Source: Porticoccaceae bacterium LTM1
Lineage (GTDB): Bacteria; Pseudomonadota; Gammaproteobacteria; Pseudomonadales; Porticoccaceae
Direction of reading: 5' to 3'
NCBI GenBank assembly: GCA_030252795.1
Contig: CP127080.1
Coordinates: 1,066,501 to 1,130,500, forward strand
Length of the DNA stretch: 64,000 nucleotides
Shown: piece after piece, positions 1-64,000 of the stretch
How the letters are laid out: each line of letters begins with the position of its first letter
How positions within the stretch are numbered: position 1 is the first letter of the stretch
Translations under genes and position numbers: made by a program
Notes under the pieces: generated by a model
Databases searched by the model: none
Told to the model about the DNA's origin: nothing
What the model saw: only the letters and a program-made list of their open reading frames with translations

Positions 1-686
1 GGGCGTGCCTTTGGGTAAATGCCTCGATTCACCAGATAGGCCAGGGAGTCGACTACTGAATATTCGGCGCTGCCAGAGTGAACCATCTCCATCAGCTCCA
101 GCATATCGGCAGCGGGGTAGGGTTCCCAATTCAGGGATGGGTTGCTTTCTTTAAGCTCCATCATGCGCTCACTGTGGGCGCTGTGGTCAATTACCAGAAG
201 GCGGCCATCGGGGTTTAGTTCATCCAGGCTGCGGGGACGGCCTGTGCCCAGCTGGTAGAGAAGCGTTTGGCTGGTGGTGACAAAGGGCTGGCTGAACCTG
301 GCGATTTGTTGGCGCCTGGGGGTGACAGTCAGCCCGGCTGCGGCAAAATCACCGTTAGGCCCGCCAAGTGAAATATTGACGCCGTTAAGAGTGTCGCGCA
401 GAGTAACATCCAGCTCTACGCCGAGCTCCTCGGCAAATCCTTTGGCGAGAAGATACTCGAATCCAGTGTAACCCTTGGCGTTTTCATAGTAAGTGATAGG
501 GCCGGCAGTGGTTATCATTCTTAGCGCGCCGCGCTCTTTGATAATTTCCAGCCTGGACATTGGCTGGCTGCTTTTCAGGAGGCTACTGGCGAAAATTAAC
601 GGTGGGAGTATCACCAGAATGTGAACAGCCCGCTTCAAAGAAGCTCGTCGTCGCTGTTGTTGCTGTCGGCGCAGGGCTGTTGGCAT
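1..686 (-). CDS. mltF: Membrane-bound lytic murein transglycosylase F, 5' part only
   Basis: The reading frame on the minus strand is open from its ATG at 686 to the window edge, giving the first 228 residues. Residues about 21-38 form one hydrophobic signal or anchor segment after a very basic N-terminus rich in Arg and Gln. From about residue 45 the sequence reads as a solute-binding-protein family 3 domain (LRMITTAGPITYYE, then GYTGFEYLLAKGFAEELG). That is the N-terminal regulatory half of MltF, an enzyme that cleaves peptidoglycan glycan strands in the periplasm. The catalytic SLT domain would lie beyond position 1. An in-frame TAA just upstream of the ATG fixes the start. It is divergent from purL, an arrangement also seen in Pseudomonas relatives. 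A plain family 3 solute-binding protein is the alternative, because the SLT half is not visible. Confidence 0.75.
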   Translation of the reverse strand, partial: MPTALRRQQQQRRRASLKRAVHILVILPPLIFASSLLKSSQPMSRLEIIKERGALRMITTAGPITYYENAKGYTGFEYLLAKGFAEELGVELDVTLRDTLNGVNISLGGPNGDFAAAGLTVTPRRQQIARFSQPFVTTSQTLLYQLGTGRPRSLDELNPDGRLLVIDHSAHSERMMELKESNPSLNWEPYPAADMLELMEMVHSGSAEYSVVDSLAYLVNRGIYPKAR

Positions 687-911
687 AAAGAGAGTGTAGT
701 TAATTTATAAGTAATTGGTTGACTCTCATGGTGTTGAGAGTGGCAGCGTAGAGTAGCAAAAAAACAAAACTGTGGCAGTCCCGACCAATTTTTGTCTATC
801 TTGAGTTGAAAACTGCCAAATGCCACTTGTTTCCGGTACAATTGCCGCCTTTCTTATACCCTGAATGCAAGGGCCCTGGCCCTACTGACACTCCTACTGA
901 GAGACCATCGA

Positions 912-3900
912 ATGCTGATCCTCCGTGGCGCCCCGGCACTGTCCGATTTCCGCAAACAAAAACTCCTCGCCAACCTGACTGAACAGGTGGCCGAAGTCAC
1001 TTCAGTCTACGCTGACTTTATTCACTTCGCTGAGGTGGATGGTGAGCTGTCGGCTACACAGCTCGACACCCTGAACGCGTTGCTGACCTACGGCCCCAAA
1101 ACCACCGGCGAGTCGCCTGATGGAGAGCTGTTTCTGGTTGTGCCGCGTCCCGGCACTATTTCACCATGGTCCTCAAAAGCGACTGATATCGCCCATAACG
1201 CCGGCCTGAGTAATGTGCTGCGCCTGGAGCGCGGTATTGCCTATTACGTTAAAACCGACGGTCCGGTAGATCGCGACGAACTGGCGGCGCTTCTGCACGA
1301 TCGCATGGTGGAAGCGGTATTTGGCAGTTTGGAAGCCGGTGAGAAACTGTTCCGCCACGAAACCCCCAAGCCGATGGAGTCAGTTGATGTGCTCGGCGGC
1401 GGTCGTCCTGCGCTGGAGAAGGCCAATGTCGAGTTAGGTCTGGCATTGGCAGAAGACGAAATTGATTATCTGGTGGAGAGCTTCATTAATCTGCAGCGCA
1501 ACCCCACCGACGTTGAACTGATGATGTTTGCGCAGGCCAACTCAGAGCACTGCCGCCACAAAATCTTTAACGCTTCCTGGACACTGGACGGCGAAGAGAT
1601 GCCGCGCTCGCTGTTCAAGATGATCAAAAATACTTACGAACAGGGCGGTGAAAATGTGCTGTCGGCCTACGCCGACAACGCGTCTGTAATCGTTGGTACC
1701 AAGGCCGGTCGTTTCTACCCTGATCCGCAAACCAAGCAGTACGGTTTCAGCCACGAAGACATTCACATTCTGATGAAGGTGGAAACTCACAACCACCCGA
1801 CTGCGATCGCTCCATTCCCGGGAGCCGGTACCGGCTCTGGTGGTGAAATTCGCGACGAAGGTGCGGTAGGCCGTGGCTCCAAACCAAAAGTTGGCTTGAC
1901 CGGCTTCACTGTTTCCAATTTACAGATTCCCGGCCACGTTCAGCCTTGGGAAAAAGATTACGGCAAACCAAACCGCATTGTGACTGCACTCGATATCATG
2001 ATCGAAGGCCCAATTGGTGGTGCGGCATTTAACAACGAGTTTGGTCGTCCCAATATCTGCGGCTATTTCCGTACCTTTGAAGAAGACTTTAGTGGCGAGC
2101 GTCGCGGCTACCACAAGCCCATCATGCTTGCTGGTGGATACGGAAACATTCGCGCCGAACACGTTGATCAGCACGAGTTCAGTGCTGGCCACAAACTGAT
2201 TGTGCTGGGTGGCCCGGCGATGTTGATCGGCCTCGGTGGCGGTGCGGCGTCCTCAATGACCTCCGGTACCTCCAGTGAAGACCTGGACTTTGCCTCGGTA
2301 CAGCGCCAAAACCCGGAAATCGAGCGCCGCTGTCAGGAAGTGATCGACAGCTGCTGGCAGCTCGGAAGTGAAAACCCCATAGCGTTTATTCACGACGTGG
2401 GCGCAGGCGGTCTGTCCAATGCATTCCCTGAGCTGGCCAAAGATGGTGGCTGCGGAGCGGTATTTGAACTGCGCAATGTGCCCAATGATGAGCCGGGTAT
2501 GTCTCCGCGCGAGATCTGGTGTAACGAGTCCCAAGAGCGCTATGTAATGGCGGTTGCGCCGGAAAACCTGGCCAAGTTTGAAGCTATCTGTGAGCGTGAG
2601 CGCTGCCCGTTTGCGGTAGTGGGTGAAGCCACCGATGAACAGCATCTGCGCCTCGGCGACAAGCACTTTGAAAACAACCCGGTCGATCTGCCAATGGAAG
2701 TGCTGTTTGGCAAGCCGCCGAAAATGCACCGTACTGCAGAAAAGCGTGAGTACGATGCAAAACCGTTTGAAACCAAGAATATCGATATCGCTGATGCTGT
2801 GGAGCGGGTACTGCGCCTGCCCACAGTGGCTTCGAAAAACTTCCTGATTACCATCGGCGACCGCTCGGTTACCGGCATGGTGGCCCGCGACCAGATGGTT
2901 GGTCCCTGGCAGGTGCCGGTAGCGGACTGTGCGGTAACTACTGCCGCTTACGACACCTTCGCTGGCGAAGCGATGTCGATGGGTGAGAGAACTCCTGCAG
3001 CACTCCTGGATGGTCCTGCTTCCGGTCGTATGGCGATTGGTGAGTCGATTACCAACATTGCCGCTGCACGTATCGCCAAGCTGGCTGACATTAAACTGTC
3101 CGCCAACTGGATGTGTGCCGCTGGTCACCCGGGCGAGGACGAAAAACTTTACCGCACCGTGGAAGCGGTCGGTATGGAGCTGTGCCCGCAATTGGGTATA
3201 ACTATTCCGGTGGGTAAGGACTCAATGTCCATGCGCACCGCCTGGAACGAAACCGGCGAAGACAAGGCCGTTACTGCACCGTTGTCATTGGTTATCACTG
3301 CGTTTGCACCGGTAACCGACGCTCGTAAAACCGCGACGCCGCAGTTGCGCACAGACAAAGGTGACAGCGAGCTGCTGCTGATTGACCTCGGCAATGGCAA
3401 GAACCGTATGGGTGCTTCCTGTCTGGCCCAGGTCTACAACCAGATCGGTAATGAAACCCCGGATGTGGACGATGCCGGTCAGCTGAAAGCATTCTTCGAG
3501 CAAATTCAGGCTCTGCTGGAAACCGGTAAGCTGCTGGCTTACCACGACCGCGCTGACGGCGGCTTGCTCACCACCGTGGTAGAGATGGCGTTTGCTGGCC
3601 ACTGCGGTGTTGACCTGAATGTAGAAAACCTGATTAATGGCAGCGATCTGGCGTCTGCGCTGTTCTCAGAAGAGTTGGGTGCCGTATTGCAGGTATCTGC
3701 AGCCGATTCCGCCACTATCCGTAAGCAATTGACCGATGCCGGCCTGATGGCTCACAGCATCGGCACCATTAACGACCTGGATCAGGTGCGCATCTTTGAA
3801 GGCGATGTGCTGCACTACAGTCATCAGCGCGTTCACCTGCAACAAGCCTGGTCTGAAACCAGCTTCCGCATTCAGGCGCTGCGTGACAACGCCGACTGCG

Positions 3901-4781
3901 CCCAGTCCGAATTCGATGCGATTGCCGCCAAGGATCCTGGTTTGTCAGTAAAACTGACCTACAACCCGCAGGAAGACATCGCCGCTGACCTGATTGCCTC
4001 GGGCAACCGCCCTAAAGTGGCTATTCTGCGTGAGCAGGGTGTTAACGGTCATGTGGAAATGGCCGCCGCCTTTACCAAGGCTGGCTTTACCGCTGTAGAT
4101 GTTCACATGAGTGACGTTCTGGCCGGGCGAGTTAACTTTAACGAGTTCAAGGGCCTGGTAGCCTGTGGTGGCTTCTCCTACGGTGACGTATTGGGCGCTG
4201 GTGAAGGCTGGGCCAAGTCAATCCTGTTTAACCCTGCTGCTCGCGAAGCATTCCGCGAATTCTTCCACCGCGAAGATACTTTCAGCCTGGGTATCTGTAA
4301 TGGCTGTCAGATGATGTCCAACCTGAAAGAGCTGATTCCGGGTACCGAGCACTGGCCGCACTTCGTTCGTAACCAGTCAGAGCAATTTGAAGCGCGCTTC
4401 TCGCTGGTTACCGTGCCAGAGTCTCCATCCATTCTGTTTGAAGGAATGGCGGGGTCGCACATGCCAGTTGCTGTGGCGCACGGTGAAGGTCGCGCTGAAT
4501 TTGGCAATGAGCAAGCATTAAGTCAGTGTGACAGTAGTGGCTTGGTTTCTTTGCGCTTTGTTGACAACAACCTTGAGACTACTGAGCGGTATCCGGCCAA
4601 CCCCAACGGTTCGCCAGCCGGTATTACTGGAGTCACAAGCCGCGACGGCCGTGTCACCATCATGATGCCGCATCCGGAGCGTATTTTCCGCACCGTCAGC
4701 AATTCCTGGAGTCCGGACGATATGGGCGAGGACTCTGCCTGGATGCGAATGTTCCGCAACGCCCGACGATTTGTAGGGTAG
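912..4781 (+). CDS. purL: Phosphoribosylformylglycinamidine synthase (FGAM synthetase)
   Basis: PurL makes FGAM from FGAR, glutamine and ATP, the fourth step of de novo purine synthesis, in the cytoplasm. At 1289 residues it is the long single-chain form of Gram-negative bacteria. The order is an N-terminal PurS-like region, two AIRS-type synthetase halves ([12 protein letters not shown] near residue 208 and [19 protein letters not shown] near 290 belong to the first), and a C-terminal class I glutaminase. The glutaminase nucleophile is Cys1129 in [10 protein letters not shown], and the His-Glu pair is in PHPERI near the C-terminus. The ATG at 912 follows a GAGAGA ribosome binding site. It is a single-gene unit, divergent from mltF and closed by a strong terminator. 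The 225-bp gap upstream holds no obvious PurR-like box. Confidence 0.98.
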
Positions 4782-4785
4782 TGTG

Positions 4786-4812
4786 AAAAAAGGGGGCTTA
4801 GCCCCCTTTTTT
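4786..4812 (+). terminator. Rho-independent terminator after purL
   Basis: The stem AAAAAAGGGGGC pairs with GCCCCCTTTTTT around a TTA loop and ends in a run of six T. It begins five bases after the purL stop codon. Confidence 0.92.
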
Positions 4813-4916
4813 ATTAGGTAAATATCAGATTGCATGTTAAAAATCTGAGGCATTGGTATGATTTTTGTTGATAATGCTATAAGTTGTTGAATAATAAGTA
4901 ACAAACTCTGGACCGG

Positions 4917-5867
4917 ATGCCGATGCTGTCAAACTACAGCGTAACAACAAATAATTTACAGAATGCCAAAGTCCTGATCGTAGATGACCAGCCGATTAAT
5001 CTGGAAATCATGATTGGTATGATTGGTGATCTCTATCAAACCTTCACAGCTACCAGTGGTGAGCAAGCCATGGAGCTGGTTGCAGAAATTAATCCCGATT
5101 TAATTCTGATGGATGTCATGCTGGAAGGCATTGATGGTATAGAAACCTGCCGACGCTTAAAGGCAAATGAACATTCTGCCGATATACCTATCATGTTTAT
5201 CACTTCGATCGAAAGGCCGGAAGAAGAGGATCTATGTTGGCGTGCGGGGGCAGTCGATTTTCTGAATAAACCCGTCAGTGTTTCGACCTTACTAAATAGA
5301 ATAAAAGCCCAGTTAACCCTAAAGTGGCAGAATGATCTACTGCGCAAACTGGCTTGCATGGATGGTTTGACCGGTGTTTACAATCGCCGCTATTTCGATA
5401 TGCAACTGGAAGTCTTTGAGCGTCAGTTTCAGCGGGAGGGTGAGCCGCTGAGTGTGCTGATTATCGATATAGATCACTTCAAACGTTACAACGATACCCA
5501 CGGTCACCTGGAAGGTGATGATTGCCTGAAGCGCGTTGCGGAATTACTTTCTAATCAGGCCAAACGGCCAGTGGACGTATTCTGTCGCTATGGCGGAGAA
5601 GAGTTTGTGGTGTTAATGCCTAAAACGCCATCTAAAGGAGCCGTGCGAGTTGCAGAGCGAATGCTTTCGGTAATTCGGGACAGCAAAGAGTTTGCTGAGC
5701 CAATATCAATCAGTATTGGTGTCAGTAGCTGCTATGAAGAGAATGACCCAATCAAACAGATGCTTCATAGAGCAGATCAAGCTCTGTATCAGGCTAAAAA
5801 AGAAGGCCGTGATCAATACGCTATTTATCATGCTGAGCCTTGTGAAAAGATCACTGTGACGGATTAG
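4917..5867 (+). CDS. Response regulator with GGDEF diguanylate cyclase domain
   Basis: Residues about 17-135 are a CheY-like receiver with VDD at 22-24, the phospho-acceptor Asp66 in LILMDVM and a conserved Lys in FLNKPVS. Residues about 155-305 are a GGDEF domain with the active-site motif GGEEF. An RxxD motif (RPVD) lies exactly five residues before GGEEF, which matches the inhibitory c-di-GMP I-site of this family. It is therefore probably an active, product-inhibited diguanylate cyclase switched by phosphorylation, like PleD and WspR. There is no membrane segment, so it should be cytoplasmic. It lies 52 bp upstream of a hybrid histidine kinase on the same strand, which makes that kinase the likeliest phosphodonor. 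ATG codons at 4917 and 4923 are both possible starts. Confidence 0.93.
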   Translation: MPMLSNYSVTTNNLQNAKVLIVDDQPINLEIMIGMIGDLYQTFTATSGEQAMELVAEINPDLILMDVMLEGIDGIETCRRLKANEHSADIPIMFITSIERPEEEDLCWRAGAVDFLNKPVSVSTLLNRIKAQLTLKWQNDLLRKLACMDGLTGVYNRRYFDMQLEVFERQFQREGEPLSVLIIDIDHFKRYNDTHGHLEGDDCLKRVAELLSNQAKRPVDVFCRYGGEEFVVLMPKTPSKGAVRVAERMLSVIRDSKEFAEPISISIGVSSCYEENDPIKQMLHRADQALYQAKKEGRDQYAIYHAEPCEKITVTD

Positions 5868-5919
5868 GTTCAAGTAATTATTTTCGATTAATCTAGCGAA
5901 CGCTGCGAAGGGGTATCAG

Positions 5920-8900
5920 GTGAAGGTTATTACTGAAGATAAGCGGTTTGTGTTGGGTTTTTTCATAGCATTTCTTTTATTTGTACTGTCAGCGTGTATG
6001 TTGTACGGCTATTCTTCAGGACTTGTACAGGAAGAGTTAAAGCAGCAGCACACCAATGAGCTGGAAGAAAATACAAAAATTATTTCCAGGAAAGTAGAAG
6101 ATGACCGGCAGAAAATTGCATTTCTAGCCGATGTTCCTCCTATTAAGGGCATTGTTCGTGCTACTCAAAATGGTGGTGTTGATCCTTATGACAATACCCG
6201 GATTGATGAGTGGAAACGCCGGCTTGAAACCATCTTTGAAAGTTATCTGAGTCGCAATCCGGATGTCAATCAAATCCGTTATATCGGTTTTGCTGATAAT
6301 GGCAGGGAGCTGGTTCGTGTTGAGCGAGAGGATGGCCGTGTTGTGGTGGTCAGTGCCAACCAACTTCAAAATAAATCCAATACCGGGTATTTTCAGGAAA
6401 TTTCAAAACTGCCCGGACACCGAATCTATGTCAGTGACATAGAATTAAATCGCGAACATGGCGAGCTGGACTTCCCGGAGTGGCCAACCTATCGGGTTGC
6501 AAGCAATGTTTTTGACGAGAACCAAAGTCCGTTTGGGTTTGTCATTATTAACTTTAATGCCCAGCAAATGCTTGATGAGATTTTTTCTGAGCACACATAT
6601 GGGGATGAAATTTATCTGGTGAATCAAAGAGGCGATTTTTTGATGCACCCGGATAAGAAAGTTGCCTTTGCTTTTGAATATGGAGAACCGGTCACCTGGA
6701 GCGATTATTTTAATGCCCCGATTCCGGTAGGTGATAGTGAAGGTTGGGAGCCGTTGATTTTTCCCGATGGCGCCAGTGCCCAGTATTTATATAAAGAAAT
6801 TGCATGGGAAGGGGGGAAGTTCCCTAAAACCTTGCACATAATTGAGCCCATCAGGGATGATCGAATCCGGGCAGCTATCTTTGAAAAATTTGGCATATTG
6901 TTTGTTGGGCTGGTCACGATCTTTTTGATCGGCACTCTCATTGTCTTTTTCTACCACCGGGCACTGGGTGCCAAACGTAATCTTCAGCAAACAGAAAAGC
7001 AGTATCAGGCTCTGTTTGAAAGTGCCCAGGACGCTATTGTTGTTGTCAATACCGAGCTTGATATGGTTCGTTGTAATCCTGCTGCAGAGGAGATTTTCGG
7101 TGTTCAGAAAACCGAAATTCACGCACGATTACTGGACTCATATGTAAGTGACAGTAATGAAGAAACCGTAGCAGGTTTAATTAAACGTGTATTTGCCGGA
7201 GAGAAACTGCCACCACAGGAAGTTCATTGCTGGAAAGGAACAGAGCCGGAGGATTTTCATGCGCTTATTACCTTCAGTAATGTTTACAGAATGGAGAATG
7301 GAGTTACTAAGGTGGCTCTTACAATCAGGGATATTACCGAGCAAAAGCTTGCCCAGAGCCTGCTGAAAGACGCCAATGAACATCTGGAAAAACTGGTACA
7401 GGATCGCACTCACGACCTGCATGTCGCGTTGATGGAATCTGAGCGGATAACCGAATCAAAAAGCCTGTTTTTGGCCAATATGAGCCACGAGATTCGCACC
7501 CCAATGAATGGTGTGTACGGCATGTTGGGGCTGTTGCGACGTGAGCCACTGAGCCCAAGGCAGCTCAATAATCTTGAGATGGCTGAATCCAGTATTCGCT
7601 CCCTGACTGAATTGGTGAACGATATCCTCGACTTCTCGAAAATCGAGCAGGGGAGGCTGGAGATTGAGGCGACGGAATTTAACCTGCTTGAATTGCTCCA
7701 TAGCTGTGCGGCTTCTATCTCGGTAACCATGAAGTCAAAAGGCATTCAAATGATTGCGGACTTCAATGGAATCAATCACGCCATTGTGTCAGCGGATTCC
7801 AATCGCATTCGCCAGATTTTAAACAACTTGCTGACTAACGCCCTTAAATTTACCAACCATGGACAGATTTCCCTGATTGCGAGAACTAATAAGGACCAGA
7901 ATGACCAGTTGTGGTTGCAGTGTGCAATTCAGGATACCGGGATAGGTATTTCCGAAGATAAGCTAGCCTCGGTCTTTGAGCGTTTCTCGCAGGAATCAGC
8001 CAGTGTGTCGCGACAATACGGTGGTACTGGTTTGGGCTTGTCGATCTGCAAACAACTTTGCGGAATGATGGGTGGGAAGATAAAGGTCGAGAGTGTTAAA
8101 AATCAGGGCAGCACGTTTGAGTTTCGGCTGCCAATAGGTCAGGGAAGCAATGTTGTTGAAATGCCTTCCATCGATATGAGTAATGAAAGCGTATTGGTTT
8201 GCCTTTCCAATCAGCAGGCAGCTGATGTGGTTTGTGTCACGATGGCTCGCTGGGGAGCTGAAACAGCTTCTTGCTCTGGCGCGGAGATAGCCGAGTTTCT
8301 CAAAGAAGAGAATCAATACACCGTGTTACTGGTTGAACAGGATGATTACCTGACTAATCATTCGCTAATAGAGTCATATCGCCGGGGGGGAGCTGATCAG
8401 GAAATTCTGTTGTTGTTATCCGATGGAATGAGTCACAGGGATGAGAGTATCAACGATGACCTGATTAATGATGATCTATCACAAATTGATCAGCCGATAA
8501 CCCTGGTGAATCTCCTGCAAATTTTACCAAGACTATGGCCGGAGCGATTCGTACGAGTTGGTAGTGGTTTGTTTGATCCAAAAAATAATCAGCCTATAGA
8601 GCTTATTTTGCCCAGCCACACAATTCTGGTTGTGGATGATCATCGCATTAACCGTGAATTGATTTCCGGACTGCTGGAGACCAGTGGTGCCAATATCCTG
8701 ACCGCTCGGGATGGGCAGGAAGCCTTGTCGGTATTAAAGGCAAATGAAAACGATTCTGTGTCATTGGTGTTGATGGACTGCCAGATGCCAATTCTCGATG
8801 GTTACGAAGCCACCCGCAGAATTCGCATGGGGGAAGGCGGAGAGAGCCACCGGCATGTCCCGATCATTGCTCTAACAGCTGCCACTATGTCAGGCGATAA

Positions 8901-9420
8901 GCACAAGTGCCTGGAAGCTGGCATGAACGATTATTTGAGCAAGCCTTTTGAGTCGCAGCAGTTATTTCAAAAAATGTACAGTCTGATCGGCAAATTGGGG
9001 TCTGTCAGTTCCAGGGACGTTAATGGTGGAGTCCAGCAGAGCTTTTCCCAAGATGCGGACAGCAACTCCGCTGTTCCAATGGTATGGGATAAAAGAACGG
9101 CGCTTGCAAGAATGAACCAGAATGAAGAGTTGTTGATACGTATTCTGCCCAGTTTCCTCAATGGTTGGTCATCCATTAAGGATGAGCTGGAGAAACAGCT
9201 GGATACCATCGACAGGGACAGCCTCAAACGCTCGGTTCACGCTTTAAAGGGAAGTGCAGCAAATATTGGTGGTGTACAGGTGGTGGCCAAGGCTCGGGAT
9301 CTTGAACTCAAGATTGAGCAGTTATCTGATGAATCATTGGTCAGTCGAATTCATCAGCTGATTCATACGGTGGAGGCTCTCAATGACAAACTGAGAGCTG
9401 CTTTGGAATTGGCTGTTTAA
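5920..9420 (+). CDS. Hybrid sensor histidine kinase (dCache-like sensor, PAS, kinase, receivers, Hpt)
   Basis: This 1166-residue membrane sensor carries a full phosphorelay. Membrane segments near residues 11-32 and 325-345 enclose a periplasmic domain resembling dCache (IRYIGFADNGRELVRV). A PAS domain follows at about 355-470. The HisKA phospho-acceptor is His523 in FLANMSHEIRTPMNG. The HATPase_c domain has QILNNLLTNALKFT and the glycine-rich GGTGLGLSI. A receiver-like stretch at about 755-885 is degenerate. A canonical receiver follows with Asp953 in LVLMDCQMP, then a C-terminal Hpt domain with His1107 in SVHALKGSAANIGG. Phosphate could pass H523 to D953 to H1107 and then to a separate regulator, plausibly the adjacent receiver-GGDEF protein. 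The start is a GTG preceded by GAAGGGG. The ligand is not predictable. Confidence 0.93.
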   Translation: MKVITEDKRFVLGFFIAFLLFVLSACMLYGYSSGLVQEELKQQHTNELEENTKIISRKVEDDRQKIAFLADVPPIKGIVRATQNGGVDPYDNTRIDEWKRRLETIFESYLSRNPDVNQIRYIGFADNGRELVRVEREDGRVVVVSANQLQNKSNTGYFQEISKLPGHRIYVSDIELNREHGELDFPEWPTYRVASNVFDENQSPFGFVIINFNAQQMLDEIFSEHTYGDEIYLVNQRGDFLMHPDKKVAFAFEYGEPVTWSDYFNAPIPVGDSEGWEPLIFPDGASAQYLYKEIAWEGGKFPKTLHIIEPIRDDRIRAAIFEKFGILFVGLVTIFLIGTLIVFFYHRALGAKRNLQQTEKQYQALFESAQDAIVVVNTELDMVRCNPAAEEIFGVQKTEIHARLLDSYVSDSNEETVAGLIKRVFAGEKLPPQEVHCWKGTEPEDFHALITFSNVYRMENGVTKVALTIRDITEQKLAQSLLKDANEHLEKLVQDRTHDLHVALMESERITESKSLFLANMSHEIRTPMNGVYGMLGLLRREPLSPRQLNNLEMAESSIRSLTELVNDILDFSKIEQGRLEIEATEFNLLELLHSCAASISVTMKSKGIQMIADFNGINHAIVSADSNRIRQILNNLLTNALKFTNHGQISLIARTNKDQNDQLWLQCAIQDTGIGISEDKLASVFERFSQESASVSRQYGGTGLGLSICKQLCGMMGGKIKVESVKNQGSTFEFRLPIGQGSNVVEMPSIDMSNESVLVCLSNQQAADVVCVTMARWGAETASCSGAEIAEFLKEENQYTVLLVEQDDYLTNHSLIESYRRGGADQEILLLLSDGMSHRDESINDDLINDDLSQIDQPITLVNLLQILPRLWPERFVRVGSGLFDPKNNQPIELILPSHTILVVDDHRINRELISGLLETSGANILTARDGQEALSVLKANENDSVSLVLMDCQMPILDGYEATRRIRMGEGGESHRHVPIIALTAATMSGDKHKCLEAGMNDYLSKPFESQQLFQKMYSLIGKLGSVSSRDVNGGVQQSFSQDADSNSAVPMVWDKRTALARMNQNEELLIRILPSFLNGWSSIKDELEKQLDTIDRDSLKRSVHALKGSAANIGGVQVVAKARDLELKIEQLSDESLVSRIHQLIHTVEALNDKLRAALELAV

Positions 9421-9441
9421 GGTTTCTGAACTGTACAGAAC

Positions 9442-9484
9442 GAATCAGAGTCGGTAGGCTTTGCTTTTTTGCCGACTTTGATTC
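9442..9484. repeat. Inverted repeat (13-bp stem) before the Rieske gene
   Basis: GAATCAGAGTCGG (9442-9454) pairs with CCGACTTTGATTC (9472-9484) with one G-T wobble. The 17-base loop contains six consecutive T. It lies between the kinase stop codon and the ATG at 9491, leaving only six bases before the start. It could terminate kinase transcription or control translation of the Rieske gene, which has no clear Shine-Dalgarno sequence. Confidence 0.6.
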
Positions 9485-9490
9485 AAAGCT

Positions 9491-9892
9491 ATGAATGACT
9501 CCGTAATACGACCTGACCCTTTCACGCGCCTTCGCGCTGGTTATGTACTTTGCCCCGTTACCGATATCTCAGATCCTGGAGGTAAGGAATTTCTGTTTGA
9601 GGGAAAAGAGGGAGAAGTGGTGTCCATTTTTGTTGTTCGAGTGGGCGAAGTGATCAGGGGCTACGTAAATGTTTGCCCCCACGCCGGTGCCAGGCTTAAT
9701 GGCGCGCCTGATGATTTTCTCAGTAACGATGCGAGCTGTATTGTGTGTTGTCGGCACGGTGCTATCTTCTCGGTAGAGGATGGTGTTTGCACTGAAGGGC
9801 CTTGTGTGAACTACGGATTGCAGCAGGTGCCGGTAAAAGTACTCAATAGCAATATCATTACAGCGGAAGTGGAGTGCTTGTCTGCTGTTTAA
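9491..9892 (+). CDS. Small Rieske [2Fe-2S] protein
   Basis: A 133-residue soluble protein with the two halves of a Rieske cluster site. CPHAG gives one Cys and one His, and CCRHG gives the CxxH of the second half, 21 residues after the first His. It resembles single-domain Rieske ferredoxins and small subunits of nitrite-reductase type (COG2146). Such proteins carry electrons in the cytoplasm, but no partner oxygenase or reductase is encoded nearby, so its job is unknown. There is no signal peptide or membrane segment. It follows the hybrid kinase by 70 bp on the same strand with a stem-loop between them, so it may be only weakly co-expressed. Confidence 0.85.
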   Translation: MNDSVIRPDPFTRLRAGYVLCPVTDISDPGGKEFLFEGKEGEVVSIFVVRVGEVIRGYVNVCPHAGARLNGAPDDFLSNDASCIVCCRHGAIFSVEDGVCTEGPCVNYGLQQVPVKVLNSNIITAEVECLSAV

Positions 9893-10074
9893 TTGTCTCG
9901 ATGGGCTATTTATTGATAAGAAATGTAAAGCTGGTTAGTGAATCAGTTTGTTTTTCTGGAAAAACTTTTAAAAACAATGAGTTAAGATTTTTCAGTCCTT
10001 GGGTTCCAACCTTGAACTGAATAGAGTAGCTGTGTTGTAATCGAACGCGTTATTGGATAAACCACATACTTGTT

Positions 10075-10494
10075 ATGCGAAAAGCGATCGTCTTGCTAAT
10101 GCTGTTGACGTTTACATGTACTTCCCAGTTGGGGCAAAAGTACGTGATTTCGCTTGTGCATGGCAGTTCAGAAAGTTCTAAAGGTGTCCACGAACATCAA
10201 TATGACAATTGGGCCCAACTGGAGAGTGCACGAAATCCGTTAGATGCCAATGGCAATATCTGTATGTGCGAGTGTCACAACTGCTTTGTCTCATCGGACA
10301 ATAATGAAAAGCAGTGTTACTCCTTTAAAAATATTATTGAGTTGCCAATTACGCACCTGCTGGCTGTACTGGATACAGTACCACTTGTCAGGTTTGACCA
10401 GATAAAATCGAATATCCCTCCTTATACCAATTGGCCTTTTCAGCTCCTTGAGCGTCTGGAGCGACCACCATCCTCTGCATTTTCCCTTTGCTAA
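10075..10494 (+). CDS. Hypothetical exported protein with a CxCxCxxC cluster, upstream of RND efflux genes
   Basis: I do not recognise a family with certainty. The 139-residue product begins with a hydrophobic signal-like segment (residues 4-16, AIVLLMLLTFTCT). It has a His-containing stretch (VHEHQYDNW) and a tight cysteine cluster: C63, C65, C67 and C70 with H68 in NICMCECHNC. This looks like a soft-metal site. The C-terminal LERLERPPSS resembles the Arg-Pro-Pro ending of small CzcI-type proteins encoded ahead of czcCBA operons, which is inference from position and ending only. It lies 211 bp upstream of the outer-membrane efflux gene in the same orientation. The start has only a weak ribosome binding site. 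A role in metal sensing or binding for the adjacent pump is plausible but unproven. Confidence 0.6.
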   Translation: MRKAIVLLMLLTFTCTSQLGQKYVISLVHGSSESSKGVHEHQYDNWAQLESARNPLDANGNICMCECHNCFVSSDNNEKQCYSFKNIIELPITHLLAVLDTVPLVRFDQIKSNIPPYTNWPFQLLERLERPPSSAFSLC

Positions 10495-10705
10495 CTGCCG
10501 GGAAGTTCAGAGTCCTTATCAGGCTATCTCAAGCTTATTCGCATTACACCGAATAATAGTGCCCTGACAAGTTCAGGCTGAGACTGCGATTACAAGATTG
10601 TCTCCATTTCCGGCTTTTCAGTTACACCATTAATGGCTCATTACTGGTGTGTGTACCGGGTTCCCCCGGTCAACTACAAAACCTATTACTGGCTTGGAGT
10701 AAACA

Positions 10706-12124
10706 ATGCGCGGTTTCAGGTATAAAAAAAGCTCGCTTGCGTTGCTGTGCACAACGTTGCTTGCACTACAGGGATGTCAAACCTATTCACCTGCCCCGAT
10801 AGACCTGTCTGACTATGATCGTCAGTGGGCAGATCTCTCAGTTAATACAGAATCTCTCAGTGATTATGCTAAGGGACTAATGCCATCCGAGGCCATAGAA
10901 GATCAATTTGATCTGAGGGATGGTGTGTCACTTCAGGAAGCGCAGTTGATAGCGTTGCTGTTTAACCCGGAATTGGCTCGAATGCGAATTGCAGCCGAGT
11001 TGCCTTTGGTGGGTAAATCCATACGTTCACTCTGGCCTGATCCTGAGCTGGAGCTTGAGTTTGAGCCCGTATCCGATGCTGTCAATGACGACTGGCTACT
11101 AAACGCCAAGTTGGGTGTGGCTCTGCCACTTTCATTTCGTTTGGGAACCGAGCTGAAAAAAGCCGATAGCCAATACCAGGCTGAGTTAGCCAAATTAATC
11201 AAAGCTGAAAAAGACCAGATAAATGAGATAGAGGGTCTCTGGGTAAAGCTGTATGTCGTTGAACAGAAAAGGCAGGTGATGAAAGAGCATCTGGCCGGTC
11301 TGGAAGAAATTATTGGAAGGGCAGGTCAATCACTCTCACTGGCGACTATAACTGCAGCAGACCTGCAAAGCCTGGCGCTGAATGCGGCATCTGTTAAGTT
11401 GAATCTGCTTGATCTTCACGAGATGGAGACAGAGTTCAAGAGTCAGCTCCTGACTCGAATGGGGCTGAAATTGAATGCTCCAATCAAATTGCAGTTGGCA
11501 CTACCACATCCGGTGGAAGGGCCTGTTGACTCACAATGGTCGGAATTATTGCAAGCCAATAATCCGGATATCCTGATTGCTGCAGCCAACTACGAAGTCG
11601 CTGAACAAAGCCTCAAGCTGGAAATTAAAAAGCAGTACCCGGATTTGATTGTTGGCCCAATTTATCAGGAAGGTGAGAGTGGGTTGGGGCTAAATCTGAC
11701 TTCACTGCTGCCACTCCTTAATGGCAATACAACCGCCATAGAACGTGCCAAAACTATTCGTGACGCCACTCGTGTTGAGCTGGAGGGCAGCTATCAACAG
11801 AGCATTAATGCCTTACACAGTATTCAACAGCGTTTGGATCTGTTGCAGGAACGTGAGGCATTTATAAATGACCGCATAAACCCCATGCTCGATCAGCAGT
11901 TTGAAAATATCTGGCAATCCATCCAGCTGGGGACCACTAATATTTTGCTTTTAACCGATGCACTTAAGCAGCGCCTGGACAATAAGCTGGCTCTGCTTGA
12001 GCTGAACCAGAAACGTGCAATATTACAAAACCAAAAATTGGCAATGTTAACCCCGGTCCAAAAGCCTCTACTTGGACTTGTTGCTCGGCAACAAGGCAAA
12101 AAAAGCGAGGGAGATAAAGAATGA
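10706..12124 (+). CDS. Outer-membrane efflux protein of an RND metal pump (CzcC/TolC family)
   Basis: A 472-residue outer-membrane factor of the OEP family. The signal peptide ends in a lipobox (LLALQGC, lipidated Cys24). The body has the long amphipathic helices of TolC-type channels, for example the repeated pattern around residues 75-100 (SLQEAQLIALLFNPELARM) and again near 280 (NNPDILIAAANYEVAEQSL). It would form the exit duct of the tripartite pump encoded by the next two genes. The start is ATG 10706 with GGAG upstream. Its stop codon overlaps the start of the adaptor gene (ATGA), which implies translational coupling. Sequence alone does not show which metal is exported. Confidence 0.88.
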   Translation: MRGFRYKKSSLALLCTTLLALQGCQTYSPAPIDLSDYDRQWADLSVNTESLSDYAKGLMPSEAIEDQFDLRDGVSLQEAQLIALLFNPELARMRIAAELPLVGKSIRSLWPDPELELEFEPVSDAVNDDWLLNAKLGVALPLSFRLGTELKKADSQYQAELAKLIKAEKDQINEIEGLWVKLYVVEQKRQVMKEHLAGLEEIIGRAGQSLSLATITAADLQSLALNAASVKLNLLDLHEMETEFKSQLLTRMGLKLNAPIKLQLALPHPVEGPVDSQWSELLQANNPDILIAAANYEVAEQSLKLEIKKQYPDLIVGPIYQEGESGLGLNLTSLLPLLNGNTTAIERAKTIRDATRVELEGSYQQSINALHSIQQRLDLLQEREAFINDRINPMLDQQFENIWQSIQLGTTNILLLTDALKQRLDNKLALLELNQKRAILQNQKLAMLTPVQKPLLGLVARQQGKKSEGDKE

Positions 12125-13383
12125 AACATGATCAGATCACTCGAGTAAGCCCCGGTAAAAAACTTCGTATCGCTGGGGTATTGGCATTGTTGGCATTGGC
12201 CGGATGTGAGCAGTCGACTGAAAAGTCTGCAGAAGCGGAGCATGACCAGGACCATTCCGAGAGTTCATCGAATATCAGCAATCGCATCGATATTCCTGCT
12301 TCTGTACGAAAGAATCTCGGGATTACTTTCGTCGAGGTAGAAAAGCGTGATGTGAAACGAACACTACGAATTCCGGGGGAATTTGAATACCTGCCGTTGG
12401 CGCAACGTCATTACCACGTAAACCTGGAAGGTCAGGTGGAATTGATGGTGAAGGTACTTCAACAGGTTGAAAAAGGCGATCTGCTTTACACCATTCATTC
12501 CCCGCGATGGTTTGAGGTTAAGCAGGAATTGCTGATGATCAGCAATGATATTCACAGTGCCGAAACGACGTTGAAACTGGCTGGATCTTCAGCCAGTAAA
12601 GGTATGGCTTTGGCTGCTCGTCAGCGACAGCACCTGTTATTGGAAAGTGCCAGCTTGTATACAGGTTTGTCAATTTCGAAACTGAAAGAAGAGGTGATGT
12701 TTGAGGGGCAGAAAGTACCGTTCTGGCAGACCGTTCACCACATTGATGTTCGTGCCCTGAGCCCAGGTGTAATCCAGCTGTTTGAAGTAACCAATGGTGA
12801 GTGGGCCAGTGTCGGGGATCGAGTGTTGAGTGTCGTGGATCCCAGCAAAATGCGTTTTAAGGCCCATGCCTTGCAGCGCGATGTTCCATTGCTGAAAGCT
12901 GGTATGCCTGTGCAAATAGTTGCACCCAACGCGGATGGTGTGGGGATGCAGGAAACCATAGCTGGTGAACTTACTCCGGGAGTATTTCCTGAAGCGGATA
13001 GTCGCTCTTTTACCGTCTTTGCCACTGTAGAAAGTCAACCGAACTGGGCGCGAGCAGGTATCGGCTCTTATCTGGAAGTGGTGACCGAGGGTAGCCGCCG
13101 CAAGCAACTGGCAATTCCGAAGTCAGCGATCGTGCGCGATGGATTGGTGGACGTGTTTTTCCGCCGAGACCCCAACGATCCCGATAAAGCCATCCGTGTT
13201 GAAGCGGATCTTGGAATTGATGATGGCCGCTGGGTAGAGGTTAAGAGTGGCCTTCGGGCTGGCGACCAGATCGTTCTCAATGGCGCTTACGAGCTGAATA
13301 TTGCCAGCTCCCTGTCCGGAGTGGATTTGTCCGGTGGGCATTTCCATGCCGATGGTACGTTTCACGTAGGTGATCACCACTAA
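12121..13383 (+). CDS. Periplasmic adaptor of an RND metal efflux pump (CzcB/CusB-like)
   Basis: A 420-residue membrane-fusion protein that would join the inner-membrane pump to the outer-membrane channel. It has a lipoprotein signal (LLALAGC, Cys29) followed by an acidic, His-containing linker (AEHDQDHSES). It then has a barrel-sandwich region around HVNLEGQVELMVKVLQQVEKG, a helical hairpin and a C-terminal beta-barrel (LAIPKSAIVRDGLVDVFF). The last 16 residues contain five histidines (GGHFHADGTFHVGDHH), a probable metal-binding tail. The gene overlaps the upstream channel gene by four bases and sits 20 bp before the pump gene. Confidence 0.9.
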   Translation: MKHDQITRVSPGKKLRIAGVLALLALAGCEQSTEKSAEAEHDQDHSESSSNISNRIDIPASVRKNLGITFVEVEKRDVKRTLRIPGEFEYLPLAQRHYHVNLEGQVELMVKVLQQVEKGDLLYTIHSPRWFEVKQELLMISNDIHSAETTLKLAGSSASKGMALAARQRQHLLLESASLYTGLSISKLKEEVMFEGQKVPFWQTVHHIDVRALSPGVIQLFEVTNGEWASVGDRVLSVVDPSKMRFKAHALQRDVPLLKAGMPVQIVAPNADGVGMQETIAGELTPGVFPEADSRSFTVFATVESQPNWARAGIGSYLEVVTEGSRRKQLAIPKSAIVRDGLVDVFFRRDPNDPDKAIRVEADLGIDDGRWVEVKSGLRAGDQIVLNGAYELNIASSLSGVDLSGGHFHADGTFHVGDHH

Positions 13384-13403
13384 CGGACAGGTTGAATATA
13401 GCT

Positions 13404-16400
13404 ATGAAACGATTAATTGATTTTTCAATTCGCCATGCTGCGCTGGTGCTGATTGCAGCTGGGCTGTTGGTGGCCTGGGTTGGAATCCAGTTGCCGAAAA
13501 TGCCGGTGGATGTTTTTCCGGAACTCAATGCGCCAACTGTCACCATTTTGACTGAGTCGGGTGGACTTTCTGCGGATGAGGTAGAGCAGTGGGTGACCTT
13601 TCCCATCGAGTCCACTATGAACGGGATTCCCGGTATTCGTCGCGTACGTTCTTCCAGTGCCGGAAGTTTATCGATTGTCTGGGTGGAATTTGATTGGGGT
13701 GAAGATATCTACCGCGCACGCCAGTTGGTGGCAGAGCGTCTGTCATTGGCGAGATCGCAGATACCAAATGACATCACACCAATCATCGGTCCACCATCAT
13801 CCATTACCGGTGAAGTAATGCTGATTGCGCTAAGTGACCCGAGTAACCAGATCGGTTTGCTGGAACTTCGCGCTCTCGCTGAGTTTGATATTCGCAATCG
13901 ATTAAATGCCATTCCCGGAATTGCGCAAGTGGTGGCAATCGGTGGTTATCTCCCCGAATACAGTGTCGAAGTAGATCAGAATAAGCTTGCACTTTATCGC
14001 CTGACCACAGAGGAGGTGATAAAAGCGGCTGGAGAATCACACACCACAGATACGGCCGGCTATTTGCAAAACTATAAGGGCAAGGAGCTACCGATTCGCC
14101 AGTCCGGTCGTGTGACTTCAGTAGAGGATATCCGCAAGACAGTGGTGTCATACAAGGATGGTGTGCCAATTACTATTGCTGATGTAGCAGAGGTAAAACT
14201 GGCAGGAGCCCCGCGCCGGGGTGCTGCCTCCAATGCCAAATTAACAGCAGACGGTGGCTCAAGTTACCCTGGCGTTGTGATGTCGATACAAAAATCGCCG
14301 GGTACCAATACCCTGGTTTTGACGGACGAAATCGATAAAGTACTGGACAGTATTGAAGCCTCACTTCCGACAGGCGTTGAGCTCAACAGAGCGGCCATGC
14401 GTCAGTCCGACTTTATAGATCGCTCCGTCGACAACGTAGTTACCAAGCTGTGGGAAGCATCTCTGTTTGTCGTAATTGTATTGGCGATGTTTCTGGTCAA
14501 TGTACGCGCCACACTGATCACTCTTACTGCTATTCCTTTGTCGCTGGCAGTAACCTTCCTGGTGATGATGCTGGCGGATATGAGTATCAACGTTATGACG
14601 TTGGGTGGAATTGCTATCGCCATTGGTGAGTTGGTGGATGATGCCATTATTGACGTGGAAAACGTTATCAAGCGGCTTAAGCAGAATCAGCTGTTGCCAG
14701 AAAGTGAACGTCGGCCTTTCCGTCAGGTGGTGTTTGAAGCCAGTAATGAAATTCGTGGCTCGGTGGTTTTTGCGACAATTATCATTGTCCTGGTAATGAG
14801 TCCATTGCTGTTTTTGTCGGGGCTGGAAGGGCGGTTTTTTCAGCCGATGGGAATTGCCTATATCGTTGCCATATTGACGTCGATGATTGTGGCGATGTCG
14901 GTAACGCCCGCACTTTGTCGACAACTCTTTTCCAGTGAATTTGACTTGCACGCAAAACCCGTTTGGAGGGGAAGACTGTTTTCAACTCGCCAAATGAACA
15001 GGCCAGCCAGAGAGCAGGACAGCCCTCTGGTACGTTGGCTGAAAATTCGTTATCAAAGAATGTTGGAGTGGGGGTTGGCTCGACGGAAGTCAGTGTTAGG
15101 CGGGTCTTTGGCCGCCATGCTGGCGAGTCTGTTGTTGGCAGGAACTTATGGCAGCAGCTTTTTGCCAACGTTTAATGAAAGTACCTTCACAGTATTCTTA
15201 ATGCAGCCACTGGGTACCTCCGTAGACACCTCGGAACGACTCGGTCTGGAGATTGACAAGCAGTTAATTGATATCGAGGGCGTACGCTCAGTGGTACGAC
15301 GCACCGGTCGTGCCGAGAGGGATGAGCACGCCGAGCCACCCAGTAATTCCGAAATTGAAGTGGCGCTGTATCCAGATGCGGATATGAATGCAGTAAAAGA
15401 GAGCATTGATCAAATTTTGCAAAAAATACCAGGTATCACTACCAATATTGGTCAGCCCATTGAGCACCGCCTGTCACATATTTTGAGTGGCACACCTTCA
15501 GCCATTGCCATTGATATTTTCGGCGATGACATGGATAAGCTTCGAGCGCTTGCGAAACAGGTTGAGGGAGTATTGAAGGGACTGCCGGGGGCGCGGGATA
15601 TCTCTGCCAACCGCGAAGTCACCATCACCACACTGCCGATCAAGCTTCGTCGCAATGACTTGACCCGCTGGGGTTTGACTGCTGCTGATGCGGCTGCGCA
15701 ATTGAGTGCTGGTTTTGATGGAGCGGTTGCCAAAACCGTGCAGGACGGCATTCGCATGTACGACATCGTGGTTCGTTTGCGTTCAGAAGATCGTATGGAT
15801 ATCGATGACCTGAAAAACTTCCGACTTCAAAACAGTGAAGGGCAATCTATTTATCTGCCGGAAGTGGCTGATATCGGCCTGGAGCAAGCTTCGAATTTAA
15901 TTGTGCGCCAAAACGGTCAACGTAAAGCCACAGTATCTTTAAACGTTGCAGAAGGGTACAACCTTGGAGGTCTGGTCGAAGAGGTTCGAGAGGTAGTTGA
16001 CCCGCTGGTGCAGGCCAAAGGGTATTACGTGAATTACGGTGGCCAGTTCGAAGCCCAACAGCAAGCCAGTCAGGTTATTACCACTATGGGTCTTCTGGTT
16101 GTGGTAGTCATTTTGGTATTGCTTACGATGGCGCTAAATTCTGTCAAGAGTGCACTACTGGTAATGCTGAATTTGCCACTGGCCCTGATTGGCGGAGTGA
16201 TCGCGGTTTACCTCAGTGAGGGCAACCTTACCCACAATATCGGTGTGCTTTTGGGCAGTGGTGAACACTACATCACTCCAGTGCTCTCAATCGCCAGCCT
16301 GGTGGGCTTTATCACGTTATTTGGTATCGCTGTTCGAAGCGGCATTCTGCTGGTGAAACAGATTCAAATCCTGATCGAAGAACAGGGAATGGCGTTGAAA

Positions 16401-16631
16401 GAGGCAATTATCGCCGGTTCACTTGAGCGGCTTTCGCCTATTTTGATGACGGCACTGACCGCCACTCTCGCCTTGATACCGATGGCGATGGGCGCAGGAA
16501 AGCCCGGTAGTGAATTGCTGGCACCACTGGCGATCGTAGTACTCGGCGGTTTGGTGACGGCGACCGCGTTAAACCTGATTATTGTTCCAGTAGCGTACTA
16601 CTGGATATTCAATAAAACCCCTAATAATTAA
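13404..16631 (+). CDS. Inner-membrane RND metal efflux pump (CzcA family, HME type)
   Basis: A pump of about 1075 residues with RND topology: one N-terminal membrane helix (about 12-30), a large periplasmic domain, helices 2-6, a second periplasmic domain and helices 8-12. The N-terminal MPVDVFPELNAPTVTI is typical of heavy-metal exporters. The transmembrane-4 segment reads GGIAIAIGELVDDAIIDVEN. It keeps the acidic residues of the proton relay but differs from the DFG..VDGAVV.VEN pattern of CzcA and from the AVGAMVDAAI pattern of CusA as I remember them, so substrate assignment is open. I chose ATG 13404. An in-frame TTG at 13392 is too close to the GGACAGG ribosome binding site. It forms an operon with the upstream channel and adaptor genes and probably with the small gene downstream. 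Confidence 0.92.
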   Translation: MKRLIDFSIRHAALVLIAAGLLVAWVGIQLPKMPVDVFPELNAPTVTILTESGGLSADEVEQWVTFPIESTMNGIPGIRRVRSSSAGSLSIVWVEFDWGEDIYRARQLVAERLSLARSQIPNDITPIIGPPSSITGEVMLIALSDPSNQIGLLELRALAEFDIRNRLNAIPGIAQVVAIGGYLPEYSVEVDQNKLALYRLTTEEVIKAAGESHTTDTAGYLQNYKGKELPIRQSGRVTSVEDIRKTVVSYKDGVPITIADVAEVKLAGAPRRGAASNAKLTADGGSSYPGVVMSIQKSPGTNTLVLTDEIDKVLDSIEASLPTGVELNRAAMRQSDFIDRSVDNVVTKLWEASLFVVIVLAMFLVNVRATLITLTAIPLSLAVTFLVMMLADMSINVMTLGGIAIAIGELVDDAIIDVENVIKRLKQNQLLPESERRPFRQVVFEASNEIRGSVVFATIIIVLVMSPLLFLSGLEGRFFQPMGIAYIVAILTSMIVAMSVTPALCRQLFSSEFDLHAKPVWRGRLFSTRQMNRPAREQDSPLVRWLKIRYQRMLEWGLARRKSVLGGSLAAMLASLLLAGTYGSSFLPTFNESTFTVFLMQPLGTSVDTSERLGLEIDKQLIDIEGVRSVVRRTGRAERDEHAEPPSNSEIEVALYPDADMNAVKESIDQILQKIPGITTNIGQPIEHRLSHILSGTPSAIAIDIFGDDMDKLRALAKQVEGVLKGLPGARDISANREVTITTLPIKLRRNDLTRWGLTAADAAAQLSAGFDGAVAKTVQDGIRMYDIVVRLRSEDRMDIDDLKNFRLQNSEGQSIYLPEVADIGLEQASNLIVRQNGQRKATVSLNVAEGYNLGGLVEEVREVVDPLVQAKGYYVNYGGQFEAQQQASQVITTMGLLVVVVILVLLTMALNSVKSALLVMLNLPLALIGGVIAVYLSEGNLTHNIGVLLGSGEHYITPVLSIASLVGFITLFGIAVRSGILLVKQIQILIEEQGMALKEAIIAGSLERLSPILMTALTATLALIPMAMGAGKPGSELLAPLAIVVLGGLVTATALNLIIVPVAYYWIFNKTPNN

Positions 16632-16653
16632 TCAACTGATTGGAGATAACTTT

Positions 16654-17079
16654 ATGAAATCTATTTTAAAAGCTGCTGTAATGTTTTTTGCTGTAGTGAG
16701 TGCCGGTCTCGTCTTTGCAGAAGGCGGTCACGGTGGTCATGGCCAGAAGATTGAACTTGGAGAGCATAAAAGTACCAGCTGGAATGTCGTGGGTTACCAG
16801 TTCGGAAATATGACTGCTGACTCAAAAGAGCTGGTTTTTACCCTGGTAGTTAAAGGCGGTAGTGGCGATACCTCGAAAATTGATTCACTGCGAATCTGGT
16901 TTGGCGATATTGATTCCGATTCCGTGGTCACAAAGCTGACTGGAAGAAAAGGTGAAAATGGCGAAGTGATTTTTCACAGTCACCTGGCTGTAGAGCAGGG
17001 TGATGACTATAAGCAATTTTCGATTGAAGTTGATGCCGGTGAAAGTGAGGGGGATATCCTGACTATCAGTACCAAATAA
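16654..17079 (+). CDS. Small periplasmic protein of the RND efflux operon, unknown function
   Basis: I do not recognise a named family. The 141-residue product has a clear Sec signal peptide (residues 1-22, ending VFA). The mature protein then starts EGGHGGHGQK, with His26 and His29. The rest is predicted beta-rich and acidic (GDIDSDSV, DAGESEGD), with no cysteine. A good GGAG ribosome binding site precedes the ATG, and the gene follows the pump gene by 22 bp. It is therefore most likely the last gene of the efflux operon. A periplasmic metal-binding accessory role, analogous in position to CusF, is inference; it lacks the CusF Met/Trp motif. Confidence 0.7.
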   Translation: MKSILKAAVMFFAVVSAGLVFAEGGHGGHGQKIELGEHKSTSWNVVGYQFGNMTADSKELVFTLVVKGGSGDTSKIDSLRIWFGDIDSDSVVTKLTGRKGENGEVIFHSHLAVEQGDDYKQFSIEVDAGESEGDILTISTK

Positions 17080-17125
17080 ATTTTGCGAATCTGGAAGTCA
17101 AGATAAATCTTGAAGGACGTGGATT

Positions 17126-17192
17126 GTGTATGGTTTGCTGTGACCGGAGCCAGCATGGATGGGTCTGCGGCGTGTCACAGCAAACCATGCAC
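17126..17192. repeat. Long inverted repeat between convergent genes
   Basis: Bases 17126-17144 pair with 17174-17192. The central 15 bp are perfect (ATGGTTTGCTGTGAC with GTCACAGCAAACCAT) and the outer part has one wobble pair. The loop is 29 bases. It lies between the efflux operon and the oppositely oriented Na/Pi transporter gene. There is no T run on either side, so it is not a standard terminator, though it could stop or stabilise both transcripts. Confidence 0.75.
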
Positions 17193-17258
17193 TATCCATG
17201 TCTGGCACCAAAACTGGACGTTCAGTACTCATACTTACACAGAATAGTTTCCTGCTAT

Positions 17259-19127
17259 CTACTCCTTCTCAAGCTCCTCAATGTCCTGAATGGTAAGTCG
17301 GGAGCTCTGTTTGTCGCCCTGCCTTGCAGCCAGTCTTGCTTTCCTCAGGCGTGGATCAACGATTGAAGTCTGTTGCTGCAGACTTTCAAGATCTCCATAC
17401 AGCGCATAGGCGGCCTCAATCAACGCGCGAATCAAAGCTGCTGCAAAATCGCAGTCATTCATTAGCGACGTTGCCATTTCCGGGTTTATTAACTGCTTGC
17501 GTATCAGGGTGTCGAGAGTGCCGTTAACCACAGCATTATGTTCTTCTGCACGTTGCTGAAGTTGTTGTAGACGTTGTTTGATGGCCTCAAAACCTTTTTC
17601 ACGACGTAGCCCGAACATCGCACGTAACACCTTGCCGAGAATCTGTCGTAACCGGTTATATTCTTCTTGTATGTGGGGGTTGCTGGAGTTGGCATAGTGC
17701 GTCATGTTGTATTGCAGCTCATTCATGATTTTTATCGCATGAACAAAACGTTTGCTGGCAAAGCGAAGCTGCTCAAGCTCCTGAATCTGTTTTGGTGACA
17801 TGCCGGATTGAGCGCGGGTTGAATAAAGCAGAATCGCGCTGAATAGCGGTTTGATTTTATGGCGATAACGATTGCGAATATGCATCGAAAAATCAGTGGT
17901 TGAGTGCGCCACTATTTTTTTCATTGGCTCCGATGACAGAATGTCGTGTCGATGCAAATTAAGTCCGTGAGCAATAGTTTTGAACGTGCTTTGTGCCAGA
18001 TGTTCTACTTCCTGACGAATTACCAGTAATGCAGTATCGGGTAAATTCAGGGCAGATTCATTCAAATAGAGGGGTTTAACAGTTTTCGCTTCAATTGGCT
18101 TTTCGGTAATAATTAGCTTCAGTCCATTTTCCAGCGGTTTGATAAGCGGCAACATCACCATGATGCCAATCAGGTTGAACAGGCTGTGAAAGGAAGCTAG
18201 CTTTAACGGGTAATTGTCATTGGCGATACCGACGTGGCTGCTAAACCAATCGACAAATTGAGCCAATTGGGAAATGGAGAGCAGCGCAATCACCGCCGTC
18301 ACCAGATTAAAAATCAGGTGAGCCCCTGCCAATTGCCGACCTGCAGAATTGGAACTTATTGATCCCAATATCGCGGTAATCGTGGTGCCAATATTGGAGC
18401 CGATAGCCAGTGCCAATGAGTTTTCGTAGCTGATTTGCCCAGAGGCCAGGGCGGTGATGGTCAGTAGTAAGGTGGCGTGACTCGATTGCATGATTACCGT
18501 TGCCAGAACACCAAGTCCCGTATAAATCATTAGCCCACGGGTGCCTGCCACGCTGTATTGCGACAAGTCGATGCCAGAACCCAACTCCTCAAATCCGGAT
18601 TTCATAAGGGCGATACCGAGAAATAAAAAGCCGATTCCACCCAGTGCCGAGCCAATCCCTTTTAAGCGCTTGGCGTGCCTTTGGAATTGCAGGATTACGC
18701 CGAATACCAGAAGCGGCATAGCGTAAGCGGCGATATCCACTTTCAAGCCAAAACCGGCAACCAACCAGGCTCCAGTGGTGGTGCCGAGATTGGCGCCAAA
18801 GACTACCCCCATACCTTGAATCAGGGTGATTAAGCCCGAGCTGATGGATGAGATAGTGATCAGTGATACCAGTGAACTGGACTGCATCAGGGTAGTGATG
18901 GCGGCGCCTGTAAACAGGCTTCGACTGGTTGTGCGGGTGGCATGATTTACCAAACGCTCCATCAAGCCACCGGTTAGAGCCTTAAAGCCATCCTGAAGCC
19001 AAAGCATTCCCAGCAAAAAGATGGCTACCCCGGCAGCTACCTCTTGAGTATGTGGTAAAAGCCAAAAACCCACGCCGAGGATAATGAAAATTACAGTTAG
19101 AAATAAGGATCTGGCCATTGTTATCAT
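17259..19127 (-). CDS. Na/Pi cotransporter family protein (NptA/YjbB type)
   Basis: A 622-residue membrane protein. The N-terminal 330 residues or so hold eight or more hydrophobic segments with two inverted repeats carrying the signature QSSS (LMQSSSLVSLITISS) and QSS (IMQSSHATLLLTI). The GANLGTTTGAW and GSNIGTTITAI stretches are typical of the family. The C-terminal 270 residues or so are a soluble helical PhoU-like domain (residues about 370-600). Family members move phosphate across the inner membrane with sodium and may act as exporters. There is no pho operon context. The start ATAACA ATG at 19118 is an alternative to the ATG at 19127, which has GGAA upstream. Confidence 0.9.
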   Translation of the reverse strand: MITMARSLFLTVIFIILGVGFWLLPHTQEVAAGVAIFLLGMLWLQDGFKALTGGLMERLVNHATRTTSRSLFTGAAITTLMQSSSLVSLITISSISSGLITLIQGMGVVFGANLGTTTGAWLVAGFGLKVDIAAYAMPLLVFGVILQFQRHAKRLKGIGSALGGIGFLFLGIALMKSGFEELGSGIDLSQYSVAGTRGLMIYTGLGVLATVIMQSSHATLLLTITALASGQISYENSLALAIGSNIGTTITAILGSISSNSAGRQLAGAHLIFNLVTAVIALLSISQLAQFVDWFSSHVGIANDNYPLKLASFHSLFNLIGIMVMLPLIKPLENGLKLIITEKPIEAKTVKPLYLNESALNLPDTALLVIRQEVEHLAQSTFKTIAHGLNLHRHDILSSEPMKKIVAHSTTDFSMHIRNRYRHKIKPLFSAILLYSTRAQSGMSPKQIQELEQLRFASKRFVHAIKIMNELQYNMTHYANSSNPHIQEEYNRLRQILGKVLRAMFGLRREKGFEAIKQRLQQLQQRAEEHNAVVNGTLDTLIRKQLINPEMATSLMNDCDFAAALIRALIEAAYALYGDLESLQQQTSIVDPRLRKARLAARQGDKQSSRLTIQDIEELEKE

Positions 19128-19209
19128 TAAATTCCGAATATATTTTAAGTATTGACGGATTCTTGTTAAGTTGCCAAAAGTGGCTAAATAATGAACAGGG
19201 AGCGACCAA

Positions 19210-19524
19210 ATGTATAAACTGGCCTTTTATGTCCCCGAAACCCACCTGGAAGCCGTAAAGCAGGCTGTATTCGCCTCCGGAGCTGGGCGAATCGGCAATT
19301 ACGACTGTTGCTGCTGGCAGGTGTTGGGACAGGGGCAGTTTCGGCCTTTGGATGGAAGCAATCCGTTTATCGGGCAGGCTGGGTCGGTTGAAGTGGTAGA
19401 GGAGTATAGGGTTGAGTTGGTCGTCGAGGATAATGTAATCGGCAAGGCGGTTGCGGCGCTCAGGGAGTCGCACCCCTATGAGGAACCGGCTTTTGATGTC
19501 TGGCAGCTGGCGGATAACTTTTGA
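19210..19524 (+). CDS. Orphan NIF3-type C-terminal domain protein (YqfO-like)
   Basis: A 104-residue protein that matches only the inserted CutA-like domain of YqfO/NIF3 proteins. It starts MYKLAFYVPETHLEAVKQAV and ends with the characteristic RESHPYEEPAFDVW. The family contains stand-alone versions annotated as NGG1p-interacting factor; their function is unknown. The motif AGRIGNYDCCCW holds three consecutive cysteines. A good ribosome binding site (CAGGGAG) precedes the ATG. It diverges from the Na/Pi transporter gene with 82 bp between them. Confidence 0.85.
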   Translation: MYKLAFYVPETHLEAVKQAVFASGAGRIGNYDCCCWQVLGQGQFRPLDGSNPFIGQAGSVEVVEEYRVELVVEDNVIGKAVAALRESHPYEEPAFDVWQLADNF

Positions 19525-19568
19525 ATAGAGTCTGGACACTATCTAGCTGAAAGTGCCGGGAGAACCGC

Positions 19569-19650
19569 AATGTGGTTCACTTAAGTAATACCGTCATTCC
19601 CGCGTAGGCGGGGATGACAAGTACTTCCGATAATTTAAGTGAACCACATT
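19569..19650. repeat. Nested palindromic intergenic repeat (82 bp)
   Basis: The outer arms AATGTGGTTCACTTAA (19569-19584) and TTAAGTGAACCACATT (19635-19650) are a perfect 16-bp inverted repeat. Inside it lies a second palindrome, GTCATTCCCGC GTAG GCGGGGATGAC (19593-19618), with one T-G wobble. The inner GTCATTCCCGC core is like palindromic repeats seen in many proteobacterial genomes. It has no coding potential. Confidence 0.85.
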
Positions 19651-19686
19651 ACAACAGAACCGGCGTTTTCAGCTATCAATCAGCGG

Positions 19687-19944
19687 CTAATGCAAGGTTC
19701 GCTCGGTATTGCGAATAATGGCATAGAGCTGGTCTTTCAGTTGAAGTCGTTCCATCTTCAACTCTTCAAAATGTTCGTCTGTTGTGGGGATTTCATTGCG
19801 TTCGAGAGTGCGTATCTGTCGGTCCAGGTCGTGGTAGCGGGTAGCCATTTTGGCGAAGTCAGGATTGTTGTTATTGAGTTGGTGAATGATGTCGCGATTT
19901 TCCGGGAATTCATTGTCGAGACTGTGGTTTGGAACGTCAGGCAT
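19687..19944 (-). CDS. DUF465 family small helical protein (YdcH-like)
   Basis: An 85-residue, highly charged, all-helical protein matching DUF465 (YdcH). It has the family core DIIHQLNNNNPDFAKMATRYHDLDRQIRTLE with an Asp-Arg-Gln heptad-like continuation, and ends MERLQLKDQLYAIIRNTE. A strong ribosome binding site, AGGAGG, lies six bases before the ATG at 19944. The function of the family is unknown. It is the only gene on its strand between purC and the Na/Pi transporter. Confidence 0.85.
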   Translation of the reverse strand: MPDVPNHSLDNEFPENRDIIHQLNNNNPDFAKMATRYHDLDRQIRTLERNEIPTTDEHFEELKMERLQLKDQLYAIIRNTERTLH

Positions 19945-20111
19945 TGTGACCTCCTGTGTTGAATGGCACCGCTGCTGCGGTGGATGAAGAACTGAAATTC
20001 AAATATTTTTTATAGTCGTCTTGTAATTGTAGAACGCCAGAATACAGTTTCCATGTAGATCGTGACCATCATTCGCGATAAGTACACGCTTGTTGAGGGT
20101 GCCAGGGGCAC

Positions 20112-20142
20112 AAAAAAAGGCGCCACCGATACCGGTAGCGCC
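20112..20142 (-). terminator. Rho-independent terminator after purC
   Basis: Read on the minus strand, GGCGCTACCG pairs with CGGTGGCGCC around GTAT and is followed by seven T. It starts 23 bases after the purC stop codon. Confidence 0.9.
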
Positions 20143-20164
20143 TTGGTGTCGATCAGTTCCGTGA

Positions 20165-21268
20165 TCAGTCAATCAGGCCGAACTGGTCACGCAGAATGTC
20201 AATGATCTCTGCTTTCGGGTTGTCTGACAGAACCAGCTTCTTGCCAGTGATCTTCTCGGCGATGTCCAGATAGGTCTTGGACACTTCCATCAGCACAGCC
20301 TCTGGCAAAGCGTTATCGCGTGCCAATGCACTGCGCTCTTCCATACGGTCTTTGTTGAGCAGAATGTCCGGATCCGGGAAGTGGTTCAGCAGCAGCTGGC
20401 GGAAGGCTTCCTTGGAATTCTCCACCACTTTGCCTTCGCGGTAGCTAGGGCCGTCCCAGATACGGGAGGAGTCCGGAGTACCCACTTCATCCATGTAGAT
20501 CAGCTTTTCGTTGCCGCTTTTGTCGGTAACGTAGCCAAACTCGAACTTGGTATCGACAAAGATCTGGTCCAGCTTGGCCAGTTCGTTGCTGATTACATCA
20601 AAGCCTTCTTTCAGCAGTTTTTCGTACAGGTCAATATCGTCTTTGGAGCGGAAGTTAAAGGCTTCAAAGTTGTCTTCGATATTCTGGCGAGTGATGTTCA
20701 CATCGTCCTGTGCCGGAACGCCGGGAATGCCTTCCAGGATACCTTTGGTAGACGGAGTGATGAGCAGTTCAGGCAGTTTCTGGTCTTTTTCCAGGCCTTC
20801 GGCAATTGTGATGCCACAGAACTCACGTTCACCCTTGGTGTAGGAGCGCCACATGGAGCCTGTGATGTACTGACGGCAGATAGCCTCAATCATAACTGGT
20901 TTGGCTTTTTGGACAATCCACACGAATGGGTGTGGGATTTCCAGAATGTGGCTGTCGGCCAAACCTTGTTCGCGGAACAGTTTGAACCAGTGGTTGGAGA
21001 TGGCATTCAGCGCTGCACCTTTACCAGGTACACCATTCATGCCGCCTTCGCCACGCCAGATGCAGTCAAACGCAGAGATACGGTCACTGATCACCATGAT
21101 CGCCAGTGGCGCATCAGCAGCAACATCGTAACCGCGCTCTTCAATCAGGCGACGGCTGTCAGCTTCAGTCAACCAATAGACGGAACGTACTTTGCCACTG
21201 TGAACCGGTTTGTCGGTGCGAATCGGCAGGTCGTTATTTACGGCCAAAACTTTGTCAGCAAGACTCAT
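20165..21268 (-). CDS. purC: Phosphoribosylaminoimidazole-succinocarboxamide synthase (SAICAR synthetase), long form
   Basis: PurC joins CAIR and aspartate with ATP to make SAICAR in purine synthesis. The 367-residue length matches the long type found in Vibrio and Shewanella rather than the 236-residue PurC of Pseudomonas. Family motifs are KVRSVYWL near residue 26, [18 protein letters not shown] near 77 and [17 protein letters not shown] near 134. The C-terminal half contains DTKFEFGY and [16 protein letters not shown], which are conserved substrate-binding segments. The AGGAGAGG ribosome binding site is 11 bases ahead of the ATG. It is a single-gene unit with its own terminator. Confidence 0.97.
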
Positions 21269-21650
21269 AACAAAATATCCTCTCCTTCCTCACAGGGAAA
21301 GTATCGAGCAGTTGTTCAATGAAATACGGTAAATCGGTAATGTTCTAGAAAGGCTATACCCATAGTATTTTTGAGGGTATAGAGCACTGCCCACAAAGTG
21401 GTCAATTTCTAGACGTGGGATGATACCAGATTTGTCGTTGACTACCAGTCTTGTTGGAGGTTAACCGCCCAGAAGCGATCTACGCATTAGTGCCTGTGGA
21501 CACTAATTGAATATCTACTGCTGAAGGTCATTTTTTTGATCAGCCAGATAGAAGGAGCGCCGTTGGAACTTACCCTTAGTGAATTTTGATTTCCGTTTGG
21601 CAGGGTTCAGTTCCTGAAAATGTACCCTGTGACACTATAGTGTATTTCTT
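21269..21650. other. Intergenic region upstream of purC with small dyads
   Basis: No credible gene in about 380 bp. The purC promoter should lie here on the minus strand. Two short perfect dyads are visible: CTATACCC / GGGTATAG (21354-21361 and 21375-21382) and ATTAGTG / CACTAAT (21486-21492 and 21501-21507). Neither resembles a PurR box. Confidence 0.5.
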
Positions 21651-21845
21651 TTGGCCGGAGGAGATAAACAGTTACGTGAGATACTGCAAGAGCCGCAAAC
21701 GCAGCTAAGCGAAGTAGTGCACAATTTTTTAAAGAAACAGCGGGACTGTTTTTTCATTAGTGGCATGCCGGAGGCTGTGCAAACTTTTTGCGATGGCACA
21801 TCCATAATTGACGCCTTTGATGTACAGTCAGATATTCTCGATTGA
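21651..21845 (+). CDS. Possible small protein, unknown (64 aa)
   Basis: A reading frame of 64 codons with protein-like composition (KQLREILQEPQTQLSEVV, then HNFLKKQRDCFFISGMPEAV). The only in-frame start is TTG 21651. The GGAGGA sequence lies inside the frame after it instead of before it, so the start is not well supported. It could be a remnant or a non-coding stretch. No family is recognised. Confidence 0.25.
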   Translation: MAGGDKQLREILQEPQTQLSEVVHNFLKKQRDCFFISGMPEAVQTFCDGTSIIDAFDVQSDILD

Positions 21846-21941
21846 TACCGACAGTACTTTGCCAAGTACACTCCCCGTTCCGATAAGAGATGCCTGGACC
21901 GGGGTCTTACCCGTTGTACTTTAAAAGTAGGTGAATAGATC

Positions 21942-22229
21942 ATGTATTCACAACTCGCTGATGGTTGCTCCAATCTGACAATCCACAAAGACTTTGATCT
22001 TCTATGCAGGGCAAAGGTGCTTCACAAAGTTCCTGCTGTCAAAATAGTGGGACTTCCCTTGGGAGTAGCTATTAATTCCAAAAAATTCAAATCCCCGCTG
22101 GTCGAAATTCGCCTAATGCAGCGGTTGAGTAATCTGCCGGTTTATATTGAAATTTGGCATGAAAATTTGTTGGCAATTTATCGCGGTAAACTTTCCGAGC
22201 AGTTTGTCGACCAAGAATTGCTGATTTAG
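21942..22229 (+). CDS. Hypothetical protein (95 aa)
   Basis: I do not recognise this protein. It starts at ATG 21942 after TAGGTGA and has no signal peptide or membrane helix. The composition is normal for a folded, basic protein (FDLLCRAKVLHKVPAVKIVG, then PLVEIRLMQRLSNLPVYIEI). It stands alone in a sparsely coding stretch between purC and the sigma-factor gene. The adjacent 292 bp up to the next small ORF hold only a direct repeat of TAGCTAAAGG (near 22403 and 22433). Confidence 0.45.
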   Translation: MYSQLADGCSNLTIHKDFDLLCRAKVLHKVPAVKIVGLPLGVAINSKKFKSPLVEIRLMQRLSNLPVYIEIWHENLLAIYRGKLSEQFVDQELLI

Positions 22230-22521
22230 CAAAACAGCAAGCTTTACTAATGGGCAAAGCAAGAGCGGGGTAGTATGGCAGAGCTTGATGGTCTCTTTGA
22301 TAAAAGGGAGCGATTTACCCTGTTTTTACAGTCTTCCTAGATTAGTAAACGGGCCCCCCAATTCTGGAACTGATAGGTAAGTTGTCTCTAAAAATGCTCA
22401 TAGCTAAAGGCTATACCATGATTAGCTAAAGGTAATGGTTTTTGAAGTGAAAATGGCCATAATTTAAATACCAGCTTGAAACAGCTCTAGTGCCAAAGGT
22501 TGTAGCCCAAGGAGCCCCCAA

Positions 22522-22686
22522 ATGTGTGTATTTGAATTAACTGCCATTTTGAACAACTACCATATCCCTTATCAGGTAAAAGATAAGCACGTGTTGATGG
22601 CCATGGAATTGCCAGCACAGTGGATCGATATCAGCCAGTGGAGTCGAATTCAGTTGGCGCGGTGGCTGAAGGCCAATCGTAAGTAA
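22522..22686 (+). CDS. Hypothetical small protein (54 aa)
   Basis: A 54-codon ORF with a good ribosome binding site (AAGGAG, eight bases before the ATG). The product begins MCVFELTAILNNYHIPYQV and ends QWSRIQLARWLKANRK. It looks like a small soluble protein with a basic C-terminal helix. No homologue is recognised. A terminator about 105 bp downstream fits it as the end of a short transcription unit. Confidence 0.45.
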   Translation: MCVFELTAILNNYHIPYQVKDKHVLMAMELPAQWIDISQWSRIQLARWLKANRK

Positions 22687-22790
22687 TTGACCAGAATTTG
22701 TGAACGGGTCAGTCATGAGAATATAACGAGCTTCAAGTGCAGACTTCTCTTTTTACCTCCCTTTGAGCCGTAGTTCTTCGGCTACTTTCA

Positions 22791-22817
22791 CAGCGCCAAT
22801 TGGCGCTGTTTTATTTT
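22791..22817 (+). terminator. Rho-independent terminator before the ECF sigma gene
   Basis: CAGCGCC pairs with GGCGCTG around AATT, followed by TTTTATTTT. It separates the small ORFs upstream from the sigma-factor operon. Confidence 0.85.
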
Positions 22818-22911
22818 CTTTAAAACCCCTAATAAGTAATCCTGACAGGTTTAGGGGGCTTTGCCTCCAATACGTGACTATATATGAGTAAAAGCGAAGC
22901 AAGGCGCAGTA

Positions 22912-23508
22912 GTGGCATTTATGGCACGTAAGAAGGATAAAGTTATCGACTTGAGCGGGCGGCTTCAGGAACGCCAGCAGGCGCTTGAGCACCTTTTTCG
23001 TGAGGATGGACACATCTTGCGCGGCTACCTGTTCAAGCGGCTTAGGGACGAATCAGAAGTTGAAGATCTAGTGCAGGAAGTATTTGCCAAGCTGGCACGT
23101 ATGCCAGAGCTGGAAACGCGGCTGGTAAAAGGAGGTAAGAACCGCAACTTCATCATTACTGTGGCCAACAACCTGATTGTTGATATGGAGCGCAAGCGCT
23201 CCACCCGTTGCAGTTATCAAGCAGAGCAGAAGCATCAGGCAGATCAGCTGGTCTACGAGTTGAGCCCAGAGGTGGAAGTGGTTGCCAACCAGGAGTTGTC
23301 ACTGGTCAAGGCGGCGATAATGGATCTTAAACCCACCTGGCGTAAAGCGTTTGCCATGAGTCGTTTTAATCACATGAGTTACAAAGAAATTTCCGAAGAA
23401 ATGGGTGTTGGGGTGAAGCAGGTAGAAAAGTACATTACCAATGCGTTGGTGCAGTTGCGCAAGGTGGTGGGTACACCGCCACAAGCTGATGCCAAAGGAG
23501 AGCAGTAA
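22912..23508 (+). CDS. ECF RNA polymerase sigma factor, FecI type
   Basis: A 198-residue sigma-70 family factor. Region 2 is near residues 28-95 (LFREDGHILRGYLFKRL, EVEDLVQEVFAKLARM). Region 4 is near 135-185 (AAIMDLKPTWRKAFAM, MSYKEISEEMGVGVKQVEKY). Immediately downstream and overlapping by one base is a FecR anti-sigma gene, then a TonB receptor with an STN domain. This is the standard iron-starvation-type cell-surface signalling trio. GTG 22912 has AAGG seven bases upstream. The ATG at 22921 is an alternative but is too far from that site. Confidence 0.92.
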   Translation: MAFMARKKDKVIDLSGRLQERQQALEHLFREDGHILRGYLFKRLRDESEVEDLVQEVFAKLARMPELETRLVKGGKNRNFIITVANNLIVDMERKRSTRCSYQAEQKHQADQLVYELSPEVEVVANQELSLVKAAIMDLKPTWRKAFAMSRFNHMSYKEISEEMGVGVKQVEKYITNALVQLRKVVGTPPQADAKGEQ

Positions 23509-24542
23509 TGATCAGTAAGCCGAACGATCTCATGCAGCGCCGTGCCATCGAACAGGCCGCCAAACTCAATCTTGAGAAAGTGCCCGATGAGGTTGTGGAC
23601 TGGCGCACTCAAGAGGCCGATTATCAAGCAGACTTTCTGGCCATCAGTCACTTGTTGGCGGATATGGAGGGGCTGGCGGATGACCCTGAGCTGTTGGCAC
23701 TCAAGGATCAACCGTTGGCGGCTCCTCTCAATGAGCGCTCTCATCGCACCGGTCCTCGCTGGGCTCTGGCGGCCAGCGTAATACTTGCCACCGTTATCGG
23801 GTTGTGGCTCTTCGGCCAGCAGGAGGTGGGGCCAGATATCACAATGGAGCGATATGTGACTCGCGTGGGGGAGCAGAAGCAAGTGGAGATGAGTGACGGC
23901 AGTATCGTGACTTTAAATACCGGCTCAGAGATATTGGTGGGTGTAAATGATCGTGAGCGCAAAGTGATTTTGCAGCGCGGAGAGGCCTATTTTGAGGTAG
24001 CAGAGGATCCTGCGCGCCCCTTCTCGGTGGATGCTGGACTGCAGGCAATTACGGTATTGGGTACTGCATTCAATGTGCGCAAATCGCCTGATCGACTGCA
24101 GCTGGCAGTTAGTGAAGGGTTGGTAGCAATTCACTCAGCAGATGAGGCGCTCTCGGCCAGCGCACCACTGATCTCAGAAAGCGGCACAAAAAGCACCGAG
24201 CGGGTGGCTGGGCAGTATCGCGTAGCAGCCGGTTGGGTGGCGGAAGTGGAGGCGGGCAATTCACAGTTGATAGCTTATGCTCCTGACAACATCCAGGGAC
24301 TGGTGTTATGGCGCACCGGGTTTCTGGACTTTGATAACACGCCGCTGGTTGAGGTGGTGCGAGAACTGAATCGCTACAGCGCTAAAAAGATCCTGATTGA
24401 AGATGCTGCCATTGTTGATCTGAAGGTGCTCGGAGTCATGCAGATTGATCGTATTGACCAGGCGTTGAGGGGGCTGGAGTACACACTACCGATCAAGGTT
24501 GCGCATCAATATGACCAGATTGTGTTGACTGGTGCTAAATAG
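23508..24542 (+). CDS. FecR-family anti-sigma factor / signal transducer
   Basis: A 344-residue single-pass inner-membrane protein. The cytoplasmic N-terminus (about 1-80) would hold the sigma factor. One membrane helix follows at about 84-103 (WALAASVILATVIGLWLFG). The periplasmic part has the FecR core (RVGEQKQVEMSDGSIVTLNT and the GEAYFEVAEDPARPFSVDAG block). A C-terminal STN-like segment (LEYTLPIKVAHQYDQIVLTG) follows. It relays receptor occupancy to the sigma factor. The gene overlaps the sigma gene (TAATG) and ends in a strong terminator. Confidence 0.92.
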   Translation: MISKPNDLMQRRAIEQAAKLNLEKVPDEVVDWRTQEADYQADFLAISHLLADMEGLADDPELLALKDQPLAAPLNERSHRTGPRWALAASVILATVIGLWLFGQQEVGPDITMERYVTRVGEQKQVEMSDGSIVTLNTGSEILVGVNDRERKVILQRGEAYFEVAEDPARPFSVDAGLQAITVLGTAFNVRKSPDRLQLAVSEGLVAIHSADEALSASAPLISESGTKSTERVAGQYRVAAGWVAEVEAGNSQLIAYAPDNIQGLVLWRTGFLDFDNTPLVEVVRELNRYSAKKILIEDAAIVDLKVLGVMQIDRIDQALRGLEYTLPIKVAHQYDQIVLTGAK

Positions 24543-24560
24543 CATTAGCCAGAGTTTCCA

Positions 24561-24597
24561 AAGCCTCCTCTCTCAACCGGGACAGGAGGCTTTTTTC
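24561..24597 (+). terminator. Rho-independent terminator after fecR
   Basis: AAGCCTCCT pairs with AGGAGGCTT and is followed by a run of T. It separates the sigma/anti-sigma pair from the receptor gene, which therefore probably has its own promoter in the next 130 bp. Confidence 0.88.
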
Positions 24598-24725
24598 TGC
24601 GTTTAAAAAACATTAATAAAAGAATAGGGGAGAGGGAGGTGTGTACGTGTCAATTTATACCGCCACCATCTGCAATAGAAAATCAATGGCAGGGCGGACT
24701 ACATTTACATCAAGAGGTGGGATAG

Positions 24726-27665
24726 ATGAGACGTAGCAATATTTTTACAAGAAATGCACTGGTCCTGGGGGTTACCTCGGCCATCGCACTGTCCGTTTCC
24801 ATGAATTCGTTCGCCGCTGACGACGACAAGATTCAGGTCGACATTCAAAGTCAAAGCATCGGTCAGGCGGTCCGCCTGCTGGCTAAAGATGCCGGTGTGC
24901 AGATTATTATGCCTAGCGACCTGGGGGGCAGCTTTCAGGTCAAGGCACTACAGGGAGAGTACTCGCTGATTGAAGCACTGGATATTTTAATGGTCGGCAG
25001 CGGGTTAAAGTACGAGTTTCTGTCCGAAAGCTCAGTGGCAATCTTCGCGGATAGTGTGGAAGGCGACGCAGATAGCAAGGAAATTGAAGAAGAGATCGAA
25101 GATGTTGTAGTTACCGGCTCTAGGATTAGAGGGTCCAGGCCTACGGCCAGTATGGTAATGATCAACAGCGATGAGATATCCATGCGTGGTTTTACCACGG
25201 TCGAACAAATTCTGAATACGCTCCCGCAAAACCAATCAACTACCAATAGCGCTTCTACCGTTAACGAGCCAGGGTCGAAGGATGGTTATGCAACGTCTGC
25301 AGCTAACTTGCGTGGCTTGGGAGCCAGTGCAACATTGGTCCTGATCAATGGGCGTCGTACATCTACCTCCCCAACCACCAATGCCGGCTCGGTCAACCTC
25401 ACCAATATACCGGCATCTGCGGTTGAGAGGGTGGAGGTTTCTCTGGATGGCGCATCGGCTATCTATGGAGCCGATGCGATTGGTGGCGTGATCAATATTA
25501 TTCTTAAAGACGGTTCCAGTTTGCCTGACTCTGCGATAACAACGCTCCGCTTTGAGAATGTCGCCCACGGTGGAAACAATTACAAACTGGCTCAAGACGT
25601 AAGTCTGGGTTGGGATAGCGGCTCATTGGCTCTTAATCTTTCCACCAGCCAGACACAGCCTGTAGAAAGTGCCAAGGTTGGGTTTACCAGTAAAGATTTT
25701 CGCTCTATGGGCGGGACAGACAGGCGTGATAACTTGAAAGAGGTAAGCGGCTATGGGGCCTTGTCGGCTAACGATCCCGGTATCGTACCCCTTACTCCCG
25801 CAGACTTGTCGGGTACTGGCCGCCTGTCGCCTGATAATGTAGAGAAAGCAGCTGGAGTGCGGAAGTATTCAGGAGCCGATACTCAAAATGAATCATTAAG
25901 TCTTCGGCTGAAACAAGAGTTTGGTGATCAACTGGAAGTTTTTGCTGACCTGAATTACAGCGAGAACTCGGCTGTTTTTATGGGTGGGGCCCCAGTCGAT
26001 TCCGGTATTGTCGTCCCAACCAGCAATGCATTCAATAACACGGGTGAAAATCTGGTGGTGAGATATTCGTTTGAGAACGAATTTCAAATGGGGCTGATTT
26101 CTCCTGAGACGACCCACACAGATCAAGAGAGGCTGGATGCTACAGTAGGTTTTACTCTGGATCTGCCATTCAATGAGTGGAGAGTCGGGGGCTACGTCAT
26201 GCAATCTGAAGAGAATTCGAAATTCGAGTGGGAAAATACCCTGTTTGATCAAGACTTCAATTGGAGTCAAGGTTTATTGGACGCTCTCAGTGACTCAGAC
26301 CCCTCGACTGCATTGAATTTGTTTGGCAATGGCAGCGTCCAAAATCCGGAAACGTTGCAGTCAATTTTGTTTGATCACCCGATCTCAACCACTGTATCGG
26401 AATTGCGTACCTACGATCTTCACACGGATGGCGTTGTTACAGAATTACCGGGCGGCTCGGTCAACCTGGCACTGGCTACAGAATACCGGACTGAAGAGCT
26501 GGATTATTCCGGTGCTGCCAGTCGTCGGGCAGACTCTTATCCGACTCCGGAAATATCACGTGATGTTAAAGCCGTCAGTGCCGAGGTGTTGATTCCTGTT
26601 ATAGGCAATGGCAACCAGTTGCCGGGCGTGGATAGCCTGACGATGAACCTGGCCGCCCGCTGGGAAGAAACAAGTGTTGATGGTTTGCGCACAGGATCAG
26701 TAACATATTCAAAAACATCCCCACGCTTGGGGGTTAACTGGCAGCCGATTGAAGATGTAACCGTCCGTGCCTCCCTTGGCTCTTCATTTCGGGCTCCCAC
26801 ACTGGATAACCTTTTCTCCATAGACCCCTTCAGCAGTAACCCTATAATACTGCCAACCCTGGATCCAAGGGACCCTCTCGGTCAGCCATTCGTATGGGCT
26901 GCTTTACTCTTTAATGGCAATCCGGAATTGAAACCGGAGGAAGCTGACAACCTGAGTGTTGGTGCCGAGTGGCAGCCAAGCACATTGGATGGCCTGTCCC
27001 TATCGATGACTTACAGCAAAATTGAGTTTGAAAATGCGATTACCAATGTACTCGATTTGTACTCATTTGACTGGAATGCAATTGTTGCGAACGAAGATAA
27101 CCTTCCAGGCGTTGTGACGCGGGATAGCGATGGATTTCTGCAAGTGATAAACGCTATGCCGATCAACTCTGATGAGGTGGTCAGCGAAACACTTGATATT
27201 AATGTCAGGTATAATTGGGAGACAGATTACGGAACTTTCGATGCCATATTCGCCGGGACATACACCATGCGATTGGGCAGGAAGTCCTCTTTGATTGCTG
27301 AGTCAGAAACCTCTACTCTCGGTTTTAGTGGGGGCCCGTTGCGTTGGAAGGCAAATGCCGCTCTCGGTTGGTCCCATAATAACTATGGTGCGAACCTGTA
27401 TGCCTACTACAGCCACCACTATAAAAACAGAGATGGTAATAGCGGCATAGTAAGTGATGCCAGTGTGGAGCATATGACAACTTATGACCTGACTGGCTAC
27501 TACGATTTTGAAAACATAGCGCTTCGTCTGCGAGTTGGTGCGCAGAATCTGCTGAATACCAAGTTTCCATTTGCCGAGCGATGGAATACTCCATTTGATA
27601 GTACCCACTACGATCCCCGCGGACGTATCCTTTTTGTTGAATTGGAGAAAACATTCGACTTGTAA
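24726..27665 (+). CDS. TonB-dependent outer-membrane receptor with STN signalling domain
   Basis: A 979-residue receptor. The signal peptide is residues 1-30 (ending NSFAA). An STN domain follows at about 35-105 (VDIQSQSIGQAVRLLAKDAG), which contacts FecR in signalling receptors. A plug is at about 125-265 (EDVVVTGSRIRGSRP, NLRGLGASATLVLINGRR, GADAIGGVINIIL). The remainder is a 22-strand-type barrel with RVGAQNLLNTKFP near the end and a C-terminal Leu. The substrate is unknown. No siderophore biosynthesis or polysaccharide-degradation genes adjoin it, and I see no Fur box upstream. Similar receptors in marine gammaproteobacteria import siderophores, oligosaccharides or peptides. Confidence 0.93.
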   Translation: MRRSNIFTRNALVLGVTSAIALSVSMNSFAADDDKIQVDIQSQSIGQAVRLLAKDAGVQIIMPSDLGGSFQVKALQGEYSLIEALDILMVGSGLKYEFLSESSVAIFADSVEGDADSKEIEEEIEDVVVTGSRIRGSRPTASMVMINSDEISMRGFTTVEQILNTLPQNQSTTNSASTVNEPGSKDGYATSAANLRGLGASATLVLINGRRTSTSPTTNAGSVNLTNIPASAVERVEVSLDGASAIYGADAIGGVINIILKDGSSLPDSAITTLRFENVAHGGNNYKLAQDVSLGWDSGSLALNLSTSQTQPVESAKVGFTSKDFRSMGGTDRRDNLKEVSGYGALSANDPGIVPLTPADLSGTGRLSPDNVEKAAGVRKYSGADTQNESLSLRLKQEFGDQLEVFADLNYSENSAVFMGGAPVDSGIVVPTSNAFNNTGENLVVRYSFENEFQMGLISPETTHTDQERLDATVGFTLDLPFNEWRVGGYVMQSEENSKFEWENTLFDQDFNWSQGLLDALSDSDPSTALNLFGNGSVQNPETLQSILFDHPISTTVSELRTYDLHTDGVVTELPGGSVNLALATEYRTEELDYSGAASRRADSYPTPEISRDVKAVSAEVLIPVIGNGNQLPGVDSLTMNLAARWEETSVDGLRTGSVTYSKTSPRLGVNWQPIEDVTVRASLGSSFRAPTLDNLFSIDPFSSNPIILPTLDPRDPLGQPFVWAALLFNGNPELKPEEADNLSVGAEWQPSTLDGLSLSMTYSKIEFENAITNVLDLYSFDWNAIVANEDNLPGVVTRDSDGFLQVINAMPINSDEVVSETLDINVRYNWETDYGTFDAIFAGTYTMRLGRKSSLIAESETSTLGFSGGPLRWKANAALGWSHNNYGANLYAYYSHHYKNRDGNSGIVSDASVEHMTTYDLTGYYDFENIALRLRVGAQNLLNTKFPFAERWNTPFDSTHYDPRGRILFVELEKTFDL

Positions 27666-27670
27666 CAAAA

Positions 27671-27706
27671 ATAAAAGGGCAGCTTGCGCTGCCCTTTTAT
27701 TTTTTT
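27671..27706. terminator. Bidirectional terminator between TonB receptor gene and cydB
   Basis: ATAAAAGGGCAGC pairs perfectly with GCTGCCCTTTTAT around TTGC, with T runs on both strands. It serves the convergent receptor and oxidase genes. Confidence 0.92.
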
Positions 27707-27714
27707 GAGGAAAT

Positions 27715-28722
27715 TTAGTAGCACAGCTTCTGTGCCTTGCCCCAGAATACCCGATAGGAATAAATCGTATAACCAATAATCGCTGGCACAGTAATGGCCA
27801 CACCCACCAGCATAAACTTCAGTGATGCGGTTGCGCTTGCGGCATCCCAGATGGTTAATTGCTCTGGCACAATAAACGGATAAAAGCTGTACGCTAAACC
27901 GTGAAAACTGAGCAGGAAGATGAACACCGCACCGGCAAACGGGACCCAGCAGTATTTATTGGGAATGCGCGGAAATTTTTTCAAAAAACGGTCGATGGCG
28001 ATGACCAGGAAAAATGTCATCAGCGGAATCGGCGCCAACAAAATGATGTTGGGAATCGATAGCCATTTTTCAAAGATGCGTTCACTCACCAGTGGATTGA
28101 CAATGCAGACTGCCAAAATACCCGCAGCCATAAACCACAAACTCCGACGTGCCCACTTGGCGGCTCTGCCCTGCAGTTGGCCATCGGTTTTCATAATCAA
28201 CCAGCAGGCGCCGATAAAATGGTAACCCGCCGTCATGCAGATGGCGCTGATCCAGGCAAAGATTATTGCACCAGTGCTGTCTGCAAAACCGTGCACATAA
28301 CGGCCGAACATATAGCCCTGTGCCAAAGTGGCCATTAGTGAACCGATGCGAAAGGCGTGATCCCACATGCGCTTGTGGGTGACCATCGCCTTGGCGCGAA
28401 AGTCAAACGATACACCACGTAAAATCAGTCCGGCCAGCAGTGCCGCTGTTGGTAAATAGAGTTCACCGAGAATAATCCCGTGAGCTTTGGGAAAGGCCAC
28501 CAGCAAAATGCCGACAGCCAGTACCAGCCAGGTTTCATTGGCATCCCAGAAAGGACCGATGGAGGCGATCATACGATCCCGTTGTGCATCGTTCTCGCCG
28601 CGTTTGCTGAACGGCAAAAGAATACCAACCCCAAGGTCATAGCCATCGAGGATGGCATATATCAGCATCGCCAGGGCCATGAGGCCGGCGAAGATCAGCG
28701 GATAAATGGTGGCTTCATTCAT
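27715..28722 (-). CDS. cioB: Cytochrome bd-type quinol oxidase subunit II (cyanide-insensitive type)
   Basis: A 335-residue membrane protein with the CydB/CioB N-terminus (LIYAILDGYDLGVGILLPF) and eight or more helices. It forms the second subunit of the bd oxidase, which reduces oxygen with quinol electrons and helps survival at low oxygen or in the presence of cyanide and NO. The start codon overlaps the cydA stop (ATGA), so translation is coupled. It is the last gene of the regulator-cioA-cioB operon. I prefer the cio name because subunit I has the short Q loop. Confidence 0.93.
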   Translation of the reverse strand: MNEATIYPLIFAGLMALAMLIYAILDGYDLGVGILLPFSKRGENDAQRDRMIASIGPFWDANETWLVLAVGILLVAFPKAHGIILGELYLPTAALLAGLILRGVSFDFRAKAMVTHKRMWDHAFRIGSLMATLAQGYMFGRYVHGFADSTGAIIFAWISAICMTAGYHFIGACWLIMKTDGQLQGRAAKWARRSLWFMAAGILAVCIVNPLVSERIFEKWLSIPNIILLAPIPLMTFFLVIAIDRFLKKFPRIPNKYCWVPFAGAVFIFLLSFHGLAYSFYPFIVPEQLTIWDAASATASLKFMLVGVAITVPAIIGYTIYSYRVFWGKAQKLCY

Positions 28723-30152
28723 GCCAATGTACCTTTATGCAGAGTATCTTCGGATAGGGTTCTTTCGGAATCGACAGGTTGATTTTCCTGACCTGCTTTT
28801 CTGGCCAGTAAAAACAGTGTGCTGATATAGGCAGTAAGCAGCACCACATAGAGAGAAAAATACATAGACAGAGTCAAGCCTAGATTGGCTGCCGGTACCG
28901 GCGCAGCCGCGTCTGCGGTTGTTAATATTCCACGAACAAGCCAGGGTTGCCGGCCAATTTCAGTGACATACCAGCCCGCCAGGGTGGCGATCCAGCCGGT
29001 AAATGTCATACCCACGAGAGTGCGCATCAACCATTGGGGTAGGGGGCGGTGATTTCGGCCCAGCCAGCTAGAGAGCCAGGAAACTGCCAGCATTAAGAGA
29101 CCGATGCCGACCATGATTCGAAATCCCCAAAATAGTGGAGCTACAGGAGGGTGGGATTCAAAATCATTTAATCCGGTGATTTCACCATTTTTATCGTGCG
29201 TCAAAATCAGGCTGGCAAGATCGGGTGCACCCAGAGCCAGATCATTTTTTCTTTCCTGCTCATTGGGTAGCGCAAATAACAGTAGCGGGACATTCGTCTC
29301 TGTTTCCCACACTGCTTCGATGGCGGCAATTTTTTCAGGCTGGTGTTTAAAAGTATTCAAGCCGTGCAAATCGCCCATAAAAATCTGAATGGGAATAAGT
29401 AGTGCGGCGAGAATCGTCCCTGTACGAAAAGCCAGATGGACAGAGCGTTGTCGATCACCGCGAAGAAGTCGATAAGCAGAAATTCCCGCGACCAGAAAAG
29501 CACCAGTCAAACCACAGGCCAGTAACATGTGAGTCAGCCGGTAGGGCATTGAAGGGTTAAATATAATCTCCCACCAGTTCAACGGATGGGCGATACCATC
29601 AATCATTTCATGCCCGGCAGGGGTATGCATCCAGGAGTTCAGCGACAAGATCCAGAATGCTGACAGTGTGGTACCCACCGCAACGAGCCAGGTAGCAATG
29701 GTGTGGGTGCGCTCGGAGACTCGTCCCATGCCAAACAGCATAATGCCCAAAAATGTGGCCTCCATGAAAAATGCAGTCAGCACCTCATAGGCCAGTAGCG
29801 GTCCGGCAATATTGCCCACGGTTTCCATAAAACCAGGCCAGTTGGTTCCGAACTGGAATGACATAGTGATGCCGCTGACTACGCCCAATGCAAACGTCAG
29901 TGCAAATATCTTTACCCAAAATTTGTAGGCATCCATCCAGCTGGAGTCACCGGTTTTGCGAAAGCGAAGTTTGAAAAACAGCAGGATCCAGCACAGGGAG
30001 ATGGAGATGGTTGGGAATAGAATGTGGAAAGAGATGTTGGCGGCAAACTGGATTCGGGCGAGCGTAACAACGGATTCTGCGGCTGAGCCTGCATCGGGAG
30101 GCAGGCTGCTGGCGGCCACTGTTGCAAGTGATAGCAGGGAGGTATTCAACAT
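28719..30152 (-). CDS. cioA: Cytochrome bd-type quinol oxidase subunit I, short Q loop (CioA type)
   Basis: A 477-residue heme-bearing subunit. The heme-ligand His is in ARIQFAANISFHILFPTISI. The GWYVTEIGRQPW signature near residue 395 is conserved in CydA/CioA. The Q loop after GDLHGLNTFKHQPEKIAA is short, which fits the cyanide-insensitive CIO subgroup and not E. coli CydA. The first 25 residues are unusually Ala/Ser-rich before the first conserved segment, so a later start is possible. It overlaps cioB by four bases and begins at the stop codon of the upstream regulator. Confidence 0.94.
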   Translation of the reverse strand: MLNTSLLSLATVAASSLPPDAGSAAESVVTLARIQFAANISFHILFPTISISLCWILLFFKLRFRKTGDSSWMDAYKFWVKIFALTFALGVVSGITMSFQFGTNWPGFMETVGNIAGPLLAYEVLTAFFMEATFLGIMLFGMGRVSERTHTIATWLVAVGTTLSAFWILSLNSWMHTPAGHEMIDGIAHPLNWWEIIFNPSMPYRLTHMLLACGLTGAFLVAGISAYRLLRGDRQRSVHLAFRTGTILAALLIPIQIFMGDLHGLNTFKHQPEKIAAIEAVWETETNVPLLLFALPNEQERKNDLALGAPDLASLILTHDKNGEITGLNDFESHPPVAPLFWGFRIMVGIGLLMLAVSWLSSWLGRNHRPLPQWLMRTLVGMTFTGWIATLAGWYVTEIGRQPWLVRGILTTADAAAPVPAANLGLTLSMYFSLYVVLLTAYISTLFLLARKAGQENQPVDSERTLSEDTLHKGTLA

Positions 30153-30712
30153 CAGTTTTGCCCTCCACCGGATTTGCCTTTCAGCTTGTCAGTCATATCC
30201 AGAACCTTGCTGACTCCGGCACCCAGCTTCATCAATTGTGAAAGTCGATCTGAGCTGAGGCGCTGCATATCATTGCTCCAGCCGGTGAGCAGTTCGATCA
30301 TGGTGTGCATTTCGTTGATACGCTGGTGAGCGTAATGCTCGGATTCATTGACAGGGTTTTTCATCAGTAAATTGCGCAGCATGGAAAGGGTGGGGTCAAT
30401 CTCGCGCTTGCGTCGTTCTTCAATCAGTGTTCGGGCAATCTCCCAGATGTCATCCGGAGTGCCGTAGTAATCCTTGCGGTCACCGGGAATACTGTGCAGG
30501 CGCAACAGGTTCCACGACTGCAATTCCTTTAGGCCCATACTCACATTAGAGCGCGAGATACCCAGGCACTCGACAATCTGGTCGGCATTGAGAGGTTGTT
30601 CAGAGATCATCAACAGGGCGTAGATCTGGCTTACTGTTCGGTTCATGCCCCAACGGCTGCCCATCTCGCCAAAGTGCATAACGAAGGTTTGAATGGAGTG
30701 AGTGAGTTCCAT
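30152..30712 (-). CDS. GbsR/MarR-family winged-helix regulator, first gene of the cio operon
   Basis: A 186-residue regulator of the GbsR (YvaV/OpcR) family. The N-terminal MHFGEMGSRWGMNRTVSQIY and the helix-turn-helix MISEQPLNADQIVECLGISRSNVSMG are typical. The C-terminal helical part should dimerise. Its stop codon abuts the cioA start, so regulator and oxidase share a transcript. This suggests that it controls the operon in cis, possibly as an autorepressor. The promoter region upstream has an FNR/Anr box and a separate dyad (listed separately). The effector is unknown. Confidence 0.88.
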   Translation of the reverse strand: MELTHSIQTFVMHFGEMGSRWGMNRTVSQIYALLMISEQPLNADQIVECLGISRSNVSMGLKELQSWNLLRLHSIPGDRKDYYGTPDDIWEIARTLIEERRKREIDPTLSMLRNLLMKNPVNESEHYAHQRINEMHTMIELLTGWSNDMQRLSSDRLSQLMKLGAGVSKVLDMTDKLKGKSGGGQN

Positions 30713-30734
30713 GACGGTATCCTAGTGTTTGAAT

Positions 30735-30752
30735 TTTCAGAAATTACTGAAA
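30735..30752. promoter_or_regulatory. Candidate operator dyad upstream of the GbsR-type regulator
   Basis: TTTCAG-AAATTA-CTGAAA is a perfect 6-bp dyad with a six-base spacer, 23-40 bases before the regulator ATG. It would overlap the -10 to +1 region of a promoter driven from the FNR box just upstream, which is a fitting place for autorepression. This is inference from position and symmetry. Confidence 0.45.
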
Positions 30753-30766
30753 TTTTAGATTATTGG

Positions 30767-30780
30767 TTGATGTGGATCAA
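30767..30780. promoter_or_regulatory. FNR/Anr box upstream of the regulator-cioAB operon
   Basis: TTGATGTGGATCAA matches the FNR/Anr consensus TTGAT-N4-ATCAA exactly. Its centre lies about 61 bases before the regulator start codon. This allows the -41.5 position of class II activation if transcription starts near 30732. Anr control of cio genes is known in Pseudomonas. Confidence 0.75.
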
Positions 30781-31016
30781 TCCAAATTTCAAACTTCTCA
30801 GATACAGCGATCTCCATTGATAAATCATGGTCGTCGCATCTGGTGGTAAGTGGTAATGTACGCATCCGGATTTAGCAGATCAGAGAACGATATCAGTAAA
30901 TAAATTGGTCAAAATCTTGTGGTAGACTGTAAGCTTAAATCGCTCTAGATCGGTATATTGTTTCGAGAATGTGGGCGGTGTTAGGAAAATAATAACGATA
31001 AGCGTGAAATGGAGAA

Positions 31017-31169
31017 ATGATGCAGGAACGATCATTCACGGTTGGCCTTGGATGTCTACCCAGTATCTTATTTGGCACTCAAAGAAAACTGTGCGAAGGT
31101 TCTCATTTAGGCTCTTGCAGCATGCCTGAATCGGAAAAACGTAAGCCTACCCAGCCGATAACCTTATGA
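31017..31169 (+). CDS. Possible 50-aa upstream ORF coupled to the cyclase gene
   Basis: Two adjacent ATG codons (31017 and 31020) follow GGAG at 31011-31014, and the frame runs 50 codons to a TGA at 31167-31169. That stop overlaps the cyclase start codon (ATGA). The product (MMQERSFTVGLGCLPSILFG and onward) has no recognised family. The cyclase ATG has no ribosome binding site of its own, so this ORF may act as a translational leader. The start has not been tested, and conservation is unknown. Confidence 0.4.
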   Translation: MMQERSFTVGLGCLPSILFGTQRKLCEGSHLGSCSMPESEKRKPTQPITL

Positions 31170-32662
31170 CCGACACGCAAAATACAGCGAATAACGAAAC
31201 CGACAAGCCGTATCCGGCTCGCAGGCGCCGGATTTCTATTTCCGTAAAACTCGGTGTAAGCATCAGTGTGCTGCTGTTGGTAGGTATGAGTATTCTGGCT
31301 TGGGCGGTGTACAGTTATCAGGAGCGACTGATTCGCAGTCAGCTTCAAGACTACAGTGCGGTAATTGTCAGCCAGCTTGCGGCGACAGTGACGGAGCCGC
31401 TGTTCACCGACCAAAGCCTTGAATTGGAAGTGTTGCTCAACTTCGCCACTCAAAGTGACCGTATTCTGGGTGCTGCGGTTTACGATCATGATCGCAATCT
31501 GGTTGTGAGTGCCGGTGCTACACCGTCTCTATCACTGCTTGATTTTGACCAGTCTGAGCAGCTGATTGATGCATCGCTGTTTGATCCCAGGGAGCTGATA
31601 GGTGAACCGAGCTTCAAATATGCTCTAACTCGCCTTAGCCCGGTTACATTCAAGGATGTTACTGCCGGTTATGTGGCGGTAACTCTACCGGCAGACCAAA
31701 TGAGCACGATTTACAATCAGGCTCTGCAAGCTATTTTAATCATTACATTGTTGCTCTGTGTCTCTATTGTGCCCCTGGCGGTAGTGATGGGTAAGCGTAT
31801 GTCGCGCCCCATAGAAAGGCTGGTTCAGGCCACTGAGGCGATTGGCAATGGCAATAGTTTTGTTATTGATGACCAGCGCAGTGATGAGATAGGTGAGCTC
31901 ATTGAAGCCATCAACCAGATGGGCCAGGGCCTGTTGCACAAGTCAGCGGTTGAGGGGCGTTTAGAGTCGTTGCTTTCGAAAGACATTGCTCGCAAGATCA
32001 TCAATAACATTGATGATGTTGGTGTAGGTGGAGAGCATGTCAGTGCCACAGTTCTCTTTGCTGATATTGTCGGATTTACCAGTCTTTCCGAAACCATGAC
32101 ACCACAACAGGTGAGTGAGTTTCTCAATGAGTTCTTCAATTACCTGAACCGCTGTTGTCGGTTTTACTTCGGCACTATCGATAAATACATTGGCGATTGC
32201 ATTATGGTGTTGTTTGGAGCGCCAGAGCCTAACGAAAACCAGAAATATAATGCTGTAGCTTGTGCGGTTGTAATGCAGCGTGTATTGGCTGAACTTAATG
32301 CTATTCGTGAGAAGGAGGGTAAGTTCCCGGTCCAGTTGCGTATTGGTATCAATAGTGGCGATATGGTAGCTGGAATGATTGGTTCTACAGAGCGAATGGA
32401 GTACACCGTGGTTGGTGATGCTGTCAATTTGGCGTCGAGACTCTGCTCGGAAGCGGAAGCAGGTCAAATTGTGATTGAAGAAACTCTGTACAATGAGTTG
32501 TCTAAACAGCGCAAGGTTCACGTAGGTGAAAAACGTGAAATCAGAGTGCGTGGTAAGGCGCAAACAATAAATATATATAACGTGGCCGACATAGAATTGC
32601 ACCAACAGCGGTCGGTAGAGAGTTTGATTGAAGATCTGGTGCATCAACGGAGATCTGCATGA
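31166..32662 (+). CDS. Membrane-anchored class III adenylate/guanylate cyclase with HAMP domain
   Basis: A 498-residue protein. Membrane helices near residues 26-48 and 190-212 flank an extracytoplasmic sensor region. A HAMP linker (KRMSRPIERLVQATEAIGNG) follows, then a class III nucleotide cyclase domain at about 285-470. The domain has the metal-binding Asp in VLFADIVGFTSLS, GDCIMVLFGAP, and the transition-state segment YTVVGDAVNLASRLC. It probably makes cAMP from ATP at the inner membrane. It overlaps the next gene by four bases (ATGA), so it is co-translated with the TPR lipoprotein. The second Asp pairs with Asp in the GDCIM segment, so I expect an active enzyme. Confidence 0.92.
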   Translation: MTDTQNTANNETDKPYPARRRRISISVKLGVSISVLLLVGMSILAWAVYSYQERLIRSQLQDYSAVIVSQLAATVTEPLFTDQSLELEVLLNFATQSDRILGAAVYDHDRNLVVSAGATPSLSLLDFDQSEQLIDASLFDPRELIGEPSFKYALTRLSPVTFKDVTAGYVAVTLPADQMSTIYNQALQAILIITLLLCVSIVPLAVVMGKRMSRPIERLVQATEAIGNGNSFVIDDQRSDEIGELIEAINQMGQGLLHKSAVEGRLESLLSKDIARKIINNIDDVGVGGEHVSATVLFADIVGFTSLSETMTPQQVSEFLNEFFNYLNRCCRFYFGTIDKYIGDCIMVLFGAPEPNENQKYNAVACAVVMQRVLAELNAIREKEGKFPVQLRIGINSGDMVAGMIGSTERMEYTVVGDAVNLASRLCSEAEAGQIVIEETLYNELSKQRKVHVGEKREIRVRGKAQTINIYNVADIELHQQRSVESLIEDLVHQRRSA

Positions 32663-33711
32663 AATATGGATGCTGGTTGTTGACCGCTGCACTTTTGAGC
32701 GGTTGCAGCAGTTTTGACTTTAGTTGGCCGGGTAAATCATCCCCTGACCCTGAGTTGTTGGCGGAGTTGGTGCAGGGGCAGCAGTACCGGGCTGCGCTTG
32801 ATGTGATTGATCAAATTTCTACAAGCTCTCCTGACTACCAGGCTTTCCAGAGTCAACGTGCCGGAATCACCCAAAAAGCCCGAGCTTATGATGCCAGAGT
32901 CCTGGATAAGGTTCGGGAATTCCAGGCTCAAAGTAAGTGGCAGGAATTGTATGAGTTATTTGATGAGGCTTTATCTCGCCTCCCTGAAAATAGTGAAACT
33001 CATCGGGCTTATGGGGCATTTCAGAGTTATCGTGAAGAATATATCAATGAACAGAAGGAAGAGCTCAACCTTCTTTTAGCAAAAAACCTTTTGGAAGAGG
33101 GACAATACCGTCAGCGCATTTATGAGGCTGATAAAGATTCCAGAAGAGCCCGTAAAGATCTTGAGGCGTATAAGGAGCGCCGTGATGAGGCTGCTGAGTT
33201 TATCAGTGAGCGCGGCATGGCAGCCTTGGAGCAGGGAGATTACGGAAAGGCGAAGGAATATTTGAAGCTTGCCAATGATCTCAAGTCCAATGAGATGAAT
33301 CAAAAAGCGTTAAAACAGGTTCGCCAGGAACTTGATGAGCGCTGGTTGAAGCATGTGGGTGAACGCCGGGAAAAACGTCAGCTACGTTACACTGAGTTAT
33401 TGGGTGAGTTCCAGGATGCCTGGAAAATAAGGGATTACCAAAAAGCCCGGGAATTATTGGCAGAAATGCGAGAAATTGATGAAAGTGCGCCTCAGAATGA
33501 TGTTCTCAAACACCAGCTTGAGGAGAGTATTCATGTGCAGATCCAGAGTGTGATTGCCAAGGGGCAGGCGGCCTATTCAGCGGGAGAGGTTCAGCAGGCA
33601 TTGGATATCTGGAGTGAGGCTCTGTCTCTTGCGCCGGAAGATGAAGAGCTGCTTAAGCATATTGAGCGAGCAAAGCGTTTTCTCGGTAAATATCAATCTC
33701 TGCAAAAGTAA
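32659..33711 (+). CDS. TPR-like lipoprotein coupled to the cyclase
   Basis: A 350-residue lipoprotein (LLSGC, Cys16) made of charged helices and TPR-like repeats (YRAALDVIDQIS, DYGKAKEYLKLANDLKSNE, GEVQQALDIWSEALSLAPED). Residues about 130-270 are rich in Lys, Glu and Arg and probably coiled. No enzymatic motif is seen. The start overlaps the cyclase stop (ATGA). A role as a periplasmic sensor or scaffold for the cyclase is inferred from the coupling only. Confidence 0.75.
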   Translation: MKYGCWLLTAALLSGCSSFDFSWPGKSSPDPELLAELVQGQQYRAALDVIDQISTSSPDYQAFQSQRAGITQKARAYDARVLDKVREFQAQSKWQELYELFDEALSRLPENSETHRAYGAFQSYREEYINEQKEELNLLLAKNLLEEGQYRQRIYEADKDSRRARKDLEAYKERRDEAAEFISERGMAALEQGDYGKAKEYLKLANDLKSNEMNQKALKQVRQELDERWLKHVGERREKRQLRYTELLGEFQDAWKIRDYQKARELLAEMREIDESAPQNDVLKHQLEESIHVQIQSVIAKGQAAYSAGEVQQALDIWSEALSLAPEDEELLKHIERAKRFLGKYQSLQK

Positions 33712-33747
33712 ATAGACATAAGTTCAATTGACACTGACTGAAAGAAT

Positions 33748-33783
33748 AGCGAAAACAGAGCTTGGATCTGTTTTCGCTTTTTT
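33748..33783. terminator. Bidirectional terminator after the TPR lipoprotein gene
   Basis: AGCGAAAACAGA pairs perfectly with TCTGTTTTCGCT around a seven-base loop, followed by five T. It also ends the convergent rhodanese gene. Confidence 0.9.
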
Positions 33784-33784
33784 A

Positions 33785-34294
33785 TTAACGCTTGTTCCAC
33801 GGCATTTTGCTGATCAGCATGCCCATGCCGCAGGTGTCAGTGATGCCGGCAAACACCAGGCCAGCACCGACAAAAGTACTGAGTAGGTAAAAACCGCTGT
33901 TTACCATGTATCCCAGCAGGCAACCTAATACCACCAGGCTGCCAGCAGCAATTCGAACTTGACGTTCAAGGGACATGTGCTGCTTGCCAGAACTTGTGCA
34001 AGGGATTCCGTTTGCCGCACAACTGTCGGTGCCGCCCTCAATCACAATCAGTTCACCCTCGTAGTTGTCGCAGAGCTTCTCAGCCGCCATGGTAGCGCGC
34101 TTTCCAGATTTGCAAAGAAGGTAGATTTTACTGCCGGAAAGCTGTTCAGCCTTCAGGTTGTCCAGGGGCAGGTTGATGGCTCCGGTTACATGCTGGCTTT
34201 TGTGTTCTGCCGGGCTTCGTACGTCTACAACGGAGTCTGATTGCCAGTTGACCTCTTGCTGGAACTGTTGGGGAGTAATTTGACGCCATTTCAT
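33785..34294 (-). CDS. Rhodanese-DUF2892 membrane protein (YgaP-like)
   Basis: A 169-residue protein. The N-terminal rhodanese domain (about 1-95) has the active-site Cys in YLLCKSGKRAT, the loop that carries the persulfide, plus VVDVRSPAEH. The C-terminal half has two hydrophobic segments (about 112-150) of the DUF2892 type. This is the layout of YgaP, an inner-membrane sulfurtransferase. It is divergent from an ArsR-family gene with three cysteines, the same pairing as ygaP-ygaV in E. coli. It probably takes part in handling sulfane sulfur. Confidence 0.88.
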   Translation of the reverse strand: MKWRQITPQQFQQEVNWQSDSVVDVRSPAEHKSQHVTGAINLPLDNLKAEQLSGSKIYLLCKSGKRATMAAEKLCDNYEGELIVIEGGTDSCAANGIPCTSSGKQHMSLERQVRIAAGSLVVLGCLLGYMVNSGFYLLSTFVGAGLVFAGITDTCGMGMLISKMPWNKR

Positions 34295-34336
34295 ATGGAG
34301 GTAATCCTCAATGTATTGTCTTCAACCTGGATATTT

Positions 34337-34356
34337 ATATAATTGATCAACAATAT
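34337..34356. promoter_or_regulatory. Candidate operator between rhodanese and ArsR genes
   Basis: ATAT-NN-TTGA-TCAA-NN-ATAT is a 20-bp palindrome with only two non-matching pairs, centred in the 97-bp divergent promoter region. It is a good candidate site for the adjacent ArsR-family repressor; an AT-rich palindrome is typical of BigR-type operators. Confidence 0.5.
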
Positions 34357-34391
34357 TAGCAAGTTCTAATTTACTTTTGGTGGATAGCATC

Positions 34392-34700
34392 ATGCAGATG
34401 ACGTTAAGTGACATGGAGCAAAAGGTCGATCAGGCCAGTGCGGTTATGAAGTTGTTGGCCAATCCGGGCAGGCTGAAGATCCTTTGTTTGCTTTGTGAGT
34501 CGCCTCGATCGGTTGGGGAGTTAGTGGATACTGTGGGTCTGAGTCAATCGGCGTTATCCCAGCATTTGACCAAGATGCGTCAGGAAGGGCTTGTTTCGCC
34601 TACCCGGCAAGGCCTTGAGCAGATATATAAAATCGACAACCCGGTTGTGCTGAAGTTGCTTAAGGTGCTCTATGAGCATTACTGCCTGCAAGAAAGCTGA
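34392..34700 (+). CDS. ArsR-family regulator, probable persulfide sensor (BigR/SqrR/YgaV-like)
   Basis: A 102-residue winged-helix protein. It has the recognition helix LSQSALSQHLTKMRQEGLV and the wing QGLEQIYKID. Cys32 in LKILC and Cys98 in HYC sit where BigR, SqrR and YgaV carry their redox-active pair, with an extra Cys35. This suggests a repressor released when the pair is converted to a polysulfide bridge. I chose ATG 34392, which has GGTGG eight bases upstream. An earlier in-frame TTG at 34377 is unlikely. It is divergent from the rhodanese gene, its presumed target. Confidence 0.87.
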   Translation: MQMTLSDMEQKVDQASAVMKLLANPGRLKILCLLCESPRSVGELVDTVGLSQSALSQHLTKMRQEGLVSPTRQGLEQIYKIDNPVVLKLLKVLYEHYCLQES

Positions 34701-34710
34701 TTCAGCTGTT

Positions 34711-35286
34711 TTATTTTTCAGTGTCGTGAGGAGTCCAGTGCCAGTGACCATCGGGTGAGCTGCTGGCGAAGCCGGAATGCAGTGGGAAGTGATTGTTACG
34801 GCGATCTTCAAAATATCGTTTCAGGGTAAATTTTACGGCTGTAAATGATAGCTCATTCCAGGGGATCTGATCCTCCTCAAAAAGCTCCACTTCAAGGCTT
34901 TCCGGTCCACAGGCAAATGTCGGTTCAATGAGTTCGGCATGGTAGAAGAGGTGAACCTGATTGATTGTGGGAATACTGGTCATTGTGTACAGCTCGCCAA
35001 TCCTTACATTGGCGTTAGCTTCTTCCCAGCACTCGCGAGCAGCACCTTGCTCAGTGGTCTCGCCGTTTTCCATAAACCCGGCCGGGAGTGTCCAAAATCC
35101 GTAGCGCGGTTCTATAGCCCTGCGACAGAGAAGTACGCGCCCTTCGTAAGTTGGCAGGCAGCCGGTGACAATTCTGGGGTTGATGTAGTGAATTGTGTTA
35201 CAAGCACTGCATACATGACGCTGCCGATCATCGCCTTCAGGAATTTTAAAGTGGACAGGTTGGCCACAGTGACTGCAAAAATTCAT
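34711..35286 (-). CDS. Nudix hydrolase with N-terminal zinc ribbon
   Basis: A 191-residue protein. A zinc ribbon near residues 4-30 (FCSHCGQPV and VCSACNTIHY) is followed by a Nudix domain. The Nudix box reads GFMENGETTEQGAARECWEE, but the usual Gly after the EE is replaced (EEANA). Members of this group hydrolyse nucleotide diphosphate-linked compounds and resemble NudC-like NADH or ADP-ribose hydrolases. The substrate is not predictable. It is divergent from the second Nudix gene, with 62 bp between them. Confidence 0.85.
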   Translation of the reverse strand: MNFCSHCGQPVHFKIPEGDDRQRHVCSACNTIHYINPRIVTGCLPTYEGRVLLCRRAIEPRYGFWTLPAGFMENGETTEQGAARECWEEANANVRIGELYTMTSIPTINQVHLFYHAELIEPTFACGPESLEVELFEEDQIPWNELSFTAVKFTLKRYFEDRRNNHFPLHSGFASSSPDGHWHWTPHDTEK

Positions 35287-35348
35287 CTTAACCTTTACCT
35301 TACTGCAGGAATAAAGGCAGTATAACAGTACTGCTGTAGAGAACTGTT

Positions 35349-35957
35349 ATGCTTGATATCATTGTCCAAAATCTGGAATCCTTTCCGGTTAACCCCATAG
35401 TGCCCGGGGCTGATCAGCCTCGTCAGGCGGCTGTACTGCTGGCGCTGACTCGTGAGAAGCGGCCAGAGGTTATTTTGATCAGGCGAGCGGATCACCTTAA
35501 AGATCATCCGGGGGAGGTGGCATTTCCCGGAGGTATGTGGGAAGAGCAGGATAATAGCCTGCTGGATACAGCGCTGCGGGAAAGCCACGAAGAGATAGCG
35601 CTGCATCCCGAGGGGGTAGAGTTAATCGCGACTTTGCCTACAGGGTCGACCCGAATGGGGGTGAAGGTCACGCCCTACGTTGGTGTTATCAATCCGGGCC
35701 TGGAATTCAGTCCCGACCCACAGGAGTTGGATTCAGTCTTTTCCGTTCCACTGGATTACCTGTTGAATGAAGACCATTTGACGCGTGATGTATTTCCATT
35801 GGCGGGTGAGGAATATTCGCTTCCCTGTTATCATTTCGCCGGCTACCGGATCTGGGGGTTTACTCTGGGTGTTCTGGTGGACTTTTTGAATCGGTCTTGC
35901 GGGGCGTCGATACAGTTGCAATATCCGCCCATCAAGACCCGAATTAACCGCAGTTAA
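35349..35957 (+). CDS. CoA pyrophosphatase-type Nudix hydrolase (NudL-like)
   Basis: A 202-residue Nudix protein. VILIRRADHLKDHPGEVAFPGG matches the UPF0035 signature that precedes the Nudix box in CoA pyrophosphatases. The box itself is GMWEEQDNSLLDTALRESHEE. It should cleave CoA and its derivatives to 4'-phosphopantetheine and 3',5'-ADP. It is followed 18 bp later by the DUF1289 gene. Confidence 0.88.
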   Translation: MLDIIVQNLESFPVNPIVPGADQPRQAAVLLALTREKRPEVILIRRADHLKDHPGEVAFPGGMWEEQDNSLLDTALRESHEEIALHPEGVELIATLPTGSTRMGVKVTPYVGVINPGLEFSPDPQELDSVFSVPLDYLLNEDHLTRDVFPLAGEEYSLPCYHFAGYRIWGFTLGVLVDFLNRSCGASIQLQYPPIKTRINRS

Positions 35958-35975
35958 CTGTTGTAGAAAGATTTT

Positions 35976-36167
35976 ATGAGTGACATTGAAAAGCCAATAC
36001 CATCGCCGTGTATATCAGTTTGTGCCCTTGACGATGAGGATGTCTGTATGGGCTGTTTTCGTACTGCGGATGAGATTCGGGAGTGGTCTGTGCTGGATAA
36101 TCCTGGTCGCAAGAAGGTGCTGAAGGAGAGTATGCTGCGCTCGCGTAAGGCCAATCCATTTGCCTGA
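35976..36167 (+). CDS. DUF1289 family small cysteine protein
   Basis: A 63-residue protein with the DUF1289 pattern PSPCISVCALDDEDVCMGC, four cysteines that probably bind a metal ion, followed by FRTADEIREWSVLD. The family has no established function. It is probably co-transcribed with the Nudix gene 18 bp upstream, and a bidirectional terminator follows. Confidence 0.9.
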   Translation: MSDIEKPIPSPCISVCALDDEDVCMGCFRTADEIREWSVLDNPGRKKVLKESMLRSRKANPFA

Positions 36168-36188
36168 GGCGTAAAAGCACTTCAATAA

Positions 36189-36227
36189 AAAACGGGATGA
36201 CCTGCAAAGATCATCCCGTTTTCGTTT
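36189..36227. terminator. Bidirectional terminator between DUF1289 gene and suhB
   Basis: AAAACGGGATGA pairs perfectly with TCATCCCGTTTT around a ten-base loop, flanked by T-rich sequence on both strands. Confidence 0.9.
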
Positions 36228-36241
36228 CAGGCTGTAACCGG

Positions 36242-37045
36242 TTACTTCACATGCCCCAAATGCTTGCCAACCACTTTCAGGGTCGGCTTCAGCAGACGTG
36301 GGCTGGCAGCAACCACGTGGCCGCTTTCCATGTAGTTCTCACCGCCCTGGAAGTCACACACAAGGCCACCGGCTTCTTTGATCAGCAGCACGCCTGCGGC
36401 GATGTCCCAAGGCTTCAGGTGCATTTCCCAGAAGCAATCAAAGCGACCGGCTGCGAGGTAGGCGAGGTCCAGTGAGGCAACACCGATGCGACGAATGCCG
36501 GAAGAATTTTTAGCCATATCGTGCATGCAGGCCAGGTAGTTGCTCATCTCGCTGAATGACGGATCGCTGAACGGAATGCCGGTGGCGATCAGGGCGCCGG
36601 CCATTTCGGTGCGACCGGTAACGCGAATGCGACGGCCATTCAGTTGTGCGCCGCGGCCGCGGCTGGCAGTGAATTCTTCGTTTTTGAACGGATCGTAAAC
36701 CACGGCGTGCTCAAGGCGACCATTAATGGTACAGGCGATTGAAACCGCACAGTGGGGAATGCCGCGAATGAAGTTGGTGGTGCCGTCGAGTGGATCGATA
36801 ATCCAGACAGTATTGCTATCGGGATTGCCAGTCTCTCCGCTCTCCTCGCTGATAAAGCGATGATCCGGATAGGCTTTGCGAAGATGGAACAGAATCTCGC
36901 GCTCGGCGGCCTGGTCAATTTCGGTAACAAAGTCGTTATGACCTTTCTGGTCGACTTTTACTTTGTCCAGCTGTTCAGTGGCGCGCACGATGAGCTCGCC
37001 AGCCTTGCGCGCTGCGCGCAGGGCAATATTAACCGTGGGTTCCAT
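36242..37045 (-). CDS. suhB: Inositol-1-monophosphatase / Nus complex factor SuhB
   Basis: A 267-residue member of the inositol monophosphatase family with the metal-binding motifs FISEESGE, WIIDPLDGTTNFIRGIPH and, near the C-terminus, WDIAAGVLLIKEAGG. It removes phosphate from inositol-1-phosphate. In E. coli it also joins the Nus antitermination complex on rRNA transcription. It is divergent from trmJ, as in Pseudomonas. Confidence 0.95.
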   Translation of the reverse strand: MEPTVNIALRAARKAGELIVRATEQLDKVKVDQKGHNDFVTEIDQAAEREILFHLRKAYPDHRFISEESGETGNPDSNTVWIIDPLDGTTNFIRGIPHCAVSIACTINGRLEHAVVYDPFKNEEFTASRGRGAQLNGRRIRVTGRTEMAGALIATGIPFSDPSFSEMSNYLACMHDMAKNSSGIRRIGVASLDLAYLAAGRFDCFWEMHLKPWDIAAGVLLIKEAGGLVCDFQGGENYMESGHVVAASPRLLKPTLKVVGKHLGHVK

Positions 37046-37229
37046 GGGTATCCCGTAGATAGCAATGTTAAAGAAGAAAAAGAGCGTGGAACGCTTTGGG
37101 GTAAGTCCCCGGTTCCTGAGGCGCGCGATTCTAGCAAAATCGATACCGATGCTCCAGCTTTTCTACGGAGTATGTTATCTGGGGGTGGTGAGTGGTAGAA
37201 TCCGCGCGTTTTTTGATTCGAGCAGCCCG

Positions 37230-38003
37230 ATGACCGATATCCTCAAGAAAATCCGTGTAGTGTTAGTTAACACCACCCACCCCGGAAATATCGGCGGTGT
37301 GGCCCGTGCCATGAAGAACATGGGCCTGGAGAAGCTCTACCTGGTTGACCCCAAAGAGTACCCATCGCCGCGTGCATTGCAACGGGCTGCCCACGCCCTG
37401 GATGTGCTCGATAATGCAGTGATTGTTGATACTCTTGAAGAGGCTGTTGCTGGATGTGGCATGGTGGTGGGAACCAGTGCCCGTTCCCGTGGTATTCCCT
37501 GGCCGATGCTCAACCCGCGCGAGTGTGGCCGACAAGCTGCAAGTGAAGCAAGCGTGCACGAAGTGGCACTGGTTTTTGGTCGTGAAGATCGCGGACTGAC
37601 CAATGAAGAGCTGCAGCGATGTACCTATCACGTTCATATCCCGACTAACCCTGATTACAGTTCCCTCAATTTGGCGGCAGCGGTGCAGGTGTTGACCTAC
37701 GAAGCTCGTATGGCGGCGCTGGAAGCAGAAGAGGGTGGTCTGCCGGACCTGAATGATTGGGATATTCCTCCCGCCAAGCACGACGCTTTGGAGCGCTATT
37801 ACGAGCATCTGGAGCAGGCATTGGTGGATATTGATTTTCACAATCGCGATAACCCGCGCCAGACCATGGCCAGGTTGCGTCGATTGTTTGGGCGTATTCG
37901 TCTCGACGAGATGGAGTTGGCGATTTTGCGCGGTATGTTGACGTCGATTCAGCGGGCAGCAAGGCAACTGAATGACCTGATTGACCAGAAAGGTGATAAG
38001 TAA
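37230..38003 (+). CDS. trmJ: tRNA (cytidine/uridine-2'-O-)-methyltransferase TrmJ
   Basis: A 257-residue SPOUT-family enzyme that methylates the 2'-OH of residue 32 in the anticodon loop of several tRNAs. It begins MTDILKKIRVVLVNTTHPGN. Its motifs are NTTHPGNIGGVARAMKNMG, ALVFGREDRGLTNEEL and the knot segment IPTNPDYSSLNLAAAVQV. ATG 37230 matches the family N-terminus; the frame is open further upstream but that extension has no family resemblance. In Pseudomonas cysE often lies between trmJ and iscR; here iscR follows directly. Confidence 0.95.
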   Translation: MTDILKKIRVVLVNTTHPGNIGGVARAMKNMGLEKLYLVDPKEYPSPRALQRAAHALDVLDNAVIVDTLEEAVAGCGMVVGTSARSRGIPWPMLNPRECGRQAASEASVHEVALVFGREDRGLTNEELQRCTYHVHIPTNPDYSSLNLAAAVQVLTYEARMAALEAEEGGLPDLNDWDIPPAKHDALERYYEHLEQALVDIDFHNRDNPRQTMARLRRLFGRIRLDEMELAILRGMLTSIQRAARQLNDLIDQKGDK

Positions 38004-38044
38004 TTCTAGGTTGATGGTTAATTCCTACTGTTTCAGTGTGTTAT

Positions 38045-38078
38045 TTACTTGACTAAAAAGGTAGGTTTTTTCCATAAT
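38045..38078 (+). promoter_or_regulatory. iscR promoter with overlapping IscR type 1 site
   Basis: TTGACT (38049-38054) and CATAAT (38073-38078), 18 bases apart, form a sigma-70 promoter. The sequence TTACTTGACTA at 38045-38055 and its imperfect partner to 38069 match one half of the type 1 IscR consensus (ATASYYGACT...) almost perfectly. The -35 box lies within the site, which fits repression by [2Fe-2S]-IscR. Confidence 0.7.
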
Positions 38079-38108
38079 GGAGGTCTGTTCAAAAAGAGTT
38101 GCGATGCC

Positions 38109-38600
38109 ATGCGTTTGACAACCCGAGGAAGATACGCCGTAACCGCCATGCTTGACTTGGCGCTCCACGGCCAGGAAGGACCGATCAGTCTGGCGGACAT
38201 TTCCCGCCGGCAGGGTATTTCGCTGTCCTATCTGGAGCAGCTGTTTGCCAAGCTGCGTCAGAATGGCCTGGTGTGCAGTGTGCGCGGACCAGGTGGCGGA
38301 TACCGATTGAGTCGTCCGGACTCGGAGATCGACGTTGCGGTAATTATTGATGCCGTAAATGAATCAGTTGATGCCACCAACTGTTCCGGTGGCGGCAATT
38401 GCCAAGAAGGCGAGATCTGTCTTACCCACAATTTGTGGCAGGATCTCAGTGACCAGATTTACCAGTTTCTCAGTGGCATCAGCTTGGCCGACCTGACTTC
38501 CAGAGCTGAGGTGCAGACTATCTGTCAGCGCCAGGATCAGGAAGCGGCCAAAATTTCGCCTGAAGGCGACCGAATCCCTGCTACTGAAGCATCAGCATAA
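38109..38600 (+). CDS. iscR: Fe-S cluster-sensing regulator IscR
   Basis: A 163-residue Rrf2-family regulator beginning [20 protein letters not shown]. The winged helix-turn-helix is followed by C92, C98 and C104 with His107 ([16 protein letters not shown]), the ligands of the [2Fe-2S] cluster, at the same positions as in E. coli IscR. It represses the isc operon when cluster supply is adequate. I chose the ATG at 38109; the frame is open upstream to a TTG in the promoter, which cannot be the start. It is first of eight collinear isc genes. Confidence 0.96.
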
Positions 38601-38619
38601 GATGTGGAGTGATGAGTTG

Positions 38620-39834
38620 ATGAAATTACCTATTTACTTTGACAATGCCGCCACCACCCCGGTGGATCCGCGTGTTGCCGCCAAAATGGCCGAGTGCTTG
38701 ACCACTGAGGGTGTGTACGGCAACCCGGCTTCCCGTTCCCACGCTTTTGGCTGGCAGGCGGAAGAGCTGGTTGAAGATGCTCGTCGTCAGGTTGCTGACC
38801 TGATCAATGCCGATCCGCGCGAGATTGTCTGGACTTCCGGTGCTACCGAATCCGACAACTTGGCCATCAAGGGGTGTGCCCAGTTCAACCAGAGACGCGG
38901 CAAGCACATCATTACTTCGAAAATTGAGCACAAAGCGGTTCTGGACACCTGCCGTCAGCTGGAGCGTGAAGGCTATGAGGTGACTTACCTGGAGCCAAAC
39001 GCCGAAGGCATTATCGAGCCGCAGGTTGTTGCCGATGCGATCCGTGAAGACACCACTGTTGTGTCACTGATGCATGTAAATAACGAAGTGGGTTCTGTTA
39101 ACGATATCGCTGCTATCGGCGAAATCTGCCGTGAGCGCAAAGTCTTTTTCCATGTGGATGCGGCCCAGAGTGCTGGCAAGCTGCCGATCGATATGGAGAC
39201 CATGAAGGTCGACATGATGTCGTTCTCTGCACACAAGATTTACGGCCCGAAAGGCATGGGTGCACTGTATGTTCGCCGCAAGCCTCGTGTTCGTATCGAA
39301 GCACAAATGCACGGCGGTGGTCACGAGCGCGGCATGCGTTCCGGTACCCTGGCAACCCACCAGATTGTTGGCATGGGTGAAGCCTTCCGAATCGCCAAAG
39401 AAGAGATGGCCGAAGAAGTAATTCGTATCAATGCGCTGAGAGATCGCCTTTGGAATGGTCTAAAGGATATCGAAGAGGTGCATTTGAACGGTTCTGCCGA
39501 GCACCATGTTCCCGGTATTTTGAACGTGAGTTTTAACTATGTTGAGGGTGAGTCGCTGATTATGGCGCTCAAGGATCTGGCAATTTCGTCTGGTTCTGCC
39601 TGTACCTCTGCCAGTCTTGAACCTTCCTACGTGCTGCGTGCACTGGGTCTGAATGATGAGTTGGCACACAGTTCACTGCGCTTCAGCATCGGTCGTTTTA
39701 CCACCGAGGAAGAAGTGGATTATGCCATCAGTAAAGTGGGTGACGCAGTGTCGAAACTGCGTGAACTTTCCCCGCTTTGGGATATGTATAAAGACGGCGT
39801 CGACCTCAATCAGGTCGTGTGGACCGCACACTAA
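38620..39834 (+). CDS. iscS: Cysteine desulfurase IscS
   Basis: A 404-residue PLP enzyme that takes sulfur from cysteine for Fe-S clusters and tRNA thiolation. It begins [20 protein letters not shown]. The PLP lysine is in [12 protein letters not shown], and the persulfide-forming Cys is in [18 protein letters not shown] ten bases upstream supports ATG 38620 rather than the earlier in-frame ATG at 38602. It lies 19 bp after iscR. Confidence 0.97.
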
Positions 39835-39877
39835 TCAGTAATGATGTTGAACGAAATCGGCATCGGGAGAATTTGAA

Positions 39878-40270
39878 ATGGCATACAGCGAAAAAGTTCT
39901 GGATCACTACGAAAACCCGCGCAACGTCGGCAAGATGGATGAAAAATCTTCCAATGTTGGCACAGGCATGGTGGGTGCGCCTGCTTGTGGTGACGTAATG
40001 CGTCTGCAAATTCAGGTGAACGAAGATGGGGTTATCGAAGACGCCAAATTCAAAACCTACGGTTGCGGTTCTGCTATTGCTTCCAGCTCCCTGCTCACCG
40101 AGTGGGTGAAGGGCAAGACCCTTGAAGAGGCCGGTGCAATTAAAAACACCGAACTGGCCGAAGAGTTGGCCCTGCCACCAGTAAAAATTCACTGCTCGGT
40201 ACTGGCGGAAGACGCCATTAAGGCAGCGATTAAAGATGTGCGCAGCAAGCGTGGCGAAAGCGCCGAGTAA
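39878..40270 (+). CDS. iscU: Fe-S cluster scaffold IscU
   Basis: A 130-residue scaffold on which [2Fe-2S] clusters are assembled. The conserved cysteines are C37 in GAPACGD (with Asp39), C63 in TYGCGSAIA and C106 in KIHCSVLAEDA. LPPVKIHC is the motif recognised by HscA. It sits between iscS and iscA as usual. Confidence 0.97.
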   Translation: MAYSEKVLDHYENPRNVGKMDEKSSNVGTGMVGAPACGDVMRLQIQVNEDGVIEDAKFKTYGCGSAIASSSLLTEWVKGKTLEEAGAIKNTELAEELALPPVKIHCSVLAEDAIKAAIKDVRSKRGESAE

Positions 40271-40291
40271 AACTAAGGAGTTGTGAATACA

Positions 40292-40615
40292 ATGGCAATT
40301 ACGATGACCCCGGCCGCTGAAGAACATGTGCGTCGTCACCTGGAAAAGCGCGGCAAGGGACTCGGTATTCGATTGGGCGTTCGCACTTCCGGCTGTTCCG
40401 GTCTCTCCTATGTGTTGGAGTTTGTTGACGAAGCCGACAGTGCCGATGCCGTAATCGAAGGAGACGGTGTAAAACTGTTTATCGATCCTAAAAGTTTTGC
40501 CTACCTGGACGGCACCGAACTGGATTTCGTCAAAGAGGGGTTGAACGAAGGCTTCAAGTTTAATAATCCCAACGTCAAGGATGAGTGTGGTTGTGGAGAG
40601 TCATTCCACGTTTAA
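40292..40615 (+). CDS. iscA: A-type Fe-S carrier protein IscA
   Basis: A 107-residue carrier beginning [20 protein letters not shown]. The three ligands are Cys in [10 protein letters not shown] and the CGCGESF pair near the C-terminus. The AAGGAG ribosome binding site is 11 bases before ATG 40292; an earlier in-frame GTG at 40283 is only two bases away from it. Confidence 0.96.
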
Positions 40616-40716
40616 CCATACATCGTTTTGAATACAAGAGAGGTGGATTGGCTAAGGCAAAATCCACCTTTGTTTTATCTGGCGAAGTCCGCAACTTGAA
40701 CCACTTGGAAATTCAC

Positions 40717-41247
40717 GTGGAATTTACCAATAACTACTTTGAAATATTCGGTATTCCGGAAACATTTTCACCGGATTTGGCGGCACTGTCGGATCGTTAC
40801 CGCGAATTGCAGAAAGAGTTTCACCCTGACCGATTTGCCGGCAAAGCCGAGCGGGACAGGCTGCTCGCCGTACAGTGGGCGGCTACTATAAATCAGGCAT
40901 TTGATACCCTGAAATCACCGTTAAAACGAGCTCAATACTTGTTGTCGTTAAAAGATGTCGACAGCAGTGGTGAAAAAACTGTCAGTAATGATCCGGTATT
41001 TTTGATGGAGCAGATGGAGTTGCGCGAGGCGTTGGCTGAAGTGCGTGAACAGTCTGACCCATTTGCTGCGCTGGATGGTTTGCGGGATCGCGCCCAGGGT
41101 GATTATCGACAGCAACAGGATGATTTTTCACAGCAATTTCAGCAGGAAAATTATTCCGATGCTGAGGCTACCGTGGCGAAAATGCAGTTTCTGGTGAAAT
41201 TCCTGGCTGAAGTGGAATTGCTGGAAGAGCAGCTGGACGACGAATAG
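40717..41247 (+). CDS. hscB: Fe-S biogenesis co-chaperone HscB
   Basis: A 176-residue J-protein that brings IscU to HscA. It has an N-terminal J domain with the HPD motif in [10 protein letters not shown], then a three-helix IscU-binding domain. The start is GTG 40717 with GGAA six bases upstream, giving [17 protein letters not shown], the family N-terminus. The frame is open for 40 codons upstream but that part does not match HscB. Confidence 0.93.
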
Positions 41248-41281
41248 AACAACTGAACGATTTAAAGAAAGGCAGAGTACA

Positions 41282-43135
41282 TTGAGTTTATTGCAGATAT
41301 CAGAACCGGGCTGCTCCCCAGAACCTCATCAGCGTCGTCATGCGGTAGGTATTGATCTGGGGACCACCAACTCGCTGGTGGCAACCGTCCGCAGCGGCAG
41401 TGCCGAAACATTGCCCGACGAGCAGGGGCGCCATATTCTGCCTTCTGCAGTTCGTTACAGTGCAGACGATGTATCTGTTGGTTGGGATGCGCGCACCAAT
41501 GCCGCTGCTGATTCGCTGAATACCCTGTTGTCTGTAAAGCGTTTTATGGGGCGCGGTGCGAGTGATATTAAGCGCTTCGGTACCGAGTTGCCTTACGAAT
41601 TTGCCGAGCAGGAAGGCATGGTTCGTTTTATTACCGCGGCGGGGAAAATCAGTCCGGTCCAGGCTTCTGCAGAAATTTTAAAAGAGTTGGCCGCTCGCTC
41701 TGAAGCTTCTCTTGATGCGCCCTTGGATGGTGCTGTTATTACCGTTCCTGCCTATTTTGACGACGCCCAGCGTCAAGCCACCAAAGACGCAGCGACGCTT
41801 GCCGGTATTAAGGTATTGCGCCTGTTGAATGAGCCAACTGCAGCCGCTGTGGCGTACGGTTTGGATCAAGGTGATGAGGGCGTTATTGCGGTTTACGATC
41901 TCGGTGGCGGCACCTTTGATATTTCCATTTTGCGCCTGTCTCGCGGGGTGTTTGAAGTGCTCGCCACGGGCGGTGACTCTGCATTGGGTGGCGATGATTT
42001 TGACCACGCACTGGCCGAGTGGATTCGCCAGCAGGCTGGCCTTCCGGAAAGTCTTTCTCCCGCTCAACAGCGTGAGCTTCTGGATGCAGCGCAGGCGGCA
42101 AAAGAAAATCTGTCCGATGCTGACTCCACTGAAATTTCCGTAACCGGTTGGCAGGGCGCTGTTACCCGTGAGTATTTCGAGCAATTAATTGAGCCACTGA
42201 TTCAGCGCACCCTTCGTGCCTGTCGCAAATCGCTGCGCGATGCCGGTATCGATGCATCCGATGTTATCAACGTGGTTATGGTTGGTGGCTCCACGCGTGT
42301 GCCGCGAGTGCGCGAAAAAGTCGCCGAGCTGTTTGGCAAAGAGCCGCTTACCAACATCGATCCCGATCGGGTGGTGGCGATTGGTGCTGCACTTCAGGCA
42401 GACGTGTTGGTGGGCAATAAGCCCGATGATGAAATGCTGCTGCTGGACGTGATTCCACTCTCGTTGGGGCTTGAAACCATGGGTGGCCTGATGGAAAAAA
42501 TTATCCATCGCAATACCACCATTCCAGTGGCCAAGGCGCAGGAATTTACTACTTACAAGGATGGCCAGACTGCTATGGCCATTCATGTGTTACAGGGTGA
42601 GCGTGAACTGGTTTCCGACAACCGTTCGCTGGCGCGTTTTGAATTGCGCAATATGCCGCCGATGGTGGCTGGTGCTGCGCAGATTCGAGTCACCTTTCAG
42701 GTGGACGCGGATGGTCTGTTGAGTGTGACAGCGAAAGAGCTGTCCAGCGGAGTTGAGGCTCATGTTGAAGTGAAGCCGTCCTACGGCTTGTCCGACAATG
42801 AAGTTGCCAGCATGTTGCAGGACTCTTTTGAGCACGCTAAAGACGATATGAAAGCCAGGGCTTTACGCGAGCAGCAGGTGGAGGCCGGTCGGTTGATTGA
42901 AGACCTGAATGCTGCACTGGCGCAGGATGGTGAAACGCTACTGTCTGAACAAGAGTATCATTGCCTGCAGAAGTCGCTGGATGAGCTGGCTGGTATCGCG
43001 AAGGGCGATGACTATCGTGCCATCGCACGGCAAATAGAGGCGGTGTCCAGAGGCAGTGAGGAGTTTGCCGCCCGTCGCATGGACAACAGCATTAAAAAGG
43101 CACTTGCCGGTCAAAAACTGGATGACCTTGGCTAG
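41282..43135 (+). CDS. hscA: Fe-S biogenesis Hsp70 chaperone HscA
   Basis: A 617-residue Hsp70 that releases clusters from IscU. The nucleotide-binding domain has [29 protein letters not shown] and [15 protein letters not shown] substrate-binding domain follows. The start is TTG 41282: the first residues [18 protein letters not shown] match the HscA N-terminus, and AAAGG lies upstream. This non-ATG start is easily missed. Confidence 0.96.
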
Positions 43136-43156
43136 CCGAGTGTTATTGGAGAGAAA

Positions 43157-43495
43157 ATGCCCAAGATTGTATTTATGCCTCACGAGACCATTTGTCCGGA
43201 AGGCAAAGTGATTGAAGTTGAATCAGGTGTCAGTGTCTGCGATGCGGCCCTGCAAAATGGTATTCACATCGAGCATGCCTGCGAAAAATCCTGTGCCTGC
43301 ACTACCTGCCATGTTTGGGTGCGGGAAGGTTTTGAGTCGCTGGAAGAGGCCGATGAACTTGAAGAGGATTACCTGGATAAGGCCTGGGGTGTAGATCCCG
43401 ATTCCAGACTGAGCTGTCAGGCGCTGGTCGCCGATGAAGATCTCGTGATAGAAATACCCAAATACACTATAAATATGGTGTCTGAAAATCACTAA
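43157..43495 (+). CDS. fdx: [2Fe-2S] ferredoxin of the isc operon
   Basis: A 112-residue adrenodoxin-type ferredoxin that supplies electrons for cluster assembly. The four ligands are in HACEKSCACTTCHVWV and DSRLSCQALV. It lies 21 bp after hscA. Confidence 0.96.
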   Translation: MPKIVFMPHETICPEGKVIEVESGVSVCDAALQNGIHIEHACEKSCACTTCHVWVREGFESLEEADELEEDYLDKAWGVDPDSRLSCQALVADEDLVIEIPKYTINMVSENH

Positions 43496-43546
43496 TAACC
43501 ACTGTCGAGAATAGCGCCAGCGGTGATTACACAGCGGAGCAGTCAG

Positions 43547-43741
43547 ATGAAGTGGAGCGATATTCAGGATATAGCCATCGAGTTGGCGGATACGCATACC
43601 GATGTGGATCCGCGCTACGTGAATTTTGTAGACCTGCGCGACTGGATTCTGGCGCTGGATGAATTCGACGATGATCCCGGTCATTGCGGGGAGAAAATAC
43701 TCGAGGCTATTCAGGCTGCCTGGATCGAGGAAATGGATTAA
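43547..43741 (+). CDS. iscX: Fe-S assembly protein IscX
   Basis: A 64-residue acidic protein beginning MKWSDIQDIAIELADTHTDV. It binds IscS and modulates its activity. GGAG seven bases upstream supports ATG 43547. It ends the isc operon. Confidence 0.95.
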   Translation: MKWSDIQDIAIELADTHTDVDPRYVNFVDLRDWILALDEFDDDPGHCGEKILEAIQAAWIEEMD

Positions 43742-43859
43742 CCCTTTGCGACCCTTGGAATAAGGCGCTATCGGGGTTGTGACAAATGCAGTAAACTGCT
43801 GCTAGAATGAGAAGTGAGTCACAATAACAAAGCAATCATAAAAAGAGATTGGGGAAGCC

Positions 43860-45761
43860 ATGAGCTCTAAGTCGGAGCTTCATAGAATCTTGATGGAGAG
43901 TTCTCCATACGGTCTCCTATTCTTTGCGTACGGCACCTGTATTGAATCCAACCCCAAAGCGGAAAGACTCCTAAACTGCGAACGCAACCAGCTTCTCGGT
44001 ACCTGTCTCGACGAAATCTCCGGCGATGAATCAACCCAATTACTTGGACTGAAGCTGCAAATCAAGCGAGCTTTAAAAGAGGATAAGCAACGCCTTATCT
44101 GGAGCTGCAGCAGTGAAGATGCCGAAAATCAAAAAATTGAACTTTGCGTAAAACCGATTGATGGTTCCACCTCGGAATGCCTCATTACACTGATGGAGGT
44201 GGCGGCGGACTCAGTTGGTAGCAAGCCTGTTTTTGCTGAAGAATCAAATCCAAAGCCGACGCAGGAAGCGCTGGAAGTTCCAGAAAGCGAACCGATTGAA
44301 TTCCTGGAGTCTGTAGCCTCGGAGGAACAGGAAAACTTACAAGAGAGTTTGTCGGAAGAGAGCATACCAACACTTGAGGAGATCGTTCTGCCGCCTCAAT
44401 CGGTTGCCACTTCCCGCGAAGTAACCACCAAGAGCAATCAGCTGGATGAAAACTTCTTTGATCCGCTGACCCAGCTTCCCAATCGCCAATATCTCAAGCA
44501 GGTGCTGGATCGCTATCTGGCTGGTACTGATCGCTCGGAGCAGATTGGTGCGTTGCTCAAAATTGATCTGGATGAGTTCAAGGATATAAATGATTCCTGG
44601 GGCCACAATGCCGGCGATCAGGTAATCAAGCGTATTGCTGCGGTGCTGTCTGACCTGATACTGCCGGATGATATCCTGGTTCGAATGAATGGCGATGAAT
44701 ATGTGCTGTTCAAGCCAGGCGGTTTGGTAAAAGGCCCGGATCAATTGTCACAAACTGCCTGGCAGGCCCAGCAGGTGGCAGAGCAGATCTGTGAAGCGGT
44801 GGCGACGCCGATTTTTATTGATGGTCATGAGTTGGTGCTCACCGCCAGTGTTGGCATTGCACTGTTGTCTGATGATGAGTTATCTGCCGAGCGTGCGCTT
44901 CAGTTTGCTGATACCGCCATGTATGAGGCAAAACGTCAGGGTCGCAATACGGTAGCGTTCTTTGATCACAGCATTACCGAAAAAGCCAAGCGTCAGGTAG
45001 GGCTCAATATTCGTCTGCGCAAGGCGATTGATAACCAGGAGTTTGCGCTCTATATCCAGCCTCAAGTGGATGTAAATTCCGGGCGAGTAATCGGTGGTGA
45101 AGTCTTGCTTCGCTGGCTCAATCCTGAGCGCAGTCACAATATGCCTTCGGAATTTATTCCGGTACTGGAGGCCTCCGGCCTGATTGTCCAGGTAGGGCAC
45201 TGGGTCATTCGCACTGCTTGCGAATACCTGCGCAGTTTTATAGATCAGGGGCTGTGGCAGGAAGGTATGCGTCTGGCGATAAATATCAGCCCAAGGCAAT
45301 TCCGGGATCCCCAATTGCTGGAAGTGGTCCAGCACAGTATCTCCAGTTACAACATTGATCCACGGTACCTGAACTTCGAAATCACCGAAAACCTGCTTAT
45401 CGACGATGTCGATCAAGTGATCGAAAAGATGAACGCTATCAAGTCGCTGGGTGCCTGCTTCTCTATTGATGACTTTGGTATTGGCTACTCTTCAATGATC
45501 TATCTGAAGCGACTGCCATTTGATCACCTGAAGATCGATCGAGTATTCATTCGCAATATTCCCTTTGACCCGGAAAGCTATGGGGTTGTAGAGGCGATCA
45601 TGGCGGTATCCCGCCAGTACGGCCTGCATGTCGTGGCGGAAGGGGTGGAGGATGTGGATGCCCTTACTTTACTGAGCAAGGTGGGTTGTGACAGCTATCA
45701 GGGTGCGTATTACAGCATGCCTGTTCCCGTGGATCGCTTCCGGGAGCTGCTGGTGGCCTGA
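43860..45761 (+). CDS. PAS-GGDEF-EAL protein, probable c-di-GMP phosphodiesterase
   Basis: A 633-residue cytoplasmic protein. A PAS-like N-terminus (about 1-110) is followed by an acidic linker of about 90 residues rich in Glu and Ser. A GGDEF domain comes next whose motif is degenerate (NGDEY at 277-281), then an EAL domain. The EAL signature is E414-V-L, with catalytic residues in NISPRQF, FEITENLL, DDFGIGYSS, LKIDRVF and VAEGVEDV. It is therefore probably an active phosphodiesterase with a non-catalytic GGDEF domain. It lies between iscX and ndk, where related genomes have nothing. Confidence 0.92.
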   Translation: MSSKSELHRILMESSPYGLLFFAYGTCIESNPKAERLLNCERNQLLGTCLDEISGDESTQLLGLKLQIKRALKEDKQRLIWSCSSEDAENQKIELCVKPIDGSTSECLITLMEVAADSVGSKPVFAEESNPKPTQEALEVPESEPIEFLESVASEEQENLQESLSEESIPTLEEIVLPPQSVATSREVTTKSNQLDENFFDPLTQLPNRQYLKQVLDRYLAGTDRSEQIGALLKIDLDEFKDINDSWGHNAGDQVIKRIAAVLSDLILPDDILVRMNGDEYVLFKPGGLVKGPDQLSQTAWQAQQVAEQICEAVATPIFIDGHELVLTASVGIALLSDDELSAERALQFADTAMYEAKRQGRNTVAFFDHSITEKAKRQVGLNIRLRKAIDNQEFALYIQPQVDVNSGRVIGGEVLLRWLNPERSHNMPSEFIPVLEASGLIVQVGHWVIRTACEYLRSFIDQGLWQEGMRLAINISPRQFRDPQLLEVVQHSISSYNIDPRYLNFEITENLLIDDVDQVIEKMNAIKSLGACFSIDDFGIGYSSMIYLKRLPFDHLKIDRVFIRNIPFDPESYGVVEAIMAVSRQYGLHVVAEGVEDVDALTLLSKVGCDSYQGAYYSMPVPVDRFRELLVA

Positions 45762-45959
45762 TTCGGCCTGAAAAGGCCTCCTGTAGCGAAATTTCAGTCA
45801 GTGTCGATAGGTCCTGAGCTATTTTGACCAGAATCCTTCTCGTGCTACCAAGCTTTTCTTGTAAGTATCTGTTGTCAAGAGTAAAATTCGCCACCGATTT
45901 TGAATGGGGCTGATTTGGCCTCGAATGTGGTTGTTAATTTATTTTGGAGATATGGTCCC

Positions 45960-46385
45960 ATGGCAGTCGAACGCACCCTGTCTATCGTCAAGCCTGATGC
46001 AGTAGCCAAAAACGTTATTGGTGAAATCGATGCTCGCTTTGAAAAAGCCGGCTTGAAAATTGTTGCTATGAAAATGGTTCGTCTGACTGACGAGACCGCT
46101 GGTGGTTTCTACGCCGAGCACAAAGAGCGTCCTTTCTTCCCGGCTCTGGTTGAATTCATGACTTCTGGCCCGGTAGTTGTACAGGTTCTGGAAGGTGAGA
46201 ACGCTATCGCTATGAACCGCGAGTTGATGGGTGCTACTAACCCGAAAGAAGCTGCTGCTGGCACCATCCGCGCTGACTTCGCTGAAACCATCGACGCCAA
46301 CGCTGTACACGGCTCTGACTCTGCCGAGTCTGCTGCTCGCGAAATTGCTTACTTCTTTAACGCTGACGAAATCTGTGAGCGCTAA
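45960..46385 (+). CDS. ndk: Nucleoside-diphosphate kinase
   Basis: A 141-residue enzyme that passes phosphate from NTPs to NDPs through the active-site His in NAVHGSDS. It has the family N-terminus [22 protein letters not shown] lies 11 bases before ATG 45960; the frame opens earlier without family similarity. It precedes rlmN by 23 bp, probably in one operon. Confidence 0.97.
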
Positions 46386-46408
46386 GGCCTAACGGCCAGG
46401 ATAATGGT

Positions 46409-47602
46409 ATGACTGATCTGACGGCTAATAACGCCGTAGAGCAATACGATGTCCGCGAGCCCCAGAAGGTAAACCTTCTGGGGCTTTCTGCTGAAAAGCT
46501 GGCGGCTTTTTTTGCCTCTATCGACGAAAAACCGTTCCGCGCCACCCAGGTGCTGAAGTGGATTCACCAGCTTGGTGCCGACGATTTCGAGCAGATGACC
46601 AATCTGTCCAAGTCGTTGCGAATCAAATTGCAGGAAACCGCTGAAATTCGCCCTCCAGAGGTGGTGAGTCAGCTGGATTCTGCTGATGGAACCCGCAAGT
46701 GGCTGATTAAAGTTACTGGTGGCAGCTGCGTGGAAACCGTGTTTATTCCTGATGGTGATCGCGGCACGCTCTGTGTTTCTTCCCAGGTGGGTTGCTCGCT
46801 CGACTGCAGCTTCTGCGCAACTGGCAAGCAGGGCTTCAACCGCGATCTGACTGCGGCCGAAATCATTGGCCAGGTGTGGATTGCAGCCAAATCGTTTGGT
46901 CAGTTAGAGCCAAAAGCGGAGCGTACGGTCACTAACGTGGTGATGATGGGGATGGGCGAACCGTTGTTGAACTTCGACAACGTGGTAGACGCCATGAACC
47001 TGATGCTTAATGACAATGCCTACGGCTTGTCCAAGCGCAGGGTTACCCTGAGCACTTCCGGCGTAGTGCCGGCACTCGATCGTCTCGGTGACGTAACCGA
47101 TGTGTCGCTGGCAATCTCCCTGCATGCGCCCAATGATGAGTTGCGCAATGAACTGGTACCGATCAACAAGAAATACCCGATTGCCATGTTGCTCGACTCT
47201 ACAAAGCGCTATCTGGATAAAATGCCCGACACCCACCGCAAGGTGACAGTTGAGTACACTCTGATTGATCATGTTAATGACCGACCCGAGCATGCTCACC
47301 AGTTAGCTGAGTTGATGCGGGATGTTCCTTGCAAAATTAACCTGATTCCGTTTAATCCGTTTTCACAATCGGATTATCGCAAGGTAAGTAACAATGCTTT
47401 GAACAGGTTCCGCGATATTTTGTATCGTGCGGGTTACACTGTAACAGTGCGTACTACCCGTGGTGATGATATCGACGCTGCATGCGGTCAATTGGCCGGT
47501 ACAGTGAATGATCGTACCAAGCGAAGTGAACGATATCGAAAACAAGCGGAACAAAAAGCACTTTTAGAGGCCGAACAACCGGTAAAAATATTAAATCAAT
47601 AG
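46409..47602 (+). CDS. rlmN: Dual-specificity rRNA/tRNA methyltransferase RlmN
   Basis: A 397-residue radical-SAM enzyme that methylates C2 of A2503 in 23S rRNA and A37 in tRNAs. The cluster motif is C129-SLD-C133-SF-C136. The essential Cys toward the C-terminus lies in DIDAACGQL. The N-terminal 40 residues or so form the RNA-binding helical part. It is followed by a palindromic repeat rather than directly by pilF. Confidence 0.96.
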
Positions 47603-47613
47603 TGTTGCTGCTG

Positions 47614-47754
47614 GCAGGCTGTTGAAATTTGTATTCGAGGCAGCTACTGCAAGGCAAAAATGGATGAAAAGAGGGCGTTTATTGTAATAAATGACCGATT
47701 TGAGTCCATTTTAAACGCCGCAGGAGCAACGCAGATAGAATTTCAACCACCTGC
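47614..47754. repeat. Dispersed palindromic repeat, copy A (about 140 bp)
   Basis: An imperfect inverted repeat between rlmN and pilF. The outer arms are GTTGAAATT (47621-47629) and AATTTCAAC (47739-47747), with GCAGG/CCTGC beyond. The middle arms are AAAATGGA (47657-47664) and TCCATTTT (47705-47712), and the centre is TTTATTGTAATAAA. It is homologous across about 115 bp to the copy near 57.0 kb, with compensatory changes. Its right end stops one base before the pilF ribosome binding site. Confidence 0.85.
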
Positions 47755-47766
47755 TAAGGAGCTGCT

Positions 47767-48549
47767 GTGAAAAGGGGATACACTGCTGTGCCAAAAGCCG
47801 TCCTGGTGATGACTGTACTGCTGCTGTGCGGCTGTATGGTAACCGAAAGTAGTAATTACCCTAAGCCGGTTGACGAAGATAAGATGCTGACAACCCATAT
47901 CAATCTTGGGTTGCGCTATGTCAGTCGTGGCAATCGAGAAATGGCTCGCCACCATCTGGATAAAGCACTGGCGATCGACTCACGATCTTCCGGCGCATTA
48001 ACCGGCTATGCGCTGGTTTACGAGCAAGAGGGCGAGCACGAGCTTGCCGAAGACAATTTCAAAAGGGCTATGTCGGCCGACCCTTCCGATACCCGGGCAC
48101 GTTTCTATTATGCGGTTTACCTGAACACCCGTGATCGTTTTGTGGAGGCGCGCAAGCATTTTATCCAGGTCACCGAAGACGTGGGGTATCCCCATCGAGC
48201 TTTGGCATTCGCCAGCCTTGGCCAGGTGGAAGCCGAAATGGGGAATTCTGATGCGGCTCGCCAGGCTCTGGAAAGAGCATTGCGTATTAACCCTAAATTG
48301 CCACAGGTTTACATGGAATTGGCCGAGTTGGAGTACCAGGCGGGTAACTTTAAAACCGCAAATACCAACCTGAAGTACTTCAGTCAATTTTCCAAAGGCC
48401 CATCACCACGCAGTCTGTGGTTGGGTATAAGGTTGGAGAGAGAATTTAACAACAAGGATGCAGAAGCCAGCTACGGATTGGCGTTGAAAAACATGTTCCC
48501 TGAGTCTGATGAAAACCAGGCTTACCAGGAGTGGCTGAAAACGCGTTAA
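47767..48549 (+). CDS. pilF: Type IV pilus biogenesis/stability lipoprotein PilF (PilW)
   Basis: A 260-residue TPR lipoprotein that helps PilQ secretin multimerise in the outer membrane. It has a lipobox (LLCGC, Cys23) and six TPR-like repeats, from LGLRYVSRGNREMARHHLDK to LAELEYQAGNFKTAN. The start is GTG 47767 with AAGGAG five bases upstream. The position between rlmN and rodZ is the conserved one. Confidence 0.93.
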   Translation: MKRGYTAVPKAVLVMTVLLLCGCMVTESSNYPKPVDEDKMLTTHINLGLRYVSRGNREMARHHLDKALAIDSRSSGALTGYALVYEQEGEHELAEDNFKRAMSADPSDTRARFYYAVYLNTRDRFVEARKHFIQVTEDVGYPHRALAFASLGQVEAEMGNSDAARQALERALRINPKLPQVYMELAELEYQAGNFKTANTNLKYFSQFSKGPSPRSLWLGIRLEREFNNKDAEASYGLALKNMFPESDENQAYQEWLKTR

Positions 48550-48602
48550 TCCATTTTTAAATTGTGTAGTACAGCTAGACATAAGGCATCAAAGGCATCG
48601 TC

Positions 48603-49370
48603 ATGCAAGATAACAATAAACAATCGCGTGAGACCGCTGTAGAAGTAAATAAAGAGCAAATCGAAGGCGAGAGGGCTTCCTCTACCACGCCTGGAATTCT
48701 GTTGCGCAAAGCCAGGAGAGATCAGGGCATTTCCGAGGAGGAAGTGTGTGAGCAGCTTGGCCTAGGTGCGCGTGCCTTGCGTGCACTGGAAAGTGATAAT
48801 CTTGAGCAGTTACCTGCCGATGCCTATGTGCGTGGCTACTTGCGTCGCTACAGTGCACTTTTGGGGATTCCCTGTGAGCCGGTTTTGGATAGTTACCAGC
48901 ATTATCGTGAAGAAATGTTTGGCAAGGTGGAGCCAGCCCTCTCCGAGCCGGTGCAGTCGATCGGTGTGCCTCTGTCAAAACGGCCTAATTGGGTGAAGCC
49001 ACTTTTCTGGATCTGTTTGATCCTGTTGCTGGTAGTGGTAGCTTTTTGGGGGCTTCGCGAACTGTCTGGTAATACAGAGGCCAGTGTTGTTCATGAAGAC
49101 GGGGCCAAAACCCTGGAATCCCAGAAACCACTGCAAAAACTCTCGCTTTCGTTTACCGGGAATACCTGGGTTGAGGTGATTGATGCCCAACAGGATATCC
49201 TGCTGGCGGATATGGCTGAAACTGGAGAACTTCGAAATCTGGAAGGTGTAGCTCCGTTTCAGGTCAAGCTCAGTGACGCCAGTGCAGTGAAAATACACTA
49301 CGCCGGACGCCCAGTTGAGGTAGAATCTGCCTCTCAGGCCCGGGTGGCCCGGGTGGTTATCGGCCATTGA
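48603..49370 (+). CDS. rodZ: Cytoskeleton protein RodZ
   Basis: A 255-residue single-pass membrane protein that links MreB to the cell envelope and maintains rod shape. The N-terminal HTH (GILLRKARRDQGISEEEVCE) is at about 30-95. One membrane helix is at about 136-156 (LFWICLILLLVVVAFWGL). The periplasmic DUF4115 domain (TGNTWVEVIDAQQDILLADM) follows. Confidence 0.95.
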   Translation: MQDNNKQSRETAVEVNKEQIEGERASSTTPGILLRKARRDQGISEEEVCEQLGLGARALRALESDNLEQLPADAYVRGYLRRYSALLGIPCEPVLDSYQHYREEMFGKVEPALSEPVQSIGVPLSKRPNWVKPLFWICLILLLVVVAFWGLRELSGNTEASVVHEDGAKTLESQKPLQKLSLSFTGNTWVEVIDAQQDILLADMAETGELRNLEGVAPFQVKLSDASAVKIHYAGRPVEVESASQARVARVVIGH

Positions 49371-49422
49371 CTCTCTAAATAGGTGTCTGGCCGGGTAAAT
49401 ACAGGCCAAATGGTAGTTTTTC

Positions 49423-50541
49423 ATGCAGTTTGAGTCACCGATTGTTCGACGCAAAACTCGCCAGATCATGGTGGGTAACGTTCCTGTGGGCGGCGGGGCA
49501 CCGATCTCCGTCCAGAGTATGACCAACACCGAAACCACCGATGTCGACGCGACTGTAGCCCAGATTCAGCGTTTGCAGGATGCTGGTGCCGATATTGTCA
49601 GGGTTTCAGTACCCAGTATGGATGCAGCCGAAGCTTTTGGTGCGATTCGCAAGCGGGTGAGCCTGCCGTTGGTGGCCGATATTCATTTTGACTATCGAAT
49701 TGCTCTGCGCGTAGCCGATCTTGGTGTTGACTGTTTGCGAATCAATCCCGGTAATATTGGCCGTGAAAAACGTATCCAGGCAGTGGTGGACAAAGCCCGC
49801 GATCTCAATATCCCAATTCGCATCGGGGTAAATGCAGGGTCCCTGGAAAAAGACCTCCAGAAAAAATACGGTGAACCGACCCCGGATGCGCTGGTGGAGT
49901 CTGCACTGCGCCATGTGGAAATTCTCGACCGCCTCAACTTTCACGATTTTAAAGTCAGCGTAAAGGCCTCCGATATTTTTATGGCGGTTGGTGCCTATCG
50001 CAAATTGTCCGAACAAATCGAACAGCCGCTGCACCTGGGCATTACCGAAGCTGGTGGTTTCCGCTCCGGTACCGTGAAGTCGGCAATCGGCCTCGGCCAG
50101 CTGCTAATGGAAGGTATCGGTGACACCATGCGAGTCTCCCTCGCCGCAGATCCGGTGGAAGAGGTGCGGGTTGCCTGGGATATGCTCAAAAGCCTGCGCA
50201 TTCGCTCCAAGGGTATTAACTTCATTGCCTGCCCCAGCTGCTCACGTCAGAATTTTGATGTGGTGAAAACCATGAACGAGCTGGAAACGCGATTGGAAGA
50301 TATCACTGTACCGATGGATGTAGCGGTAATCGGCTGTATCGTAAACGGTCCGGGTGAAGCCAAAGAGGCGGATATCGGCCTGACCGGTGCGTCGCCAAGC
50401 AATCTGGTTTATATTGACGGTGAACCGGATCACAAAATTGGCCAGGATAACCTGGTGGATGAATTGGAAAGACTGATTCGCGCCAAGGCAGAAGCCAAGG
50501 CTGAGGCAGAAAGCCAAATCATTGCTCGATCCGAAGACTGA
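49423..50541 (+). CDS. ispG: 4-hydroxy-3-methylbut-2-en-1-yl diphosphate synthase IspG
   Basis: A 372-residue [4Fe-4S] enzyme of the MEP isoprenoid pathway. The cluster cysteines are in [10 protein letters not shown] and [14 protein letters not shown]. The TIM-barrel N-terminus has [19 protein letters not shown]. It lies downstream of rodZ and is followed by its own terminator. The C-terminal 20 residues are Ala/Glu/Lys-rich and variable in the family. Confidence 0.97.
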
Positions 50542-50557
50542 GATTTAAAAGCTGTGA

Positions 50558-50593
50558 AACTGCCGGGCTGAAAACTCGGCAGTTATTGTTTTT
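50558..50593 (+). terminator. Terminator between ispG and hisS
   Basis: AACTGCCG pairs with CGGCAGTT (two further pairs inward), followed by T-rich ATTGTTTTTAT. It may be partial, since ispG and hisS lie close together on the same strand. Confidence 0.75.
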
Positions 50594-50644
50594 ATATCGA
50601 GTACTTCAAACAAATAACCGAAAGCACCAAGAACGGAAAAGAAC

Positions 50645-51919
50645 TTGAAAAAAATCCAGTCAATCAGGGGTATGAATGACCTTACCCCAGCAGGCTCTCC
50701 TGTATGGCAATATCTTGAAGGCACTGTGGCCAAGCTGCTGAAAAAGTACGGCTACAGTGAAATTCGTACCCCCATTCTTGAGCAAACCGATCTGTTCAAG
50801 CGCTCTATTGGCGAAGTGACAGATATTGTCGAAAAGGAAATGTACACCTTTGACGATCGCAATGGTGAAAGTGTCACCATGCGACCAGAGGGGACCGCCA
50901 GCTGTGTGCGCGCCTGCGAACAGCATGGCTTGCTCCACAACCAGATTCAGAGGCTTTGGTATACCGGGCCGATGTTCCGTTACGAACGTCCCCAGAAAGG
51001 GCGTTTGCGTCAATTCCACCAGGTAGGTGTTGAAGTGTTTGGTCTGGATGGACCGGATATTGATGCAGAGCTGCTGGTAATGACAGCCAGATTGTGGCGA
51101 GAGCTGGGCATAGCTGATGCCGTTACCCTGCAGATCAACTCTCTGGGCACCCCTGAGTCACGAGCAAAATACCGCGCCGAACTGGTGGCCTTTCTTGAGG
51201 CGCGCAAAGATCAGTTGGACGAGGATTGTAAGCGCCGTCTGGTAACTAACCCGTTGAGGGTTCTGGATAGCAAAAACCCGGAAGTACAGGCGCTGTTAGT
51301 GGATGCACCCAGCCTTCAGGATTACATGGATGAGGAATCCAAAGTTCACTTTCAACGTTTGTGTGAACTGCTGGATGCCGCCGGTGTCTCTTATGAGGTC
51401 AATCCTAAGCTGGTTCGTGGATTGGATTACTACAGCAAAACAGTTTTTGAGTGGGTCACTGATTCACTCGGTGCACAAGGAACAGTGTGTGCCGGTGGTC
51501 GCTATGATGGCCTGGTAGAACAACTCGGTGGCAAGCCCACTCCTGCAGTTGGTTTTGCCATGGGCATTGAGCGTCTGGTTCTGATGCTTGACGCATTGAA
51601 CGTCGTCCCCGATAGTATCGCCCGACAAATTGATGTCTATCTGGCGGCACTGGGCGATGTACAGAGTGCGGCACTGACTCTGGCTGAAAAATTGCGGGAC
51701 GAGTGCCCGAATCTTCGCTTGTTGAGTCACTGTGGTGGAGGCAGCTTTAAAAGTCAGCTGAAAAAAGCCGATAAAAGTGCTGCTGATATTGCCTTGATCC
51801 TGGCAGAAGACGAACTGGCTGCGGGCTCGGTAACTGTTAAGTTCTTGCGAGAAGAGCGAGAGCAGCAAACGGTAGCCATGGCGGATGTTAGCCAGTTGTT
51901 GAATAACTATTTTGACTAA
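50645..51919 (+). CDS. hisS: Histidyl-tRNA synthetase
   Basis: A 424-residue class II synthetase. Motif 2 is [18 protein letters not shown], the histidine-binding segment is [15 protein letters not shown], and AGGRYDGL follows. A C-terminal anticodon-binding domain completes it. The start is TTG 50645: the product [14 protein letters not shown] matches the family N-terminus and no ATG precedes it in frame. Confidence 0.97.
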
Positions 51920-51987
51920 ACCCTTGCGAATTTTGGACGACAGATCCTGAATCGCAATTTATTGATTTTGATTGGTAAGGAGTGAGC

Positions 51988-52677
51988 GTGAGCGCACATC
52001 TGAGTGAAGAAGAGCAACTGGAGGCGTTAAAGCGCTGGTGGAAAGACAACGGCAAAGGCGTTGTTATGGCTGTAGTGCTGGGTCTGGGTGCAACCTGGGG
52101 CTGGAACAGTTATCAGGATTACAAAGAAGAGCAAGCGCAGCAGGCATCTCTTGTTTACCTGCAAATGCTGGACGCTGAGAGTGCAGCTTCGCCTTCTGAG
52201 CGTACCGAACAGCAAAAAGCGGATATTACCCGTCACGCAGTAACTCTCAAAGATGAACATGCCGGTACTCAGTATGCGTATTACGCTTCCCTGATGTTGG
52301 CCAAATTGGCTGTTGAGCAATCTGACCTGGATACTGCTGCCACTGAACTGGAGTCCGTATTGGATTCAGGTGCCGATGAAGGCTTGAAAGCGATAGCTAA
52401 TCTTCGTCTGGCTCGAGTGCAGGCTGCCCGTGGCAAGCATCAAGAAGCGCTGGCGCTCCTTGATAGTAATGTGTCTGGTGCATTGGCGGCGGATTATGCA
52501 GAGGTACGTGGCGATATTTACCTGCAGCAAGGTGATAACAGCGCTGCCTATACCGCTTATAAGCTGGCGATGGAGCTGGCGGTTGCAGCAGGTGAGCAAT
52601 CCAACCAGTTACTCCAGCTGAAATTGAACAGAGTAGAATCTGCGGGTTCTGAAGTCGCCTCGGAAGCGGCAGAATAA
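51988..52677 (+). CDS. yfgM: YfgM-type ancillary SecYEG-associated TPR protein
   Basis: A 229-residue inner-membrane protein. A cytoplasmic start (LSEEEQLEALKRWWKDNGKG) is followed by one membrane helix near residues 24-42, then a periplasmic TPR-like domain (LRLARVQAARGKHQEALALL). In E. coli YfgM associates with SecYEG and PpiD. AAGGAG is five bases before GTG 51988; an in-frame GTG at 51982 is overlapped by that site. It sits between hisS and bamB as expected. Confidence 0.93.
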   Translation: MSAHLSEEEQLEALKRWWKDNGKGVVMAVVLGLGATWGWNSYQDYKEEQAQQASLVYLQMLDAESAASPSERTEQQKADITRHAVTLKDEHAGTQYAYYASLMLAKLAVEQSDLDTAATELESVLDSGADEGLKAIANLRLARVQAARGKHQEALALLDSNVSGALAADYAEVRGDIYLQQGDNSAAYTAYKLAMELAVAAGEQSNQLLQLKLNRVESAGSEVASEAAE

Positions 52678-52718
52678 TAATTTCTGACAAATAGGATGCT
52701 GCCATGAGAGGAATAACA

Positions 52719-53882
52719 ATGAAGCAATGGCTTGCGACAAAACGTATTACCGCAGCGATGGCATTGGTATTGCTGTCCGGTTGTAGCTGGTTTGGTGGTG
52801 ATGACGATGAGAGTGGCCCGGCGCCACTGGCAGATTTTGAATCACTGGTTAAAGTTGACCGGGTTTGGTCCAAAGGGATTGGCGGCAGTGCCGATGACTA
52901 CTTCTCAGGTTTGCGGCCTGTTGTAGCTGACGGTGTGGTTTATGCAGCGAGCTCCGATGGCGATGTATCTGCTTTCCAGTCAACAACTGGCGAACGTTTA
53001 TGGGAAGTTGAATTGGATGTCTCCATCTCGGGCGGTGTCGGTATTGCCGGGGATAAAGTTTTGGTTGGCAACCGCAAAGGCCAATTGTTTGCCCTGAATC
53101 GGGAAGACGGTGTCCAGCTTTGGCAGGCAAGCCTGAGTAGTGAGGTTCTCTCTCCAGCTGCCGGCAACAGCAGAATAGTTGTTGCCCAGGTGCATGATGG
53201 TTCCATCGTGGCGCTGAATGCACAAACCGGTGAAAAGATTTGGGATCGCTCTACACAGGTTCCACGCTTGAGTTTATATGGAAACAGTGTGCCCCAGGTT
53301 AGTGATGATGCCGTAGTTGTAGCTACCGCCGATGGCAAGTTGATCAGTTATGAGCTTGAACGCGGTGCTTTTAACTGGGAGGTACCACTGGCTAGCCCTC
53401 GTGGAGCTTCTGACCTGGAAAAGCTCAGCGATATTGATGGCCAGATCCTGCGAGTTGGAGAGGTATTCTACGTATCTGGCTACCAGGGCTCTGTGGCTGC
53501 GCTGAGTAGAACCAGCGGTAGAGTGTTGTGGAACAAAACCCTTTCCAGTTTCCATGGCCCGGCGGTGGCCAATAACAGATTGTTTGTGGTTGACGACAAC
53601 GACCAGCTGCGCTGCTTGCGCAGCAATGGTGGTCTGGACTTGTGGACCAATGATCAAATGCAGCGTCGCGGTTTGACCGCGCCAGTAGCCTTTGCCGACA
53701 TTGTGGTTGTTGCTGATCGTGAAGGCTACATGCATGTGCTGTCAGCAGAGGATGGCCAGATGGTTGGACGCACCAAGGTGGATGGTAGTGGCGTTCGTGC
53801 GCCGATGACGACCGATGGCACCTTGATCTTTGTTCAGGACGACGGTGGCGATTTAAGTGCGTATCGCATCACACCGAAGTAA
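52719..53882 (+). CDS. bamB: Outer-membrane beta-barrel assembly lipoprotein BamB
   Basis: A lipoprotein of about 387 residues with a lipobox (VLLSGC) and an eight-bladed PQQ-type propeller (repeats with GDVSAFQSTTGERLWEVEL, KGQLFALNREDGVQLWQA, GSIVALNAQTGEKIWDRS). It is a subunit of the BAM complex. ATG 52719 with GAGG upstream gives a standard signal peptide; an ATG five codons earlier (52704) is also possible. Confidence 0.95.
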   Translation: MKQWLATKRITAAMALVLLSGCSWFGGDDDESGPAPLADFESLVKVDRVWSKGIGGSADDYFSGLRPVVADGVVYAASSDGDVSAFQSTTGERLWEVELDVSISGGVGIAGDKVLVGNRKGQLFALNREDGVQLWQASLSSEVLSPAAGNSRIVVAQVHDGSIVALNAQTGEKIWDRSTQVPRLSLYGNSVPQVSDDAVVVATADGKLISYELERGAFNWEVPLASPRGASDLEKLSDIDGQILRVGEVFYVSGYQGSVAALSRTSGRVLWNKTLSSFHGPAVANNRLFVVDDNDQLRCLRSNGGLDLWTNDQMQRRGLTAPVAFADIVVVADREGYMHVLSAEDGQMVGRTKVDGSGVRAPMTTDGTLIFVQDDGGDLSAYRITPK

Positions 53883-53902
53883 ATAATCCTTAAAGTCTGC
53901 TA

Positions 53903-53937
53903 AAATGGCTGCCCTTAAACCGGTGGCCATTTTTTTC
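53903..53937 (+). terminator. Rho-independent terminator after bamB
   Basis: AAATGGC pairs with GCCATTT across a 16-base loop, followed by a long T run. It lies 21 bases after the bamB stop. Confidence 0.75.
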
Positions 53938-54007
53938 GTCGGTACATTGCTCATCTAAAGAGACGGTTGCCACTGGCACCGCAAACCTAAACTGAGGTAA
54001 CTCGGTA

Positions 54008-55408
54008 GTGAAACTGCCTGTAATCGCCCTTGTCGGGCGCCCCAATGTCGGTAAATCGACGCTCTTTAACCGACTCACCAGATCCCGGGATGCCTTGGTG
54101 GCTGACTTTGCCGGACTGACCCGCGATCGCAAATATGGCGAGGGGGAGATGCATGGCAAACGTTTTATGGTTATCGATACCGGTGGTATCAGTGGTGACG
54201 AAGAGGGCATCGACTCGGTAATGGCAGGTCAGTCACTGCAGGCCATGGATGAAGCCGATGTGGTGTTGTTTGTGGTGGACAGCCGCGCTGGCCTGACCCC
54301 GGCGGACCGGATTATTGCCCAGCACCTTCGCAGTAAGGGCCGCAAGGCGTTACTGGTGGCCAACAAAATCGACGGTGTAAACCCGGATATGGCGATGGCG
54401 GAGTTCTATGAACTCGGCTTTGAAACCGTTTTTCCGACCACAGCTACGCACGGCCGTGGTGTCCGCTCGATGATGGAAGAGGTACTCGAACCGTTCGAAG
54501 AGCCAATTCCTGAAACTGAAGGAGAAGATCAACGCGGTATCAAGATTGCCGTAGTTGGGCGCCCCAATGTGGGTAAATCGACGCTGGTAAACAGATTGCT
54601 TGGTGAAGATCGTGTTGTGGTATTTGATATGCCCGGCACTACTCGTGACAGTGTTTACATCGACTACGAGCGTCATGGTAAACGTTATACCCTTATCGAC
54701 ACCGCCGGTATTCGCCGCCGCAAAAACGTTAAGCTGGCCGTGGAAAAATTCTCCATTGTCAAAACCCTGCAGGCCATTGAAGATTCCAATGTGGCAGTGT
54801 TGCTGGTTGATGCCAGTGAGGGGCTCGTAGATCAGGACCTGCACATGATGGGTCATGTAATCGACGCAGGCCGTGCACTGGTGGTTGCAGTAAACAAGTG
54901 GGATGGTCTTGAGCCCGAGCAAAAGGACCACGTCAAAAATGAGCTGGAGCGCCGCCTGCGCTTCGCGGATTTTGCCGACATTCACTTTATTTCCGCCCTG
55001 CATGGCAGTGGCGTAGGCAACCTGTATAAATCCATTGAGCAAGCCTATAAATCGGCCACAGATAAACTGAGCACCTCGTACCTGACACGATTGCTGGAAG
55101 ATGCAGTAGCCCAGCATCAGCCGCCAATGGTAAATGGTCGCCGAATCAAATTGCGTTATGCTCACTCTGGCGGATCAAACCCGCCCATCGTAGTTATTCA
55201 CGGAAACCAGACCAGTCAGGTTCCCAATAACTATGTGCGCTACCTGGAAAAAACCTTCAGGCAGGCACTGGATCTTCACGGCACGCCAATTCGGATTGAG
55301 TTCAAGGGTGGTGAAAACCCTTATGCCAATACGGCATCGTCGGATCGGGAAGCCGCAAAAAAACGTCGTTTGCAGAAAACCAGGGACGCTCGCAAAAAGA
55401 AAAAGTAA
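54008..55408 (+). CDS. der: Ribosome-associated GTPase Der (EngA)
   Basis: A 466-residue protein with two tandem GTPase domains that acts in 50S ribosomal subunit assembly. P-loops [12 protein letters not shown] (residue 8 on) and [12 protein letters not shown] (near 182) mark domains G1 and G2, with DTGG/DTAG and NKID/NKWD motifs in each. A C-terminal KH-like domain and a Lys/Arg tail follow. The start is GTG 54008 after GAGG. Confidence 0.97.
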
Positions 55409-55416
55409 CAGTTTGC

Positions 55417-55447
55417 CGGGATTACCGACCGGAGACCGGTGATCCCG
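55417..55447 (+). terminator. Hairpin after der
   Basis: CGGGATTACCG pairs with CGGTGATCCCG (11 bp, one wobble) around a nine-base loop. It has no T run, so its role as terminator is uncertain. It lies just before the first DUF481 gene. Confidence 0.5.
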
Positions 55448-55468
55448 ACCTCGTGGGGGGGTGAGACA

Positions 55469-56239
55469 ATGAAACCACTAATACTCTTTTCAGCGTTTTT
55501 ATCGTTGCCTGTCTGGGCCACAAACCTGGCTGAGACAGAAAATAAAAATCTTGATGTGGCAGGCTCTGAAGCTGCATCCAAAGCGGAACCTCCTGCCAAA
55601 ATCTGGCATGGTATCGGTTCTCTCGGCTTCAATAATTCTACCGGCAATAGCCATGCAGAAAATCTGTTTGGCAAAATCAAGCTGGTCATCAATCCTCAAA
55701 AGTGGCGGCTTGAGTGGGGATTGGAAGCTGCACTGGGGTCAAATGGAGAGAAGCAGACTCGCCAGACTTATATAAATGATCTGCAGCTGGATTATGATTT
55801 TTCAGAGATCCGTTACGGATTTGCCAACCTGCACACTACGCGCAATAAATATGGAGCATTCCGTCACCAGTCGACTTTCTCTACAGGTATGGGTTGGCGC
55901 ACAATCAAAGGTGAGCGCAGCGAACTGTCCTTGGAAACAGGTCTGGGTGTTCGCCAGACTGAAGAGAACGTATCCGGGTTGATCAGCACCGAAAAAGTTG
56001 TGCGGGGAAAACTCAACTGGGTCTATCAACTGAATGACACAGCCAAACTGGTAGAAAACTTTCGTTTTGAATCCGGTATGGGTAATACCACCATAGAGTC
56101 GGAAGCGGGGATGCATCTGCAGGTTTCTGAAAACGTAGGGCTAAAAGTTTCCTATCGAGTGATCAGCAATACAGAGGTGCCAGAGGGCGAGGCGGATACT
56201 GAAACATTGACTGCCGTTTCTCTGGGTTATCTTTTCTAG
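55469..56239 (+). CDS. DUF481 outer-membrane protein (first of a tandem pair)
   Basis: A 256-residue exported protein with a signal peptide (residues 1-18, ending VWA). The mature part consists of amphipathic beta-strands typical of DUF481 barrels (GIGSLGFNNSTGNSHAENLF, YGFANLHTTRNKYGAFRHQS) and ends in Phe, the usual BAM recognition residue. A GGGGGGTGAG ribosome binding site precedes ATG 55469. The family is annotated as a putative salt-induced outer-membrane protein (YdiY); function unknown. It lies 29 bp before its paralogue. Confidence 0.85.
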   Translation: MKPLILFSAFLSLPVWATNLAETENKNLDVAGSEAASKAEPPAKIWHGIGSLGFNNSTGNSHAENLFGKIKLVINPQKWRLEWGLEAALGSNGEKQTRQTYINDLQLDYDFSEIRYGFANLHTTRNKYGAFRHQSTFSTGMGWRTIKGERSELSLETGLGVRQTEENVSGLISTEKVVRGKLNWVYQLNDTAKLVENFRFESGMGNTTIESEAGMHLQVSENVGLKVSYRVISNTEVPEGEADTETLTAVSLGYLF

Positions 56240-56268
56240 TACAAAGTCTCAACAAAAGAGGAAGAGCA

Positions 56269-56994
56269 ATGAAGAAAAAGTTTCTCGTAGCCGTATTGGC
56301 AATCGTTCCGGCAGCGGCTTGTTTCGCAGAAGATAGCTCCGATAGTTGGTCTGGCGAAGCTGAGTTGGGTTTTACCCGATCTACCGGTAACACCGATTCT
56401 GAAAACCTGCTGTCTCGCATCAAGATCAATAAAGAATACTTGAAGTGGAGCAATGAACTGCGTCTGGAGGCAATCAATAGCTCCGAGGATGATGTTCGCA
56501 CCAAGGAAAGCTACCTGATGGAGCTTCAAGCCAATCGTAAGTTCTCCGATCTTACATACGCTTTTAGTAACCTGCGTCACGTTGAAGACAAGTTTGGTGG
56601 TTTCCGCAAACAATCATCCGTCAGCTTCGGTATGGGTTGGAATGTACTGAGAGAGCCAGACCACAAACTGAAACTGGAAAGCGGTTTGGGTTATCGTCGC
56701 AGTGAAGAGCAATCTACAGAAGATATGCCAGGTGAGACGCAGGGCGAACCAGTCTTTGTTGGCAGTGCCGAGTGGGTTTACCAGCTCACTGAAACCACCA
56801 CACTCAGCGACACCTTCCGTACAGAAGTGGGTAGCGACAACACCTTCACCGAGAATGAAATTGCAGCTCGCGTAAAAATTAACGCGTCACTGGGATTGAA
56901 AGTGAGCTACCTGGTACGTAACAACAGCGATGTGCCGGTTGATACCGAAAAGACCGACACGCTGACGTCGATCAGCCTCGACTACAAATTTTAA
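56269..56994 (+). CDS. DUF481 outer-membrane protein (second of a tandem pair)
   Basis: A 241-residue paralogue of the preceding gene with a signal peptide (ending CFA) and the same strand pattern (GEAELGFTRSTGNTDSENLL, YAFSNLRHVEDKFGGFRKQS), ending YKF. Similar order, matching blocks and proximity indicate a tandem duplication. The ATG has GAGGAAGAG upstream. Function is unknown. Confidence 0.87.
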   Translation: MKKKFLVAVLAIVPAAACFAEDSSDSWSGEAELGFTRSTGNTDSENLLSRIKINKEYLKWSNELRLEAINSSEDDVRTKESYLMELQANRKFSDLTYAFSNLRHVEDKFGGFRKQSSVSFGMGWNVLREPDHKLKLESGLGYRRSEEQSTEDMPGETQGEPVFVGSAEWVYQLTETTTLSDTFRTEVGSDNTFTENEIAARVKINASLGLKVSYLVRNNSDVPVDTEKTDTLTSISLDYKF

Positions 56995-57003
56995 TTGGTT
57001 CTA

Positions 57004-57125
57004 GAAAAACGTTTTCGAGGAAGTCAATGCAAGGCAAAAACAGGCGAAAAAGCGGAGTTTATATTTGATAAATGAGCATTTTGAGCCTGTTTTTAACGCC
57101 GCAGTGACAACGTAGATAGTTTTTC
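57004..57125. repeat. Dispersed palindromic repeat, copy B
   Basis: Outer arms are GAAAAAC (57004-57010) and GTTTTTC (57119-57125). Middle arms are AAAAACAGGC (57036-57045) and GCCTGTTTTT (57085-57094), and the centre is TTTAT-ATTTG-ATAAA. It shares about 115 bp with copy A (47.6 kb); bases that differ within the arms change in pairs. Its right end includes the stop codon of xseA on the minus strand. Confidence 0.85.
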
Positions 57126-58467
57126 AATCGCTGATGGCATCGACGGTGCATGTAAGTGTACCGTCGCTCAATCGAGCGGTTACGGTTTGCCCGATTGCCA
57201 CCTCTTTAACTGAATCAATCACCTGTCCCTGTTCAGTCAGGGTAATGCTGTAACCGCGCTCCAGTGTTTTCAACGGACTCACGGTATTCAGCATCTGCGC
57301 AACACCGGCCAGCGCTGTCTGGCGACTTTTAAGTTGCAGCCTAATTGCGTTGTGCAGTCTTTCGCTCAGGTAACTGGTGCGCTGTTTGTACTCGGCAATT
57401 TTTACTTCCGGGTGAAACCGTGACAGCCGCGCGGTTAACTCTTTTAAATTGCTCTGGCAGTGCTGAATCTTTTTGGCCTGGGCAGCCAGCAGGCGAATTT
57501 CCAGATGATCCAGGTGCTGTTGCTGTTCGCGGAGCCGTTCACCGGGGTGGCGTTGGCGGCGCTGCAGGTGTTCCAGCTTCTGGCGCAAAGCCTGAATCTG
57601 GCGTTTCACGGTATCCGCCAGTAATTGCTGGTAGCCAGCAAATGTCGCCATAAGCTCCGTGCCATCCGGGCTCAATAACTCAGCTGCCGCCGAAGGAGTA
57701 GGGGCGCGCAGGTCGGCAACCAGATCGGCAATGGTAAAGTCGACCTCGTGGCCAACGGCGCTGACGATGGGAATGTTGCTGTGGTAAATCGCTCGCGCAA
57801 CACGCTCTTCGTTAAACGCCCACAGGTCTTCCATTGAGCCACCGCCGCGTCCGACGATCAGTACATCACAGCGGTTGTCGCGATTGGCAATTTCGATAGC
57901 GGTGGCAATTTGCTCTATGGCCTCGCGACCCTGTACCGCTGTTGGGTAAATGGATACCGGGATGGAGGGGAACCGTCGCCGCAGAATATTGAGGATATCC
58001 TGAATCGCCGCGCCGGTAGGGGAGGTGATCACACCAATGCGCTTGGGCATGGTAGGCACTGGCTTTTTGTGCTCAGCGGCAAACAAGCCTTCCGCCATGA
58101 GCTTGCTTTTAAGCTCTTCAAAGCGCCGTTGCAGTGCGCCCAGTCCGGCTTCTTCCATATGCTCGACAATCAGCTGGAATTCACCGCGGCCTTCATAAAG
58201 GCTAACCCGACAGCGCACCATAACCTGCATGCCATTTTGCGGCCGAAAGCGTACCAGGCCATTGCGGTTGCGGAACATTGCCCCGCGAACCTGGGCGTTG
58301 TCGTCTTTGAGGGTGAAGTACCAATGGCCGGAGCTGGGGCAGGCGAGGTTGGACAACTCGCCCTCCACCCAGATCAGTGGCAAGTGTGTTTCAAGCAACT
58401 GTCGGGTGCGACGGTTGAGCTGGCTGACAGTGAAGACCTGTCGTTCTGGGAGTTCGTTGATATCCAT
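57124..58467 (-). CDS. xseA: Exodeoxyribonuclease VII large subunit
   Basis: A 447-residue nuclease subunit that degrades single-stranded DNA together with XseB. It has an N-terminal OB-fold (LPLIWVEGELSNLACPSSGHWYFTLKD) and a catalytic core with FEELKSKLMAEGLF, RIGVITSPTGAAIQDIL and VGRGGGSMEDLWAFN. A coiled-coil region and a C-terminal domain (TLERGYSITL) follow. Its TGA stop lies in the outer arm of repeat copy B. xseB is not in the window. Confidence 0.95.
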   Translation of the reverse strand: MDINELPERQVFTVSQLNRRTRQLLETHLPLIWVEGELSNLACPSSGHWYFTLKDDNAQVRGAMFRNRNGLVRFRPQNGMQVMVRCRVSLYEGRGEFQLIVEHMEEAGLGALQRRFEELKSKLMAEGLFAAEHKKPVPTMPKRIGVITSPTGAAIQDILNILRRRFPSIPVSIYPTAVQGREAIEQIATAIEIANRDNRCDVLIVGRGGGSMEDLWAFNEERVARAIYHSNIPIVSAVGHEVDFTIADLVADLRAPTPSAAAELLSPDGTELMATFAGYQQLLADTVKRQIQALRQKLEHLQRRQRHPGERLREQQQHLDHLEIRLLAAQAKKIQHCQSNLKELTARLSRFHPEVKIAEYKQRTSYLSERLHNAIRLQLKSRQTALAGVAQMLNTVSPLKTLERGYSITLTEQGQVIDSVKEVAIGQTVTARLSDGTLTCTVDAISD

Positions 58468-58845
58468 GGGGGCATTGTAAAGAAGGTGATTGTTGGGCGC
58501 TATGGTGGGTTTTGTTTGTGTTGTTGTGGTGCTTCGTAGCCGCCGCTACCTGCCGGGCAGTCTTTTCCCCTCATAATAAACACAAATCGGGGAAAAGACT
58601 GCCCGGAAGGTAACGGCTGAGTTGGGTTGAGGGTGAATGGTTCAGGCAGATGGTTTTGAGTAGGGGCTTCCAAAAATATCGAGACCTCGCTATCTTTGTT
58701 TATAGGAAAACTCACGTGCACAGGAGTGGATTTTTTGTCACTTCTGATCATCCTTTCCCAGCGACAAGTTATCGGCTAATGAAAAATAACCTCATTAGGC
58801 AAAGCAAGCGTTCGCGATATATAAATGCTATAGGCTAAATAGTCC
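58468..58845. other. Gap between xseA and the next gene
   Basis: About 380 bp without a credible gene. It contains the inverted repeat listed next, and a weak dyad CTAATG/CATTAG near 58777-58798. The last 200 bp are more AT-rich than surrounding DNA, like the hypothetical gene that follows. Confidence 0.6.
58547..58612. repeat. Inverted repeat upstream of xseA
   Basis: CCGGGCAGTCTTTTCCCC (58553-58570) pairs perfectly with GGGGAAAAGACTGCCCGG (58589-58606). Six further bases pair beyond one mismatch, around an 18-base AT-rich loop. Between two divergent genes, a terminator function is not expected. It may be a mobile palindromic repeat. Confidence 0.8.
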
Positions 58846-59265
58846 ATGAAACATATTACCTTTCTTTTAATATTACTAACCTTCAATAGTTTTGCATGTA
58901 ATCAAGTTTCCGAAGCTAAAGAGGAGGTATTTGCAAAGATAATTAGAAGAGACTCGGAAGCAGTTGATATAGTAATTGTCTATCCGGATAAATTTGAAAA
59001 TGCAAAGGTAGAATCTTTCTCGTTTGTTCTATTTCAAGATAATGAATTTTTCATGTATGTAGATTCGAGTATCTTGAAGCACGACTCTGGTGCAGTTGAA
59101 ATCGACTTGGATCAGTGTAGCTGGTCTTATATTGCAGTCAAAGAAAGTGCATTAGACGATATTGAAATAGTCGTTAGTTATCGATGGCCTCCGACGGAGG
59201 ATGGCACAGTAGTCGTGTGTGGACCAGAAAAACGACACAAGTTATCGGAAATAATCAAAAATTAA
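58846..59265 (+). CDS. Hypothetical exported protein in AT-rich DNA
   Basis: I do not recognise this 139-residue protein. The N-terminus is a signal peptide (KHITFLLILLTFNSFAC), possibly a weak lipobox ending at Cys18. The rest is acidic and beta-rich with three cysteines. Codon use is AT-rich compared with the flanking core genes, which suggests recent acquisition. No clear ribosome binding site is seen. A separate DUF2165 gene follows after 94 bp. Confidence 0.6.
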   Translation: MKHITFLLILLTFNSFACNQVSEAKEEVFAKIIRRDSEAVDIVIVYPDKFENAKVESFSFVLFQDNEFFMYVDSSILKHDSGAVEIDLDQCSWSYIAVKESALDDIEIVVSYRWPPTEDGTVVVCGPEKRHKLSEIIKN

Positions 59266-59359
59266 AGTGGGCAGATTTATATTCGATCTCTGAGTGCAGA
59301 CTTTATACAACACTACCAGACATCTCCTATAGTTATATTCAACTAAAGGAGATACCCAA

Positions 59360-59848
59360 ATGGCCATTCGAATATTAAAAATCATCTTGGTAATCTTTGT
59401 CGGTCTGCAGGGCTGGCTTTACGTCGCTGGCAACATTACTAATTGGGAATCCGGACTTGGCGCTGTTGGCTATGTGCTGGGAATGGAAGGGCACGAGGTC
59501 TACCCAAATCATATCTTTCCATCGATCACTAACCCGGCTTTAGTGACAATTGCTTTCATAACTATTATCACTGGAGAGTTTTTGGTTGGTGCGCTCTCGT
59601 TTAAAGGTGCTTGTGACCTGTGGAAAGCGCGAAATGGCAGTGCAGATGAATTCAATTCTGCGAAGACTTTTGCAATCTTAGGCTCGGGCATGGCAATGGT
59701 GGTCTGGTTTGGGGGTTTTATTGTTATCGGTGGAGCGCTTTTTCAGATGTGGCAGACCGCGATTGGTTGGAATTCGTTTGAGGGGGCTTTTGTTTATGCG
59801 GCCTGGAGCGCGTTTGTCCTGCTGTTTGTGAATAGTCCAGATAGGTAG
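59360..59848 (+). CDS. DUF2165 family membrane protein
   Basis: A 162-residue protein with four hydrophobic segments (about 4-24, 58-80, 108-132 and 142-158). It has the start IRILKIILVIFVGLQGWLY, NITNW and WNSFEGAFVYAAWSAF pattern of DUF2165, a small integral membrane protein family of unknown function. A good ribosome binding site (AAAGGAGAT) precedes the ATG. Confidence 0.85.
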   Translation: MAIRILKIILVIFVGLQGWLYVAGNITNWESGLGAVGYVLGMEGHEVYPNHIFPSITNPALVTIAFITIITGEFLVGALSFKGACDLWKARNGSADEFNSAKTFAILGSGMAMVVWFGGFIVIGGALFQMWQTAIGWNSFEGAFVYAAWSAFVLLFVNSPDR

Positions 59849-59871
59849 ATATCGAACCCGGCAACATTCAA

Positions 59872-59979
59872 GGAAGCAAGGCCTTTTACCCTTCAAAACC
59901 GTAGCCGGCATGGATGCCGGCTCCGAGCTTACAGGGATGTATTCACAGCGTGTTTTGAAGGGTAAAAGGCCTTGCTTCC
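59872..59979. repeat. 28-bp perfect inverted repeat between convergent genes
   Basis: The 28-bp arms (59872-59899 and 59952-59979) are exact reverse complements, with GGAAGCAAGGCCTTTTACCC in the left arm. The 52-base loop carries its own hairpin GCCGGC-ATGGAT-GCCGGC (59904-59921) followed by GCTTACAGGGATGTATTCAC. The loop resembles intergenic repeats known from pseudomonads. Placed between convergent DUF2165 and argS genes, it may act as a bidirectional terminator, and T runs are present within the arms. Confidence 0.88.
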
Positions 59980-60027
59980 GTTACTACGAAGCTCCAATAC
60001 AAAAAAGCCTCGCAAGCAACCAGCAAA

Positions 60028-61767
60028 TTACATCTGCTCCATCACCTCGATACCCAATAACTCCAGACCACAGGCCAGTGTGTCGGCGGTGCGCTTGCAC
60101 AGCAGCAGGCGGCTGGCGCGGGTGGCGGTGTCTACGTCGTCTTTGAGTACCGGGCAGTGTTCGTAGAAGCTCATAAACTGGCTGGCCAGTTCGTAGAGGT
60201 AACTGCACAGAATGTGCGGGTAGGCGTCGGCGGCTACCTGGTCGAGTACTTCACCCAGTTGCAGCAGTTTCATGGCCAGGGCTTTTTCCTGCGGCTCGGC
60301 GATGGTGATGTCGCCATTCAGCTGTTCTGCATCGATTTCTGCGCGGCGGAAGATGCTGTGAATACGTGCGTAAGCGTATTGCAGGTAGGGGGCGGTGTTG
60401 CCCTCAAAGCTCAGCATGCTGTCCCAGCTGAAGATGTAGTCGTTAGTGCGGGTTTTGCTGAGATCGGCGTATTTCACCGCGCCGATACCCACTTTGCGAG
60501 CTACTTCTGTACGCTGGGCTTCTGGCATATCCGGATTTTTCTCGGTCACCAGTTTGGTGGCGCGTTCAACCGCTTCGGTCAGCAGTTCGGCCAGTTTAAC
60601 GGTGCCACCGGTACGGGTCTTAAATGGTTTGCCGTCGTTGCCCATCATGGTGCCGAACGGGCAGTGTTCAAAGCTGAGGTTGTCGCTGGCAAAGCCGGCT
60701 TTGCGAGATGCTGTTATTACCTGCTTCATGTGCAGTGACTGGCGCGCATCAGTAAAGATCAGGATGCGGTCGGCGTTCAGCTGGTGACAGCGGTAATCCA
60801 TTGCGGCGAGGTCAGTAGTGGCGTAGAGGTAACCACCGCCAGACTTCTGGACGATCATCGGGCTTGGATTGCCGTTCTTGTCGGCCAGCTCTTCCAGGAA
60901 CACAACCTTGGCGCCCTGGTCGTCAACCGCCAGGCTTTTCTCTTCGAGAGTCTTGATAACGCCGGGCAGGGCGTCGTTGAAGGCGCTTTCCGGCTTGATG
61001 TCATCGTGACCCAGGGTCACATTCAGGGCGCGGTAGATTTCTTCACTGTGCTGAACCGAAATATCGATAAATTGTTGCCACAATTTCAGGCAGTGGCTGT
61101 CACCGCCTTGTAACTTGACTACATATTGACGCGATTTGTCGGCAAAATCGGCGTCATTGTCAAAATGTTTCTTGGCTTGCTGATAAAAAGTCTCCAGGTC
61201 TTTCAGAGCGAGTTCAGCCTGCTCACCTTCACCCAGATGTTCCTCCAATTCGGCGATCAGCATGCCGAACTGAGTGCCCCAGTCACCCATGTGGTTCTGG
61301 CGAACTACCTTATTGCCGAGGAACTCCAGTACTCGCACAACTGAGTCACCAATAATGGTGCTGCGCAGGTGGCCAACATGCATCTCTTTGGCCAGGTTTG
61401 GCGCGGAGTAATCCACGACCACAGTCTGTGCAGGATCGGCGGGTGTTGCGCCGAGGCGTTTATCTGCCTGTGAGCTATTTAATTGCTCAGCCAGAAAAGG
61501 TTGTGCCAGATGTATATTGATAAACCCGGGGCCAGCCAGTTCGACTTTGTCGGCGATGCCGTTCAGATCAAGGGTATCGACAACCTTTTGCGCCAATTCG
61601 CGAGGGTTGGTTTTCAGGCGTTTTGCGGCGCCCAATACGCCGTTGGCCTGAAAGTCACCAAACTCTGGTTTGGTGCTGTAGGTAACATGGGGGCTGCACT
61701 CGGCAGGAATCTCACAGGCAGTCATGGCGGCCTGGATACGATCGGACAGTAACTGTTTGATGCTCAT
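60028..61767 (-). CDS. argS: Arginyl-tRNA synthetase
   Basis: A 579-residue class I synthetase. The HIGH motif appears as HVGH in [19 protein letters not shown]. The C-terminal DALR anticodon-binding domain begins near [19 protein letters not shown]. It has an N-terminal Arg-tRNA domain. It stands alone on the minus strand and is divergent from oadG. Confidence 0.97.
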
Positions 61768-61969
61768 GGAAATTTTGTCTGTTTTTACCGGCGGGAAATG
61801 ACGTGTATTGTAGGGCTTTTTGCCTTTTAAACATAGTCTTGTAAAAAAATTTCACGAAAAATCAGAGGGTTGCGCGAAACTCGAGGTTGTTTGTACTATT
61901 CGTCAGATCCACTTCAGGGGCTTGATTCCTGAGTGGGTGAAACCTAATAACACCGAGGAGATTTCCCGA

Positions 61970-62218
61970 ATGGCCGATCAGTTGTTTCAACAAGGCGTCG
62001 ACCTGATGCTCTATGGCATGGGAACCGTATTTGTGTTTTTGGCGATCCTGGTGATCGCGACCGGAGGTATGACCAAGTTTATTGGGCGCTTCTTCCCGGA
62101 AGTGATCGAAATTCCAGAGTCAAAGCCGGTATCGCAAGGCAGTGGTCAACAGTCTGTCGATTCCAAAACACTGAAGATTATTCAAGCTGCGGTCGATAAG
62201 CATCGCGGTCGCAAATAA
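61970..62218 (+). CDS. oadG: Oxaloacetate decarboxylase gamma subunit (OadG family)
   Basis: An 82-residue protein with one membrane helix (about 12-36, VDLMLYGMGTVFVFLAILVIAT) and a hydrophilic C-terminus. It anchors OadA to the sodium pump. GAGGAG nine bases upstream supports ATG 61970. It precedes oadA on the same strand. Confidence 0.85.
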   Translation: MADQLFQQGVDLMLYGMGTVFVFLAILVIATGGMTKFIGRFFPEVIEIPESKPVSQGSGQQSVDSKTLKIIQAAVDKHRGRK

Positions 62219-62223
62219 CTTTA

Positions 62224-62364
62224 GGGCGCCTCTAAAAATGCACTTTTTCAGCGATAGCCGCGTTGGCAACGTACTCGACTCCTCATGTATGTCTTATACA
62301 CTCCGGGTCTCCGTGCGCTGCCGCCTTGCTCTCGCAAAAAAAATCACTATTTTTAAAAGCGCCC
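62224..62364. repeat. Imperfect palindromic repeat between oadG and oadA (about 140 bp)
   Basis: The ends are GGGCGCCTCTAAAAAT (62224-62239) and ATTTTTAAAAGCGCCC (62349-62364), an inverted repeat with a few mismatches. The inside holds TTGGCAACGTACTCGACTCC and CTCCGGGTCTCCGTGCGCTG, reminiscent of intergenic repeats of marine gammaproteobacteria. There is no open reading frame. It lies inside the putative oadGA operon. Confidence 0.75.
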
Positions 62365-62476
62365 TTTCGTTCTCTCATATTTTCACCTGGCTAGCTGCCG
62401 GTGGTTAACGTGTAAATTTGATTTCAATGCACATGGTCTAAAAGACACTGCATTGGTCTGATAGGGGAATTTACAG

Positions 62477-64000
62477 ATGTCCGATTCATCTACCCAAACC
62501 CACAACAAGTTGGGTATTACCGATGTCGTATTGCGCGACGCTCACCAGTCACTGTTTGCAACGCGACTCCGTCTGGATGACATGCTGCCGATTGCAGAGA
62601 AGCTGGATAAAGTTGGCTTCTGGTCACTGGAAACCTGGGGTGGCGCTACCTTTGACTCCTGTATTCGCTACCTTGGAGAAGATCCTTGGGATCGCATTCG
62701 CGAACTGAAAAAAGCGATGCCAAACACGCCGCAACAGATGCTGTTCCGCGGCCAGAATATCCTCGGTTACCGCCACTATGCCGACGACGTGGTTGAAAAA
62801 TTTGTTGAGCGCTGTGCCACCAACGGTGTAGACGTGTTTCGCGTATTTGATGCCATGAACGATATGCGCAACCTGGAAACTGCCCTCAAGGCTGTGAAAA
62901 AGGTTGGCAAGCACGCTCAAGGTACACTTTCATACACATTAAGCCCGGTTCACGATATTGAAACCTGGGTGAGCATGGGTAAGCAGCTTGAAGACATGGG
63001 CGCCGATTCCATTGCCATTAAAGACATGGCCGGTCTGCTCAAGCCTTATGAAGGCTATGAACTGGTTTCCCGCCTAAAGGCAGAGACCGATCTGCGCATA
63101 CACCTGCATGCTCACGCTACCACTGGCCTGTCTACGGCAACTGCACTGAAGTGTATTGAAGCTGGCATCGACAACGTCGATAGCGCCATCTCTTCCATGT
63201 CGATGACCTACGGCCACAGCCCCACCGAATCACTGGTGGCGATGCTGGAAGGTACTTACCGCGACACCGGTTTGAATCTGCAGCTGCTGGAAGAGATCGC
63301 CGCGTACTTCCGCGATGTGCGTAAGAAATACGCCAAGTTTGAAGGCTCATTGAGGGGTGTTGACTCCCGCATTCTGGTTGCCCAGGTGCCGGGCGGCATG
63401 TTGACCAATATGGAAAACCAGCTGCGCGACCAGGGTGCCGAAGACAAGCTTGATGACGTGCTGGCCGAAATACCGCAAGTGCGTAAAGACCTCGGCTACC
63501 TGCCACTGGTAACACCTACCTCTCAAATCGTAGGTACCCAGGCGGTACTCAATGTACTGACCGGCGAGCGTTACAAGTCGCTGTCCAAAGAGACCTGCGG
63601 TGTTTTGAAAGGTGAGTATGGCGCTACTCCTGCGCCAGTGAATGCCGAGCTGCAGGCTCGCGTTCTGGATGGTGCCGAGCCGGTTACCTGTCGTCCGGCA
63701 GACCTGCTTGAGCCGGAACTGGACAAGCTTACTGCTGAGCTGCTCGACCTGGCGAAAGAGAAGGGCATTAACCTGGCTCAGGGCGACGATCAAATTGATG
63801 ACGTGCTGACCTACGCACTGTTCCCGCAAATCGGTCTCAAGTTTCTGGAAAACCGCAATAACCCGGCGGCGTTTGAACCGGTACCAACTGGTAAGGATGT
63901 ACCGACCACCGATGCCGGTGAAGAGATTTATACCGTTCAGGTTGAAGGTGTCGATTACACCGTAACCGTGAGTGCGGGTGGTGATGTCAGCGGCATTGTG
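62477..64000 (+). CDS. oadA: Oxaloacetate decarboxylase alpha subunit, 3' end outside window
   Basis: The first 508 residues are present, open to the window edge. The carboxyltransferase TIM barrel has [19 protein letters not shown], the metal and substrate segment [12 protein letters not shown], and [17 protein letters not shown]. The PYC_OADA domain starts near residue 300 ([18 protein letters not shown]). The last visible residues ([20 protein letters not shown]) lead into the linker; the biotin domain with its lysine lies beyond 64000. Together with OadG and OadB it decarboxylates oxaloacetate and exports sodium. The upstream ATG has no obvious Shine-Dalgarno except GGGGAA. Confidence 0.92.

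Follow-up and report, generated by a model that had tools for sequence, protein, structure and literature searches.

ERIC has served as a typing marker since the early 1990s, with no agreed origin or mover. The ERIC of E. coli is a classic repeat whose origin, to our knowledge, has been unclear since 1990. A second described system, MITEPsy1, has one copy on a virulence plasmid of a plant pathogen. ERIC elements are known from enterobacteria and from Vibrio (PMC2267715). MITEPsy1 of Pseudomonas syringae, an IS5-type element with a CTAG/YTAA target, was trapped while moving, and its relatives are said to be widespread (PMC3189936). Here, hairpin repeats in a 64-kb window (the whole stretch of DNA that was analyzed) were compared with these systems. 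With a probability of roughly 0.7, we take the copies to be IS5-type MITEs of about 140 bp that carry a module with exchanged ends and a selected fold, and ERIC to be a branch of the same group.

Hairpin copies in the window and distribution of the family

The first-pass annotation had described two copies of a dispersed palindromic repeat, copy A (47614-47754) and copy B (57004-57125). Both were found at these positions and the arms quoted for them were correct, although their true extents are wider (approximate limits below). A third copy, C, had been missed and was detected with a covariance model (E 2.3e-26).

Copy A, 47611..47757, plus strand: type I; terminal inverted repeat (TIR) CAGGCTGTTGAAATT (from 47615) to AATTTCAACCACCTG (up to 47753)
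Conserved core of copy A, 47648..47722, plus strand: arm TGGAT/GTCCA
Copy B, 56991..57138, plus strand: type I; outermost TIR decayed
Conserved core of copy B, 57028..57105, plus strand: TGCAAGGC bulge and AACGCC bulge
Copy C, 62220..62367, minus strand: type III; TIR GGCGCCTCTAAAAATGCA / GGCGCTTTTAAAAATAGT; flanks TTAG / CTTT

Copy A is intergenic, between rlmN and pilW, and its flanks (CTGG left, CTAA right) form a decayed target duplication. Copy B lies between a DUF481-like gene and xseA, which are convergent; the TTAA flanking it on the left provides the stop codon of the DUF481-like gene. In the core of copy B, a variable, covarying arm CAGGC/GCCTG is accompanied by GA loop 1 (CGA/TGAG), loop 2 (GCGGAG/TGAGC), and the apical stem GTTTA/TAAAT; loop 2 of copy A, GAGGGCG/TGACCGA, is of the beta type. 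The predicted plus-strand folds had energies of −51 kcal/mol for copy A (−30.2 in dinucleotide shuffles, z −5.6) and −39.6 kcal/mol for copy B (−23.8 in the shuffles, z −4.8).

A blastn search of the complete genome, a single contig of 3.13 Mb, with copy B gave about 20 places. The covariance-model search of the genome and its relatives that the annotation had proposed was run with R1, a model built from family copies without any ERIC sequence. It returned 26 copies at E<1e-4 in this genome, three of them in the window, so that the repeat is indeed dispersed and not limited to two copies. Of 369 genomes sampled from the class, 161 were positive with R1; in a phylum sample that also takes in genomes outside the class, 94 of 299 were. 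Named carriers include Pseudomonas, Stutzerimonas, Halomonas, Chromohalobacter, Kangiella, Hahella, Marinobacter, and Nitrosomonas, and copies are also present on Pseudomonas plasmids. The phage records searched contained no match. Rfam 15 gave no match above the gathering score for the hairpin repeat, and a literature text search for the core sequence yielded no relevant paper among the matches listed. The hairpin repeats apparently form a very large, uncatalogued mobile family without genes across the Pseudomonadota, and the model can be used to annotate a repeat present in about 44% of the class genomes sampled. One core copy was located on a contig labelled Bacteroidota (L101, Alistipes MAG JAFTNV010000032.1, 1718-1758), which may be a binning error.

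Covariation and the conserved fold

In a first alignment of 17 copies from this genome, RNAalifold gave 38 pairs, 24 of them with two-sided change. A larger alignment (A2) comprised 53 copies, drawn from this genome, from relatives, and from named records; here 88.4% of the cells pair, and the covariation score was 0.499, compared with 0.166 (S.D. 0.008) after shuffling and only 0.08-0.13 when the 3′ partners were slid. Because the slid control preserves relatedness, inheritance alone does not explain the covariation. Copies A and B covary as first described, their arms differing in a paired, compensatory way, and further copies follow suit rather than showing uncompensated arm differences, with two-sided changes at 40 of the 47 pairs.

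Up to six standard pair types occur per arm position with complementarity kept, and covariation is no less free in the outer arms than in the inner arms. The near-invariant places among 101 distinct copies are unpaired or irregular, namely CAAGGC, AACGC, and a G.T pair under the tip. The AAC bulge is conserved at 98-100%, loop 1 is GA/GA in 89 of the 101 copies, loop 2 is G[GC]A/GA in 94, and the GTTTA/TAAAT tip with the AA and AAC bulges is nearly invariant. The element holds a conserved module between its ends whose arms can have almost any sequence, provided that they are complementary. A kink-turn was rejected, as the G.A loops come without a three-nucleotide bulge.

Long inverted repeats undergo quasipalindrome correction. 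The compensatory changes might therefore be mutational, changes being copied across by template switching or gene conversion between the palindrome arms, and the free covariation of the outer arms agrees with this. However, correction would erase the asymmetric bulges and mismatched loops, and these are the best kept parts (the AAC bulge and loop 1 above all). The preference for G.U over A.C reported below is not expected from correction either. We regard such a mutational origin as quite unlikely and selection on the fold as the better explanation.

In a cruciform, a G.T in one arm is an A.C in the other, and hence neither is expected to be favored. In the core arms of the plus strand, G.U and A.C stood at 47:11 and 42:13, an excess that is partly biased since the loci were picked with an RNA model and the copies are not independent; in a set chosen by BLAST and pattern it was smaller (34:17). 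The plus strand was predicted to be the more stable one in 92 of the 101 copies with RNA parameters and in 93 with DNA parameters. As the copies are related, p values of the strand tests are indicative only. The better folding of the plus strand and the excess of G.U over A.C argue for a single-stranded form of one strand and against a cruciform. The annotation had proposed that the folded form, as RNA or cruciform DNA, is selected or copied: the very strong covariation upholds the folded form, and the cruciform is disfavored, because one strand systematically folds better. The asymmetry points to single-stranded RNA or DNA and in itself fits both. The fold of the family looks selected in a strand-specific manner; selection would act on one strand in its folded, single-stranded state, which is somewhat more likely to be RNA than single-stranded DNA.

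Neighboring genes

The copies are mostly intergenic and often abut stop codons, and divergent (promoter) gaps are under-used (9 of 77, by crude ORF calls). Such a distribution would suit a host-serving structured RNA, either a bidirectional terminator or an mRNA stability element, kept site by site through selection on the neighboring genes, and ERIC is known to affect mRNA stability in Yersinia (PMC2229807). Against this, the orientation relative to the neighboring genes has no clear bias (20 same-sense and 28 antisense copies in codirectional gaps, again by crude ORF calls), the sites of copies A and B are not common to the congeners, and both the TIRs and the target duplications are typical of a transposon. 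A host-serving role of this kind appears highly improbable to us, and the copies are treated below as mobile elements.

Termini, target sites, and candidate mover

Family elements measure about 140 bp, have no coding gene, and end in TIRs. Among the 41 copies with CAG-type ends, 23 have identical 4-bp flanks (CTAG, TTAA, CTAA, or TTAG; nearly all YTAR), and the control offsets gave 0. YTAR stands on both sides in 27 copies, with 23 identical pairs compared with 11.1 expected by shuffling. In copies A and B themselves the target duplications have decayed. Both congeners have an empty rlmN-pilW gap (about 30 bp) and lack the element in the DUF481-xseA gap, and both carry family copies elsewhere (7 and 9). 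At the place orthologous to copy B, one congener has another repeat, GTCGTCATCCCCGCGCAGGCGGGGATCCATC (L076, G001, DUF481-xseA gap). In 15 of the 41 CAG-type copies, a long open frame has its stop codon inside the flanking YTAR, compared with 15 of 137 other flank YTAR sites; on insertion at a stop codon, the duplication would restore the stop.

In relatives, three TIR types bracket IS5-family transposases on both sides, and two further types match at one IS end only.

TIR CAGGCTGTTGAAA: both ends of an IS5-family element (L111, L116)
TIR GGAAACTCTGAATAAG: both ends of an IS5-family element (L112, L119)
TIR GAGACCTTTGCACGA: IS5-family element, right end less exact (L110)

The bracketed transposases matched NCBIfam NF033581 with E values of 1e-75 to 1e-103, above the IS5 cut-off. 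No core was present inside the IS5-family elements examined in relatives. An origin of the family by internal deletion of the partner IS was rejected, as the resemblance seen reaches no further than the TIR or slightly beyond it, and the IS does not contain the core. Taken together, the TIRs, the YTAR duplications, the empty sites in the congeners, and the matching ends of IS5-family elements in relatives identify the repeat as a non-autonomous MITE. Of the two affinities suggested by the annotation, MITE-like is therefore retained, and REP-like is dropped because size and architecture differ.

As the best explanation, IS5-type transposases from other elements would move the copies in trans, and by analogy with the trapped MITEPsy1 these copies may likewise be able to move. 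No IS5/IS4-type transposase (Pfam DDE_Tnp_1, DUF772) was detected in a search of their own genome, which makes present mobility there doubtful; the copies of the window genome may be stranded. An assignment to integron attC sites was rejected, the copies being dispersed and the usual core sites not seen on inspection.

Three copies (L025, L036, L181) are shortened to about 70-90 bp with both ends kept and the tip missing, and represent internal deletions that retain the TIRs. In L037 (G000:C1:1279896-1280098), a palindromic, G+C-rich sequence of about 57 bases, CTCGCTTTGCTCGCCCTTCGGGTCGCCTTCGGCGCTCAACGGC, interrupts the 3′ arm. A type III copy in L182 (G000:C1:1856600-1858600, at 949-1240) is split by another element, which is about 215 bp long and has the TIR AGGGCCTGTTCACACTAATTGAATA. 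This inserted element seems to hold two CAAGGC..AACGC-like hairpins and is possibly a two-core member.

One core behind many ends

The termini of the 101 distinct copies differ outright (CAGGCTGTTGAAA, GAAGCTGTTTCATAA, GGAGCCTCTGATTAA, GAGACCTTTGCACG, GGCGCCTCTAAAAAT, GAACCTGTTCACGAT, TCTACTGTGTCACAAAG, and others), and most arm positions vary as well. CAGG ends occur with an alpha core in 31 copies and with a beta core in 8, and TTTGCACG ends in 2 copies each; one kind of end can thus accompany either core type, and one core can sit between different ends. An exchange of ends would account for this, as would repeated change in both parts, and we favor exchange. The module would then have passed between element lineages with different ends.

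Neither exchange nor function of the core would be needed in an ordinary MITE lineage, in which the core was kept by recent spread and the TIRs drifted along with their transposases. Most TIRs do resemble variants of IS5-type ends, and copies within one genome share ends. Recent spread is at odds, however, with arms that are heavily changed, up to six standard pair types at a position, around fixed unpaired motifs. The occurrence of one TIR class with both core types, and the reverse, likewise speaks against it, as does the wide range of the family, which takes in almost half the genera sampled from the class and extends to other classes. We regard this explanation as quite unlikely too and favor a selected module with exchanged ends. 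A transposable element in which a fold is conserved, and not a gene or the ends, and which is seen behind a variety of ends, is unusual; the family could serve as natural covariation data for the study of a protein-binding or RNA function.

Relation to ERIC

Fifteen ERIC loci were examined with R1, which had been trained without ERIC. The model matched 13 of them end to end on the expected strand, and at the other two (Enterobacter and Serratia) the match was confined to the tip. Scores were 38.7 bits for Pantoea, 35.5 for Klebsiella michiganensis, and a modest 15-26 for E. coli. In scans that were not exhaustive, as the first-look filter missed known ERIC copies, R1 gave two matches in a whole 744-kb Pantoea replicon, both ERIC, and two in a 5.37-Mb Klebsiella record, both of them copies of an ERIC-related element whose ends are different. 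In Klebsiella pneumoniae (L194, CP125156.1, 5245-5390), an ERIC-related element with ends GAGTACGCAATAATTTGCGC is present in two identical copies and scores with both models.

The reverse search was performed with R2, an ERIC-only model, over 183 kb. It gave 12 matches up to E=10, each of them to a family member and correct in position and strand. Copy C, the most ERIC-like of the window copies, had E 1e-5 and copy A 0.06 (E values for the ERIC link are rough), and copy B was not reported in this search. Copy C could be aligned colinearly with a Pantoea ERIC over about 90 bases, with a z of 7 relative to dinucleotide and palindrome-preserving shuffles; copy B had no pairwise similarity to ERIC.

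Similar tips could also arise by convergence of two unrelated palindromes, as copy B and the E. coli ERIC share little beyond the tip and the TIRs and target flanks of ERIC and the family differ. The models, however, match reciprocally at the right place and strand, none of 500 palindrome-preserving shuffles aligned as well as copy C with the Pantoea ERIC, and the Klebsiella element is recognized by both models, at 43.8 and 62.9 bits. Convergence is therefore judged unlikely. From the reciprocal matches and the one direct alignment, we infer common descent: by sequence, ERIC appears to be another branch of one superfamily. Fold (the CAAGGC/AACGC asymmetric loop and two GA loops) and reciprocal profile matches are shared at this level. 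In the strict sense of the ERIC consensus CCCCAGGAGCTTAC..GTAAGTGACTGGGG with the ERIC TIR, copies A, B, and C are not ERIC and are related only. No published statement of this relationship was found in a search that most subscription papers lay outside. With ERIC placed in a phylum-wide family that has identifiable IS5-type ends, its origin and its mover both become testable.

As a tentative proposal, which we hold to be possible rather than probable, the core would be a portable folded module taken up by many different IS5-type ends because a protein recognizes it through the G.A loops when it is single-stranded, as RNA or as lagging-strand DNA, and because in this form it helps the element to spread or to be tolerated. 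ERIC would be the enterobacterial branch and would thus consist of old IS5-type MITEs.

Comparison with known systems

REP and REPIN sequences with their RAYT are palindromic intergenic repeats like the family, but they consist of 20-40-bp units with GTAG/CGTC tags (PMC3733652), depend on tyrosine transposases, and are without DDE-type TIRs and target duplications. They were rejected as an identity on size and ends, the copies being single 140-bp hairpins with TIRs and YTAR duplications. MITEAba12 of Acinetobacter is likewise a MITE with the TIRs of an IS, in its case a co-resident one, but differs in its 9-bp duplications, its weak predicted folding only, and its other TIR family (PMC6382973). 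MITEPsy1 (ISPsy2/IS5; PMC3189936), which was compared by description, shares an IS5-type TIR, the 4-bp CTAG/YTAA target, a length of about 100 nt, and the lack of a gene, whereas its TIR GGAAGGTCTGAAAAAGCC is unlike those of the window copies. ERIC (also IRU or RU-1) differs from copies A, B, and C in its terminal repeats and in its TA-type flanks, which are YTAR in the family, and its ERIC-PCR primer sites are unmatched in the copies. Like the family, it is a single long imperfect hairpin of 127-150 bp in intergenic position, and its CAAGGC / GGAG..TGAC / AACGC motifs and two GA loops occupy the same positions in the structure.
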